Origin: Jaminaea rosea
Taxonomy: Eukaryota; Basidiomycota; Exobasidiomycetes; Microstromatales
Reading direction: 5' to 3'
Assembly: GCF_003144245.1 (NCBI RefSeq)
Contig: NW_020289992.1
Span: 248,001-312,000 of the forward strand
Length of the DNA stretch: 64,000 nucleotides
Shown here: piece after piece, positions 1 to 64,000 of the stretch
How positions within the stretch are numbered: the stretch's first letter is position 1
How the letters are laid out: every line of letters begins with the position of its first letter
Position numbers and translations under genes: made by a program
Notes under the pieces: model-generated
Database searches by the model: none
The model's input: only the letters and a program-made list of their open reading frames with translations
Told to the model about the DNA's origin: nothing

Positions 1-181
1 CTCCGCTCCATCCCGCTGCAAGCACGTCGACGTCGATAGCGACTCGAAGTCGACACGCGGTCCACTCTGTTCCTTCTCGTCCTTCAAAAGGGACAGGCAG
101 CGATAGCGACCTCTCCCGCCCGATCCTCTTTGCCTTCTTACTTTACCTCCGACTAGCATACCCACCCAAGCCCCCACCAAG
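1..181 (+). promoter_or_regulatory. Leader/promoter of the MAP kinase gene
   Basis: No gene is seen here. The last 70 bases are C/T-rich and run straight into the kinase ATG, the usual look of a leader or core promoter in this window. No TATA box is apparent. Confidence 0.4.
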
Positions 182-1998
<1,817 letters not shown>

Positions 1999-2398
1999 GC
2001 CTCCCTCCCCGGACTAATGCTGTGGCAAGCCGTATTGACAAATGACGCTCCTCTGTTATATTCCGACCCTCTTTCTTTTGTTTCCTACTATTACTACCAC
2101 TACTATACGACGAAGACGATTTCGATGATGTTTTGCGTGCAATGTGGGCTGACGCGTGAAGACTGGGCCCCGGGGCAGCAAGTGGAGAGGAGCAAGGCCC
2201 AAGAATTGGCCGTGGGCGGGAGTCGAGGCTGATGCGCGAGCTGCAGGCAGGCGGATTCAATGAATCGATCTGCATCGCGGGGCGAGACTTGAGTGTTCCT
2301 TCCTTCTCCTCATCACCATCGCCAGCCTCACCCCGCTTTCTCGTCTTCTCTTGTCACATCCAGATCGCGACGCCGCCTCTCTTGCGCGACACGACACG

Positions 2399-3363
2399 AT
2401 GAAAGACTGGATTCGCAGCCCAGAGCCAGAGGACCCGGATGAGGTCGCCGCAAGACATAGGAGATATGAGGAGGAGGAGCTCCAGCGGGCAGCAGGGAAT
2501 GCGGAAGCATCGAGCTCGAGATTGGACTCGCCGCAATTGACGACAGGGACAAAGCTAGTCAAAGGCAAGAGGAGACGCAGTAGCGCTTCTAATTCGGAGC
2601 AGGACGGCCCATCATCATCACCACCACCAAGGCGAAGCCCCCGCACTCGACTTGCGGCACTCGCCTCCCCAGAAGAGGAATGGCGCCCGCTTCCCGCTAC
2701 TACAACCGTCGTCGTATCGCCTCGCTCCTCATTATCAGCAGCAGCGGCTGCCGCGGCCATTGGAGGACGAGGCGGTCCATTACCTGGCTCAACGTGGGGG
2801 ATGCAGACAAACGGCGAAGATGAGGATGGGGATCCGGCGCGCCCGCTCAAGTGTCCGAGGAGAGGGGGTAAGACGCCCCGCCTCATGAGTTTGGCAGACA
2901 TGTCTTTCAGAAGTGAGCCTCTTTGTGCTCGTAGTGATGCTCCTTCTTGTGAAGCTGACTCGTCTACCCTCCCTCCGCTCTCACGCCAGCCGTTCTAACG
3001 CACCTCCCCTCCCTCACGGCGCCAGAGGTCCGAGATATTGTTCAGCCCTGCCTCTCCTCCCTCTCATCTCGCTTCTCCAACCCCCTCTCTCAAGCGTGCG
3101 AGGGTCACTTGGACCACCTGGCGCGGCTCAGCCGGGCTAAAGAAGCGGCATTGAGAGCGAGAGAGGAGGCGCGGCAGGGTAGGAGGACTAGTGTGGCCAT
3201 CGAGCCTGCGGCGGGGAGAGGTGGTATTGGTGCAGTAGGGAGAGGGAGAGCGATAGGGTTGATGAGTGCTGCGAAGCCCAAGGTTGAGAAGAGTAAAGGT
3301 GGACAGAAGATTTGGAAGAAAGCGCGAATGGCTGCTGGGCCGGGGATTGGGATGAGGAGGTAG
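2399..3363 (+). CDS. Unrecognised nuclear-looking protein
   Basis: Two exons, 2399-2912 and 2990-3363, joined in phase 1 across a 77-nt intron (295 aa). The start is the ATG of MKDWIRSPEPEDPDE; the frame is open further upstream but without another ATG. The N-terminal part is acidic, then come basic Ser/Arg-rich stretches (KGKRRRSSAS, PRRSPRTRL) that could act as a nuclear localisation signal, and an alanine run. Exon 2 begins with a predicted amphipathic stretch (VLTHLPSLTAPEVRDIV) and ends in a very basic tail (GGQKIWKKARMAAG). I do not recognise the family and assign no function. The continuous frame across a clean intron supports a real gene. Confidence 0.7.
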
Positions 3364-3653
3364 GCGCTGAGGCTGGTGGCGGCATCAGATCTTCAGCAAT
3401 GCATGATGCTACATACCCTGCTCAGCTATTCGCGATGATCTCGCTTGAATGCCTGACCGATTGCTGAGCTTTTGAGGCGCATCATGATGCTCGATGACCC
3501 ACGGAAGCGCTGCCAGTCCGCCATGCGCGTCCTCCCGTCCGTCCGACGACGAGATGAGCGGAGGCGGCCTTGCTTGCTTGCTTGCTTGTTCCGTCTGTTC
3601 CTTCCCTACCATCTCCGCAAAGACATCAGCAACAAGGAGATATCTTGAGCATC

Positions 3654-4445
3654 ATGGTGAGTTGCAGAATGACAAAGAGCCGTGAGAAATTGCGACTCGG
3701 TCGGGAGACGAGAGTCTGTGGGGATTTTGCAGCGACAGAAGCCGTTGGAGGTGCTTGTGCCACGACGTCGTGCGACTCTCATCTACAGTGATGGGCGGCT
3801 GGCGAATGGCAGCTCGAATATCCGACTCTCTTGCCCCTCTATCTCTTGCTCCCTTCTGTCCCTCCTCCATCACGTACTGACTCCCCCTCTCCCCTCCTCC
3901 CTCCATCTCAGCTCATCTTCTCCTTCTTCAAGACCCTCACAGGCCACCCGGTCACCATCGAGCTCAAGAATGATGTAGCCATCACAGGCACGCTCAAATC
4001 GGTCGACCAGTTCCTCAACTTCCGCATCGAGAACCTCAGAGTAGTGGGCAATGAGGAGGCAGAGGACGCTGCCGCTGCTGCTGCGGGTGTTGGGATGAAT
4101 GGGGAGGGAGCGGAGAATGGGACAGGTGCCGTGGGAGAGGCGATCAAGGGGGCTAGGTGGCCTCATCTTGTGAGTACGAATGCGAGAGGCCAGAAGGTGG
4201 ATGGAGAGAGAGGTGCTGACATGCATCATATCGCCCGCGCAAACAGCTCTCCCTCAAGTCGGCCTTCATTCGTGGGTCCGTGGTGCGCTATGTTCATATC
4301 CCGGCGGGGGCCGTCGATACGCAGCTCTTGGAGGACGCCACGAGGAGAGGTGAGTGTGTGCGGTGTGAAAGGGAGAGATGGAGCGGTCGAGACGCTGACG
4401 TTTCTTCTCCTTGCGTCGACAGAGGCTGCTGGTGGGAAGAAGTAG
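3654..4445 (+). CDS. LSM2: U6 snRNA-associated Sm-like protein LSm2
   Basis: Subunit of the heteroheptameric LSm rings: Lsm2-8 binds the 3' end of U6 snRNA in the nucleus, Lsm1-7 acts in cytoplasmic mRNA decay. Four exons: 3654-3656, 3912-4169, 4247-4349 and 4423-4445 (128 aa). The first coding exon is the ATG alone, followed directly by GTGAGT; splicing gives MLIFSFFKTL, which matches the conserved LSm2 N-terminus. The Sm1 motif (VTIELKNDVAITGTLKSVDQ) and Sm2 motif (FIRGSVVRYVHIP) are intact, and the end VDTQLLEDATRRE is typical. The protein is about 33 residues longer than the usual 95. The excess is an Ala/Gly/Glu-rich insert between Sm1 and Sm2 (about residues 46-78), in the loop that is variable in the family. 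Confidence 0.9.
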
Positions 4446-4639
4446 GCGAGGGGAGGGCACGAAAGAGGACCTTTTGCGGCGATGACAATGCATCATCATG
4501 CAATGGCAGATTGACTCTGGCCCAAGCCCCAGGCTCGCACGACGACCTGCCGGTCGAACCCACAAGAAGAGAAACATGACTTGATGGGCAAGACTGGCCA
4601 GACACTAGTACAACAGACGCAGACGGAGCAAGGCATGCG

Positions 4640-6379
4640 CTACTCCTTTGAGAAGAAGGCGCGAATGTCGCGACCCTGCGGCGATCCGCTACCTCCTCCA
4701 CCCCCTCTCTTCTTGGGTGTCGTCGTCGTCGAGCGTGTGGGAGAGCCTGCCGATCGAGAGGCACCGCCCGGCTTGCTGTTCGGCGTGGTCGCCTTACCCG
4801 GAGACGATCCTTTGCCCGACGAGATCGCCTGCCCATCCTGCTCCCCTCCCTCATCACCTCTCTGCTCCCCCATTTCATTCTCCTCCCAATCCTTCACAGC
4901 CTCTTCAACCTCCTGCTTCACCTTCTGCCTCTTAAACGCCCCCTCCAATCGCGCCTCCTCCCCACCCGGTGGACTCTCGCCTCGTTTCTTCCCCACTGAA
5001 TGCCCTGGACCAGTGACTTTACCGTACTTGGTTAGACCCGAGTCGGGATATTCTGCACTGCTGTACCCTCCATTAGGTCGTGGTGGGGAGACGGGAGGGT
5101 TGAAAGGATCGGGAGAGAAGCGGGATGACGGTTGGCGCGATGAAGAGGCCTGCGGTTCTTCCTTGACGGCGGAGGAGGTGGTGGGAGGCGGAGCGTTGGA
5201 ATCGCCTACGTCCTGCTTGTCTGCCGCTCTGCTGGGGAGGGATTCCTTCTTCACCGACGAGGACGATGCCGAGGATCCAATGGCGAGGTCCTGCTCCGGA
5301 TCCCGGCTCGTCTCTGACTTCACTGCCTTGTTGCGATCAGCACGCCCTCCATCATCGCCCTCCTTCTTCGACGCCCGACCGAACGCGGCCATGATGCCAT
5401 CCTTTCTCGTCTCGACCGGCTGAATGAAGGCCTCATCATCGTTGCCCACCTTGCCCACCTCCTTCGGCACCTTGTACCACTCCAGCGCGCCCTCGCCATC
5501 AAAGGGGTGGACGAGCTTGCGCACGTCGTCAAGTGGGGAGCTCGGATTAAGCCATGTAGCGATGGCCTCGGCAGAGGGAAGGATGAGGGGTTGACGATCG
5601 TGCAGGAAGGAGAGAGAGGGACAAACGTCCGTCGTGATGATGGTAAATGTGTCTGCGCGCACACGGGGCAAGTAGGTCAGCTAAGCCATCCCATCGCCCA
5701 TCGCAGCACGCACTCACATCTCGGCTCCTCCTCCCCCTCAATCTTGCATCTCTCCCACAGCCCAGCCAATGGCATCAATCCATGTTCTTCCCCATCCTTG
5801 CCCTTCCTCCCCACTCCCTCACCCTTCATCCCAACGAAATGCGGCATCTTGCCGCTGCTCGTCTTCTGCCACTCATAGAAGCCCTGCGTGAAGACGACGC
5901 ATCGCTGCCCCTTATTAAAAGGTCGAGACCAGAGCGGAGAGCCCGAGAGAAGGACATCGGCGCGGGCGTTGATGGTATTCATCGTGTCCTTGTATTGCGG
6001 GACGGACTTGGTGTAAGGGGGCAGGAGACCCCAGCGCATCGATTGGACCAGGAGCAGCGGAGCAGCATCGTCTTGCTGTTGCTCCTCGACCTCGCCCTCA
6101 CCATCGCGCAGCCCAACGATTCCCTCGAGCTTCTCTTCTTTCGCCTGACATCTCACGACGGCCACGTTGGAGTTGGGCGCCACATTGTACGATGGACGAT
6201 AGTTGTCCGCGTCCCTCGTGCCGCGTGGGCGTTGGCCGCGGGGCAGTTGCGGTGCCACCGATTGGCGAAAGGGCTGGTAGGCGAGACTTTGCGGGCTATC
6301 GACGGGGGGAGCAAAGGTGGTCAGAGGCTAAGCATTATCCTACGTTCGCTGCCTTGGTGGCTCACAAGCGCCCACACAT
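4640..6379 (-). CDS. HMCES/SRAP abasic-site DNA-protein crosslink protein
   Basis: SRAP-domain protein of the HMCES/YedK family, which covalently traps abasic sites in single-stranded DNA through its N-terminal cysteine. Exons 6379-6366, 6295-5718 and 5652-4640 (534 aa). The 14-nt first exon encodes MCGR plus part of the Phe codon, so the catalytic Cys2 sits on its own exon. The rest of the site is visible: YRPSYNVAP, MRWGLLPP, TINARAD (Asp where Glu is common), GFYEW with the catalytic Glu, and FLHDRQPLILP with the His. Human HMCES has about 354 residues; here a charged, low-complexity tail of roughly 250 residues follows. It ends in RDIRAFFSKE, which resembles a PCNA-interacting (PIP-like) motif such as the RFC1 N-terminus. 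The gene converges on LSM2 with about 195 bp between the stops. Confidence 0.88.
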
Positions 6380-7009
6380 GAGTGATGGCAGAGGTGAGTG
6401 GAGTGGAGTTGGGATGTGGGGCAACGAAGTCAGGGCGGAAAGGGAGACGTGCGAGGGAGACGTGCTCGCGCGTCAATTTCAGGGTCCACGCCGCGACTCG
6501 ACTCCACACGAGGGACAAGTCCAAAGGTGCGATGGACTGAGCATCTTGCCTCCTCCGCACTCCCTATCCTCTCGCTCGTATCTTCCGCAATGCTACTCAT
6601 CCGCTCTACACGTTCTGAGCTCAAGCTCGGTACTTGACCTACCCGCAGCTCTTCATCTCGATGCTGGCTAACGAGACCCGCTACGCCAACTCAGGCCGCG
6701 CCGGGTGGTGCGCAGCAGCTCAAGCTCGCGAAGCCTCGATGTGACGCGTAACGAACGAGAATGCCGCGAGATATTGGATGGTCGTGAGGGCGACGGGCCG
6801 GCCAAGAGGTGGCTGCAATCATCTTCCACATCATCAATGGCAACGCCAAGTACGAAGCAAATTACCAACCGTCCTGCCAGCCGCGCCGCTGGATAGCGGG
6901 CCGATGTTGCTCGAGATGAGCAACGCCGCCTGGGTGGATCGACAATGTCCGCCATCCTCCAACGCCCTTCAGATCTTACCATTTCAAACCACCTCTTCGA
7001 GTCCCCAGC
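6380..7009. other. Gene-free stretch upstream of the secreted-protein cluster
   Basis: Holds the promoter of the SRAP gene (left) and of the first secreted-protein gene (right). Open frames here are short, lack recognisable protein character and overlap on both strands. No repeat or transposon end is seen. Confidence 0.4.
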
Positions 7010-7442
7010 ATGATCGCCACAATCTTCGCCCTCTTTCTAGCCCTCGCTACAATCCCCATCGCTCGGGCAGACGATGTCATCATAGGCTCGTGTTACGGCG
7101 GGTGAGTGTACGCGCGCAGGCGCCTCGTCTTCTTGGGCGGCGAGCTTACGACTCCACATCGATCGCAGCCGTGCCTGCACTCAACATCCTCGCGGTCCAT
7201 ACGGCTACCCCGTCCGTGCGCCCCTCAGCAACTTCTCCCCCCTCACCCTCCCCGCTGGGTGCCTCAGCTTTCACCCTCAGAGCACTGCGGGCTTGCTCAG
7301 CGTTACGGCTTGCGGTGGAGCCGACTGCAAGGGAGAATGTCAGAAGATGACGCCCGATGGCGAGAAGGAGGACGACGTGTGCTTCACGCCCGAGAGGAGG
7401 GACGCCAGTGTTGAGTCGCTGTGCATGCAGTGGGTCTACTGA
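7010..7442 (+). CDS. Small secreted 8-Cys protein, cluster copy 1 (divergent)
   Basis: Two exons, 7010-7101 and 7169-7442 (121 aa). The first 20 residues form a clear signal peptide ([20 protein letters not shown]). The mature protein of about 101 residues has exactly eight cysteines. GSCY occupies the same place as the GxCY of the five neighbours, and the first intron is in the same phase 2 position. It is the most divergent copy: the second intron shared by the others (after ACQ) is absent and the C-terminal NPGSSA motif is replaced by a charged stretch ending in SLCMQWVY. Presumably exported. The family is not one I recognise; killer toxin, hydrophobin and CFEM spacings do not fit. Membership rests on position, signal peptide, intron 1 and cysteine order. 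Confidence 0.75.
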
Positions 7443-8034
7443 CGAGGACAGGAGTGGCAGTCAAGGGGAGGAAGAAGACTTGCAACGTCAACCTTCGATC
7501 GCGACGTAGCCAGGATTCCCTATATCTCGACTCAAGCCGCGCAAAGCTCACTCTATTTTGCTTCAGACTGGGCTACGTACAAGAGCGGGCCCCACCAATA
7601 TCACGAAACTTTCCTCCTCGCAGTTCCCGCCAGCCCCAAGACTGCTTCATAGCCTCGCTGCCCAGCCCTCACATCGCCGCCGGCGCAATGCGTGCCCGTA
7701 CCCAACGTGGCCCGTAGTCCGAGGGAATGTGGGCCTAGGACAAGAACCTTTACATTTTCCCCTCGGCCATCGCAAATATTATGCCGAGTCTACTCTTGCT
7801 CCGATGGGTAATGCCCGCGTGCGAAAGCTGACGGGCTGCGCGAGTGCTCGCATTCAAAGGCGCCGACATATTATCCCCTTGCCGTGAGAGGGTCGCGGGC
7901 GCAAGCACGAGCGAGCAAGGTAGACGTCGCTGCTTGAGACGGCCACATCGTGGCAGCAGATGCTCCCCCATCTTTGGTCTCAGTGGCCAGCTACAGTACC
8001 TCCTACGCCTTACTCGCTCAAAAGCACTGACGAC
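7443..8034. other. Intergenic, copies 1-2
   Basis: No gene found. It should hold the terminator of copy 1 and promoter of copy 2. No decayed extra copy with the ACQ-GGC or NPGSSA motifs is seen. Confidence 0.4.
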
Positions 8035-8540
8035 ATGACCAAGCTCTCACCTACTCTCGCCGCACTCGCTGCCTTTCTCGCCATGGCAGCTCTCACTACC
8101 GTGGTCTCCGCTGACAAGGTCAAGCTAGGCTGGTGCTACACAACGGCGTGGGTACTACGAGCGGTGCATCCATCTCTTCGCTGACTTCTGATGTCTTCCC
8201 CCTCCTCGCTGAACGTTGATGCCTCACCACTGCCAGCGACTGCTCCAACGGAGAATTCTTCAAGGTTGAGGGCCAGCGCAACATCAAGACGACGGACATC
8301 TCGAAGTCCATTCGCGACTGCAAGTCCTTCCTCGCCCAGCCTGACCCGATGGCGGAGGTCTTTGCCTGCCAGGTGAGTACCGACACGCGCACCTCCCGAA
8401 TGAGACTGACGACCAGACGCGTATGCCTTGCTCAGGGAGGATGCGACAAGGACTGCAACTCCGCCGCCTTTGGCAAGTGCCTCTACCTCAACCCAGGGAG
8501 CAGCGCCAATGCGCGATACAACTGCATCAAGCGGTGGTGA
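8035..8540 (+). CDS. Small secreted 8-Cys protein, cluster copy 2
   Basis: Exons 8035-8147, 8237-8372 and 8436-8540 (117 aa). A signal peptide with cleavage near VVSA-DK is followed by a mature chain of about 91 residues with cysteines at 34, 40, 66, 82, 86, 90, 98 and 113. Family landmarks are LGWCY at the end of exon 1, DC at the start of exon 2, CKSF, ACQ at the end of exon 2, GGC at the start of exon 3, and NPGSSANARYNCI near the end. Introns are phase 2 and phase 0. Intron 2 (63 nt) is a multiple of three and lacks a stop, so the unspliced frame stays open. Function unknown; small size, export and paired cysteines fit an apoplastic effector-like protein, by inference only. Confidence 0.85.
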
Positions 8541-8937
8541 TGGCGTGCGGGATCAATTGTGGGCGCGAGCGCGCACCGTGAGGGCCGACTTGGGCACTGC
8601 TGCAAGACGCCAATATCGACGCTGATTTCCCTCATGCGCCCGTGAGGTCTCTCTGAGCACTTTACCACCAGCGTAATACCGTACCTCTGGTCGCATTGTC
8701 TGCCAAAGACTGGCGGCACGACGCACGTTCCCCATCACTGAGATGCCGTTGCTCGCGCCCCCGAAGGCGAATCCTCTCAGGACTTGCCGTGCCCTCCTGA
8801 TACCTGCGAGTCGCTGCCCGCGGCTTGAAATGACTGGACAAGCCGCGCTGAGATTGCCGCCAGACGCTCGGTGGTGTAAAGTGCCGAGCAGCTCTTCGAG
8901 GATCTTGCTCTCCTAACCATCACTCCGTCTACCCAAC
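8541..8937. other. Intergenic, copies 2-3
   Basis: No gene seen. A C/T-rich stretch just before 8938 is the likely leader of copy 3. Confidence 0.4.
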
Positions 8938-9438
8938 ATGACCAAGCTCCACGCCACGCTGCTTGCCTTTGTCATCGCCTCCTTCGTCAGTCGTACCCTG
9001 GCGGAGCAAGTCGCCCTCGGCACCTGCTACTCTACGGCGTGAGCTCACTCTGCTCGTGGCACGAGAATGACTTTAGCACGCCACTGACATGCGACTCGCA
9101 TTCCCACATGCCTAGCAACTGCCTCTACGGACAGCATGGCGTCGTCTACGATGAGAGCGGCGCGAAGACGACCAACATCGAGAATAGTAATCCCATCTGC
9201 AAGGGCTTCGTTGTCAATCCCTTAATCACCAAAACGACGTATGCCTGCAAGGTACGTCGCCGAGCCGTTGTGAGCATCACCTGCCTGCCACGCTGACCCG
9301 CCTACCCAACCCGTTCGCACTCGGATATCGCAGGGTGGCTGCAACAACGACTGCGTGCGAGCCCCTGCGACCCTGTGCGCCTCTGTGGGTATCGGTAGTC
9401 CTGCTAGCGCCCATTTCAACTGCATCAAGCGAGAGTAG
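8938..9438 (+). CDS. Small secreted 8-Cys protein, cluster copy 3
   Basis: Exons 8938-9038, 9116-9251 and 9334-9438 (113 aa). It shares the N-terminal MTKL and signal peptide pattern of copies 2 and 5. Cysteines lie at 30, 36, 62, 78, 82, 86, 94 and 109, with the same spacing in the exon 3 part as copy 2. Exon 2 (136 nt) and exon 3 (105 nt) have exactly the lengths seen in copies 2 and 4, although many other residues differ. Landmarks are LGTCY, NCLYG, CKGF, YACK, GGCNNDC and FNCIKRE. The last motif shows SPASAH where neighbours have PGSSAxAR. Confidence 0.85.
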
Positions 9439-9790
9439 GGGCCCTTTCGAGCGCGAAGTGCCTTTGCTTTCTTCGATTTGTGCGCCAGCTCTCTCTATCT
9501 CCAGCGACAAGAGATACGAGCGTCGTACACTGTCCCTCCTCAGCCATTCTGTTCGTCGTGTGCGTCGCTTAAGGCGGTCGTAACACGGCCCGCTACAGAT
9601 GTGATGCCCGTACTCACCGGCCCGTAGCCAACGCCCGAATATGTGCGGCTTGTCTCGCCTGGAGGCACTGGTGCACTCCTGGGCAACAGCCGCTTTGCTG
9701 TGTGCCGTCGACATCCAACGCTGCGTGTAATGGCGTGAGACCACGCTCGCGCTGCTTCACCAGCCGACTCCGTCTTCGCTCAAACCGAAT
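9439..9790. other. Intergenic, copies 3-4
   Basis: No gene seen; presumed terminator of copy 3 and promoter of copy 4. Confidence 0.4.
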
Positions 9791-10293
9791 ATGCTCAGTG
9801 CTGCACTCACCGTCCTCTTTGATGTCCTCTTTGCCACGCACTTCATGGCTGAACGCATCTCGCCGGGAGCCTGCTACAGCACGGAGTGAGTGCAGGCGAG
9901 TGCAGGCGAGTGCCGCTCGTCCCAAGCCCCATAACCTGCTGAAGCACCACCGAGTCCATCATACGTCTCGACAGCAACTGCCTCAACGGACAGCAGGCCA
10001 TCGTCTACGGCGAGCGCAAGGAATTGGCGACGGATATCTCGAAGAGCGTGACCTTCTGCAGGCGCTTCATCGTCCGCCCGGAAATCAAGGAGACAACGTA
10101 TGCCTGTCAGGTGAGCGTGATACGATGGAGGTGGATGCCTGGCTGAAATGAGCTGATCGCCTGCCTTTGCGCGCCCACGACGACGTAGGGCGGCTGCGGC
10201 CACTTCTGCAATCGAGCCCATACGGGTCTCTTCTTGATGTTCAACCCAGGCAGCAGCGCTACCGCCCGATACAACTGCATCATTCGACAGTGA
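9791..10293 (+). CDS. Small secreted Cys-rich protein, cluster copy 4 (7 cysteines)
   Basis: Exons 9791-9885, 9975-10110 and 10189-10293 (111 aa); exon 2 and 3 lengths match copies 2 and 3 exactly. The leader (MLSAALTVLFDVLFATHFMA) is hydrophobic but carries an Asp and a His, so it is a weaker signal peptide than in the other copies. The mature part has GACY, NCLNG, FCRRF, YACQ, GGCGHFC and YNCII. The seventh family cysteine, before the NPGSSA motif, is missing (GLFLMFNPGSS), leaving seven cysteines and one without its usual partner. The frame is intact throughout, so it reads as a functional gene that has drifted, though early decay cannot be excluded. Confidence 0.8.
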
Positions 10294-11074
10294 GGGAGGG
10301 AGCAAGTGCCTTCGCTTCTCAACCAGTGACGTGGATGGCCTTCTCTTCGGCTCGCGAGGCGATGATGTGTGAATTGAAAGAGGGAATGGGAGAAGGGAAT
10401 CAAGGCGGACCAAGTCGGTTTGGTGTTGATCTCGAGGGGCGGACAGACAAGAGACCACGCGGCTTTTTTCCCGAGGCCAATCTGTGTTGGACACTTCGGG
10501 CGCGAAGTCCGAGTCCGTGCGTCTCCGCTGCTCAGCAGCGATGCAATAATCCACACCTTGCTTCCTTTCGCCCCTCATCATCGTAATACCATCAGCATCC
10601 TCAGATCGACAAGTGATCTCGCTCCGTCTTCTTCACGCAGTGCGCTAGCCTCACCTCACTACTCTGCTGCCCCTCCGCCGCCACGACGCTTGTCTCAACT
10701 TCAATCTTGCGCCGAAACGTCGTTACAGCCCGGTCAGCATTCTGCTCACCACAGAAGGACGACGGACCGTGCCGCCCCTACGCCTGGGCACCATGGTTGC
10801 ATCCACTTCTTCGAGCTGATAAGAGGCCGTGTTACGGCCGCAGATAGCCTGCAAAGTTGACACAGCGCAGCGACAACATAGCCAACGTTTTTCAACGGCA
10901 AACGAGTCAAGATGGGCGGGGGCTGCGAAGCTTACGGCTCGCAATGAGTACACTTGAGAGCGGCGGCTCGTTGCAGCGCAATGTCCGGGAGCGCAGCCAG
11001 CAAGTCTATAAGATAACGAGATAGGCCTGCCGCCAGCGTGTACCATCTCTCACAGAAGCAACACCGCGCCTACC
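10294..11074. other. Longest spacer inside the cluster
   Basis: 780 bases between copies 4 and 5 without a supported gene on either strand. I looked for remnants of a further copy (GGC, NPGSSA and YAC motifs) and saw none. A TATA-like box lies near its right end. Confidence 0.4.
11007..11012 (+). promoter_or_regulatory. Candidate TATA box of cluster copy 5
   Basis: TATAAG lies 63 bases before the ATG of copy 5, a plausible distance for a short leader. The other copies lack an equally clear TATA element. Confidence 0.35.
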
Positions 11075-11590
11075 ATGACTAAGATCGCCTCCATCCTTGC
11101 AACCATCACTGCCTCAGCTCTGCTACTCGCCACGCAGGCTACAGCTCAGCAGATCGACCTCGGTCTCTGCTACTCCACGGCGTGAGTGTGCGAAGGGAGG
11201 CTTGCTCGACTCTCTCCCCGACTCTGACTCACTCCTACCTGCAGCAACTGCATGGGCGGCGCCGAGCCGCTCACTGCCTTTGGGGACAAGAGCCAGAAAA
11301 TCACGCCCATCGGGAGCCTGGCCTACTGCAAGGGATTCAAGCTTGACAGCAACGTCGAGAATCAGGCCTATGCCTGCCAGGTACGTGTCCGCGGCGCGGC
11401 ATACCCGCCTGAACGAGGCTGATGCTCGCTCTGCCTCTATTCGTCCACTCAAACCTTCGCACAGGGAGGCTGCGCTCCCGGCGGAGGTAAGGACTGCACC
11501 AGGGCTGACCCCGGTTCATGCACCCAGCTCAAACCAGGAAGCAACGCTGGAGCTCGTTTCAATTGCATCGTCCGAGTGGGCCCCCCCTAA
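11075..11590 (+). CDS. Small secreted 8-Cys protein, cluster copy 5
   Basis: Exons 11075-11181, 11245-11380 and 11465-11590 (122 aa). A strong signal peptide is cut near ATA or ATAQ. All eight family cysteines are present: LGLCY, NCMGG, YCKGF, YACQ, GGC, KDC, GSC and FNCIV. Exon 2 has the family length of 136 nt. Exon 3 is 21 nt longer than in copies 2-4, from a Pro/Gly-rich insert after GGC (APGGGKDC) and a short tail VGPP. Exon 2 is closest to that of copy 6 (shared TPIGSL and YCKGF), suggesting these two arose by a later duplication. Confidence 0.85.
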
Positions 11591-11919
11591 AGTGATGCGA
11601 GGCCTATCGGCGTCGAAGTCAAGCGCAAGCATATCATGTCTCCTCGACTTGTAGCCTGCGCCAACGACAAAGGCAGTCAATGTGAATGTGTTCAAGATCT
11701 CACGAGAGCACACGCTATCCGTCATGCCGCGTGAAGGCGCAGAACGATTCGGGTGAGGTCATCGCTCGAACGGAGGTCGCGGCGCCATAGTGAAGCCGCG
11801 TGCGCTTGCCCGCTGCCCAGAGGGTCGTCATCATGGCAGCGGCCGGCTCTTGTCGAGCAGCTTGTCCTCCCTCATACTGACTGCTCGCAATTACCCACCA
11901 ACCAGTGCGCTGCGCCAGC
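11591..11919. other. Intergenic, copies 5-6
   Basis: No gene seen; presumed terminator of copy 5 and promoter of copy 6. Confidence 0.4.
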
Positions 11920-12452
11920 ATGATCGTCAGCCCCGCCGCGCTAGTCACCTCTGTCGCTCTGCTCCTCTCATCTCGCGTTGCTGCCGACGACAAGATCGAG
12001 CTAGGCTTGTGCTATCCATCGGCGTGAGCGTCAAGGGGAATTGTCTGTCTGCGCACGTCACGCCGGCTCGAGCAGCTGATGTAGCCCCTCTCTCTCGCCG
12101 GCAGCGACTGCTTCACCGGCCAAACCATCACTGTCTACGGCAAGAAGAACGACACGCAGACGCCCATTGGCAGTCTGTCCTACTGCAAGGGCTTTCAAGT
12201 TGATCCGGACGTTGGCAAGCAAGTCTGGGCTTGTCAGGTACGTCAGAGCGTGGTCAGCACACCCGCCAGCCGTGTACTGATCTTCAACATGACGCCGCAC
12301 AGGGAGGATGTGGCGTGCAGTGTAACCGCGCCGATAATGGAGTGTGCACCAAGCTCAACCCTGGTTCCAGCGCTGCTGCCCGCTTCACCTGTATTGTCCA
12401 TGTTGGGCCTGGTCCGGCGGCGGTGAGAGGCGCTACAGTGGGAGACGCGTAG
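11920..12452 (+). CDS. Small secreted 8-Cys protein, cluster copy 6
   Basis: Exons 11920-12023, 12105-12237 and 12303-12452 (128 aa). The signal peptide ends near RVAA-DD. Eight cysteines follow the family order: LGLCY, DCFTG, YCKGF, WACQ, GGC, VQC, GVC and FTCIV. Exon 2 is one codon shorter than in copies 2-5. Exon 3 carries the longest tail of the family, a Gly/Pro/Ala-rich extension after VHVGPGP that ends in VGDA. It is the last copy of the array; a tRNA-Ser gene on the opposite strand lies 128 bases downstream. Confidence 0.85.
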
Positions 12453-12566
12453 ACACGCTAGCATCACCGCGAGACTCGAGCTAGGATGATGCGGGGCTTT
12501 CGTCCCAGTCCTCATTCTGGTGATGGTAATGCGGTCTCCTCGCTACCAAAAGAGAGCGTGACACGC

Positions 12567-12573
12567 AAAAAAA
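12567..12573 (-). terminator. RNA polymerase III terminator of the tRNA gene
   Basis: A run of seven T residues on the minus strand begins 7 bases after the tRNA 3' end, the normal position and form of a Pol III stop. Confidence 0.75.
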
Positions 12574-12579
12574 TTTCGC

Positions 12580-12677
12580 CGACAGCAAGCGGGTTCGAAC
12601 CGCTGAGCGCAGAGCGCATCAGATGAGACTGCGTAGCAAATTCAAGTCTGACTCCTTAACCACTCGGACATGCTGCC
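12580..12677 (-). tRNA. tRNA-Ser (anticodon UGA) with a 16-nt intron
   Basis: The minus strand folds into a full class II tRNA. The acceptor GGCAGCA pairs with TGCTGTC (one G-T wobble) with discriminator G; the D arm is TCCGAGTGGTTAAGGA; the anticodon stem TCAGA pairs with TCTGA around the loop CTTGAA plus A; a long variable arm contains GCGC-TCT-GCGC; the T arm is AGCGG-TTCGAAC-CCGCT. A 16-nt intron (12640-12625) interrupts the loop one base 3' of the anticodon, the canonical site. The variable arm, discriminator G and anticodon TGA agree on serine (UCA codons). A Pol III terminator follows. Confidence 0.93.
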
Positions 12678-12880
12678 ATGACTGTGTCCAGAGTAGCGCG
12701 CGGCCTGCAACAAAATATATATACAGCTTGCAGCTCAGACGCACCGGCTCATCGCCCGCCTCGACCGCGTGGTCGACGGGACGGCGCAGGCGACGAAATC
12801 GGTGGAGCGTGTCCGTCTTTCGCTTTCCTCGTCGTCATCGAGCACCCACTGCCGTGAACCACCACTACCCTCTCTTCACC

Positions 12881-12900
12881 GCACACACACACACACACAC
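12881..12900 (+). repeat. CA dinucleotide repeat
   Basis: About ten CA units lie in the leader, just before the TOM22 start codon. Confidence 0.7.
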
Positions 12901-12908
12901 TCCTCGCC

Positions 12909-13513
12909 ATGGTCAGACTCGAAGAGGTTCGCGATGCGGATGCCGCTCAGCAGCAACGACGTGGGGCGAGGATGGAAGACGACAGCTCGTCGGTCAATGA
13001 CAGCGATTGGGAGGTGAGCATGGCGTGGGAGGCGAGCAGCTCGCAGCGTTGAGGACTTGGATTGACATGCTGACAATGTTTCCTTCTGCCGCGCACCCGC
13101 AGTCCTCCTCCGAGCCATCCGACGACTCGGACGACGAGTACCTCTCCAACGAAAAGTCCTTGGGCGTGTACCGCGAGCCCCTCTCTTCGCGCATCGCCGC
13201 TCTGGCGGACATTGTTCCTCCTTCTACCCGTCGCTCCATCTCATCGGCAGCTAGCAAGGCATACGGAGTCGCCTCCCTCGGTGGGCGTTTCGCGGGAAAG
13301 GCCATGTGGGTCGTAGCGACTACGGCGCTGCTGGTGGGACTGCCGTACAGTTTGGCTGTCGAGGACGAGGCGAGGTTTGTACAGCAGGAGAGGGAGTTCC
13401 AGCAACAGCAGAGTGGGGCGCAAATGCTTGGTGGGACTGTGGGGCAGCCGCAGGGACAGGGTCAGCAGGGCGGTGGTGGGCAGGGTGGTGAGATCAGGCC
13501 TCCTGGATTCTAA
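12909..13513 (+). CDS. TOM22: Mitochondrial import receptor subunit Tom22
   Basis: Central receptor of the TOM complex in the mitochondrial outer membrane. Exons 12909-13013 and 13103-13513 (171 aa). The cytosolic N-terminus is strongly acidic (MEDDSSSVNDSDWE, SEPSDDSDDEYL), as expected for presequence binding. The conserved core follows: PLSSRIAALADIVPPSTRR, then one membrane segment around GKAMWVVATTALLVGLPYSLA, with the Pro typical of Tom22, and a Gln/Gly-rich intermembrane-space tail. Length and order match the family. The gene converges on PRP46 with about 130 bases between stops. Confidence 0.9.
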
Positions 13514-13645
13514 GCGGGCGACGATTGCCGCCACTTCGCTGTACTCGACGCGGTACAATTTCACATCCATGCACCACTTCACGCGCGTCGTTTCTCGAGA
13601 TGATGATGCGATTCAATGCCTCCTCGCGCCGCGCCTCCGCACCGC

Positions 13646-15270
13646 CTACTCCGCCTCCTTCCACACCTTGATCGACTTGTCACAGCATCCCGTAAGCAAC
13701 CTCGTCCCCGTACGGTCAAACGTCGATGCCATGATGCCCGCTTCAGCGTCGAGCGATCCGGGCTGAGGCTTGTCCTCGACCGACTGGAATGGAATACCCG
13801 AGGCGTAGTCGAAGAACTGTTTGCGCACCACGAGAAGAGCGTCAGCGAGTCGCAAACAGTCTGCCTTCCCCGCCGCATCGCGCACTCACCCTCATCGACC
13901 CATTGTCCGCCCCCGAGAACATCACGCCATCCGCATTAACGCTCAGCGTGTTCACGATCCCCTCGTGAGCCATATTGCCCCAAAGCGTCCCCTCCGGACA
14001 GACCCAAGTCTTGACGTTATTCCCACCACCCGCAGCCCCACTCGCAAAGCTGTACTTTGTCGGATGCACGCCAATGGCTCGCACGCTCTTCTTGTGATGC
14101 GTGAGCGTAGTGGCCGTCTTGCCCGCCGCCAGGTCCCACAAACGCACTGTGGAGTCCATCGAACCGGTGACGACCTGCGGGTCAGAGGACTGACAGCGTA
14201 CCGAGGCAATCGTCCCTGTATGCCCGGAGAGGACGTGGATTTGCGCCTTGGTACGCATGTCCCACACGCGAGCACTCGCATCTCGCCCTGCCGTCACCAG
14301 CACATCGAGCGTCGGGTGCAAGTCCATCGAGTAGATGCCCGAGAGATGCCCGTGGTATTGGCGGATGACCTTGTTCTGCTCGAGGTCCCAGCACTTGACC
14401 ATCTTGTCTTCGCCGCACGAGAAGAGGTAAGGGTGGCGGTCTGAGATTGCTACTCCGCGGACAGTACTGATGTGGCCGGTGAGGGTGAGTTTGAGCTCGC
14501 CGGATGCGAGATCCCAGATCTGCGTGGGCGTTGCGAGTGGTGAAAGGTGTCAGCGCGGCGAAAGCCTATCGAGCGCAGCGTGCTGCTTTACCCACCTTGA
14601 TGAGCCGATCGCCCGCACCCGTAGCAAACCACTGATTATTGGGATCCACAGCAATGCATCGCACCCAGCCCAGATGCCCAGCGATCACTCTGCTCAGCTT
14701 CCATCGCGGATGATACGTCTCCGGCTGAGCAGTGGCGTCCATCTGGCGACGCTTGAGCTGAAGAGCCGTGGAGAGGGAGGAGGAGGGGTCGTGGCTACCG
14801 ACTGGCCTAGAAGCTGCTTCTGGCCGTCTGATGAGAGCACCGCTCGCCGTTGGGTCTGAAGATGACGAGGCTACGCTACCATTTGCTCGCCGCGCCTGCA
14901 CATCCGCAATCCATTCGCCTCCCACCGACTCGCCCCCAGGCGGCGGCGGCTTTGGTCCTGCTCCCTTTGCCCGCTCCTGCTGGCTCTGAACGGCAGGATG
15001 CAAGCTCGTCGCATCTGCCCATTCGCTGCTGATCTTGCTCGCCAGGTGTGCCTTGCTGGATGGCTCGAATGCTGCGTTCATTGAAGAGGACGAGGCGGAG
15101 GAGGAGGAAGAAGCGACTGCGAATGGTTGGGAGGAGGAGGAAAAGAGGGAGTGGACGGGATTGGACGAGGTGCTCAACAGTGAGGAGAGTGAGGAAGGCG
15201 CGGGTGCTTCAAAGGTCGCCGTCGATGTCGACGGGCCATTGGCTGCTTGCCTTCTCGTCGTGGCGGCCAT
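13646..15270 (-). CDS. PRP46: Pre-mRNA splicing factor Prp46/PLRG1 (WD40)
   Basis: WD40 protein of the Prp19-associated (NTC) complex, needed for spliceosome activation in the nucleus. Exons 15270-14596, 14519-13890 and 13816-13646 (491 aa). The N-terminal 170 residues are Ser-rich and disordered. After the family hallmark [20 protein letters not shown] come seven WD repeats, including [20 protein letters not shown] and [17 protein letters not shown], ending in [14 protein letters not shown]. The start chosen is [12 protein letters not shown]; the frame is open further upstream but would run into the divergent TRS33 gene. Both introns are phase 0. Confidence 0.92.
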
Positions 15271-15460
15271 GGTCGTCTCGCGGTTTGGATGGGATGGAAA
15301 CGACGCCGAGAAGTTGTGAGCGATTTGGCGTCGTGCGAGGGGAACGGAAGCGCGGGCGGCGGACACGGAGAGGCGCGACTGCTGCCAGACTGTCGAGTCG
15401 AGCGAGCGGCATTCATTGTCATTCTCACTTCCCAACCAACGCCAAGGAATTCGACTCAAG
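15271..15460. promoter_or_regulatory. Divergent promoter PRP46 / TRS33
   Basis: 190 bases separate the start codons of two divergent genes and must hold both promoters and leaders. No TATA box is obvious. Confidence 0.5.
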
Positions 15461-16352
15461 ATGGCCGCCACTCTTCCCGGCCCATCATCACATGCCTTGC
15501 CCCCTATCACTACACCTCGCAACAATGCAGGACCATCGCAGCCACCCTCCTCGTCTACGCTCATCACCCCGCATACCCTCGCCCTCTCCCTCCCGCATCC
15601 CCCTCACGCCGACCCACTCGTAGATGCGCTACCTTATCAGCTCCTGCTGGCAGAGATGCCCGCTACTCTTCGCCATTCTGCGCGCAGAGCTATCAGGAGA
15701 CGAAAGGCGCTGCTGAGGGATATGGAGGAGGCGGGGCTGGCTGTCGAGGCGGAAGAGAGCAGTGGGGCAGCAGCGATGGCTAAAGAGGAGGAGGCTGAGC
15801 TCGAGGCGAGGATGGAGAGTGTGGGTGCGAGCGTGGGTGCGAATCTGGCAGAGAGGTGAGCGTGCGATGCGAGCCATGCCATTCCGACTCTCCTTCGTCA
15901 TCGCTGATCCCTCCCTCCCCTCCCGTCTCGCCGCCAGATTGTCTCGCGATCGCCCACCCCTCAACTCTACGCTCGACGTCCTCAAATTCCTCTGCAAAGA
16001 CTTCTGGATCGCCCTCTGGGAGAAACAAGTCGACGGTCTTCGCACAAATCACCGCGGCGTCTACGTTTTGCAGGACCACCACTTCAAGCCCTTGCTGCGC
16101 ATCTCCACCCCACACGGCACCGCCAGCGCAGCAGCGATAGCCAAGGTGTATCTGCCGCATTCTGTAGGGCTGCTGAGAGGAGCATTGGCGAGGCTGGGAG
16201 TGCAGGCGACGGTCGTGGCTGAGAGTGGGGGACAGGCGGGAGCTACTGGTGCGAGCGTTGCGGCGACTACCTTCCATGTGAGGGTGGCTTCGGCGGGCAC
16301 GCCTGCGGGCAGTGGGTCGAGCGCTGCGAATCTTGGCGCCAACGTCTCGTGA
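15461..16352 (+). CDS. TRS33: TRAPP complex subunit Trs33/TRAPPC6
   Basis: Bet3-family subunit of the TRAPP Rab-GEF complexes that act in ER-Golgi and Golgi traffic. Exons 15461-15855 and 15938-16352 (269 aa), joined in phase 2. Conserved Trs33 features are ALPYQLLLAEMP near residue 55 and, in exon 2, LDVLKFLCKDFWIALWEKQVD followed by LRTNHRGVYVLQDHHFKPLLRIS. Two low-complexity blocks make it longer than the usual 150-200 residues: a Pro/Ser-rich N-terminus and a Glu/Ala-rich segment before the intron. The C-terminal 40 residues are Gly/Ala-rich. Confidence 0.85.
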
Positions 16353-16604
16353 ATACCATATTTGTGTCAATCCTCTCCTGTCATCGCGCAAGCCATCACA
16401 ATCTTCTCGGCCGCCTCGCACGATTGACACAGGCTAGAGGCCCGGCCTCCGGATGACGCGGAGTCGAGATGCACCCGGGGCCCCCACACCTGACCGCGTT
16501 GCCGAATGAGCCGGCTTGCCCTCTTTTGTGCTCCTCCGTCGTCCTCACTTCTCACTTCCCCTTCCCCTCCACCCATCTCCACCACCTCTACCCCTCGTAC
16601 CGCC

Positions 16605-17882
16605 ATGACCACACCCACGCAACGCATCACTCAACTAGCCTCGCACCTCGACCCGCGCACCTGGTCGGGCAAAGGCCTCGCAGCCGTCTCGACCAAAAAT
16701 GACAGCGACGTCGTCGTCGTGGCGCTGGGTCGCACGCCGCAATGCAAGGCGGGAAAGGGCGGCCTCAAGGACACGCCATTCGACGTCCTCGTCCACCAAA
16801 CCCTCAAGGGAGTCCTCGGTCGAGTCCCGCAACTGGATCCCGCCCTCATCCAAGACGTCGTCGTGGGTAACGTCCGCAACGAGAATGCAGCCTACTACGT
16901 GCGCGCCGCTGCCCTCGCTGCCGGCATCCCCAGGGAGTGCCCCTCCCTCGTCGTAAACCGCTTCTGCTCCTCGGGCCTAATGGCCATTCGCACCGTAGCG
17001 AACCAGATCCAATCCGGCGAGATCTCCTGCGGTCTCGCGGCAGGCGTCGAGCACATGAGCTCCCACGCCAAGTCGGCCCCTCATATCCACGACGACTTGG
17101 CAAAGGCGAGCCAGGAGGCCAAAGATTGCGAGCTGCCCATGGGTGCTACGAGCGAGTTTGTCAGCCAAGACTTCAACGTCAGCCGCGCAGACCAAGATGC
17201 TTACGCTGCACGCAGTCACCAAAGAGCGAGCGCAGCGCAGAAGGCAGGCTACTTTGACGAAGAGATCTTCCCCGTCCAAGCGCACGTCAAGGAAGGAGAC
17301 GCCACATCGTACAAGGTATTGACGCAGGACGACGGCATCCGCCACGATACTACAGCCGAGAAGTTGGCAAAGATTCGTCCAGCCTTCCCCGAGTACGCAA
17401 AAGAGGGCGGAGAGGCGGCCACGACGGGTGGGAATGCGAGCCAGCTCACCGACGGCGGAGCGGCCATGATCCTCATGACGCGTCGCATGGCAAATGAGCT
17501 TCAGCTACCCATTGTAGCAAAGTACGTCGCAACCGCCGTAGCTGGTTTAGCGCCAAGGATCATGGGTATTGGACCTTCCATCGCTATTCCCAAGCTTCTC
17601 GATCTCACCGGCGTCAAGAAGGAGGAAGTCGACGAATTCGTCGTCAATGAGGCTTTCAGCTCCATGGCCGTCTACGTGCAGCGTCAACTCGGCATCCCCG
17701 ATGAGAAGTACAATACGACAGGTGGAAGCTGTGCCCTTGGTCATCCTCTCGGGGCCACCGCTTTAAGATTAGTCGTGCAGGGGCTCAACAACATGAAGCG
17801 TACGGGAGGCAAGGTCGTGGTGATCAGCATGTGTGTGGGCACGGGACAAGGCGCGGCAGGTCTCTTCATCAGCGAGCAGTAG
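16605..17882 (+). CDS. POT1: Peroxisomal 3-ketoacyl-CoA thiolase
   Basis: Catalyses the thiolytic last step of fatty-acid beta-oxidation. Single exon, 425 aa from MTTPTQRITQLASHL. Residues 7-15 (RITQLASHL) fit the PTS2 peroxisomal signal R-[LVI]-x5-H-L exactly, which decides this start. The nucleophilic Cys121 lies in NRFCSSG, the His in GGSCALGHPLGATALR, and the second Cys in SMCVGTGQGAAG. An in-frame ATG at 16506 would add 33 residues and bury the PTS2; it has no obvious targeting character but could be used as an alternative start. No intron, unlike most neighbours. Confidence 0.93.
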   Translation: MTTPTQRITQLASHLDPRTWSGKGLAAVSTKNDSDVVVVALGRTPQCKAGKGGLKDTPFDVLVHQTLKGVLGRVPQLDPALIQDVVVGNVRNENAAYYVRAAALAAGIPRECPSLVVNRFCSSGLMAIRTVANQIQSGEISCGLAAGVEHMSSHAKSAPHIHDDLAKASQEAKDCELPMGATSEFVSQDFNVSRADQDAYAARSHQRASAAQKAGYFDEEIFPVQAHVKEGDATSYKVLTQDDGIRHDTTAEKLAKIRPAFPEYAKEGGEAATTGGNASQLTDGGAAMILMTRRMANELQLPIVAKYVATAVAGLAPRIMGIGPSIAIPKLLDLTGVKKEEVDEFVVNEAFSSMAVYVQRQLGIPDEKYNTTGGSCALGHPLGATALRLVVQGLNNMKRTGGKVVVISMCVGTGQGAAGLFISEQ

Positions 17883-18361
17883 GGAGCACAAAAAGAGGGA
17901 CAGCGGCGTTGCTCCTCCCCACACTTCCCCGCCTTGTGTTGATATTCTCGATCAATGAGATTCACAGCCCTGAATACAAGTACTCGATCTGCTTCCAGGC
18001 GTCGCCACCAACGCCGGCAACGACTACGACTGCTACGCCCCTCAGCCGAAGAAGCCTCCCTGTCCGCGCGCGCACTTGCTTCCGCACACTCTGCTCGCTC
18101 CTTCACATCCACCAGGTTAGCTGGCAGCCGTTGGCGGAGTGATGAGTAGACCGAGCCAGCAGTTCAGGCTCGAAAGCGAACACGAGGAGTAGGCAGCGCT
18201 CTAGTACGAGTCGCACGAGAGAGAGAGCGTCGGAGTGAAATAAGGTCGTGTATTCCTCTTTATGAGAAGATAAGAGATTGATACACAGGGTTGACGATGC
18301 TAGACATGGTATGGATGTCCACTTCGGGCCGCTCTCTTTCTGGCGAGCCGCATCCTGAATG
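17883..18361. other. Intergenic between converging genes
   Basis: Contains the 3' ends of the thiolase gene and of the minus-strand gene at 18362. Open frames here are short and mutually overlapping; none is supported. Confidence 0.4.
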
Positions 18362-19768
18362 CTACTGGCGCCGTTTCGTGTCTTGCTTTCCTCCCACGGC
18401 CCGGTTGGTAATCTCCTCGTCGCTTGCCCACCCGCCATCGTCGTCGTTGTTCTCGTCCATGACTTGCGTCTTGATGGCGCCAATTTCCTCTTCGAGCGCC
18501 TCGCGGCTCTCTGCGAGTTGTGCCGCCGATGTTGTGACTGCTGATGGCGCCTCTTCTGGGCATTGGAGGAGAGCCAGTATGGTGCTGAGGCCGCCAAAGA
18601 GCTGCCTCAATTCGTACAGCATTGTCCTTGCAACGATATTCTGAAGATTGGCCCCACGGTGATCGCTGATTTGACCTCCTCCGTGTCTTCGTCGTCGTCG
18701 GTATCGTCAGCCGCGTCTCGAGGTCCTCGGTAGGGCTTCTCGAACGGGATCTTGACGTTGCCGCCGTCGCCCTTGACGATCGGAAGCCCAGCCGTAGCGC
18801 GATCATGCAGGAAATCCTTGTTGACTGCGTGACGTAAAGACGGAGCCAAGAAAGGCGGCCTTCGTCAGATCTGCTCTTGTCGCTCATAATCTCGCTGTTG
18901 TGCTCACGCTGCCAGGTTCCCAAGACGATGGCCACGTAGAGCTCGGCCACGGCAGTCGCATCGTGCTGCAACTGGCTCGCCGTGTCCGTGGTGGCGGTGA
19001 TGATGGCGGGGATGCAGATGAAGTGGCCACCCACGTCAAGGACTTGCCGGATGATCTGGTATAGGAGGTAGTTCTTGCCTGTTGTACGGTAGGTGCAAAT
19101 GGTCAGATGCGAGGTATAGCGCGTCATCGTCTTGCTCACTCACCTTCGGGCTTGTCGGCCTCCGATACGTGCGTGACAAGTCTTCCGTAAAGGAAGACCG
19201 ATCGACCATCGAAGTTCATAACGCATTTCTGGGCCAGAAATGCCTCCACAAGGTATACCCCTTCGGCTTGCGTCCTGGGGAAGCTTGGCTCCATGCCAGG
19301 GCGCGAATCGAACTTCGTGGTGGCATTCTCATCCCACCACTCCTCTTTCTCCAGCTCTGAAGCTCCCTGTCTTTCCATTACGCTCTCAAAAGCCTGCCAT
19401 AAATCGGTTCGACCCGCCTCGACAATGGCTCTGATTTGTTGCAGGATGTCTCTGCAACGAAGGACCCAAGGCTGGCTGGCATCGAACCAGGCGCAGTGAC
19501 CGGCAAAGGCGCGCTGGATAATGCTCCATGCTCGGTCGGCGATTGGTAGCTGTGAGGGCGATGGGGATGGCTGTGGACGCAGGCGATAAAGATCCCGCTG
19601 AGCTCTACGTGCAAGTCGTCCAAGAGCGACTCGCGCGTTTTGTCGTGTGACTGTGGTGGGGAGGTCTTCTGAGAAGACGGCATTCTCGGTTGATTCTAGT
19701 GCCGTCAGCGTCGGGCTGACTAGCAGGACGGAGGCGGCGAATTCGAGATCTGAGTCCGAGGAGTCCAT
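18362..19768 (-). CDS. Unrecognised four-exon protein
   Basis: Proposed exons 19768-19144, 19078-18908, 18824-18676 and 18640-18362 (407 aa). The start MDSSDSDLEFAAS follows a CACA leader. Visible are an Arg-rich helical region (RQNARVALGRLARRAQRDLYRL), a Trp-rich part (CAWFDASQPWVLRCRD), a hydrophobic region with LYQIIRQVLDVGGHF and FICIPAIITATTDT, an acidic run after GPRDAADD, and a C-terminal predicted coiled coil (LAESREALEEEIGAIK). I do not recognise the family. The last junction needs a 35-nt intron (18675-18641), unusually short. If it is not spliced, the frame closes at 18607 with a 24-residue different end, and the coiled-coil frame would be lost. Exons 1-3 are better supported than exon 4. 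Confidence 0.55.
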
Positions 19769-19869
19769 TGTGGGTGTGTGCGTTTTTGGTGGTGTACACA
19801 AGTGATGATGGACGCGATTGAGAGCGCAGGGAAGAGAAGACGCACGGAAAGGCCTCCTCAAGCGCCACT

Positions 19870-20368
19870 ATGAAGGCATGTGAGTGCGCTGAGCGCCCGC
19901 TCCCGGCTGGAGGTGTGAGGAGCTTCGTCGATCGTGGTTCTCTCCGAGGCGAGGGCTTGGTGCGCTTGTCTCTTGACCCTGTCGACGGCGAGCTCCCCAA
20001 CATGGACTCGGTAGGCAAGTTAAGGCGGCCAAAGGCGACCTCCTTCTGCTTGCGCTTGCTCAGCTTGTTGCCCTTGACAAAGGCGTCGTCCGCGTATGGG
20101 TCCTCCGGCGAATGGAAGACCTTGAACGTGACGACGGGCACTGCCTTGTTTGCCGGCTTGAAATCCCGCCCTTCATAGCGAGCTCCGCCCAAGTCCTTAT
20201 TCTCTGGTCTCTGATGAGCAATGATCGGACCGGTCAAAGGCAGAGAAGCACCGATCCAGGGAGGCAACTCGAGAAGAGGTTCACCTTAAGGCATGGCTGC
20301 CGTTGGAGCCAAGAGGCTACGATGCATCGGCATTCGCCTGTGTATCTGATTACTTTTGGACTAGCCAT
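19870..20368 (-). CDS. Possible small gene, 3' end uncertain
   Basis: Proposed exon 1 20368-20285 (MASPKVIRYTGECRC...) follows a strongly C/T-rich leader, the pattern seen before genuine starts in this window. A 74-nt intron leads to exon 2 from 20210, which encodes a coherent basic region (DPYADDAFVKGNKLSKRKQ, then VAFGRLNLPTESML). Downstream the frame stays open to 19605, overlapping the next gene in another frame and losing protein character, so a further intron or an earlier end is likely; I mark it only to 19870. Function unknown. Confidence 0.35.
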
Positions 20369-21144
20369 CGACAAACACCTCGACCAGGGAGGATTGTGAG
20401 GGGAAGGAAGGGACTAGCCCTGCGCCTATGCGCCTGACGCTATGAATGAGATGATGATGAGAGGGAGAATGATGAGGACGAGAGGAGTTGATGGAGAGGA
20501 CGGAGGGAGGAGTGGAGAGAGATCGGTCGAGCGGAGCGACTTGCCGCCCGCTGCACGTCCGCTGGCGTGCATGAGCAGACGACCACGTGGAGTGGGACAA
20601 AGGAGTACGGTGGCACGCGACCCTAAACGGCCGTGACCTCCTCGTCTGCTCACTAAATCCGTCCTCATCAACCCAGTCTGACGTCGAATACGATGAGTAA
20701 CACAGCTTGTAGACAGGAGATGGGATCCGCAAACTCCAGCTCAGCCTCCTTGACAGCAAAGCATGCGAGGCACGACGACGTCTGTCACATTACGGGCAGA
20801 GAACAGAATCGTTTTGAGTGATAGAGATCTACGTGTACACAGTGTGGGTGGTAGAAGGGTAGAGGGACGAAGGCGAGTGGTGGGGCAGAGAGGGGGATGA
20901 GGGACGAAGCAGACGCACTGGGCGCCTGGGCTGAGGTCGCTATGTGTTTTTGTGTCTTCTTTTTGGTGGCGTGGTCGAGTGGCGAGGTCGACGTAGGGAG
21001 GGAGAAGGGATGGACGTGCTCGTGTGACTGGCGGTAGGAGGACCGCTCTGATGGATGTTGCCGATTCTCCTTCGTCTTCGTGGCCGTCGGAGCGCCTTCT
21101 CGGGAGACATGCATGCCGCTGCGTCTTGCTCTAAGCACGCCGCA
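20369..21144. other. Intergenic, downstream of TBP
   Basis: The right part should be the TBP 3' UTR; the left part (about 20380-20520) is G/A-rich on the plus strand, that is, a C/T-rich leader for the minus-strand gene at 20368. No supported gene. Confidence 0.4.
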
Positions 21145-21982
21145 TCAAGGCTTGCGGTAGTCGAGCAGCACCGGCCAGATATTCTTGTACGCCGTATAAA
21201 TCTCCTCTCTCACCTTGGCGCCCGTGAGTACAATCTTGCCCGACACAAAGATCAGCAGCACCACCTTGGGCTTGACCATCCTGTAGATCAAGCCCGGGAA
21301 GAGTTCCGGCTCGTACGACGAGTAGATACCGTGCCCATACGCCAGTCCTTCGAGACGAATGGGGAAACGGACATCGCAGGAGCCTACGATGTTCTGAATC
21401 TTGAACTCGGTGAACTTGGCTTCGAAGCCTAGTTTCTGGATGATGCGAGCGTACTTGCGGCTGGCAAGACGAGAGTCATCCTCGCTCTTGGCGCCCGTGA
21501 CGACCATCTTGCCTGAGGCAAAGATGAGGGCCGTAGTCTTGGGCTCACGGATACGCATAATCACGGCGGCGAAGCGCTGCGCGAGTGGGCAAATGCAGGG
21601 GAGAATGGCAGTGTTAGTACGGCGATGAAAGGACGGATGTCAACCCGCTAAGTCGGCGCCGCACCTTCGGATTGTACTCGGCATTACGAGCGTGCAGCGC
21701 AATCGTCTTGAGGTCGAGTCGAACGTCCAAATTGACGGTAGCAACGATGTTCTGCAGCACAGGCAGCGGCAAGTCCTGCGCTCGGAGGGCCTGCTCAGCC
21801 TCTGAAGTAGCCGCTCCACCAGCTTTCCCTCCCTTTGCTTCCTCCCCCGCCGAGGGACCAGGCGTCTCACTGCTTCCCTTCCCAACCTTTCCCCTTCCCG
21901 CATCTACAGCGCCGTTGCCATTTGCGTACTCGGTAGCATTGGATGCTGAGCCGTTTGCGGATGGGAGGGCTAGGCCGGCCAT
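21145..21982 (-). CDS. SPT15: TATA-box-binding protein (TBP)
   Basis: Core general transcription factor; binds TATA boxes in TFIID and also serves Pol I and III. Exons 21982-21665 and 21576-21145 (249 aa). Both TBP pseudo-repeats are complete: [32 protein letters not shown] runs across the intron into [19 protein letters not shown], then [21 protein letters not shown] and [17 protein letters not shown]. The N-terminal 70 residues are non-conserved and Gly/Ala/Ser-rich, without poly-Gln. The start [11 protein letters not shown] is the only ATG between the TATA box at 22425 and the TBP core, which fixes it. The intron donor is GTGCGG. Confidence 0.94.
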
Positions 21983-22424
21983 GCCAGGCAAAGAGGACAA
22001 GTAGGACGAGAGTGCGTCGGCGTCGGCGTCGGCGTCGACGTTGGTGCGGGTGCGGCGGAGATGCCCACGATGCTACGCCTTCACGGAGAGAGAAAAAATA
22101 AGAAGTGAACCGTTATTGCAGCGAGTAGCAGCGGTGTGCAAGAGATGGTATTGTATTTGAGTGGGTTTGAGCTGCAGCTTGGCCCCCGAGATGCCCTCTT
22201 GTTTTGGTCGTCGTTCGTCGACGTCGAGATGTCGCAGTGAAGCGGTCTCGTCCAGAAGAAGAGCGTGCGAGGTGTTAGCTGCGATGAGCTGATGCGCTGC
22301 GCTGTATTCACGGCGGATGCTGCTGCTCGCGGTAACGGCGGCGAGGATAGCGGTGAAGGTGAGGAGGGCAAAAGAGAGGGCGAGGGGGGGAGGCCACTTG
22401 GAGTCACCCCGCTGGGTCGCGGGG
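21983..22424 (-). other. Long 5' leader of the TBP gene
   Basis: About 440 bases between a TATA box and the TBP ATG contain no ATG on the coding strand, as expected for a leader. A hexamer repeat (GACGCC units on the minus strand, near 22018-22036) and a T-rich tract ending in GTAG (near 22075-22100), which could be the acceptor of a leader intron, lie in it. Confidence 0.45.
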
Positions 22425-22432
22425 TTTTTATA
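22425..22432 (-). promoter_or_regulatory. TATA box of the TBP gene
   Basis: TATAAAAA on the minus strand in a GC-rich setting, upstream of the TBP leader. It is the best TATA element seen in the window and would let TBP feed back on its own promoter. Confidence 0.6.
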
Positions 22433-22807
22433 CCTACCGCGCGGACGTGGCCGGATCCCACTCGAGCCCATCCTCTAGGCCAGTGCCAAAACCAAGACGC
22501 GGCGCGGCGTCAAAAGGTCCAAGACCAAGACCAAGATGAGACGATGACGATGACGAGGAGCGGCAGAAACAAGAGGTGAAAAAGGTGAGCTCTGACGAGC
22601 AGCGTTCATCGTTTAAGCTCAAAGGCCTCGAGCGCAAAAAAGACCTAAGCGTCGTGGAGCCTACGCCCGCCAAGTCACGGTCACGGCCGTTGAACGAGCG
22701 TGGCGGCAGCTGGCGGTGATCACTAAAGCCAGGCACACGAAGAAATCATAACGATATAGCAATGCTGATGCAACAAGAGCCTGCAACGCTGCTCACTCCC
22801 GCCCGCC

Positions 22808-24012
22808 TCAGCGCTTCCTCTCCTTGCCAAACTTGTAGACGACCTTCTCCTTCTTCTTCTTCCCACCTCTCTCGTCCTCTTCATCCTCGTCACTATCCTC
22901 CGTCCCAGGCAGAGCAAGTCCATTCTTGGTGTACTTGCCCTTAGCCACCATATCCGTAACCTGCTGCTTCTTGGCATCTATCTTCCTCACCGAGCTCCCC
23001 CCCTTGTTAGCCATCAGCGCCCGCACGAGCCCCAGCCGCTCGGAGGCGGTAGTGAGAGCTTCGAGACGTTTTTGTCGGGCACGAAGGAGTGAGAGGAGGT
23101 AGGACCAGTGTCTCTCTGCTCGCCGACGTCGACGAGCAGTCTGCTCTTCATCGTCTTGCGCAAGATGGACAGGGGCAAGTTCGCCATCCTCATCGTCGTC
23201 CAGGTCGGTGAGTTGGCCTTCGTTGAGGAGAAGCTCGTCGTCCAAGTCCTCGAGATCATAGTCCTCGATCGAGCGCGGCATAGTCGGGGCTTGCAACGCT
23301 GAGCGTGAGGAAGAAGCTGTCGCTGATGTAGACGCTGAGGCGGGGGCGTAAGAACGGACACCATCCGCCCCGCCGTCGCACCAGATCGTCCTCTTTCCCT
23401 GTGATCCCACTTTGCCGTCTCCCTTATCCTCACTTAGCTCCAACCTGCCCTTGCCCTTGCCTTTGCCCTTCTTGTCATCCGCCAAGAGACCCGAAGCGCG
23501 CAGAGCCTCCATCCTACTGCTCTTCTCCTCGAGCCACTCGACGCGCATCTCTGGTACGTTGGGGGCCAGCTGAGCGACGAGACTCTCGATGCGCTTGCGC
23601 TCTGAGGTCACCTGACGTCGCACGTAGCCTGCGTCTTGCGTCTTGAGCAAAGAGACGATAGAAGAGGAGAGAGGCTCGTTGCCTCGGGATGAGTAGTGGA
23701 CACCTTTCTGTGAGGGGACCAAGGAGGGGGCGAAGATTCAGTCAGTTACCCCACCCCTATAAGGTATCCTCAATCACAAGGCATCGCCACACTCACCTCC
23801 ACTCTCCCCTTGATCATCCCAAAGTAAAACTCATCCTTGTTCCTGTCAAGCGCCTTCTCCCTCAATCGCTTAATCCTATCGCGCTTCGAGTGGTGGTCCT
23901 TTGCTCGAAGCACATAGTCCTTGTGCTTCTCGAGGAGGCCGAGCTTCTTGCGGTGGGTAAGCTGCGAGCGCTCTTTATGGTTGCGGCGATGGATGAAGTT
24001 GCGAAGAGCCAT
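22808..24012 (-). CDS. UTP11: U3 snoRNA-associated protein Utp11
   Basis: Small-subunit processome component for 18S rRNA maturation in the nucleolus. Exons 24012-23797 and 23707-22808 (371 aa), phase 0. The conserved N-terminus is MALRNFIHRRNHKERSQ, then GLLEKHKDYVLRAKDHH and NKDEFYFGMIKGRVE; across the intron it continues KGVHYSSRGN. The middle has a family-typical SLVAQLAP and an inserted Lys/Gly and acidic stretch; the C-terminal DAKKQQVTDMVAKGKYTKNG and the KFGKERKR tail are basic. It is longer than yeast Utp11 (about 250 aa) because of the Ser/Ala- and Asp-rich central insert. Confidence 0.9.
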
Positions 24013-24321
24013 TATGGCCAAGAAATAAGGTGGCGAGGTGTAATGTTGGGTGGGGAGAGAAGGCGGAGCTGTCAAGGGACGGACGAGGCAGCCGACGGGA
24101 CGAGACCAAATTTCAAGCGGGGGATTTCGAGCTCGAGGGCGGACTGGCAGCAAAGGCGCAGCGGGACGTGGAGCACAGGCGCTTCTACGAGAGATTGAGG
24201 ATGGTCACTGTAAGCTTGCCTCTTTTAGAAAGGGGCGAGAAGGGACCTCTAGTTCATTACACGGGGTGATCCTCAATTCATTCTCCCTCTTCCACCGCAT
24301 CTATCCTTCGGCATCCCGCGC
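24013..24321. other. Intergenic, UTP11 promoter
   Basis: About 310 bases with the UTP11 promoter and the 3' end of the Shp1/p47 gene; no gene seen. Confidence 0.4.
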
Positions 24322-25867
24322 CTACGTCCACTTCTGCTGCACGACGGCGTTCAACAGCCCGGCCTCCTTGATCGTCTGCGCCTCATCCTCGACGGGCTTG
24401 GGCGGGAAGCTAGTCTGCAGGGCGTAGCTGCGCGCCGCCATACCAGGCTGAGAAGCGTTGATGAAGGAGCGGATGTCGGCGACGGTGTGCGTGTGGTTGA
24501 AACGGCCTACCAGCCTTGTCCCATCAGCGAGGCGGATTTGCACCGAGGTAGTAGGGGCAGAGGAGTCGACGGTGAAATTGGAGGGGGCTGACGTGCCAGT
24601 GGAAGGAGGAGCCGCCGCTGGGGTGGCAGACGTGGATGAGCTTGCTCCCATAGCTGGCGCAGGGCTACCCAATCTGTTGCCTTCGCCGCCGAATGCCTTC
24701 ATCGGCCCAGGAGCGGGCGGTGAGTACTTCTCATTGAGCCTCTTGGCCACGCGAAGCTCGACACGCTGCCCAAATTTGATGTTGAATGCGCCGGGAGGAG
24801 CAGACTGATTCTCGATGGCCTGGAGGAGGGCCTGGCTTTGCGGATCCTCGTAGCGTTGCAGGGGCCCATCCTCGATGGAGAAGCCGTCCTGCCAGAAGTT
24901 GAGGTGACGAATCGCTACGGAGTCGAAGTCTTCATCATCGCCGCCAGCTGCTGCTTCTTGCTGAGGAATGCTGCCTGTCGCTGGCGTCTCGGTGGCTGCC
25001 GGCCCATCATCCCCAATTGTCCTACCCGCTCCACCGAAGCTTGACGCAGCGGTACCCGCAGAAGGAGCAATAGCTCCCTCGTCATCGCCCGGCCCTCCCT
25101 CACCAGGGAAACCACCGGGGCCGCGGCCACGAGCATTCTGAGCTGCCTGCCTCAAGATCTCCTTCACCGCGTCCGGCTGGTTCCTGCCCCTCCTGAGATC
25201 AGGGTTCTGCACGCTCAGCCCAGATCGTTCGCCACCAGTGAAGAGGTTCTCCGGTCCACGGTCGTCGTCGTCATCGTCGTCATCATCATCGTCACCGCCG
25301 CGTCCGCGGGGGCCGTCGTCACTGCCTGCTAGGTCGCGAAAAGTGCGGATGCCCCCGCCTGAGGAGAAGCCGCCGGCTCCTCCGGGAGGGCGTCGTGCTG
25401 AGGAGGACGAGGCGGAGGATCCCCAGCCCGGGGGCAGGGGCTCTGCCGGTGCGCCAGAGAGAGTGCGAGGACCGCTGGAGGGTGCGGTTGCTGCTGCGGG
25501 TGCAGGTGTGGTTGGCGCTGTGAGGATGAAGGATGATCAGCGTGAACGCGGGGGGCCGTGTGTTGAGGCAGGGAGACAAGCTACTCACCGGCACTCTCAG
25601 TGGTCGGTCCACCCGTCTCAGCTGTCGATGTCGCCTCGTCAGCGCCTACATCTCCACTCTCGAAGAAGGTAGCGATCGCGGTCTCGACATCGCCGCCAGA
25701 AGAGGAGAGGAAAAATCTGAGCGAGAGAAGCATGAGGAAGCAGCGAGGGAGGTCAGTCCATGCCGGGCTTGACATGGCGTGCTGGCGTAATTTAGCACTC
25801 ACTTGGCTCGATCAGCTGATGCACCAGTAATGCTGGTAAATTGCGAGATCTTGGCGTCTTCGTCCAT
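24322..25867 (-). CDS. SHP1: Cdc48/p97 cofactor Shp1/p47 (UBA-SEP-UBX)
   Basis: Substrate adaptor of the Cdc48 AAA ATPase in membrane fusion and protein turnover. Exons 25867-25803, 25716-25589 and 25517-24322 (462 aa). Domains in order: UBA-like N-terminus (KISQFTSITGASADRAKFFL, about 1-45), the p47 linker landmarks GIRTFRDLAG and NLFTGGERSGLSVQNPD, SEP domain (about 262-331, HLNFWQDGFSIEDGPLQRYED), and a C-terminal UBX domain (about 382-462) beginning TSVQIRLADGTRLVGRFN. The expected UBX loop is TSFPPKP. A run of ten aspartates (GAY codons) sits just before NLFTGGERSG. Exon phases are 2 and 1. Confidence 0.92.
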
Positions 25868-26127
25868 CGTGGTCAAGGTTGCGAGTGATGTTGGTGATGA
25901 TGGTAGGAAAGCAAGACGGATCCAAGCATTGCTCAACACTTGGCTCGAGCGCCGCGCGTCGAGCTCCACACGGGCGGCGAGGCGGGCGGCGAGGCGGGAA
26001 GAGGGCGGATCGTTGGTCAAAGCAGGGCTCACTCACGCCCATGGTGTCGATGAGCCATCACTCGAGACATTGAAGGGGAATTGCTAATATTACAAGAATC
26101 TCACAATGCTTCATCGGGATCGCGACC

Positions 26128-27286
26128 TCACATCCTGCTCTCAGCCCAAGCAGACCTCCCACTCTGTACCTCAGCCTCGCTCTGCTTCCACCCAGCCAAC
26201 GCCTTGATTCCCTGCGTGTCGACGACGCCCTCGAGCCCGTCCCTCATTATTGCCTCACTCACAGCCTTGGCCACCGTATCGATATGCAGCGGGCTGAGGG
26301 TGAGTAGCCTCGCCAGAGGTTGCTGACCTAGAACACCCGCCAGGACGCTCGCAGGCGTGGCGGGTAGGAGGCTAGCGAGCCGCGAGGAGTGGACGGCGCA
26401 GGACAGGTCCAGGAGAGCGGCAGGTAAGGTGGAGAGGGGGCGAGTATGCGGGTGATACATGAGACCCGGACGGATTGCGATGCTGCGGAAGACCTGACGG
26501 CGTGATTGACGGAGCTCGTCGTCCAGGCCAGCACCATCCGCGTCTGCCGTGCCCGGTGAGGAGGAGGGGGAGCTAGCCGCCTCCTGCTGTGTGACCCAGC
26601 TGAGCTCTCGTAGCCCTTGTTCTGCTTGTCGCTTGGTGAGGATGTATCTTTCATCGACAATGGGACGAAAGATATCCTCCGCAGAGATGAAGACGAAGGG
26701 TGGGAGGGGCTGCGAGCTAGTTGCGCTGCTCAAGACTTCTCGCCACGTCGAGGCGACTGAGAGGGCTGCATCCCTGTTCATCTGCTCATACGTCGGCCCG
26801 CCTCCACCCTGACCCTCTTCTTGCAGCGGATTACTTCCTCCCACGCCCCAACCCTTCATTAGCGCCTTTGCAGTCCCCTCTAAGCTGGAAGACGACCCCT
26901 TGTAATTTCCCTCGAGGAGGATGCCCATCGTGGACACAATTGCGGAGACGGGTGGAACTCCAGTCTCTTCGCCTGCCAGGATGGAACGATACGACTGCGG
27001 GCTATGAGCATCTGCCGCTCTCCATTTCAGCCGCGGTGATGTCGACCATGCTGGGCGATGACCTGAGGGTGTGAGGAAGGGCCGGCCTGACCGTGAGATG
27101 GAGGTGACTGTGTGGCCTTGAGAAACGAGGCGTTTGGTAATTGCGGAGCCTGTGTGAGGGGCAGGAGACAGGTCAGCCTGTCGTACCCCGCCATTCAGCC
27201 CAAAACTTCCTCTGCTCACCAAGAAAGCCTGCCCCTCCTACGACCAATGCATGCTTGCTGGTCGAAGCCTGCGCCGCTGCTGCCAT
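26128..27286 (-). CDS. COQ11: Coenzyme Q biosynthesis protein Coq11 (atypical SDR)
   Basis: NAD(P)-binding Rossmann-fold protein related to yeast Coq11 (YLR290C) and complex I NDUFA9, associated with the mitochondrial CoQ synthome. Exons 27286-27220 and 27149-26128 (362 aa), phase 1. The dinucleotide motif VVGGAGFLGS spans the intron. Shared with yeast Coq11 are VTSISRSGRP, STMGILLEGNYK, TYEQMNRDAAL, FVFISAED, RYILTKRQAEQGL (YxxxK) and RSIAIRPGLMYHPH. The short N-terminus MAAAAQASTSKHA is a weak mitochondrial signal, so targeting is uncertain. Not fused to Coq10. Divergent with the TPR gene, 202 bases between starts. Confidence 0.85.
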
Positions 27287-27488
27287 TTCATCGAGGATGT
27301 GGTAAGGAATCTCAATCAAAAAGTCATCGAGGCTGCGAAGCCAGTTCCGCTCCGCATCGATGCACTTGTCTCGACTGGGCGCGCGTGGTCTGGCCGCCGT
27401 CCGTCGATCCATCCGCTCGAGCCAATGCGCCGCCGTCGCTTCCTCGTTCCCTTTGTTCCCTTTGTCTCGTCGCGCCAACATCATCACA
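27287..27488. promoter_or_regulatory. Divergent promoter COQ11 / TPR
   Basis: About 200 bases between divergent start codons. An in-frame ATG at 27360 precedes the chosen TPR start and may be leader. Confidence 0.45.
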
Positions 27489-30400
27489 ATGGCAGACGTC
27501 GACGTCGAGGCTCCAATGGCGCCGCCACCGACGGTCACGATGCCGCCAGACGTGACAACAGAAGCACTCCAAGCGGCCATCCAGGCCCATGCCTCGCCAT
27601 CACCTGCGATGCCTTTCGACCTCGTCAACCCTTCGCCGGAGCTCGTCACCGCGATCTACTCAGCCCTTGGCGCGCTGTCCTCCAAGTACGAGGCAGAAGT
27701 AGCCGCTCGTGAAGCGCGCGAGGCAGACGTCGAATCACAGCTCAACGAAGCCAATGCAAGGCAGGCAGACGCCGAGCAGCGGGCAGCCACATCTGCGAGC
27801 GAGGCCCAGGCTGCTCAGGCTGAAAAGACGACCGCTCAGTCTAGCCTTGCAGAGGTACAGGCAGAGCTAGCAGCCATCAAGTCCGACCTTGAGAGCGGCA
27901 ACTCTGCCAGTCTCGAAGTCAAGGCTGTCCTCGAGAAGGAACAAAGAGAAAAGCGCGAGATCCTCGAGATTCTCGACCGCGAGCGCGCAGAAGTCAGCCG
28001 TAGCGCGCAGGAGGCCGACTCACTCAAGGCCACCGTCCGTGATCTGCGCAAGGAGAATGGACAGCTTAGCGCCGAGGTACAAGAAGTCAAGGCAACGGAG
28101 AGCACTGCGAGGTTCAAGGTTCAGTCTCTTACGCAGGAGTTGGAGCTCGCACAGAAGGATGCCAAGTGGGCGCATGCCGAGCTATCGAAGCTCAATACTG
28201 AGCAGACAGCTTTCCGCTCGAGCAAGCATTCAGAGGTCGTCAGACTGCAGAGCGAGCTCGATGCTGCTACCGCGTCCTTGAGTGCTCTGGAGTCCAAGGC
28301 AGAAATGCTCCAGTCTGCCGTCGACCAGAACACTCGTAGACTCAATGAGGCGGCGAACGAAAAGGAAGAGCTGGCTGCGAGAGTAGCGAGCCAGGAGGAG
28401 GGCTTCAGAAGGGAGATGGAGACCAAGGATCGCCTGACGTCGCTGCTTCAGCGCAGGGCGGACGATTCTGCTCGCCGAGTCCAGCAGGTTGAAGAGGCTT
28501 GGGAGAAAGTCCTCGAGGAGTGCAGGGAGCGTGAAGAAGAGCTCAGAGCAGAGATGCAATCCGGTCGCGCAGACGTAGACCGCCTTGAGCAAGAGAAGCA
28601 AGACCTCAAGATCGCCTTAGACCGACTGGCAGAAAGCGTCGGCATCGACACTGGCTCAGCACCGCGTGCCTCTACCCCGTCTACGCCCCTCATCCGCCCT
28701 TTCAATGGCTCCATTGGCTCCGTCGGTCTCGGTATGTCCCCTACAGCGTCCATGGCCGCCTCGATGCAGCGTTCCGGCAAGACATTCACCGAAGTGTACA
28801 CCTCCCTCGCTAAGACCGAGGAAGAGCTCCGTCGCGAGAAGCTGGAGACAAGCCGCCTTACTCAGATCCTTGAGACGGTCATGACCGACCTGCAGGAGCG
28901 AGCGCCGGCACTGCAGGCTCAGAGAGAGGAGACGGAGAGACTAGGCGCTGCACTCGAGGAGTTGAGCGCAGACTTTGCGAAGGCGTGTGAGGACAGGGAT
29001 GTTGCAGAACGCGTATCGAAGCAGAACCAGGCACAAAGGGCGGCTTTGGAGCGTGAGAATGGACTGCTGGGCCAGCAGCTGGCCGATCTGGGCCGCCAAG
29101 TTCGCACTCTTACGCGCGAGATCATTCTACGTGACGATCCCTCGGCTGCGGACCGACTTCAAGACGACGGCAGTGACCTGAATGGCGTCAGCGAAAATGA
29201 AGGCGACACCAACAATGTCATCACTACACAACTCGTCACCTTCGATTCCCTCACCTCCCTCGTCGCTCAAAATGGCCGCTTGCTCCGCGTAGCGCGCGAG
29301 CTTGGCGCACGCATGGAGGAGGAGGAATCACGATGGCGCGAGCGCAACGGTCGCGAGGAGAGCGAGGCTGTTCAAGAGGCCGTGCGCACCATTGAGAGGC
29401 TGGAGAGCGAGATTCACTCGGCACGCGCCAGGATCGAGGCCGTCAGGAGAGAGAGGGACATGTTCCGCTCCATGCTTGCGACGGGGGCGAGAGGCGGAGG
29501 CATTGTTCCTGCAGCCGCATCAGCCAGCAGCTCAGGCGTCGACTCTGGCGTACATGCAGCCCTCGCCAACCAATACTCCACCCTCCAAGGCCAATTCGAT
29601 GCATTCCGTGAGGAGACGGCGCGAGACGCCGATGCGCTGAAGGAGGAGGCACGTCACGCCCGCGATGAAGCCGGTCGAAGCGCCCTCACCGCCGCGAGGG
29701 AGAAGGCCGGTCGCGAAGCCACCGATCAACGTCTCCGTACCCTCCAGCAGACCTTCGAGTTGCAACGCAGCGAGCTGGCCGAGGTCACAAAACGCCTCCG
29801 CCCTCAACAAGAGCAGATTGCCCGCCTTGAGACATCATCCCAGACCCTTTCTGAGGAGCTCCTTTCCAGCCGCAAAGAGCTCGACCGCCTTCGCAACGAA
29901 AGCGCAAATCTGCGCGCTGAGCGTGACTTGGCCAAGGCGGCCGAGCAGCGTCTTGTGGATGAAGTAGGGTCGATGGTCAAGGAGAAGGCAAGCTTGAATG
30001 AGCTGCTGCGCAATGTGCAGACGATGCAGAATGAGCTGGACCGCTCCGCTGGGGAGACGAGGCGTAGGCTGGAGGGACAGGTGGAGAAGCTCGAACAGGC
30101 AGAGAGGGAGACAAGAGAGCGCTTGCAGCGAGAGGAGAAGGCAAGAAGGGAAGCTGACCTCAGGCGTGAGGTCGAGAGTAACAGCCTGCAGGGCCGCGTG
30201 GAGAAGGCTACGGCTGAGCTCGCTGAGGCGAGGCAGCAGCTCGCAGTCGCAAGGACCAATGTCGAGCATGTCACTCGCCGCGCTGAGGACTTGCAGAAGC
30301 AGGTCGACACCAAGGAGGAGAAGCTAGCCGTTTACGAGCGTCGAGCAGGCGGAGGCGGCGCAACTTCTTCGCAATCAAGCACCGGCACCGGCGGCAACGA

Positions 30401-33400
30401 GCAACAATTGCAAATCGAGCTGGCCGAGCTTCGTGGTGAGCTCCGCAGTGCGCAAGTGGAAGCAGAGCAGTCGCGCTCGCACGTTGAGCAATTCAAGGCC
30501 ATCTCTCAGGCCAGCGAGGAGGCTCTCTCTCAGCTGCAGGCCACCTACGAGGAATACAAGACGTCCACTGAAGCCAGCGTTGCGCAGAAGGACTCGGAGA
30601 TCACCCATCTCAGAGAGCGACTGGAATCAGTCGCCACAGAGATCACAACTCTGCAGAACGAGGCCTCCTCTGCGCGCCAGGCGCTCGAGGCACAGCGCAG
30701 CGAATTTGCGGCCGAGAAGCGTTCCCTTGAGGACGCTCTCGCCGACCTGGGCAGCGTAGAAGAGCGGGCCCGCGCAGAGCAGCAAGGCGTGCGTGCGGAC
30801 GTGGAGCAACATGCCCGCCTCGCTAGGGAAGCCCACGCCAAGTACGAACAAGAGCTCGTCGCGCACGCCGACGACATCCGCGCTCTGTCCACCGTCAAGG
30901 AGGATCTGGAGCGCACCCGCACTGAAGCGCGCGAAGCGCAGCGTAATGCTGAGGTGGCGCAAGCCAACGCTAGCTCGTCGCAGGTCAGCTGGGAGGCTCA
31001 GCGCGAACTGTTGGTAAAAGAAAGGGATGCTGTGCAGGCGAGATTGGGCGAGGTGACTGAGCAGAACAAGATTCTTCATGAGCATCTGGAGAAGCTCACG
31101 GAGCAAGTGGGGCAAATTCGTGGGGCGCGTAGCACCGACTCTGCCGTGGGACCATCAAGCGCGATCGCCGCGGCTGTGGACGGCGACGCTTCCTTCAGTG
31201 CCTCACCTCCCGACGAGCTGCACGAAGTGGTTCGCTATCTCCGCCGCGAAAAGGAGATTGCCGACCTTCAGCTCGACCTCAATAAGCAGGAAGCAACGCG
31301 ACTGCGGCTCAACCTCGAGCACACCAATCGAGCCCTGGAGGAGACCAAGGTCCAGCTGGCCGAGGAGCGACAATCCAACGCCGCCGGTTCTACGGCCGGC
31401 GAAGGGCCGGCTGCACGCCAACACGACGATCTCATGGAAAAGATCAACCAGCTCTCGATCCTACGCGAGTCCAACTCTACCCTTCGTGACGAGGCGGAAC
31501 GCTCGGCACGCAAGTGCAACCTCTTGCAGACACAACTGGACAGCACCCGCTCCGAGCTTGACCCTCTACGCGAGCAACTTCGCACTGCCCAATCCGAGCT
31601 CAGCGCTGCGCAGGGCCAATTGAGCATCGTCCAGGAAGACAACAAGCGCTGGCAGGCTCGCGCGCAGAGCATCCTCGCGCAATACGATCGAGTTGATCCC
31701 GAAGAGGTGAAGAGGCACGAGGAGAGAGCAAAGGAGCTGCAGATCCAGCTAGAGCAGGCGCAGAAGCAGACGGCTAGCTCAAAGGAGCAGTTTGAAAAGC
31801 TGAGGGCACAGGCGAGCGCTACAATTGGGAGATTGAAGGGCGAGATCCAGGGGTTGAAGGACGAGAAGGAGGCGCTGATCAAGGAGAAGGATGAGTTGAA
31901 GGCCGGAAAGGAGGCCGGTGATGAGGAGCACAAGAGCGCATCAGAGCGAGCGGCGGAGGAGGCGAAAGCAGCTGCTGCGACTGCGCAACAGAAGATTGAT
32001 GAGCTCCAAGCTCAAGTCGCACAGCTGGAGGCCGCAGCCCAAGAAGCCGCATCCAGCGCTGTCAACACAGCCAATGATGAGTCGTCCGCCGCTGCCAAGG
32101 CCGACAATGCCGATGGAGCCCCAGCAGCAGCCTCTCCCCCACCTACCTCCTCATCAGCAGCCGATGTGGCTACTGCTCTCGCTGAAGCCCGCGCAGCTTG
32201 GGACGCAGAGAAAGCAGAATTGGAAACCTCGAAGGCCGCTCTTGCGACCAGGGAGAAGACACACCATCAGAAGGCCCGAGAATTCCTGCAGCAGGCGCGC
32301 CAGGCGATGAAGGAGAAGGACGAGGCGATCAAGGAGAGGGACGAGTTGAAGACGAAGCTGGAGCAAGGGAGTGGTGGGCAGGATGGAGTGAAGCAAGAGA
32401 CAGATGGTGAAAAGCCTGCTGAGTCAAGTAGCTCCATCACGCCCGACCTTGCTGCCCTTCAAGCCGAGGGCGAGACTCTCAAGGCCCGCATCACCGAGCT
32501 GGAAGCTGCCCTAGAGCAAGCCAACGCGAGGATCGCCGAGCTGGAGGCTCAGCTCACCTCTTCAACAACAGAATCCGGCGAAGCCACGTCGTCCGACGAT
32601 ACGGCATCGCAAATCGCCGCCCTCAAGTCCGCCCACGCCGAGGAACTCAAAGCGCAGCAAGCCACTCTCGCCAAGAGACAGAGTATGGCCATCGATGTTG
32701 CCGTCAAGAAGGCTCAGTCCGCTGCCTCTGGCGGTGGTGCAGAGGTCGAGGGGCTCAAGCAGCACCTTGCAGAAAAGGAGAAGGAGCTCGCCCAGTTGCG
32801 CGAGGAGCGCGACGCTCTCAAAGCTTCTGCAGCCTCATCTTCAACGCCGGCCACGCCAGCCGCTGGCGCGTCAAGCAGCACCGACTCAGAGGACCCGGTC
32901 CACAAGGCTCGATACGAGGCGGGCTACGCGGCTGGCAAGAACGAGGCGACGTTGCGCAATCAGCTGTTGATCAAGCAAAAAGACGGGAAAATCGCCAAGC
33001 TGACGGCAGAGATCGCTGAGCTGCGTGGCCAAGCAAGCGGCTCTACTGCTAGCCCCAATGCGGCGACGCCTACTGCTCCTGCTGGACCTTCTGCCGCTGG
33101 TGCAGGTGCAGGAGCAGCCAGAGGAGGACGAGGGGGAGGGACGACTGCCAACCTTCCTACTCGACCTGGAGCCGCGGGCGCTGCTGCTGCAGGAGCTCGC
33201 GGAGGGGCAGCAGCAGCAGGAGCAGGAGCCGCTCGTGGTGGTCTGAGCCTTCGTGGAGCAGGTGGTCTGCGCGGCCGTGGTGGAGCTAGAGGCGGCGCTA
33301 TTGGTGGCGCTGGTCAGAAGCGTAAAGCCTCGGAAAGTGGGGCAAGTGGCGGACCCGCAGCAGCGGGTAATGCTGCTGGTGGGGCAGGGGGAGGAGCTGA

Positions 33401-33443
33401 GGGGGAGAATGCAGCTAAGAAGGCTAAGCCTGGAGGGGAGTGA
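27489..33443 (+). CDS. MLP1: Nuclear-basket protein TPR/Mlp1
   Basis: Giant coiled-coil protein lining the nuclear pore basket, acting in mRNA export surveillance and chromatin tethering. A single exon of 1984 aa. Heptad-rich coiled coil runs from about residue 60 to 1200 and again to about 1750, with Gln/Glu/Ala/Arg-rich composition typical of Tpr/Mlp; the Mlp1-like region lies around AISQASEEALSQLQATYEEY. A proline/serine break (SAPRASTPSTPLIRPF) is near residue 395. The C-terminal 200 residues are disordered, with RGG/GAA-rich stretches and a basic NLS-like segment (GQKRKASESG, AAKKAKPGGE). The start at 27489 has a CACAATGG context; an upstream in-frame ATG (27360) would add 43 basic residues. 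No intron in 6 kb is striking here. Confidence 0.88.
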   Translation: MADVDVEAPMAPPPTVTMPPDVTTEALQAAIQAHASPSPAMPFDLVNPSPELVTAIYSALGALSSKYEAEVAAREAREADVESQLNEANARQADAEQRAATSASEAQAAQAEKTTAQSSLAEVQAELAAIKSDLESGNSASLEVKAVLEKEQREKREILEILDRERAEVSRSAQEADSLKATVRDLRKENGQLSAEVQEVKATESTARFKVQSLTQELELAQKDAKWAHAELSKLNTEQTAFRSSKHSEVVRLQSELDAATASLSALESKAEMLQSAVDQNTRRLNEAANEKEELAARVASQEEGFRREMETKDRLTSLLQRRADDSARRVQQVEEAWEKVLEECREREEELRAEMQSGRADVDRLEQEKQDLKIALDRLAESVGIDTGSAPRASTPSTPLIRPFNGSIGSVGLGMSPTASMAASMQRSGKTFTEVYTSLAKTEEELRREKLETSRLTQILETVMTDLQERAPALQAQREETERLGAALEELSADFAKACEDRDVAERVSKQNQAQRAALERENGLLGQQLADLGRQVRTLTREIILRDDPSAADRLQDDGSDLNGVSENEGDTNNVITTQLVTFDSLTSLVAQNGRLLRVARELGARMEEEESRWRERNGREESEAVQEAVRTIERLESEIHSARARIEAVRRERDMFRSMLATGARGGGIVPAAASASSSGVDSGVHAALANQYSTLQGQFDAFREETARDADALKEEARHARDEAGRSALTAAREKAGREATDQRLRTLQQTFELQRSELAEVTKRLRPQQEQIARLETSSQTLSEELLSSRKELDRLRNESANLRAERDLAKAAEQRLVDEVGSMVKEKASLNELLRNVQTMQNELDRSAGETRRRLEGQVEKLEQAERETRERLQREEKARREADLRREVESNSLQGRVEKATAELAEARQQLAVARTNVEHVTRRAEDLQKQVDTKEEKLAVYERRAGGGGATSSQSSTGTGGNEQQLQIELAELRGELRSAQVEAEQSRSHVEQFKAISQASEEALSQLQATYEEYKTSTEASVAQKDSEITHLRERLESVATEITTLQNEASSARQALEAQRSEFAAEKRSLEDALADLGSVEERARAEQQGVRADVEQHARLAREAHAKYEQELVAHADDIRALSTVKEDLERTRTEAREAQRNAEVAQANASSSQVSWEAQRELLVKERDAVQARLGEVTEQNKILHEHLEKLTEQVGQIRGARSTDSAVGPSSAIAAAVDGDASFSASPPDELHEVVRYLRREKEIADLQLDLNKQEATRLRLNLEHTNRALEETKVQLAEERQSNAAGSTAGEGPAARQHDDLMEKINQLSILRESNSTLRDEAERSARKCNLLQTQLDSTRSELDPLREQLRTAQSELSAAQGQLSIVQEDNKRWQARAQSILAQYDRVDPEEVKRHEERAKELQIQLEQAQKQTASSKEQFEKLRAQASATIGRLKGEIQGLKDEKEALIKEKDELKAGKEAGDEEHKSASERAAEEAKAAAATAQQKIDELQAQVAQLEAAAQEAASSAVNTANDESSAAAKADNADGAPAAASPPPTSSSAADVATALAEARAAWDAEKAELETSKAALATREKTHHQKAREFLQQARQAMKEKDEAIKERDELKTKLEQGSGGQDGVKQETDGEKPAESSSSITPDLAALQAEGETLKARITELEAALEQANARIAELEAQLTSSTTESGEATSSDDTASQIAALKSAHAEELKAQQATLAKRQSMAIDVAVKKAQSAASGGGAEVEGLKQHLAEKEKELAQLREERDALKASAASSSTPATPAAGASSSTDSEDPVHKARYEAGYAAGKNEATLRNQLLIKQKDGKIAKLTAEIAELRGQASGSTASPNAATPTAPAGPSAAGAGAGAARGGRGGGTTANLPTRPGAAGAAAAGARGGAAAAGAGAARGGLSLRGAGGLRGRGGARGGAIGGAGQKRKASESGASGGPAAAGNAAGGAGGGAEGENAAKKAKPGGE

Positions 33444-33744
33444 AGCAATTAGTCGGGGGCTGTATCCGTTGAAGAAACAAATTGAAGTTAGCGAACATCA
33501 GAATGTATCAGACCTCAACTTGATAGTCCAGCCCGGCCGTCGTTGCGAGTGCTGGGAATATCTCGTGTGGATTGAAGCGAGGAGGAACATTATGGAGGAC
33601 GTCGGTCGAGCGATGGCGTGACACTCTTGGACAGCCCTGACTCAAGTCGGGTGAATGAATGCTCCCCGAAGCATTGCATGCTTCGACTCATTCACCTGTT
33701 TCTCGCAATGATCCTCCTTCTCTGGAGCCACCAGCTCCTGCTCA
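33444..33744. other. Intergenic, TPR and SmG 3' ends
   Basis: Convergent 3' ends; no gene seen. Confidence 0.4.
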
Positions 33745-34248
33745 TCATGTCGTCTTGATCGCTTCCAACCCTTCTACTGAGCTGACGCTATTTCCTCTTA
33801 CGACCTGCGGGTGCGCGGACGGACAAGGCGAAAGAAAGTGAGTCAGTGATTGACTACTTCCCTTCTTCGAGTAGCAGCAGGCCTCGCAAGTCTACGCATT
33901 CATCGCGCCCACTCACCACCATGCCCAATCTGTCCCCATCCTGCCACACGTTCCTATTCTCCTGTACCCTCCCATCCGCATTAGCCTGCGCACCCGCTAC
34001 AGGTGGGTGAATCTGCTCTGTGGCCTCATCGATGACCATGTTCATAAAGATGTCAAACCCAGAGCAGAGGCCGACAATACGGCGCCCGCCTTGGAGATTG
34101 ACACAGACGCGCTTGTTTAGGTAGCGCTTCAGCTCGGGTTGGGCGACTGCGCAGGGAGCGAGAGGGGGGGAGACAAACAGTCTGGTCAGTGCCACTGTAG
34201 AGCGTCGCATCATAAGCTTCAGGGGCGAGCAAGCTCACCTTTGGCCAT
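33745..34248 (-). CDS. SMX2: Core spliceosomal protein SmG
   Basis: Member of the heptameric Sm ring on U1, U2, U4 and U5 snRNAs. Exons 34248-34239, 34146-33917 and 33804-33745 (99 aa). The 10-nt first exon encodes MAK plus one base. Sm1 is seen in PELKRYLNKRVCVNLQGGRRIVG and GFDIFMNMVIDEA; Sm2 in LGMVVVRGNSV, split by intron 2, which decides the donor choice. It is about 23 residues longer than human SmG (76): an insert rich in Ala/Asn/Asp lies between DEATEQ and the Sm2 motif, the same loop that is enlarged in LSm2 in this window. Divergent with SYF2. Confidence 0.9.
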
Positions 34249-34461
34249 GGCTGAAGACTGCTATCGCTGAATGGCTGCGCGGTTTGTGCGGATGCGAAGG
34301 GACGGACGATGCGACGTCGTACGATTGCGAGGTGCGAAGTTGGCTTCGGAACTGGGAGCGAACCACGTGGAGCGGAGAGCGAGCGAGAGGGCGGAGACGA
34401 GGCATCGATCGGGCCCTTGAGGCCGTCAACGAAACGCAGCATCCTACATTACCATCCAAAG
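34249..34461. promoter_or_regulatory. Divergent promoter SmG / SYF2
   Basis: 213 bases between the start codons of two splicing-factor genes. The in-frame ATG at 34309 upstream of SYF2 lies inside it and is taken as leader. Confidence 0.5.
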
Positions 34462-35532
34462 ATGCCGCCGAGGAAGACCAGAGCTGCGAAGAAGGTGGAC
34501 AAGCAGGATGCAGCAGAGACTTCAGAGGCTGCTGCTTCGTCCTTGCCTCCAGCGGCCGCCAGCAGTGTGAAGGGCAAAGCAAAGGAGCAGGACGATGCAG
34601 ACGAGGTGGAGCAACATGCTGAGCAACACGATGGCGACGAAGAGCAGGGACACGGAGAACCTGTGGATGCTCCTGCTGCCTCTTCCTCCTCAACCTCCAC
34701 CACGACAATGGAAGACCGCAAAGCGCGCCTCCTCTCCCTCAAGCAACGCCTCTCCGCCTCCTCTCAAGCGAACCGCAAAGACCTTGTCCTCGATAAAGCC
34801 CCCGCCCACGCGCCGGGCTCCTCGACCCGCAAGAACCCGGGTAAAGCGCACAAGCTAGCAAAAGCTGCTGCTACTCTGGACAAGCGCGATGCAGAGGAGT
34901 CTGGGAAGGACTGGGAGCGTGTACGTAATTGGGGGTATTCGATGGAGGACCAGGAACGTTGGGAGGAGAAGTTGAGGGAGAAGGAGGAGAAGAGGGATAA
35001 AGGATTGATCGACGCTAATGGGTTGGCGGCGAGGAGTTATGCGAGAGGTGTAGAGGGGATGAAGCCTGATTTGAAGGCTTATCAGGCCGAGAGTCGGGGC
35101 AAGGAAAAGGGTAGGGATGCGAGGGGTGCAGAAGGGAGCTCAGCACTCGTCGTTCGCGACGCAGCTACTGGTGCAGTGGTGCCATCATCAGCATCCTCAC
35201 CCTCCGGCTCTCTTTCCTACGGCAGTCATCGCCCCAGCGACAACGCAGTGGACCGTGTCATTGGCCACCTCAACATGGAAGCCGACGCCCGCTCCAAACG
35301 CTCACGCAAGAGGCCCGCGGGAGAAGACGAGGGCGAGGTCACGTACATCAACGAGAAGAACGCCCACTTCAACCGCAAGATCAATCGCTTCTTCGATGAG
35401 CATACGACGGAGATTAGGGAGAACTTTGAGAGGGGCACCGCGTGAGTAGCCGCGAGGTTGACGGCTCAGGTTGATATGAATGATCGGCAGCTGACCCTCT
35501 TCCTCTTCCTTCCCCTCCATCATAGGCTGTGA
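34462..35532 (+). CDS. SYF2: Pre-mRNA splicing factor Syf2
   Basis: NTC-associated splicing factor. Exon 1 34462-35441, then an 84-nt intron and a 7-nt last exon 35526-35532 that completes the conserved end ERGTA-L (ERGTAV in most species); without it the frame stops one codon earlier (ERGTA). 328 aa from MPPRKTRAAKK. The Ala/Glu-rich N-terminus is followed by the family core: DWERVRNWGYSMEDQERWEEKL, then AYQAESRGK, and the C-terminal domain AVDRVIGHLNMEADARSKRSRKR ... NEKNAHFNRKINRFFDEHTTEI. The start at 34462 is preferred because the upstream ATG gives a non-conserved basic stretch inside the shared promoter. Confidence 0.9.
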
Positions 35533-35645
35533 CCTATTGTACCCTTGCTTCCCCTCATCCTGTCCTGATCTCATTTCTTTCGACTCCATCACGCATTCAC
35601 AACGCCTTGTTGCCAGTTACATCATGTATTCTCTCTCACCCAGCC

Positions 35646-36588
35646 TTACAACGCCAGGTAATCCCGAATCTCATCCTCGGTCAACTTCCTGAACACAGGC
35701 ATAGTCTTGACCGCCTCACCGCCTCCAACCTGAGCTGTCGTGCTCGTCCCGATGATGCCAATCTCAATAGTCTTCTCCGTCATTTGGCCCTCGAACGACT
35801 CCTTGAGCGTGAGGATAGAGGTGTGGATCGCATCCTCCAATGAGAGCTCGGAGGAGTACCTCTTCTCCAGGAATACCTTGCCGTTGACACCGTTCTTGCC
35901 GATGGCGCTAGCCTTCCACATGAAATAGCTTCCAGAGGGGTCGACCTGGTAGAGGGAGGGGCCGCGGTGCGAGTCGTAGCCTGCTACGAGTAGGGAGACG
36001 CCAAAGGGACGGACGCCGCTGGAAAGGGAGCAAACAGCGGGATTGTCAGTCAAGAAGGCAAGGATGATGCTGGGTGCTTGACGGCGCACGACTCACCCCC
36101 TCTGCGTCGCCTCCTGCATAATAGCCGCCACCTCCTGTACCAGCACCCTCGTAGGCGGGTATTCCCCGTAGATCTTCCAGTACGCCTGAGCACTTTTCCT
36201 CGCCCTTGCTACCAGAACTCGGAAGTCAGGCCCCATGCCAGAGTAGACGATGCCGATGTTGGGGCAGACGATTGCCAACTTTTCGAGGCCAGTGGTGTCG
36301 ACGAGGGGGGAAGGTGGGGCTTTCTCTACTGCGAGGACGATGGCATTTTGTGCTTTGATGCCTAGGCAGGTTGCGCCTGAGTTGACGGCTGCGAGGGCGT
36401 GTTCGATTTGGACGAGCTGCGGGTGCGACGAGGGGACAAGGCGGCAAGGCATGTTGGTGAGCATCACTCGAGAGGGGGCAGCAGGGTATATGCCGTGGCC
36501 CGCTCGCAACGGCTGCCGCTCTCACCTTTCCACTCGGCGAAAAGGTTGTGAGGGAGAAGCTGTACGCGCTCTCGCCCCTGCCCGCCAT
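35646..36588 (-). CDS. PRE8: 20S proteasome subunit alpha-2 (Pre8/PSMA2)
   Basis: Structural alpha-ring subunit of the 20S proteasome. Exons 36588-36526, 36416-36097 and 36018-35646 (251 aa). It starts with the alpha-type N-terminal signature [13 protein letters not shown], which ends exon 1, and continues [15 protein letters not shown]. Further alpha-2 landmarks: [69 protein letters not shown] and [21 protein letters not shown]. As usual for alpha subunits there is no catalytic N-terminal Thr. Length fits the family. Divergent with ISU1 (365 bases). Confidence 0.94.
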
Positions 36589-36953
36589 CTTTGCTGATGC
36601 TGGTGGTGGTGAGCTTTGAGGATGGGTGACGAGTCTGAGGAGTCTACGGTCGAAGCGTGCTCGTCGCCTATCCGCGCTCAGGCCAATCTGAAGCGCTGAC
36701 GACGACGACGACGACGGATATCTAACCACGTGGCACTTCGGTGCCGCCCTCTCCACTCAGCGCTCAGGCAGAGATGGGACCGGCCTTCGCGGGGCGGGCG
36801 AGACGCCGCCGATGTGCCTCTGTGCGTGCCGCTGCCTGGCCCACGACTACGATTTCAGATAGGCCCATCTGATCAGAGGACCAGAGCTGCGATCCTCTTT
36901 CCCTTCCTCACCATCACCATCAACTACATCCACCACACCACCGAAACAACACA
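36589..36953. promoter_or_regulatory. Divergent promoter PRE8 / ISU1
   Basis: 365 bases between divergent starts, containing a CCACGTGG palindrome near 36727-36734 (an E-box-like site) and a C/T- and CCA-rich leader before ISU1. Confidence 0.45.
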
Positions 36954-37672
36954 ATGATCCGCAACACACTCCGCACAGCCACTACCGCTGGCGCCTCGTC
37001 ATCACGCATGGCCCTCAGCTCTGCGGCCCGCCCAGCCCTCGTCGCCACACCGCGAGTGGCAACCTCCTCGCCCTTCTCCACCAGCCAGTCACGAGGCTAC
37101 CACGAGAAGGTCATTGACCACTACGAGAACCCTCGCAACGTCGGTTCTTTCCTCAAGTCGGACAAGAACATCGGCATCGGTCTCGTTGGCGCACCGGCCT
37201 GCGGTGATGTCATGAAGCTGTCCATCAAGGTGGGCGAGAGTGGGATTATCGAGGATGTTAGGTTCAAGACTTTCGGGTGCGGATCGGCCATTGCTTCGAG
37301 TTCGTTGGCCACGGAGAAGCTCAAGGGGCTGACGCTGGAGGAGGCAGGAAGGATCAACAACACTGAGATTGCCAAGGAGCTCAGTCTGCCCCCTGTTAAG
37401 GTGAGCAAAGAATCTGCGAAGTCCGTCTGCGAGTATCATTACTCACGCACCCACTTCTACCATCTCCCCCTCTCTCTCACACGCTCTTTGCGCTCGCCCG
37501 CTCGTAGCTGCACTGCTCTATGCTGGCCGAGGACGCAATCAAGGCCGCCATCCGCGACTACGAGGCTAGATGGAAGAGCAGCGGCAAGAAGGGCGCAGGG
37601 CACATCGATGTCAGCCAGTCGGTTGGCTCAGGCGAGACCAAGGCCACTGCACATGTGCCAGGCAGCGCCTGA
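36954..37672 (+). CDS. ISU1: Mitochondrial iron-sulfur cluster scaffold Isu1/IscU
   Basis: Scaffold on which Nfs1/Isd11 and frataxin assemble [2Fe-2S] clusters in the mitochondrial matrix. Exons 36954-37400 and 37508-37672 (203 aa), phase 0. The first 45 residues are Arg/Ser/Ala-rich without acids, a typical presequence, followed by RGYHEKVIDHYENPRNVGSF. All three cluster cysteines are present: APACGDVMKL, TFGCGSAIASSS and LHCSMLAEDAI. The Hsp70-binding LPPVK motif ends exon 1. The tail after KKGAG is slightly extended. Confidence 0.95.
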
Positions 37673-38364
37673 TTGATGGCGATTTTTCAGATCAGTCTCA
37701 GCCTTGTCTGTAGGGCGCCCGCTGGGTTCACCACGATCCGTGTCGTGTGACATACGCGCAGCATGTCATCATCATGCTCGAATCCTCGGCTTCTGCCAAA
37801 TGTGTCTCCTGTTTTCAACGATGCCTTCTGGATCTACTTTACGCTCGCTTTCTTGTACAACGATTCCAATGACCATGGCTCTTTTGCATTGTGATGCCAC
37901 CGTCTGACCGCGAGCCTGGGCGATGATGAGTTAAGACAGGCTACCTTGACGGCCATGTAACAGCCAGAATGAAAGAGCTCGAGGGGAAATGGCTGCTCGC
38001 GTCTCAGCAGATCGATGTTGTATGCAGCTGCGTCATTGCGTGTGGAAGGTGGACAGAGTGCGGCACGGAGCGATGGACGTCTGGCGTTACCGTACGCACC
38101 GCGACGAGGGGCGCCGATAGCGAGCAGGGCAAGGAGACGATGTCGGCCACCCTCTCTCTAAAAAATCATTCGAGAAGCAACGACGACCACCGAAAGCTGG
38201 AGCTGACCGTTGCAAAGCCTTGAGCTGTCACGCCCTCAGCCTACGCCGTTAGGGATCCGCCCATCCTCACTCTCAGTCGTCGAACCGCCTTCACGACGCC
38301 ACGCAATATCCTCTGACAATAATCTATTGCTTCCTTTCAGCGTAGCGTGTGTGATGGCGCACGC
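37673..38364. other. Intergenic, ISU1 and eIF1A 3' ends
   Basis: About 690 bases between converging genes. Short open frames on the plus strand have no supported protein character. Nothing else seen. Confidence 0.4.
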
Positions 38365-39089
38365 TTAGAGGTCATCCAGATCATCGTCGTCGTCATCGTC
38401 GCCCGAGTCCTCCTCGAACTGTACCTCGCCACCCTCATCGTCTCCAGCTTCGGCCTCGTTGATCTTTGCCGTTGCGGGGATCTCTCCATGCTTGATCAGG
38501 TCTGCGAGTGAGAGCAGCGACAGCGAGCAATCGCGGAGTCAATATTGCGCTCCTTTGGCAGTCATGATCGCTGCCCTTGCCACTTGGGGCTTTCCGCAGA
38601 ACCACTCACCTCTCGCCTCATCAGGCGTGTACTTCTGGATCACATCGGCCTTCTCATCTTGGAACTCTCGCAGTGACAGCAAAATGATATCACCGTTGTT
38701 GATCCAAACTTTCTTCCTCATCTTTCCTCGGATCAAGGCAAGACGCTTCTCACCGTCGAAGCATTGTGCCTCGAGACGGCCATTACCGAGCATGCGGAGG
38801 ACTTGTGCGTACTCTGCGGACGAGGGAGGAGCAAGCAACACGCGTGAAGAAAAATCAGCTTGTGCAGCAGTACACCAAGCTACCAGCGATGGCAGTACAC
38901 ACCTTGTCCCTCCTCCTTGAAGATGAGTTCTCTCTTCTCGGACTCATTTTCGTTCTTTCCCCTTCTGCGGTTCTTGCCGCCCTTTCCTTTGTTCTAGGCG
39001 CAGCGGAGTGGATGACAACACCATGTCGTGTCAGCATTTGGGTAGTCTTGATCACCATGACGTCTTCGTCCCGGCCTCACCTTGGGCAT
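38365..39089 (-). CDS. TIF11: Translation initiation factor eIF1A
   Basis: OB-fold factor that with eIF1 governs scanning and start-codon choice on the 40S subunit. Exons 39089-39081, 38993-38903, 38813-38610 and 38501-38365 (146 aa). The first exon carries only MPK (9 nt). The basic N-terminal tail [15 protein letters not shown] is followed by [34 protein letters not shown], then [35 protein letters not shown], and the acidic C-terminal tail ([16 protein letters not shown]), all as in the family. Phases 0, 1, 1. Confidence 0.95.
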
Positions 39090-39411
39090 CTTGGTATGAT
39101 CTATAGGGTGGAGTTGATGGTGGGACGGACAAGAAGGAGTTCGACGTCGTCGTCAAGTCGCTGCAGACGATTTCTGGCCCGCGTGGATGCGTGCAGTGCA
39201 GCCCCGCCGCCCGCTCCGCTCCCTCTTGCCCTGACGCCGATCCGCCTCGTCTGCGTCGTCGCCGCCTCGCCTCGTCTCCGACCAAAGTCGAGGGCGGACA
39301 GAGAGGAAAAGTGAGGGGCGTGTGCAGAGGCGGCTGTGATGTCGAGTGTCGGATGTCAATTCACTTCTTCTTTCCCTCCAATCAACATCATAGAGGCACA
39401 GAGAGGCCAGC
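39090..39411. promoter_or_regulatory. Divergent promoter eIF1A / DEAH helicase
   Basis: About 320 bases between divergent starts; no gene and no clear TATA box. Confidence 0.4.
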
Positions 39412-42400
39412 ATGTCGCTATGGGGGTTGCGAGACAATGTGCCCGAGGCTGGGCCATCGACTTCGCGGCTCACACCTTCTGAGAGTCCACAGAAGAAGCG
39501 CCCGCGCTCATCCGACCCGCTCAATGGCAGGAAGCAGCAGCAGCAGCAACACAAGAAAGCAAAGCCGGCGCCCTTTGCCAACCGGCCTGCAGTTGCACAC
39601 ACACACGCCAATGGCGGTACATCCTCATCATCGGCGCAGTCTTCGCCCTCTGCGCGATCTCATCCTCTGCCCACTACATCCAACAAGGCCGGCCCTTCCT
39701 CCTCCTCCTCAGGTCCACCGAACAAGCTTCTCTCAATCCGACAGCGCCTCCCGATCTGGTCCTCTCGCGACCGCATCGTCGACGAGATCCGCAGCAATGA
39801 AACAACGATCCTCGTCGCGGACACTGGATCAGGCAAGTCTACTCAAGTCCCTCAGTTCCTCCACTCCTGCTCCGACGGATACTTCACTTCGGGGCACAGA
39901 CTGGTGGGCATCACCCAGCCAAGAAGAATGGCAGCCATCTCCCTCTCCAAGCGTGTGGCCCTCGAAATGGCGCACACAGACGGCGAGGCCTCGCCGCTCG
40001 TGGGATATGCGATCAGATTCCAGGACAAGACGACTCGACGTACCAGGATAAAATTCATGACTGACGGCTGGCTCCTCCGAGAGTTTGTGAGGGGAGCTGC
40101 TCAGCTGGTGGCAGAGGGGAAGGACATCGACGACGTGCACGACGCGGGCCATGCGGGACTGCTTCCGCAGTACTCGTGCTTGATTATCGATGAGGCGCAC
40201 GAGCGCAGCGTGCGGACAGACCTCCTGCTCGGCCTGGCGAAGAGGGTGCAACGCAGACGACGGGAGCTCAGGAGGGAGTGGGAGCAGAGAGGGAAGAAAC
40301 AGGGCAAGGAGCCGCAGCTTCTCCACATCGTAGTCATGTCCGCTACTTTGGATGCGGACCTGTTCTCGCGCTTCTTCGCTAGCGAGGAAGGGAAGCCCGC
40401 ACCAGTCCTCTACGTGCAAGGCCGCACCCACGAAGTGACCGTCAACCACCTAATCGAGGCGGAGCCCGACTGGCTCGACGCGGCTAAGCGGCAAGTCCTT
40501 CAGTTGCACGTATCCCGTCCCCTACCTGGTGATATCTTGGTCTTTGGAACAGGCGCAGAGGAGATCGAGTCGCTGTGCTCCTCACTCCGTCATCTCTCAA
40601 ACCACCTTCCACAGTGGGCCGAAGATAGGCAGAGAGCCACGGGCCAAAAGACGGCCGTCGGTGCCCTGCATGTCGTGCCTCTGTACGCCGCGCTGGGCAA
40701 TAAGGCTGTAGCGGAGGTTTATCGCCCCACTCCGGTCGGTTGTCGCAAGGTGGTCGTAGCGACGAACATCGCAGAGACGTCCGTCACCATCCCTGGCGTG
40801 CGATACGTGGTGGACTGCGGGCTGGCCAAGGAAAAGATGCACGTCTCTGCGAGCGGGATCGCCTCAATAGCAGCGGCCAACGGTAATGCTGCCTCGGAGC
40901 AGGCACATCAACAGCAACAAGGTATCGAAACCCTCACTACACGCGCCATTTCCCAATCGGCAGCAGCGCAGCGAGCAGGTCGTGCAGGTCGTGAAGCCGC
41001 TGGAGAATGCTACCGACTATACCCTCGTGTGGAGCTCGAGAGGATGGACGCTACGACCATGCCGGAGATTCATCGTGCTGAGCTCTCCTCTGTGGCTCTG
41101 GACTGCTTTGCGGCTGGAGTGGACCCACGCGAAGTAGACTGGGTAGACGCGCCAAGAGAGGGCAAGTTGGAAGGGGCGGTGATGGAGCTGGCAGGCCTTG
41201 GCGCCGTGGAGCGCAGGGGGCGAGTCAAGGCGAAGGGTGAGGAGAGGAATGGGACGACACAGAATGGGACAGACGATACGAAGGAGGGCAAGCTAGTCCT
41301 CACGGAGATGGGTCAACGCATGGCTCTGCTCCCTCTCCCGCCTCGCTTCTCCCACTTACTCCTCACGGCAGCCAACACCGCCTCTCCAGCCGTCGTCCAT
41401 CAAGCTCGAGACTTGGTCGCCATCCTCTCCTCGGAGCGAGACATCTTTCTCGAACCATCGGCAGCGGCTGTTCGGTCTTCTGACCAGGATAAGGGCAAGC
41501 GACGACCCGCAGGAAAGGATGGAGAAGAGGAGGACGGGGACCTTTCAGAGCGACTGGAGGTAAAACGAGCTGAAGCGAATAAGGCAAGGAGCGCCTTCCG
41601 ACACTGGAGCGGAGACCATGTTACTATGCTCCGGGCATTCTATGCATACCTGAAGACGAAGAGGAGCGCTTCCACTTTTACGTCAAGTCAGAATGGCCAG
41701 CCAAATCACAATGTGGGGAAGAGCAAAGGCAAGGACAAGGCTGCCTCTGCTGCCGCTCTGCAAGAGGTCAAGACCTGGTGCAACGCCCACTACCTCTCCC
41801 TTCGGGCGCTAAGGGAGATCGAGGAGATCAGGGACCAGATTGACGGCATTTGTAGGAAGGCTGGTATTTTGCCGCGCCATGACGAGAAAGACGACGCTGG
41901 CGATACCAACGGCAGCCTCACGAAAAGGCAAGGCAAGGGAGGGGAGGACAGCAGTGATGGCAGTGACGAGGAAGGCGTCGACGCTGAAGAGGATAGCGAC
42001 GACTCTGACGCTCCACTGCGAGTGATCAAACGCTCCGATCGCGTCAAGATGCAAGAGGAGGACGATTTCACGTCCAATCTCCTCGACGACGCCAACGAGG
42101 ACTACGCCTCTCTGCGTAAATGCCTCGTAACGGGTCGCTCCACCTCTCACCTCGCCATGCGTCTCGGTGGAGACTCCTCCTCATCCTCTGGCAACGCCCC
42201 TCCAGGCCAAGCAGGCTCCTATCGCGTCCTCTGTGGCCCCGAGGTCTTCAAACTTCACCCTGCCTCCTCGTTGCACCCGCAACGCTCTGCCGGGGTCAGT
42301 GGAGGCGTGAGCTTGCCGCGCATGCTGGTGTTTGAGGAGCTGATGTATACTAGTCAGCTCTTTGTAAGGTGCGCGAGTGCGATTGATGTTGAGTGGGTGA

Positions 42401-42435
42401 GGGAGGGGATGATGAAGGAAGGTGGAGGGATGTAG
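39412..42435 (+). CDS. DEAH-box RNA helicase (Dhr2/DHX33-like)
   Basis: DEAH/RHA superfamily 2 helicase, single exon, 1007 aa. After a disordered Ser/Gln-rich N-terminus (about 105 residues) come LPIWSSRDRIVDEIRSNETTILVADTGSGKSTQVPQ (motif I), TQPRRMAA (Ia), DEAHERS (II), VMSATLD (III), VVVATNIAETSVTIPGV (V) and QRAGRAGREAAGECYRLY (VI), then the HA2 and OB regions. The DEAH family includes splicing (Prp2/16/22/43) and ribosome biogenesis members; the overall order and lack of S1 or G-patch domains point to Dhr2/DHX33, a nucleolar pre-rRNA helicase, with moderate certainty. An acidic insert (DGSDEEGVDAEEDSDDSD) precedes the OB part. Confidence 0.85.
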   Translation: MSLWGLRDNVPEAGPSTSRLTPSESPQKKRPRSSDPLNGRKQQQQQHKKAKPAPFANRPAVAHTHANGGTSSSSAQSSPSARSHPLPTTSNKAGPSSSSSGPPNKLLSIRQRLPIWSSRDRIVDEIRSNETTILVADTGSGKSTQVPQFLHSCSDGYFTSGHRLVGITQPRRMAAISLSKRVALEMAHTDGEASPLVGYAIRFQDKTTRRTRIKFMTDGWLLREFVRGAAQLVAEGKDIDDVHDAGHAGLLPQYSCLIIDEAHERSVRTDLLLGLAKRVQRRRRELRREWEQRGKKQGKEPQLLHIVVMSATLDADLFSRFFASEEGKPAPVLYVQGRTHEVTVNHLIEAEPDWLDAAKRQVLQLHVSRPLPGDILVFGTGAEEIESLCSSLRHLSNHLPQWAEDRQRATGQKTAVGALHVVPLYAALGNKAVAEVYRPTPVGCRKVVVATNIAETSVTIPGVRYVVDCGLAKEKMHVSASGIASIAAANGNAASEQAHQQQQGIETLTTRAISQSAAAQRAGRAGREAAGECYRLYPRVELERMDATTMPEIHRAELSSVALDCFAAGVDPREVDWVDAPREGKLEGAVMELAGLGAVERRGRVKAKGEERNGTTQNGTDDTKEGKLVLTEMGQRMALLPLPPRFSHLLLTAANTASPAVVHQARDLVAILSSERDIFLEPSAAAVRSSDQDKGKRRPAGKDGEEEDGDLSERLEVKRAEANKARSAFRHWSGDHVTMLRAFYAYLKTKRSASTFTSSQNGQPNHNVGKSKGKDKAASAAALQEVKTWCNAHYLSLRALREIEEIRDQIDGICRKAGILPRHDEKDDAGDTNGSLTKRQGKGGEDSSDGSDEEGVDAEEDSDDSDAPLRVIKRSDRVKMQEEDDFTSNLLDDANEDYASLRKCLVTGRSTSHLAMRLGGDSSSSSGNAPPGQAGSYRVLCGPEVFKLHPASSLHPQRSAGVSGGVSLPRMLVFEELMYTSQLFVRCASAIDVEWVREGMMKEGGGM

Positions 42436-42651
42436 ATCTAGAGGGAGGGGAGTGCTTCAGTTTAATGCATGTTTGCTGTAGACCCTTACGACTCGAAGAG
42501 GGCATGCGTGATGGGGCTCTGCAGAGACATCGTCGAGTCTGGGCACGAGGGTGCAGGCCGACCAAAAATGGTACAAGTACTTCTATTGTGGAGCGTGCGT
42601 CACTATGGGTCACTTGAAATCCTTCTTGCTTCATCAAAGCTCCAATCACGC

Positions 42652-43859
42652 TCAAATGAGACCCTCGAGCCAATCCTTCTTCGCCGGCTTCGGAGTTGAG
42701 GCCGGGCTGGGAGATGCCGGGCTCTTCTGGTAATCGGCGACCGCATCCGCGACTGACGACGACGACGTCGGTGCGGGAGCTACGGCTGGTGCAGCTCGCG
42801 ACGCTCCCACCTTGGAGTTCAATGCCAGCCCGCCCAGAATGGCCGCCCTCAGCTCCCTCGCTTCCAGCGGCGCCGCCGACTTCCCACCACTGCTCTTACC
42901 ACCATCAGGGCTCGCAGTTCCACCCGTCGTCTTGCCTCCCGACCCGCCAGCCGCTCCTGGAGCCGCAGCTCCTCCAAGATCCGCAATGCTCGCCGGCTTG
43001 CTCGTAGCTGTCCCAGCAGGCTGCTCTGCCTTGCCCAAGTAAACGAGCACGTCACCCTTCGTCACCAAGCCGCGCCTGCCCGTGCCCTTGATGTTCTTCT
43101 TCGCGTCCTCCGCTGAGACATTGTTCTCGCCCAGAAGACGGAGCACGGAGGGGAAGAGGATGGGCCAGGATGCGTGGACGGGCTGGTGGGAGGTGGAGGA
43201 GGGGAACTCGGCAGCCTCACCCGGGGAGGAGTAGTCGCTGCGGGTGGTAGAGGTGGAGGATTCTGATCCTGATCCTGATCCGGAGGATGAGGGGGGGGAC
43301 GAGGACGAAGAAGACGAGGGAGAGGCGCTGCCGCTGCCCTCCTTGTCAACATGGCTTGCCGCTTCAGAAAGGTCGTCGCCCTCTTCAGCAAGGATGGCAA
43401 TCGTCTTGCCGACCTGAACATTCTTTGCTCCTTCCCCTACTACAATCTTGCCCATGACGCCGTCATCTTGCGCTTCGACGTCCATTGTGGCTTTGTCCGT
43501 TTCCTAGGCGCGAACGAAAGGAGACGAGCACTGTCAGCAAGGCCACGGCCGGGGGGGATTCCAAGGGAACCGCGAGCTCACAATCTCGAGCAACACATCT
43601 CCGGCGCTGAAGCTTTGCCCCTCCTTGACCTTCCAGGTAGCGAGTCCACCCTCTGTCATCGTAGGACTCATGGCGGGCATTGCAAATTTGGAAAAGGCGT
43701 GAGCTGAGGCGGTAGTGTGCAGGGCTGGTGTAGAGAGTGTATTAGCTCGAGGTCCTGACTGTATGCCGAGTTCCTTGTCAACTTACCCCTCGAGCTCGAA
43801 GGAGCGACTGCGCCTCTCAGCGCCCTAGTGACGACTGTCCTCATTGCCGCCGTTGACAT
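42652..43859 (-). CDS. PDX1: Pyruvate dehydrogenase E3-binding protein-like (Pdx1/protein X)
   Basis: Mitochondrial lipoyl-domain protein that tethers E3 to the pyruvate dehydrogenase core. Exons 43859-43787, 43724-43582 and 43503-42652 (355 aa). A basic presequence (MSTAAMRTVVTRALRGAV) leads to a lipoyl domain starting KFAMPAMSPTMTEGGLATWKVKEGQSF, with the lipoylated Lys in ETDKATMDVEAQ at the start of exon 3. A Ser-rich linker follows, then a peripheral-subunit-binding-like segment (PSVLRLLGENNVSAEDAKKNIKG ... RRGLVTKGDVLVYLG). There is no 2-oxoacid acyltransferase catalytic domain with HxxxDG; the rest is Gly/Ala/Pro-rich and ends KKDWLEGLI. Its absence separates this from E2 proper. Confidence 0.85.
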
Positions 43860-44191
43860 TGCGACGAGATGTAGTGTTTGGTGGTTCAGAAGTCGAGCAA
43901 CACTTGACTTTCTCACCACCATCGGACATCGAGGAGTCCTTCCGCCCTCCTCGCCGCCCCAGCCAACTTGAGACGAGCCTAAGCGACGGAACGGAAGATG
44001 TCGGTCCGAAAGAGCAACAGCAACGAGGACCAAGCGAGTCGAATGTCGATGTGCGATGTGGAGCCAGCCAAGGCGAGACGGGGCACAAAGGGGCAGGCGG
44101 CCCTGAGTCGGAGCGACGCCAGGGCGAGATGCGATGCGTCTTGAATGGGATTGCTTCGCTCCGCTCCACCGACTACCATCCACCAGACAGC
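43860..44191. promoter_or_regulatory. Divergent promoter PDX1 / Ser-rich protein
   Basis: About 330 bases between divergent starts. The plus-strand frame is open through it from 43844 but overlaps the PDX1 start, so it is treated as leader. Confidence 0.4.
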
Positions 44192-46309
44192 ATGGCAGTA
44201 GAGACAGCGACCACAACGACAGCATCGCCTCAAGGCCCAATGGGCAGCGGCGCTGGCAATGAGCAGCAGTCGGGCTCCAAGTTCAAGCGCTTCCTTCGTA
44301 AGTTTGGTCGAAAGCCAAGCGATGATGCCGAGGGGCAAGTTGGCGGCGATGCCAATGAGCATCAGCGTCACCACCACGAGGGCAACGGCTCAGCTGCTCC
44401 AACTTCTGCTAGCAATGTCACTGGCACTGGCACCAACGGCAGCTTAGCAGCGCCTGGCTCGGATGCCAAGAGCCGCAGAGCGAGCAAGCAACGAGGCAAC
44501 AGCTTGCTCGGCAAGGCAAGCTTGCGATCAAAGACGCCTCAAGGTAGCAACGCGGGAGGCAATGGTATCGCTACTAAGCCACAAGCTCCATCCACTCCAC
44601 GAGGCCCAGCCCCAAATACCACCGCTACCGGCGCGCCGACGCCCAACTTTGCCGGCTCGAGCGGACAGGGCCTCGCTGATACCCTCGTAGTTGCTGAGCC
44701 GCCTCCTCAGCTCTCTACGCCTGAGCGCCTCGCACCCATCAATCCCATCGACGTAGCTGCTGCTGCCCCTGTCGCCGCTGTTCCGAGCAATGGCGGCGCT
44801 ATTCCTTCGTCGACAACGACGGCCACACCACCTCGCCCTGTAGTCATGAGCGAGTCGTCTGGCAGCCCAGCTCGCTCGCGAGACGACAACTCCTTTGATA
44901 TCGACTCGACTGAGGGATTCCGCAAGCGTGATTCTGTGGACAATAGGACGGTGAGCAGGGTGGAGAGAGAGAGAGCGAATCGAATTGTACCGAGCTCATG
45001 CGACGTCTTCCCCCCTTGGCCCTCGCAGATGGACACAGGCAAAAGCACCAAGCCTACGACGCTCATGTCTCTGGACCGCGAGCCCTCCTCTCAAATGGCA
45101 CATATCGCCCAATATAGGCATGGAGAATACCCCTCTTCCTCATCGGCAGCAGCAGCTGCTTCCTCCTCTTCCTCTGCCCCTCTCCCTTCCGGGAACCTCA
45201 GCAACAACCCCACCCGCTCCCCTTCCTCGGTCCAATTCGTCCCGGCGTCGTCCGGCCCAGCAACCAATACCATTCCGGCTAGTCCCTCAACAACATATGA
45301 CAGCGCAGTTCACCCCTCCTCCACGGGCAATGGAGGCCACTCAGTCTACATGAATGCTCCTACCCTTTCGCGCCCTCATCCTGCCAACAACCCGCATCCT
45401 ACAGCTTACCCACCGGATAATGCCAGTGTTCTCACCCTCGCCAGCTCAACGGCAGCGCAGAGCATTGCGGGTGGAGCCACTTCCTCTTCCTCTCGAGGGC
45501 ATGGAGGCGCGGGACAGCATGGTCAAACCCCCTCGCTGAGCGGGGGTGGCAGGGCCAGGTCTCTTGTGGGAAGCTTGATGGGGGAGAGAAGGAATAGCTC
45601 TGATACCTATGCGAGCGTCAAGGCTTTGCCGCCTCTCAGTCGTAGGGGGTCGGATGACAGTACGAGGACGAGCGGGAGGGAATCTGTGGGTGCCGCCTCC
45701 AGCTTGGCGGGCGGTGGATTCCCTGCAAGTGGGTCGTCGACGAACGTGGCTACGGCTGGGATGGGAAGTGGAGCGGCGGGCGTCGTAGGAGCACCGGGCG
45801 CTCCACACGACAGATTGAGCATCGTGAGGACCCCCTCGCAGAGGACTGTCGCGACACAGCTGTCCATTCCGCTCTCGGGATCGTCCCAGATCCTCAGCGG
45901 CGGCGGCAGTGCTCCGGGAGGGGCGGATCGTCGTGCCTCGTCGGGGTCTGCGCACCTACTCCAGCAGCAAACCACAGCCGCCTCCTCAGCCGCGACCACT
46001 TCGGCCGCATCCGCCTCTACCGCAGGCGCCGGAGCGACGCCTACGAGCAGTATCGCCCCGCACGCAGGCAATGAAAGTGTGGAGATCGACGCGGATGACG
46101 ACTTGCACATCCCCGGTGGGGACCTGAGCATGGCGAGTGCCGATGTGACCACTGGTGGGCTCAGCGTACCGGAGATCACGCAAACTAGGCCGAGCCCGTC
46201 GCCTACGGATGAAGGAGCTGAGAGACAGTTGGGGATGGGAGGGATTCCGGCGGGAGCTCAGGTAGTTGGAGAGAAGACGCCAGCTGTAAGCGCTGGGTCT
46301 GCTTTGTGA
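44192..46309 (+). CDS. Ser/Thr/Ala-rich protein with a basic N-terminal patch
   Basis: Proposed exons 44192-44950 and 45029-46309 (679 aa). The 78-nt intron has GTGAGC and CTCGCAG ends and is a multiple of three without a stop, so the unspliced frame also stays open (705 aa). Near the N-terminus KFKRFLRKFGRKPSDD is a basic amphipathic patch. The only other ordered-looking part is the region around the intron, SFDIDSTEGFRKRDSVDNRT-MDTGKSTKPTTLMSLDREPSSQMAHIAQYR. The rest is low-complexity Ser, Ala, Gly, Pro. I do not recognise the family. The start is uncertain: the frame is open from 43844, but the chosen ATG avoids overlap with PDX1. Confidence 0.6.
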   Translation: MAVETATTTTASPQGPMGSGAGNEQQSGSKFKRFLRKFGRKPSDDAEGQVGGDANEHQRHHHEGNGSAAPTSASNVTGTGTNGSLAAPGSDAKSRRASKQRGNSLLGKASLRSKTPQGSNAGGNGIATKPQAPSTPRGPAPNTTATGAPTPNFAGSSGQGLADTLVVAEPPPQLSTPERLAPINPIDVAAAAPVAAVPSNGGAIPSSTTTATPPRPVVMSESSGSPARSRDDNSFDIDSTEGFRKRDSVDNRTVSRVERERANRIVPSSCDVFPPWPSQMDTGKSTKPTTLMSLDREPSSQMAHIAQYRHGEYPSSSSAAAAASSSSSAPLPSGNLSNNPTRSPSSVQFVPASSGPATNTIPASPSTTYDSAVHPSSTGNGGHSVYMNAPTLSRPHPANNPHPTAYPPDNASVLTLASSTAAQSIAGGATSSSSRGHGGAGQHGQTPSLSGGGRARSLVGSLMGERRNSSDTYASVKALPPLSRRGSDDSTRTSGRESVGAASSLAGGGFPASGSSTNVATAGMGSGAAGVVGAPGAPHDRLSIVRTPSQRTVATQLSIPLSGSSQILSGGGSAPGGADRRASSGSAHLLQQQTTAASSAATTSAASASTAGAGATPTSSIAPHAGNESVEIDADDDLHIPGGDLSMASADVTTGGLSVPEITQTRPSPSPTDEGAERQLGMGGIPAGAQVVGEKTPAVSAGSAL

Positions 46310-47053
46310 CGTTGGAGCGATGCGATACGACAGCTTAACAACATATCACCTGAAATGAAATGGGCATCCGGTTGATTCGAGTGGAGCTCAATGCTCTCGA
46401 TCATACTTTTACGTCGAGCCTTGTCAGTCTCTTCTCTTCTTCCTCCGGCCCCACCAGTACCTGTCGTAGGAAGTTGCGCAGCCGTGACGCCCTCGACTCT
46501 CCCATTGATCCACTAGCACCCTGCTCGAACAGTCGCGCCTTGACATCACCCAGACTTCGTCCACCGCAACGCCCTCGTGAGACTTGACTGCCCTTCCTCT
46601 ACTCTGCCTGTCGTCTGCCGCGCTCTGCGATGCACGCCCGCTTCTCCGCATTTGCTGCCTGCAGCGAACGAGCGAAGAGGCCAGTGTCTCGGCCTGCGCC
46701 GCCGTCGTCAATTTGCTTGTGCGGGGATCGAGTAGGGCACTTCGCCTGAGCCCTCGCGAGTCGAGGGCCTCGTCTCGTCTCTCTCTCCGCTCGTCTCTTC
46801 ACACCTATCACGGCCACCGCTGCTCCTCAACCCCGCACGCTGCTCTCTTCATCTCATCCTCTTCGTCCACTTCAATTTCTACCCATCCCTTTGGTGTAAC
46901 CTTCATCTTCTCCAAGGCCAGTTCTACTGCCTCTCTACGAGACTTGTAGCCACTCGGTACCATCAAACCGCATCCATCCACTTGTCTTCCTTCGCGGCCA
47001 GCCCCCCTTTTCCCTCTCTCACTCGCCTCGCCACCACCACCAACACACCCATC
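46310..47053. other. Intergenic, leader of the surface protein
   Basis: About 740 bases; C/T-rich on the plus strand over the last 300 bases, consistent with a long promoter and leader of the gene at 47054. No supported gene. Confidence 0.4.
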
Positions 47054-47911
47054 ATGCGACTTCAAGGCCTCGTCGCCCTCCTCGCCTTCACGGCAGTAGG
47101 CGTAACAGCGCAGAACAATTCATCCACTGCAGCAGCGCCAGCCTCCTCCTCCTCATCAGCCTCGCGATCCAGCGCCTCCTCCGCCGCTCCCTCGTCATCA
47201 CCGGCAGCCTCTGCCTCATCCAACTTCACCCTTCCAGGAGGCGCAGCCACGGCTTCTTGGCCTTCTGGTCTCGTACTTCAATCATCCGTCCCTTATGCAT
47301 TCCCGCCTACACTCGACGTGTCAAGTTTGGGCGAAGCGACCATCAACTACCGTCTGACAAACATGTCCCAGAGCGAGAGGCAGAGCATCTGTGATCGTCA
47401 GACCAAGTGGTGCGCCACGGCTGGATGTGAGGAGGCAGGTGCGAAGATCAACCAGAACTTCTGCAACGTTGAGACGTAAGTGTGTGCGCTCTCTCTGCTT
47501 GTGACCACCACATACTGACCCTCGATCCTCATCATCCTCCCGCTGCACAGCCTCGCAACGCGCTGCACCTGCACACGCGGGTCGGCCGCCCTCTCCCAAT
47601 ACCAATGGCCAGTCCAGATGGCCGACTGCCAGAATCGAGCCTCTGCCTGCACTCAGTCCTGCTGGAATCCTGCAGAGACCTCGATCCAGGATAGGCAGGC
47701 ATGTTTGAAGACGTGCAGCCAGACGTTGAGGGATAGCTGCTCGACTCCGGGACAGGTGGCGGCGAATTATGCTGTTAGCAAGGAGGGACAGAAGCCCAAC
47801 TATGATATTGTGCAGGGCGGGAGTGCCAGTGGGGCTATGGGTCTGGTGGCGGGCAAGGGGGTCACTGCCGCTGTTGCGATCATGGCTGCGGTTGTGTTGG
47901 TCCTGGCGTAA
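47054..47911 (+). CDS. Secreted Cys-rich protein with GPI-anchor signal
   Basis: Exons 47054-47475 and 47551-47911 (260 aa). A signal peptide (MRLQGLVALLAFTAVGVTAQ) is followed by a Ser/Ala-rich stretch likely O-glycosylated, then a globular region with the string of cysteines CDRQTKWC, AGCEEAG, FC, RCTCTRG, DCQNRASACTQSC, CLKTC, SC. The C-terminus SGAMGLVAGKGVTAAVAIMAAVVLVLA is a hydrophobic tail after small residues, typical of a GPI signal. The arrangement resembles the fungal DUF7707 family of surface proteins (moderate confidence). Unrelated to the eight-cysteine cluster at 7-12 kb. Confidence 0.8.
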
Positions 47912-48204
47912 GAGGCGGGGAGAAAGGCCTTATACCAGATTCGGCGGATGGTCATTGCCCCCCGACCTTCAGCAAGGCATGAAAGGAGACGCCTGGCTGC
48001 CAATCTTACGGCACACGAAGCTTACACCGTCTTTCCACTCTCGCCCGTTCTTCGTCTTCGATTCTCGACTCCCTTCTCTTCGTTCTGCGTTGTACTATCC
48101 TTGCTCGGCCAGACGGACTCTTCTGCTACCGTGCTCTCGGCCTCGTTGTCAAATGCGATAATTGTCTCTATGCTGTTGTGTACCTCCATGAGATGCACCA
48201 CCTT

Positions 48205-49965
48205 CTACGCCTCCCCCGCTTGCATCTCCTTCACCTCTCCCTCCCACCTTTCCCACCGCTTCGCAAGGGCTTCAGCACTCAATCTGCTCCCCACCTTTCC
48301 ATCGGCCAGCGCAGCGTCCGGCAGCCTGACAATCTTGCCCTGCCTGTAGAGCCTGCCCGGTTGAATACCTCTCCAGCTCCCCTCTGCATCCCCTTCCTCG
48401 GGCAAGACCTCCAACCCAGCCACTCCCTGTTCCACGCCAGTGAGCGCCAATATGCTCCTTCCCCCACCCTCCGCATCCAGCGGAGCCACACATCCCCAGA
48501 GGATCTCGTCTGCAGCGGCTTTGGGGCTTTTCGCAAAGACGAGGGCGAGCGGCCAACAGAGCAGGACGGCTGCTTTTCTGACTGCTGAGGCCAGCTTGAG
48601 TGGCAATGCCGTCGATGAAGAGGAGGAACCTAGCCAAGCCCAACTCCACACTTCTCCTACGCGCTCGAAGCCTGGGCAGATCGGGATGAGGCTCACGTTG
48701 GGCCAATGTCGTGATTGCGAACGTTTGTGATCCTTGTCGTCGAGAATGCCTGGCAGAGGGTTGCGGGGTCGCGGGTCGGCTTCGGCCAGGAGGATGAGAC
48801 GGCGTTGTAGCTCTAGGTAGGTGAGGAGGGAGGAAAGGGTGAGGGAGCCGGAGGTCGTTACGCTGAGCGGGTGCGATGAATTGCTGGACGCTGTTGCAAC
48901 TGGAGCGGGGTCAACGGGCGTAGCCTTGCTCTTGCGCTTTTTGGCTTGCGCCTTGGACCCATTGACCGATGTTGAGATCCCGTCTGCACTTGAATCTCCA
49001 GCCGTGCTCGTCTCTCGCCTCCTCTCCTCCTCTTCAAACCTCCTCACACCGGCAGCATACCATGGGCTGACCCACATCACGATCCTGATATCCCTCTGCG
49101 GTGGAAGCACGAGTAGTGACGCCAGGAGGGAGTTGACGAGGTGGAAGCGTCCGGCGTGCTCGCGTTTCAGTGACTCGTAGCTCCCACCGTGCTCCCCCTG
49201 GAGACTGTAAGGCAGCAGCACCAGCCCGTCACATCTCCTCGCCGTCTTGCCACCTGGAGCAGGTACGTCCTGACCATCGCCACCTCCGAGAGCCCCACCG
49301 CCCGCCGCGCCAGGGTTGAGCAGACCGCTCGCTGCTCGCCCACCAGCAGGCCCAGCTCCGAGACCACCGACATCACTGCTGCCACCCTCCCCTTCTGCCC
49401 ATTTGGTCACAAAGCGATCCACACAGCCTACGTCGCGCAGATCGCATTCTTCTGCAAATATCAGCTCATTGTTCGCCCCGTCTCTCAGGAGCTGCAAGAG
49501 CTGAAGAGCGGCAGGACGTGGCAGGCGCACTTCCTTTTCGTCTTCATCGACGAGGGTCTCAAAGTGCGTCGAGGGGAGCAGGACGACCAATTGGGCGCCT
49601 CGACTTGCCAGTCCAGCTAAGACGAGTAGAGATGAAGGGCTGGCTGGTGAGCCCATTAGACTAGCACTGACGAGCCAGGTAGTCCCGTGGAGATCGCGTT
49701 CTGCCGCTCCGCCCTTGCTCGGGATCCCCACCTCGTCTTGTCCACCTTTCCCCTTCTTCCCCCTCGCCAGCTTTTCGGCCTTTTTAGCCCTCTCGTCGAG
49801 TTCTTGTTGTCGTATGTGCAGGCGAGCGAGTAGGTCTACCCCGTTGCTCCATCGTCGGAGGATGATGAGGACGAGGATGGATGAGACGAGGAGGACGGCA
49901 TTTGGGTGGATGAGGGAGATGGAGGACCCCGAGGAGACGAGGTAAGGGAGGAGGTGCACGGGCAT
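48205..49965 (-). CDS. Membrane-anchored SDR-like protein
   Basis: Single exon of 586 aa from MPVHLLPYLVSSGSS. A transmembrane segment lies near residues 15-35 (AVLLVSSILVLIILRRW). The body has SDR-like elements: TTWLVSASLMGSPASPSSLLVLAGLASRGAQLVVLL resembles a degenerate beta-alpha-beta with no clear GxxxGxG, and VMWVSPWYAAGVRRF resembles the Ser-x-Tyr active-site region. It could belong to the fungal DUF1776/Pbr1-type oxidoreductases, but I am not certain. A Gly-rich insert (about 215-245) and Ser/Lys-rich linker are unusual. The frame is open a few codons upstream to 49983 without another ATG; a CACCCGCAG just before the start could be an intron acceptor. Confidence 0.6.
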   Translation of the reverse strand: MPVHLLPYLVSSGSSISLIHPNAVLLVSSILVLIILRRWSNGVDLLARLHIRQQELDERAKKAEKLARGKKGKGGQDEVGIPSKGGAAERDLHGTTWLVSASLMGSPASPSSLLVLAGLASRGAQLVVLLPSTHFETLVDEDEKEVRLPRPAALQLLQLLRDGANNELIFAEECDLRDVGCVDRFVTKWAEGEGGSSDVGGLGAGPAGGRAASGLLNPGAAGGGALGGGDGQDVPAPGGKTARRCDGLVLLPYSLQGEHGGSYESLKREHAGRFHLVNSLLASLLVLPPQRDIRIVMWVSPWYAAGVRRFEEEERRRETSTAGDSSADGISTSVNGSKAQAKKRKSKATPVDPAPVATASSNSSHPLSVTTSGSLTLSSLLTYLELQRRLILLAEADPRPRNPLPGILDDKDHKRSQSRHWPNVSLIPICPGFERVGEVWSWAWLGSSSSSTALPLKLASAVRKAAVLLCWPLALVFAKSPKAAADEILWGCVAPLDAEGGGRSILALTGVEQGVAGLEVLPEEGDAEGSWRGIQPGRLYRQGKIVRLPDAALADGKVGSRLSAEALAKRWERWEGEVKEMQAGEA

Positions 49966-50446
49966 TGCTGCGGGTGCACTCAATGTCAGTCAGCTATTCT
50001 GCAGCTCGAGCTTGCTGCGGACTAATGCTGTGCCGCCTTGAGAGAAAGGGGCTGTGATGTCGAGAAGGGCGATGTGGGAAGAAAAGAAAAGCGCGGACCG
50101 AAGCACAGCCTGCATCAAAACGCCGAGACTTTTGCGCACCAGCCACCCGCCAAACGCAACCCACGCAATCGAGTCGCAAGGCTCCAGGGTCCAGGGAAGT
50201 CATCGTCGTGTATTTCATAAGAATGCTAGACGGTCAAATCACAGAATCGTCAAGGGCCAAATTAGAAGCAAAGCACAGAGAGTATGATACCAAGCCAAAG
50301 CCACGTCTAGGCCTAGAAAGCTGCGAATCCTTCGCCGACCAATTCTGGAGACGATTCTCGCCATACGTCGTCCTCGTTCCCTCCCACAACGTTTCATTTC
50401 GTTCGTGCCGCCTTCGCGCCATGCCCGCCCGCGAGCTGAACACAGC
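49966..50446. other. Intergenic
   Basis: About 480 bases between tandem minus-strand genes; promoter of the SDR-like gene and 3' end of the next. No gene seen. Confidence 0.4.
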
Positions 50447-52096
50447 TCATCGCAGCAGCTGGCCCTGCTCCACCCTCTGCCCGAAGAACTTGCTGAGCTT
50501 CTGCGCCTTGGCTGCTCGACGGCGGCGCGCTTCGTGCTCGTCGTTTTTCTCCAGGTCATCGTTGCCGTTGTCGTTCCTGTCGTCCTCTTGGTCCAAGTCA
50601 TCATTACCATCGTCCTCGCTCGTCATACTACTCGCGCTGCTTCTGCCGTCCATCCCAGCCCGCATTCTCCTCTGCTCGCCCTGTCGCAACGCGATCGCAG
50701 GAGCGAGACCCAGTTGATTCTGCATCTCCTTCGCAAGATTTGCATCCCCTCCCCTTCCCACTCGGAGCGAACCCCTTCGCCCTGACTTGAGCATCTCCAT
50801 CTGCACCTGCGCCTGCGCAAATCCCGCCCCCTCTCCCAGGAGCTGCTCAAGCTTGTTGGCCCTCCTTACCCTCTCAAATCGTTCCCTCGAGCTCAGTACC
50901 GTCTCCTGCCCATTCTCGGCCAGCATTGGCAGCAAGCCCGCAGGAGCAGAGCTCGTCCTCCCCATCGTAGCACTCATGCTCAACGGTCTCCTCTTGGCCT
51001 TTGGCTTAGCGTTGATGGTCTCGAACACCGAAGCGGAGAGGGGTGCCTCATCGTACATGTAGGCTGGAGCGTCGTTTGACCCGTCTGGGGCGACTAGATG
51101 CGCTGGAACAGGGTTGCCAAGCCAGCGAGTCATCTTGTCCACTCGACGACGGCGCTCTGCGCGAGCCGGATTTGGCGAGGTTTGAGCGGCATCGCCACCG
51201 TCATCGTGCGAGGCTGGGATGAGGTCGGTGCTGGTGCGTTCGGCGGAAGAGCCGTTGTCGATCTCATCGGCGTCGAGGGTGCGCTCCAGGTCCAGCCAGG
51301 ATTCGTGAGCCGCAGCAAACTCGCCCAACGGAACATGCTCCGATTGAGCACGAGCGTGGTGTTTGGCTTCGTTGGCGTTGCCGCTCAGGCGCAACGGCAA
51401 AGTTCCCAACACGTCGCGGCTGAGGGAACAGGAGTCGCGCGACTGCAAGCTGTCCAGGCTGCGTCGTGGTCGAGCCGGGTCCACGCCTGTTGTCGTAGTG
51501 ATGGAGGAGGAGGATGACGAGCCAGTCGACTCCTCGGAGGGTCGATAGTCGAGAGCCGGTCCAGATGTAGCGGCCGCTGAGGGCGATGAGGCCACGCCCA
51601 AGATGGCTGCAGCCTTTGCGCTGACTTGAGGAGGAAGAGGGGTCGATGGAGACGACGAAGGGCCGACAGCGCTACGACGGCGAAGCAGAAGCGGGGAGCA
51701 AGTCGACAACGATGCTGCATCGTCGTCCCCCTCCTGTCCAAGTAGCGGCGATTCAAGCCGAGGCTGACTCGTCCTCAGCGCCTCCTCCTCCTTCTGAGAT
51801 CTTGTCGCTGCCTTTGCCGGCGATAACGACCTGGAAGCAGCTCTCGCGTGGTGACTTCCCTCTCTGACCACCTCATCACCCAGCAGTCTAGTCAGCTTCC
51901 GATTGCGACGAACGAGGTCCATACGCTCTTCTGCTGTCATCTGCGAGCTGTCCAGGCGCTGATGATGGCGCTCCATGCGAGGCGAGGTCGAGGATCCCTT
52001 GTCAGATCGATTCGAGGGCGGAGATGAGGCGTGGGCTGTTGTCGAAGAAGCAGCTGGCGAGCTCCGAGCTCCTTGCGAAGTTGCGTGGTTGGTCAT
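50447..52096 (-). CDS. Disordered protein with four KLxxLLG-type motifs
   Basis: Single exon, 549 aa, start MTNHATSQGARSS. Most of the chain is Ser/Pro/Ala-rich and predicted disordered, but four short basic-amphipathic motifs repeat: RRNRKLTRLLGDE (about 63-75), RRRRVDKMTRWLGN (about 315-328), RRANKLEQLLGEG (about 411-423) and RRAAKAQKLSKFFGQR (about 526-541). The pattern is basic cluster, then (K/R)-hydrophobic-x-x-hydrophobic-(L/F)-G. An acidic run (DDGNDDLDQEDDRNDN) precedes the last. The motifs look like repeated docking sites; the partner is unknown and I do not recognise the family. Confidence 0.7.
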   Translation of the reverse strand: MTNHATSQGARSSPAASSTTAHASSPPSNRSDKGSSTSPRMERHHQRLDSSQMTAEERMDLVRRNRKLTRLLGDEVVREGSHHARAASRSLSPAKAATRSQKEEEALRTSQPRLESPLLGQEGDDDAASLSTCSPLLLRRRSAVGPSSSPSTPLPPQVSAKAAAILGVASSPSAAATSGPALDYRPSEESTGSSSSSSITTTTGVDPARPRRSLDSLQSRDSCSLSRDVLGTLPLRLSGNANEAKHHARAQSEHVPLGEFAAAHESWLDLERTLDADEIDNGSSAERTSTDLIPASHDDGGDAAQTSPNPARAERRRRVDKMTRWLGNPVPAHLVAPDGSNDAPAYMYDEAPLSASVFETINAKPKAKRRPLSMSATMGRTSSAPAGLLPMLAENGQETVLSSRERFERVRRANKLEQLLGEGAGFAQAQVQMEMLKSGRRGSLRVGRGGDANLAKEMQNQLGLAPAIALRQGEQRRMRAGMDGRSSASSMTSEDDGNDDLDQEDDRNDNGNDDLEKNDEHEARRRRAAKAQKLSKFFGQRVEQGQLLR

Positions 52097-52946
52097 GGCG
52101 TAGCAGAAGGGAGAGACGTGGATGATGGAGGGCGGGATTCAGTGTGCCTCTTGAAGCATTCGTGACGAGGTCGTTGGATCAATTCAGTGCAACCTTTTGT
52201 CGCTGCGTAGTAGTGTTGCGCAATGTAATGTAGAAGATGTCGTCAACGTCTGGAATGAAGGTAGCCAAGAAGAGGAAGATGAAGCGAAGTGAGGGAAAGG
52301 GGGAGGACAAAGCGAGGAGCCGCCGACGAGATCGAGTCGTCTCCAAGGGGCCCCCTGGTCGCCTCGTCTGGCCATCTCGCTGAAACCGGCGAGCTGCAGG
52401 GCTCTGATTGGGCGTCATGACGCCGCTCATCTCCCCGCCTTGCTCCGCTCAGTTGCTCTCTCTCTCGGCCGGCGTCTGCTATCCTTTGTCCTCTCAACTC
52501 TCTCAATTTGGCTCCATCTCACATGCGCGCGACACACACAAAGCAAGTCAGGGTCAGACTTCAACTGGCTTGAGGGAAAAGCGTCTGTGTCATTCTGATC
52601 TTGGGAATGAACATGAGAGGGTTGTCTCGTCTCGCGGTCCTGCAGCTGGAACAGCTGGACCTGCGAACGGGCACGGAGAGCGAAGAGGAGGATAGCGAGA
52701 ATAGATAATGGAGGAAAGAGAGTGCGAAGTGCGAGCTGAGCGGGCTGAGCGAGGCGAGAGAGAGACAGAGCTAGCTACCAGGCTACAGAAAAGGTGAAAG
52801 CACAAGGCTCGAAGCGAGCGTCTTTCGCGGCAGGGTGTGGGAGAGCGGGGGCTGAGAGGGGCTTGAGGTGGGGAGCGAATAGATAGGAAAAGGAACGTGG
52901 TTAGGTGGGGCAGAAGAGTGACGTAGGCTCTTGAGCGTCGGTCGCA
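52097..52946. other. Intergenic
   Basis: About 850 bases between tandem minus-strand genes: promoter and leader of the gene at 52096 and 3' UTR of the transcription factor. Short plus-strand frames have no support. Confidence 0.4.
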
Positions 52947-55707
52947 TCAGCAATGATGATGATGATGCTGCTGCTGTTGGTGATGCTCATGCGGCTGAGC
53001 ATAAGGCTGGCCTTGGAGCTGATGCCCCTGCTGGTGCTGCTGCTGAGACGCCTGCATTACCTGCATCGCCATGGGAAGCGGGCCCCGATGCTCTGCGGCA
53101 GCAGCCAAGCTCCCGTGCAGACTTCCTAGGGTCAAGAAGTGGGAACGAGGGATTATGTCGTTCTCCGACTCGTTCAAAAATTGCAGCACCACATCCAAGG
53201 ATTGCCGAGCTTGATCAAGGGAGACGGCATCCTCGCCGTCAAGACCACCGTGCCCGCCACCGCCGCCACTCCCACCGCTGGCGTGGCTGCTGCCAATGCT
53301 GCTGGAGTGAGCATGACCGCTACCGTCGAGAATCCGGGTGGCTGGAGAGCGAGATTGGGGAGATCCAGCGCTGCCAGGGTCGCCAGCGTCGGTGCGAGTA
53401 TTGGTCTCGAGCATCATACGACGTATGGCGGTGGAACGAGGGCTCATGCGACGAAGACCTTCTGCTCCTGCTACTGCCGCTCCTCCTGATCCGAGGCTGC
53501 GCGTATGCTGCATAGCCTGCGATGAAGTTGAGGGGTCAAGCCCACTGCTTGCGAGGAGGGAGTCGTGGCTCATGTCTCCAAAGCCACTATCGTCGCCGAT
53601 GCCGGAGTTGGACGCTTTGCGGGCCACGCTGCCTTGTTGGTGGCCGAAGCCAGGCGAGGTGTTGCTGCGTCCCAGATCGGAGAGGCGAAGTGGCCTCAGT
53701 GGGGAAGTAGGAGAGGGACGCCATCCCTGGCCATGATGCTGCTGGAGATGGTGCTGCTCAACGCTACCGCCAACGGTAGGCGCGACTGGTTGCTCGGGAG
53801 AGGACGAAGGAAAATCGGCGCTCACTCCCATGAAGCGTGCTGCCAGACCTTCTTGCGAACCCGCTCCTCCGAGGCCGTGCTGCCTGTGCTGTTGATGATG
53901 CTGCTGTCGAGAAGCCCTGACCATCTCAGGAAAAGGGGAGCCCAGCCCATTACCATCATCCTCGTTGTTGACACTGCCTCGCCTTCTCTTGGACTCGTGG
54001 TGCATCTCATAGCCGATGCTGCCTCCGCTGTTTTGTGAGTCGTGATCATGGTCAAAGGAGGACAGAGATGACGACGCTGCGGCAGCGGCCGTCCGTTGAT
54101 CGGGAGCAATGGCATCGTAATGGCGCTTTTGCTTCGAGGTGGGTGTGGTGCGAATGCCCATGGCAATGTCGCTGTCCGAGGAGAGCATGGCATTGTTGCT
54201 ACTGTCCATGGGCGGAGAGGCAGGGCGTACGGTAGGCATGGCCGCCATTGTTGCTGGTGGCATGGGAGCCGCCTCGAGGCGACCGTGCGAGGTAGTGGGC
54301 ATCGAGTGGCAAAAGCGTGGCATCATGTAGTCTGGCGCCGTAGAAGAGAAGGTACTCGAGAGCGTTGATGGCAATGACGAAGTCGGGGCGCCATCAAATG
54401 GCGAGCTCATGATCATCTCTTGACTGCTGCTTCCTGGAATCTGCTTGCGAAGCCCGCTCCTCGTTCTAAACTTGTCCACCCAGCCGCCCGAGGCTTTGAA
54501 CTTCTCAGTGGGCCCGCCAATGGCTTTAGCGATTTCGAGGGCGCGATTCTTGATTGATGTGTCGGTGAGCGTCTGGCCAGCAGCCTGCGCCGAGTGAGCC
54601 CACATGCTGAGCTGTCGCTCGAGCTCGGGGAAGCGGGCTTGGCGATGCTTGACAATCTTGGAGTCGACGCTGCCCTCTTCGACGGCGAGCCAACGCTCCT
54701 TGTCCTTGAGCACTTTGCTCACCGTGCTGCGCTCGACGCCGAAAAGATTTGCAAGGTCCTGGTGTAAGGGGAGGGAAGAACGATGTCAGTGTCGGCCGCG
54801 GCAGAATCCTCTTGATCGCACCCCTCGCACTCACCTCCTGCTTCAGCTTCGGATTGGCCTCGTGCTGCTCGCAGATGCGCTTGCGATCGATGTTGAGCAG
54901 CTTGACCTTCTTCTTGCCGCTTGACTTTGCCACGCCGCGACTGTCGACCGAGAGCCACTCCTCGGAGAGAGACGCAGAGAGGGACGAAGCCCGCGAGTCG
55001 TTGAAGCTGTCCATGGACGTGTCTCGCGAGTCCATTGACGAAGACGTACCGCCAGAGACGTAGCGCATCGAGTCGCTGGTTGCGGTGGATGAGCCGACAG
55101 GTGAGAAACCTTGTGCGCCCGTAAAACTGACGGGCGAGTTGAAGGAGGTAGAGGCCCCTGCGGAGCTGGTGCCGCCTGGCGAGGAGGACCGAACGCTCTG
55201 CGCAAAGGCGCTGCTATTGGTGGATATGGCCATGTTGGCCATGTTGGGCGTGGTTCCGGTGCGAGTGATTCGGCCAGGTGCCACGCCGGGTAACGGCGAG
55301 GAGGGGCCCATTCGCATGGGAGTATACGGAGACTGGCGCTGAGCTTGCGCGAGGGCGCCCATCTGGCCGAGGCTCGAATGGCGGTGGTGCGCAGAAGGCA
55401 GCTGACGGCCATTTGAGGTGAGACCAAGGCCCAAAGCTGCGCCGGCAGAGTGAGGTGGCTGCTGGCCGAGCTCATGTCCAGGGCTTGGAGTCATGTGAAT
55501 CGCGCTATTGCCGTGACCCATCACATCGTGTGGGGAGGCCGTGGCAGGGTGAGCGTTCATCTCTCCGTAGAAGGCCGACCCGCCATCGTTGCTGGCCGAT
55601 GTACTAAAGTTTGGCATCGTCGGCATGTCGGTTTGGGATCCCATCGGTGAGACGAAGACGTCTTGACGCGGTGTCTGCTGGACATGAGGATGGTGCTGCT
55701 GCAGACG

Positions 55708-55753
<46 letters not shown>

Positions 55754-55944
55754 GAATGCTGATAGAGGTCCAGGCCGTCGTGCGCCTGCGGCCAGGCCGG
55801 CGAACCGCTGTGCTGGCCGTCGAAGGGCATCTGTGAGCTGTCGACGAGCTGCTGCTGCGAGACGAAGCCTTGTGGCTGCGAATGCGCATGCGAGTGCGGG
55901 TGGTCCTGAACTAGGTCGGCCGCTTGCTGGCGAGTCAAGGGCAT
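52947..55944 (-). CDS. CENP-B/psq-type HTH transcription factor, Q-rich
   Basis: Exons 55944-54835 and 54758-52947 (973 aa), phase 0. The N-terminal third is Gln/His/Ser-rich with a poly-Gln run. The DNA-binding part spans the intron: KKKVKLLNIDRKRICEQHEANPKLKQE, then DLANLFGVERSTVSKVLKDKERWL, which is a CENP-B N-terminal (psq) helix-turn-helix, followed by a second CENP-B-type domain (HRQARFPELERQLSMWAHSA ... WVDKFRTRSGLRKQ). This pair is the DNA-binding half of pogo/Tigger transposases and CENP-B, but no DDE catalytic domain follows; the C-terminal 500 residues are Ser/His/Gly-rich regulatory-looking sequence ending in a His run. Read as a host regulator with domesticated DNA-binding domains. 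Confidence 0.82.
55711..55755 (-). repeat. CAG (poly-Gln) microsatellite
   Basis: A pure CTG run on the plus strand encodes about 14 consecutive glutamines in the transcription factor. Purity makes length variation between strains likely. Confidence 0.8.
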
Positions 55945-58558
55945 GGTGCGTCAATGCGAGTGAATCGCCGGGTATCTGGACACGTTCAAGGATGCGAAGG
56001 AAGTCAGCTCCGGGCTACTTTTCGAATGCATGCTGCGCCTGCTCACCCTCTGACGCTGAGGGATGTATGTCCGCGATTACCAAGCAGTTTGAGTTGCGAA
56101 TGAGAAACGAATGAATGGGGTCCGTGATTGATCGTGGCTACTTGAAGGCGCCGACCAATGATAGGGAGGGATGCTGAAGCTTGATGGAAGAAATGGACAA
56201 GTGTGTATGAAGTGGTATCTGACTAAATGGATCGAGGCAAAAGTGGGGACAGTATGTAGGCGAGGTGGTAGTCGGTACGATGGGTGGTGCGCGTCTTGCG
56301 TGCGCTTTTGAAGGTGTCGACTTCTGTGTACGGCTCTGCTTCTTCGCCGGCGCTGCTACGGTTGCTGATCTGCTGCTTGCTGAATACGAGTGCGTCTGGT
56401 TGCGCGACAAGGCGCAAGTCTCTGAAAACCAAAGGCGTTGTTAGACGCAGGCTTTTCGCGTTGCGATCGGCGGTATGCTGCTGGCGGGTGAGTCCAGCTG
56501 GTATAGGTGGGTGGGTCGGGGAAGGGCGGGCGTAGGTAGGCACTTGAGACGACGAGGGATGAGCTACGAGCTGTAGGTAATCGAGGTCCTCGCAGAGAAT
56601 GCTCAGTAAAGAGGTCTCTACGTGGGAGCGGCGACGTAGCAGCTCGCGTACGCTACCGCCAAGTCGAAGGTATCGGTGCGGGGTCAGAGAGCGTCGCAGG
56701 GGTGGGGATCGGGGGAGGGCGGGGGGAAGAACGGGGCCGGGATAAGGGGGTTGGGGGATGATAGAGAAACGGGGGCCGAGTCGTAGATTGAGATGATCCT
56801 CTCCTTACCTCTGAACAGAGGTAGAAGGAGGGAGCGGGGGGTATGGAGAAGAGAGAAAGGATCGAGGCGTAGGCGTTGGCAATCTCTGTTCTCCCTCTTC
56901 TCTCAGCCTTCGCAGATTCAGCTTCGCGGCCTCGCAGCACCGCTCGCCTCTCCTCGACTCTCGACACTGACCTCGCGAGCGGCAGAAGGCGCACAAGCGG
57001 CGCGGGCGGCGGCGCAGGCGGCGGAAGGCGCAGAGGCCCGTGTCCCTTTCGATCCGTCCTGAGGTCGACGAGAGCGGGCCGTCGATTTCAAGCCAAGCGG
57101 GGCAAATCGAATCGATTGTTTCCAAGTTGGTAGGGGCTCGCTCGTCAAGCGGGCTCGTCGAGCGGATTCTTCGCCTTGTTCCTTGCTCGTTTGCGCCAAC
57201 GACGAGGCGATGCCGCGACCCGCAGTGGGGACAACTATACGAGTAGGCTAGCGTGGGCCAAGCACCACGGCCGCGGCGAGCGAGGAACGACGGGCCACGA
57301 CGAATGGTCACGAGTGAAGCGCTGCTACGATTCGATTCAGGGCCCGCGGAGGGCGGTGTAGGCCGTGGTAGCGCAGAATTTAAGATCGTCGCCGAGAAGA
57401 TGCTCGCTGCTCGCGCTGGATGCTATCAGTAGGGTTCCAATGTAACGATGCCGTGGAGCCGACTCGATGCGACTCGTTTCGTCGCAAAGCCCTACCTGAC
57501 TTTTCAGCCCGTTTGCTGCTGCCGGCCCGCTTATTAGGCCAATCTTGTCAGTGGTGACCCGTGCATCGTGCCTCGAGCTTGTCAAGACGGGAACGACGTC
57601 GTCCGTACGGGCGGTGCGGCATCTCCCTTCTGTCGTACGTCGTCGTTGTCCGACACAGTGGACAAGTGACGGCGGGACAGCGAAAGCTCATCTCGGACAC
57701 TCGGAGGTTCGTAGGCTAGCGCACTTGCCCGTCACTCGGCCCAGCAACGGGAAGCTGGGCGCCAAGCTCTGGTGCGAACACGCGCAGCGGCGACTTCGGT
57801 CCAGCGCGAAGAGGGCCAACGAAGATGTACGCCCTCTTGTGACGACGACCCCACCGCGACGCTAGCGTCTGATGCAGGCACCATGTCGCACCAGCGCCCA
57901 CACGGTCCGGTCAAGCGCAGGTTCATCTTGTCGATCGCTTCTCATGACCCGCCTCACTCGTACGCATCGCCTCGTCACTCACGATTTCGGCGCGGGCGAC
58001 GGAGTCGAAATCCTAGCATCGCCGCGATGATGGACCCCAGATGACTCTCGCTGCTCCGCTTGTGCTGATCTAGCCCTTCTCTACCTCCTCTCTTCACTCT
58101 TTTCCCTCGCTCGCTCGCTCACCCCTCGCTCCACCGGGCCCTTTCACCCCGTGATCACTCACGCTCATGCTCCCGCTCACTCATCCAATGTCGGCGTCAC
58201 TCGGCGTCGTCCAACACTTTTGCGCGGAGCGCGAAAGAGACGCGGGAGGAACGCGTGCGACACGTGGTTGTGGTAGTGGAGCAGGACGAGCTGAGCGAGA
58301 AGCGGGGAGCGAGGAGAAGCGGTCGATAGCTCGCTCATAGCGTTCGCTCACTGCAATGCCACGCCTATTGATTGTATTAAAGAGAGGGTATCATAATGGC
58401 AACGAGCAAGAGAGCATATGTGCAAGACAGTGGCATCGTCAAGATGACGGGGATTCGGGGACAGAGAGAGCCAGAAAGTCGTCATCCTGGTCCAGACGGA
58501 GGTAAGGTGTGAAGTGGAAGGGAGTGAAGTGGTCCGAGGGCGGTGGACATCGTGATCT
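55945..58558. other. 2.6-kb gene-free region upstream of the transcription factor
   Basis: The longest stretch without a supported gene. Minus-strand C/T-rich sequence at about 56795-56870 is a likely transcription start, which would give a leader near 900 nt. Other features: a G-run-rich stretch at 56698-56775 (G-quadruplex potential), scattered short open frames on both strands without protein character, a plus-strand C/T-rich and GCTC-repeated stretch at 58077-58130, and a CACGTG at 58260-58265. I see no protein, tRNA or rRNA gene. Confidence 0.4.
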
Positions 58559-60706
58559 TCACCAGGCATGCACCTTGCGCTCCCCGAATCGATTCCTCTT
58601 GGCCGCCGACGGCTCCTGCCATGGTAGCATCGCTGCCACCTCTGGATCTGGGGTCACCTCGAATCGACACGGCGAGGCCTTCATCACTGCCCAGGCGTCT
58701 GGCTGAACGTAGCATGACTCAATCTTGATGGATCTCAGCGCCTCGCACGGGCCCCACGCCTTGTCGGGCGGCGCCGATACCTTCACTCGCTTTGCGGCGG
58801 GAGCGCCACGAGAGAAGGCTGAAGGAACGGGATCCGGAGCCTTGCCGCTTGCGGAATTGTTGATGGCGGGCAGACCTTTCGAGACACGACGACGCTCTGC
58901 CTCCATTCGAGCGAGCCGTGAGGCATCTATAACGCTGTGCTGCCAATCTTCTCGGAATTTGGGCTGGGGAATTGGCTTTGAGTAGATGTCGAATGGACTG
59001 GCCTCGTCCCCTTCGCTGTAGATTTCGTCTCGAGTGAGGACGGAAAAGGCCGTAAGCTGCGGACAGATGATCCTGCCTGCGCGACTGGGTATCAGAACGT
59101 CGATCAATTCATTGAAGTCCTCGGTGCCTACATTACGCTCGAGTAGCTCCAGCGTAATCTCTTCGGGAGTGTTGTCGTCATCAAGCGAGAGCAGCCATGA
59201 CTTGATCTGCGAGAGGAGGTCTGTCTCTTCGTTGAATCGCAGATGCAAGACGACGCGTGCAGGAACCCTGTGCATTGACTCGACGACGTTGATCGGAGCT
59301 TCGATGACCTTGAGATTGGGCAGCGCCAGCTCGTGAAAGTCGGGAACATCCTCGTCTACAAAGTCGGCGAAGGGCACATGTCGCAGCCGCCGTAAACGGG
59401 GGAGGGCAGACAGCCCTTCTGCTTTCGCTCTGGTGAAGAGGCTTTTGAAAGCGCTGGTCTCGAGCTCGACGAGAGATTGAGCGCATCTGACCAATAGGTC
59501 GCGAGGAAATGTATGTTCCGTCCCAAGCTCGGCCTCATCGAACAGGGCTCTGTCACTAGCGGTGTAGATGTCCAAGAGAGTCAGTTGTTCGAGTTGCGAG
59601 CAGCGATGCAGGAAAAGCTCGCGCGTTCGCCTCGCTCGCCGAATACTGAGGTCGCTTAGGTCGTTGTATTTGAGTGTTCTCAGTGAGGCCGGCAGGGGGT
59701 CCAGATGTTTGACCTCGTCTTCCAGCTGCTTGAGTTCGCGACCGTGAATCGATTTGGGGCTGAGCTCCAGATAGGTCAGGCGAGGACAGCGTAATGCTAG
59801 GCTCAAGCTCCCCGGGATTGGGTCGTCATCCTTGTCGTTGTTGATGATGGACAATGCAACCAGCGTAGCTGCAGAGCCCTGGGCTACATGTAGTAGTGCC
59901 GCAGCCATGTCAAGATCTCCGCTGAGCGTGTGGAACTCGAAGTGGGTGAGCGTATTGTTTGACAGCTCTGCGCAATGCTTGATCAGTCTCAAATGATTGC
60001 CAGCTCGAGCATGACAGAACTGGGCGACTGGATGGGTTGAAGATGAGGAGAAGCAGGGGGGCCTGCGGAGCTCGACGCTCAAGTTAGGTGTGAATGTTGA
60101 TAGTTTGGTCGGTACCCGCAGGATGCGAAGATCTCTCCATAGACTTTGTGTGATTTTTGCAATGCTGCGCCAGCGTCGGCAGACGTGCGGCAGCTGGAAG
60201 GGTGAAGGTAATCGTTGCCAGTCTGCGTACACGTGTTCAAAGATGGTCGCCAGAATTTCGTTGGGCAGCATGTCGAACGGCCGTAGACGATTTGCGAGGG
60301 TGGAGAGGGCGGCGCAAATCTCGCTCGTCGTACCTTCGATATTGGCGGCGCCCTCTGCCTGCTCAAAGGCTCTCGAGGCCTTGTCGGGGAAGCCGCTGTC
60401 TAGGAGCGTCTCGGCAGCTCTAATCAGGTACTGGGAGCAAGGCGTCAGCGTGGGCAGCGACCGGAAATGTAGCCGTACATGAGGCATTCTCACCTCTATG
60501 TTCGCTGGGAAAAGGGCCAAAGCACGCTTGGCATCCTGCAGCGCTCCGACTCGATCTCCCCGCATTGACCTGAGTCGGCTGCGCTCCAGCAACGTCTGAC
60601 TCTGCTCCCACAGCTTCTCCTGCGAAGCCGCGAGGCGGCGAGTCAAGACCCTCTCGCGCTCTTCTTGCGCCGTTGTCGAGCTGGATGGGATGGGTCCCCT
60701 CGCCAT
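58559..60706 (-). CDS. F-box protein with N-terminal TPR-like region
   Basis: Substrate receptor candidate for an SCF ubiquitin ligase. Exons 60706-60494 and 60430-58559 (694 aa). The N-terminal 125 residues contain TPR-like helices (RSRLRSMRGDRVGALQDAKRALALFPANIE). The intron (63 nt, GTGAGA..CCCAG) is a multiple of three without stop codon. The F-box is MLPNEILATIFEHVYADWQRLPSPFQLPHVCRRWRSIA followed by SLWRDLRI. Then come leucine-rich segments without strict periodicity (LALRCPRLTYLELSPKS, LRTLKYNDLSDLS, LPRLRRLRHVPF), and a basic C-terminus (PAAKRVKVSAPPDK). The start MARGPIPSS is the first ATG of the frame; upstream it is open to 60823 without ATG. Confidence 0.8.
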   Translation of the reverse strand: MARGPIPSSSTTAQEERERVLTRRLAASQEKLWEQSQTLLERSRLRSMRGDRVGALQDAKRALALFPANIEVRMPHVRLHFRSLPTLTPCSQYLIRAAETLLDSGFPDKASRAFEQAEGAANIEGTTSEICAALSTLANRLRPFDMLPNEILATIFEHVYADWQRLPSPFQLPHVCRRWRSIAKITQSLWRDLRILRVPTKLSTFTPNLSVELRRPPCFSSSSTHPVAQFCHARAGNHLRLIKHCAELSNNTLTHFEFHTLSGDLDMAAALLHVAQGSAATLVALSIINNDKDDDPIPGSLSLALRCPRLTYLELSPKSIHGRELKQLEDEVKHLDPLPASLRTLKYNDLSDLSIRRARRTRELFLHRCSQLEQLTLLDIYTASDRALFDEAELGTEHTFPRDLLVRCAQSLVELETSAFKSLFTRAKAEGLSALPRLRRLRHVPFADFVDEDVPDFHELALPNLKVIEAPINVVESMHRVPARVVLHLRFNEETDLLSQIKSWLLSLDDDNTPEEITLELLERNVGTEDFNELIDVLIPSRAGRIICPQLTAFSVLTRDEIYSEGDEASPFDIYSKPIPQPKFREDWQHSVIDASRLARMEAERRRVSKGLPAINNSASGKAPDPVPSAFSRGAPAAKRVKVSAPPDKAWGPCEALRSIKIESCYVQPDAWAVMKASPCRFEVTPDPEVAAMLPWQEPSAAKRNRFGERKVHAW

Positions 60707-61050
60707 GACGATGGAAGGGGAAGACGCGCGTGGTGGGTAGAGGAAGGAAAGCAAGACGCGAAGCTGCACAGCCCAACCTTGACTTCTCGTTCCGCCCGTC
60801 CAACCGTCCAACACCAACGCCACGTGGGTTTAGCGCCTCGATGCAACAAGGTCGTGGTGGAGCAACCTCTCGAGGACTTCTTCTGGCAGACGTTCGAAAG
60901 GTGGCAATAGACGTTTGTTGAGGGTTGCAAAAGGCGTCACGAATTTGAGCCTATCGGCGGGGCTGCTGTCGTTGGCAAAGCCCCCCTTCGCTCACTTGAA
61001 GGCGATGGTTGCCTTTTGGATATTGCCGCATGCCAGGAGAGCTTCCGTCG

Positions 61051-61332
61051 TTAGAATGAGACGATGTGAAGAAGGCTCGACAAGTCAAAGTCTACGATCA
61101 CGACTTCGTTCGTCGCACTCAGACGCACCTCTAGAGACGCAGGGCAGAGAGCCAAGGCACACTCTGCGTCTTGCAAGGCTTCGTCCATCTTGCCCCTCGC
61201 CACCCTGACCTTGCTGCGCTCGAGCAGAGTATCAACATAGTCCTTGAGCGTGGCTTTTGAAGCATCGATATCACGTGTCAGAATGTCCTCCTTCTGGGTC
61301 AGCGCCTCATCTGACGAGGCGCTCTTCGCCAT
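61051..61332 (-). pseudogene. Truncated tandem copy of the F-box/TPR gene
   Basis: The 93-residue frame from MAKSASSDEALTQ matches only the start of the F-box gene next to it: DTLLERSKVRVARGKMDEALQDAECALALCPASLEV here against QTLLERSRLRSMRGDRVGALQDAKRALALFPANIEV there. After ASLE the frame runs through what would be the intron donor (GTGCGT) and ends with an unrelated tail. No F-box or leucine-rich part follows, and only about 220 bases remain before the promoter of the intact copy. It is best read as a broken duplicate; a small TPR-only protein is possible since the 93-codon frame is intact. Confidence 0.65.
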
Positions 61333-61793
61333 GACGAGGATGATGGTCCGTCTCGACTCGCGCGTGTTGGTTGGACCGGAAAGCAAAGTCGCGAGGAGTT
61401 GAGACTGGCGCTTCCGCTCGTCCAACACCTCGACCCGCGCCTCGTCCACGTGGAGGCGGCTCAATGGCCGGCTTAATCACCCTCGCGCCTGGCTTGGCTT
61501 GGCTTGCCGGCAAAGTCGCGGGGACGACGAGGACGGGACCAAGCAGCGGCTGACGGCGACGGAGGGCGGCGGCGGCGTCGCGGCAAGAGACGGCAAGGAA
61601 TGGCTCCTCAGCCCTTAGCATCCACACCCATCTCTGCACGCCCCCGCTTTCTCTCTCTAGTGGTGCTGCTGTGCTGCTCAGCCTAAGAGACAAAGTAGCA
61701 GCCGCCCTTACCCCTGCGCCGTCGGGGCTCTTAGCCGTCGAAGGAGTGTTGAGCGCCTTCTTTCACTCCTGACCTCAACCCATCCGCGACGAC
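61333..61793. other. Intergenic, promoter of the DUF1752 gene
   Basis: About 460 bases between divergent genes. No gene seen; a C-rich leader precedes 61794. Confidence 0.4.
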
Positions 61794-64000
61794 ATGCCAT
61801 CGCCGTACCTGCCGGGACCATTTCTCGAGCTATCCACGGAGAGCTTGGCCTCTGGTGGCGAGCTCAACGTCGATCAGCTCGCAGCGCTTTGGAATGGTGA
61901 GCGTGCGAGAGAGGCGAGCCAGAATCACCGCCAACACTCACTGACCTCTCGTCCGCCCGCAGTCTTCACCAAGGTGGGCGACTCACTGCACAAAGGTCGC
62001 CGCCTCGAGAACTTTGCGTGGAGAGCATGGCATCGAGAAGCTCACCTTGTGAGCAGCAGACCGCGAAGCTCACCCAGACAGCGCCTCGCTCATCCTCAGC
62101 TCCCCTTGCGCTCGCTCGCACGCAGCTGCCGCCCGATGCCTCATGGTCCGACTTTGCAGATTCGACGCCCCTCGAAACGCCAGCGCTAAGCAGAGCGGGA
62201 AGCATCTCACAGAGCTTCAGCCGCAAGCCGTCCATCCTTGCTGCACAGTGGCCATCCACCGTCAACGAGGATGAAAATGCGCCATCTGACCCAGAGGACG
62301 GCGACGAGTGGAGCAGTGACAGCAGCGCAGAAGAGGACGATGTGCAGCAGCCAGAAGCTGGGCCGTCACGCGGCAGAACAGCATCGCCACCTCGGAGTAG
62401 CAGGCCAGCAAATACGAGTACACTAGTCACCTCGCCGCCATCCGGTTCTCAAGCGGATGAGGGCTCATATCGCAGACGTACTACGTCCTCGTCATCCGCC
62501 TTTGGCAGCCGCGCGAGGGTCCGCTTTTCCAACCTCAAGAAGTCCAATCGCCGCCGCCCGCTCAGCTTCCAGGCCGCTCTGCGCAGCTTGGCATCGACGG
62601 ACGAATCGGATGACCTCGCCACTTTGGCGCGAGAACATCGACGTCAAGGTCTGCCAGCGGGGCAGCAACGCAGATCGTTCCAAGGGGCGCCAGGGGCGAT
62701 TGACATGGCTTCTCGTACAGACGGCGCAGAGGTGCTAGAGGCCATAGCTGCCTCTCATTCAAGCGCTCCTGCTGCGGCGGAAAGGAGTGAGGGCATGCCA
62801 TCGAGCTCGAGCACAAAAGCAATGCCTCCTCCCTCTGGTCCCATCGAACCCAAACCAGCAGCATCAGCCATCAAAGAAGCCACACGACCATCGCCTGCTC
62901 AGCCAGTCCCTCGCACCGAGAGCTCACAACGAGCCGATGACAGCAAGAAGGCCAAGTTCTTCCTCTCCACAAGCGTCAGCAGGAGCTTTGAGGACGGCGC
63001 CGAGTCTCCTATCCCTCCTCCGCCGGTGGCCCGCGAAGCACCACCGCAACCGGCACCGGCGCCTGTAGCTCCGGCCGCGCCACCCCCCGCTCAGGCACAG
63101 GTGCATGCTCCGCCTCTCAAGCCCAACAAGAGCAAGACGGACTTGGCACGCGGCGGCGCTCATCATCGTTCCGCCACAAACCTTCACAAGAGCGGGGGTG
63201 GGAGCGGAGCCGGTGGCAAAGGCAAGCATGGTGGTGGCAAGGGTAGCTCTGGTCGCCTCTCTGCGCTGCATGGCCTCACGATGACCAAGACTCAGCATCC
63301 GGCACCAGCTGCAGGACCGTCCAAGAAGGCAGGTAAGGCGACCGGAAAGCCGGTCAAGTTCGCGCTTGGCGGCGATGATGACGACGAGTTCACGGACGAA
63401 GAAGAGGAGCCGCCGAAGCCAGCTGCCGCGCCTGCGCCAACCTCAAAAGCAACGCAGCTTTCTCCTGGCCCCGCTGAGGAGGAGGTAGTCGAAGAAGACG
63501 ATGAGGAAGGCTGGTCGAGCGACACTTCCGCCGAAGCAGAAGAAGAGCGTCGAAAGGTACAAGAAGCGGCAGAGCGACGTCGCCGTAATGAACAGGAACG
63601 ACAGCAAGAGATGTTCAAGAAGATCCCTCTCCGCTCAAAAAGTGCAGCAGACGTGCGAATGCTCGGCGAGCACGGCCGGTCATCCTCTGACGTTGGTCCT
63701 CGCAGCGGCACAACCACGCCTCGATACGACGAAGAGCCGCAGCCACAGCAGGTGCCCGTGCGAGGTCTGCTCAGCTCTCTTTTCCATCCGGAACAGGAGC
63801 CACACTCACCGCCGGGCCAGCTGCACGGACGTCCGCACGCTAGCGCTGCGGATCTGCGCCATGCTCATCAGGCTCAGCACGGCCAGCAGCATCAGCACAA
63901 AGCTCACGCTGCGCAACACAGCTCGCACCATCATCATCAGGCACCGCGTACGCGGGAAGGCTCGAAGTCTGGCGACCAAGCCAAGAGGCAATCTCAGTAT
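61794..64000 (+). CDS. GATA-like/DUF1752 nutrient-regulator protein (Mks1-type), 5' part
   Basis: Exons 61794-61896, 61963-62048 and 62126 onwards; the frame is open to the window end, so the gene is incomplete (at least 688 codons). The DUF1752 domain (areA GATA-like N-terminal motif) is spread over the first three exons: LNVDQLAALWN, VFTKVGDSLHKGRRLENFAWRAWHREAHL, LPPDASWSDFADS. Further on are family-like features of fungal Mks1/DUF3295 proteins: KKAKFFLSTSVSRSFEDG, DDEEGWSSDTSAEAEEERRK, RRNEQERQQEMFKKIPLRSKS and RGLLSSLFHPEQ. Much of the rest is Pro/Ala/Ser-rich, and a His-rich run starts before the end. Members of this class act in nitrogen and retrograde signalling; the exact role here is inferred. 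Confidence 0.8.

Follow-up and report, generated by a model that had tools for sequence, protein, structure and literature searches.

The tandem array of small cysteine-rich genes in Jaminaea rosea (Table 1, cluster A) raises the question of whether its six copies belong to one family, whether that family is already known, and what its products might do outside the cell of a smut-related fungus of the Microstromatales (Exobasidiomycetes) that the accessible part of one source lists as a phylloplane species (PMC7766764). Our analysis of the window, the whole 64-kb stretch of DNA in which the array lies, confirmed that the array is a real feature: the six genes, modelled from the sequence and called g1–g6 here, lie on one strand at the positions first proposed, GT..AG borders flank 11/11 introns, and g6 is identical over 128/128 residues to a deposited J. 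rosea protein, BDZ90DRAFT_234734 (P0002). The three-exon plan that an earlier note had described for five copies held in 5/5 (g2–g6), with introns in phase 2 and then phase 0 at the same two places, and so did its exon lengths, exon 2 being 136 nt in four of these genes and 133 in g6, and exon 3 being 105 nt in three. Leader peptides were assigned by eye, and secretion of the array proteins is predicted from these hydrophobic leaders, behind which the mature part of g2–g6 comprises 91–106 residues at the cut chosen by us, in line with the leader and mature chain first described. Pairwise identity within g2–g6 is 39–53% (BLASTP E-values 8e-21 to 9e-41), which agrees with the picture of a fixed scaffold carrying variable residues. 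Sequence and HMM scans found no further family copy in the 64-kb window outside the array, and its Pfam-matched neighbours are housekeeping genes (SRAP, Tom22, thiolase, Utp11, SEP/UBX, Mlp/TPR, SYF2 and a helicase), as the suggestion of tandem growth within a housekeeping region had implied.

Table 1. Location of the clusters, genes and stalked copy discussed in the text (cluster A and g1–g6 in positions of the 64-kb window; the other features by contig).
Feature	Location	Strand	Description
Cluster A	7010-12452	+	array g1–g6
g1	exons 7010-7101, 7169-7442	+	121 aa, 8 Cys; diverged member with a single intron
g2	exons 8035-8147, 8237-8372, 8436-8540	+	117 aa, 8 Cys
g3	exons 8938-9038, 9116-9251, 9334-9438	+	113 aa, 8 Cys
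g4	exons 9791-9885, 9975-10110, 10189-10293	+	111 aa, 7 Cys (lacks cysteine 7)
g5	exons 11075-11181, 11245-11380, 11465-11590	+	122 aa, 8 Cys
g6	exons 11920-12023, 12105-12237, 12303-12452	+	128 aa, 8 Cys; structure-predicted member
Cluster B	C17:99.9-103.6 kb		five genes
Stalked copy	C8:435754-438306		851-residue open frame; cysteine domain at very end, 22.6 bits

The deposited models of the other array genes differ from ours. P0003 corresponds to g2 with a truncated N-terminus that starts at an internal Met, the 216-residue P0001 fuses g3 (first part) to g4 (second part), P0005 is g1 with different ends, and g5 had no deposited counterpart among the protein search matches; full independent model support is therefore confined to g6. 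Because several cluster A members are misjoined, truncated or absent in the annotation, the family can slip past routine surveys.

Members share the scaffold G-x-C-x5-C...C-x-S-F...C-x(3,4)-C...C...C...C. In the 18 aligned members, a set outside which g4 falls, neither the eight cysteines nor the glycine two positions ahead of cysteine 1 vary, and the x5 spacing between cysteines 1 and 2 is kept in 30/30 members, across which the later inter-cysteine gaps measure, in order, 18–29, 11–16, 3–4, 2–7, 6–15 and 6–27 residues. Cysteines 7 and 8 are each aligned in 29/30 members, at least eight cysteines are present in 29/30 (g4 has seven), Tyr directly follows cysteine 1 in 19/30, and Ser and Phe occupy the second and third places after cysteine 3 in 24/30 and 25/30, respectively. 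The fixed order of cysteines and motifs claimed for the array thus stood as a scaffold and failed in three particulars: g1 is without the ACQ, GGC and NPGSS motifs, g4 without cysteine 7, and g3 without the Leu of C-x2-L. For g1, whose BLASTP likeness to the other copies is marginal, a profile of 28 mature parts built without g1 and its cluster B paralogue, B1, returned 33.5 bits (40.0 for B1), against a maximum of 17.4 in 400 shuffles with the cysteines held fixed, and by this profile g1 is homologous to g2–g6. With a profile of 13 core members, 16/17 outsiders exceeded their own 99% level of Cys-fixed shuffles (the lowest scorer being C1_1864.3 at -0.7 bits) and 11/17 exceeded every full shuffle; in the reverse direction 13/13 core members lay above both the Cys-fixed 99% level and every full shuffle. 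The likeness within the family exceeds what shared cysteines alone provide.

Genome searches from copy to copy, followed by a family HMM, recovered 49 copies on eight contigs, both clustered and single (C1 10, C6 1, C7 1, C8 7, C14 12, C16 3, C17 9 and C18 6), so that what looked like a local oddity of six genes becomes a delimited family of about 50 members that can be searched for by its cysteine signature. A copy was a frame at E<1e-3 with the HMM of 30 members, frames at E 1e-3 to 1 being excluded; the scan covered the window together with 17 hit-bearing stretches, in all 4561 open frames at least 30 residues long, and frames were grouped into copies by us. Since the scanned stretches were picked for having hits, 49 should be read as a minimum and gives no density. 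Thirty of the 49 copies trained the HMM and so match by construction, the other 19 lying outside the training set; the former are protein models, some without a sure start, and the latter open frames only. As background, one frame in the window outside the array reached E<=1 (0.74). Comparison of the gene models, made partly by eye, showed the two-intron plan of g2–g6 again in B2–B5 and in three clustered genes on C17; the single intron of C7a sits at another place, and several other copies are intronless within the domain. Neither this genome-wide extent nor the crystallin-type fold predicted for the family had been foreseen by the earlier note.

The history of the two clusters can be outlined from their gene order and from the tree. 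Cluster B opens with a g1-type gene and continues with four of the g2 type, all on one strand, which matches the gene order of cluster A. In the tree g2–g6 form one group (92/79), whose nearest outer neighbours are B3 and, one step further out, B4, and g1 groups with B1 (88/99), joined by the long-branch row C16_96. Most simply, an ancestor would have had one g1-type/g2-type pair, which was duplicated to another locus, with tandem growth at both; we present this history as a sketch because only 3/27 inner branches of the tree are well supported.

A structure prediction for g6, run as had been suggested, gave eight beta strands with a confidence of about 80 over the domain, and betagamma-crystallin-type proteins account for 39/43 of the best-aligned solved structures, at weak E-values. 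On this model the fold is probably a betagamma-crystallin/killer-toxin double Greek key. We propose that the array belongs, as one cluster among others, to a family of about 50 genes spread over the genome. Each intact gene would yield a small secreted protein, with a mature domain of about 75–110 residues that probably adopts a betagamma-crystallin-like double Greek key and may be held by up to four disulfides of putative pairing. Keeping its disulfide core constant while the intervening residues change from copy to copy, such a protein, free or wall-displayed, would most likely bind a surface target outside the cell and could serve microbial antagonism on the leaf, for example through killer-toxin-like interference with the cell wall or wall synthesis. 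We lean, with modest confidence, towards secreted proteins of the crystallin fold that have multiplied in this genome and whose action on competitors or the plant takes place outside the cell. The fuller picture, an arsenal of about 50 crystallin-fold proteins, free and stalk-mounted, derived from an ancestral g1-type/g2-type pair and used for microbial combat or recognition on leaves, is a tentative extension of this reading.

The analogy behind antagonism is with the yeast killer toxin WmKT/HM-1, SKLP of Streptomyces (1f53) and MiAMP1 of plants, which are secreted antimicrobials of the betagamma-crystallin fold and to which the J. rosea family is likened by its predicted fold. In the available parts of the sources, HM-1 (WmKT) binds mannoprotein and inhibits beta-1,3-glucan synthase (PMC12715866), and MiAMP1, of similar structure, inhibits plant-pathogenic microbes (PMC4695807). 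The J. rosea family, a putative counterpart, differs from these proteins in giving no sequence match to them in our searches, and in having about 50 copies and an eight-cysteine signature of its own. In our view antagonism of leaf microbes is somewhat likelier than a role as plant-directed effectors; we infer that it would come naturally to a leaf-surface fungus, and that its rivals are contact with the plant and functions in the wall or in adhesion. Net charge ranges from -4.9 to +5.8 across members, a spread that does not favour one uniform membrane-lytic mode.

Plant-directed apoplastic effectors, aimed at leaf cells or at the defence proteins of the plant while the fungus grows epiphytically or as a cryptic endophyte, are a possible but doubtful alternative. 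The proteins are small, cysteine-rich, leader-bearing, expanded and divergent, as such effectors would be, plant pathogens occur in the lineage of J. rosea, and the betagamma-crystallin fold is, in the accessible part of a survey, one of eighteen families of orphan candidate effectors that occur in more than 80% of the 20 fungal genomes covered (PMC10462633). The J. rosea proteins resemble those crystallin-class candidates, as far as that part of the survey describes them, in predicted fold, in being secreted orphans and in combining a stable core with a variable surface, and differ in reaching 49 copies in a phylloplane-listed fungus, since massive expansions are there termed rare by the survey authors. 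Against a plant-directed role stand the listing of J. rosea only as a phylloplane fungus, in what the cited source makes available (PMC7766764), and the pairwise substitution rates, computed as the earlier note had advised: over the mature chain, 10/10 pairs of g2–g6 have a dN lower than their dS (dN 0.33–0.69; dS 0.67–2.14, partly near saturation). With dN below dS and dS partly near saturation, diversifying selection is decided neither way; in the short leader one pair, g3–g6, has dN above dS. The original effector-style interpretation is partly supported. Should the predicted fold be right, the crystallin/killer-toxin fold would have expanded here on a scale that the available survey text reports as rare in fungi (PMC10462633), and in a fungus that the accessible sources list as phylloplane and not as a pathogen; through it, effector-like expansions could be tested as serving microbial competition rather than disease.

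It is unlikely, in our assessment, that the family is real and its crystallin-like fold a prediction error concealing another disulfide-rich beta fold. The points that such an error would explain are several. The alignment behind the g6 model held ten rows, of which six were exon pieces, three of these repeating g3, which was already present in the fused P0001; the E-values of the structure matches are weak; and the model for a distant member, P0006, was unusable. The calcium motif [ND][ND]xx[ST]S, present in many betagamma-crystallins and not in every member, occurs in 1/30 members (B4), and half-against-half profile comparison, of low power on such short halves, detected no internal Greek-key repeat. 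The confidence over the g6 domain argues against an error, however, as does a match list filled by one superfamily rather than a mixture. The crystallin Pfam model had no match at E<=10 among the 6 window proteins or the 18 aligned members, WmKT and MiAMP1 were not among the 50 structure matches listed for the g6 model, and a viral-structure library gave no match at E<=0.001. Compared with Neurospora APP, spherulin 3a and the lens crystallins, which are Ca-binding or structural, the J. rosea family is set apart by the near absence of the calcium motif, by eight conserved cysteines and by the lack of a Pfam match.

A cell-wall or adhesion role, in which the domain would bind the fungus's own wall, the extracellular matrix or the leaf surface, draws on the stalked copy (Table 1), where a hydrophobic leader and a KR site precede about 700 Pro/Thr/Ser/Asp-rich residues with tandem repeats that end in the cysteine domain. 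Its start codon probably lies in a separate tiny exon, placed by eye, a scripted search having given no model. This arrangement suggests that the cysteine domain is a self-contained module open to display. Yet it is one stalked copy in 49, the other modelled copies being small and seemingly free, and the hydrophobin pattern is absent from 30/30 members, so that we consider a general wall or adhesion role quite unlikely. Proteins acting on competitors or the plant remain the reading we prefer.

That the six genes are a commonplace array of some secreted family on record elsewhere, and missed by the libraries, is highly unlikely: the protein search, which needs shared five-residue words, did miss the true relatives P0001 and P0003, and most subscription papers lay beyond the literature search, but Pfam, NCBIfam and PDB sequence searches gave no convincing family match, the cysteine pattern is unlike those of hydrophobins, CFEM and HFS proteins, and nothing alike was described among the literature matches listed. 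Within reach of these searches the family is, by sequence, new, and its fold class, if the prediction is right, is already known; the claim of an unrecognised family therefore stood for sequence, where no described family was found, and gave way for structure, where the predicted fold falls in a known class. Outside J. rosea the protein database search found only two near-identical metagenome fragments, and a pattern scan matched 13 stretches of viral and 9 of bacterial or archaeal contigs, none confirmed as a relative; absence in other organisms is weakly tested by a word-based search that passed over true relatives.

The best weak Pfam match, GON for g4 (E 0.0068, 16.8 bits against a cut-off of 22.6), was taken as chance. 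The exclusion of KP4, KP6, hydrophobin, CFEM and LysM proposed from the sequence was borne out at the sequence level: KP4, KP6, LysM and likewise cerato-platanin had no Pfam match at E<=10 among the 6 + 18 proteins, provided that the Pfam copy has each model, and hydrophobins and CFEM proteins, also without a Pfam match, had their patterns in 0/30 members. HFS hyphosphere proteins and hydrophobins resemble the J. rosea proteins in being secreted, fungal and eight-cysteine, and differ in pattern, which the accessible part of one source gives as C-CxxxC-C-C-C-C-C and C-CC-C-C-CC-C, respectively (PMC8596622); CxxxC at cysteines 2–3 occurs in 0/30 members. IGYP of Marssonina, with its IGY motif and 2–4 cysteines in mostly 187–268 aa (PMC4367982), and CCL-SSP of the Sclerotiniaceae, with 10 cysteines in another motif (PMC7060139), are set apart by cysteine number, as far as the available portions of both papers go. 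Both are, like the J. rosea family, lineage-expanded small secreted proteins, and IGYP, on the same partial source, keeps a three-exon plan in common with g2–g6.

The eight-cysteine family of the window array has further members in the J. rosea genome. On contig C17, the second cluster runs from its g1-type gene, resembling the diverged first gene of the array, to the g2-type genes, matching the gene order in the window. Copies in one region of contig C1 carry additional cysteines towards the N-terminal end, which brings the mature part to 9-11 cysteines, and in part of these copies a stretch of sequence separates leader from domain. The long open frame on contig C8, with tandem repeats rich in Pro, Thr, Ser and Asp, is, as judged from its sequence, a family member mounted on a stalk.

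Metagenome fragments in the protein database (P0004, P0007) differ very little from g3 exon 2 and from B1, the g1-type gene of the C17 cluster. This indicates that a strain or close relative is present in public data, and it could be used for comparison within the species. The deposited annotation joins g3 and g4 (window 8938-10293) as a single 216-residue protein, P0001. This fusion is probably an annotation error, and may instead reflect a read-through transcript spanning both genes.

Features of the window and of related stretches
Feature	Location	Strand	Details
Second cluster	L010 2404-6049 = C17:99.9-103.6 kb		five genes: one g1-type, then four g2-type
Copies with additional cysteines	L017, L022, L023 = C1:1.86-1.97 Mb		pattern GxCC...C...C
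851-residue open frame	L012 6255-8807 = C8:435754-438306	minus	leader, tandem repeats, C-terminal eight-cysteine domain
Apparent tRNA gene	window about 12580-12680	minus	with intron
2027-residue frame	window 27360-33443	plus	Mlp/TPR-like
591-residue frame	window 52947-54722	minus	Tc5-type transposase DNA-binding domain, E 3.4e-14

The apparent tRNA gene was judged by eye, and neither ARAGORN (bacterial settings) nor Rfam reported anything at this place. The stretch holding the Mlp/TPR-like frame has a strong AT skew (+0.25).
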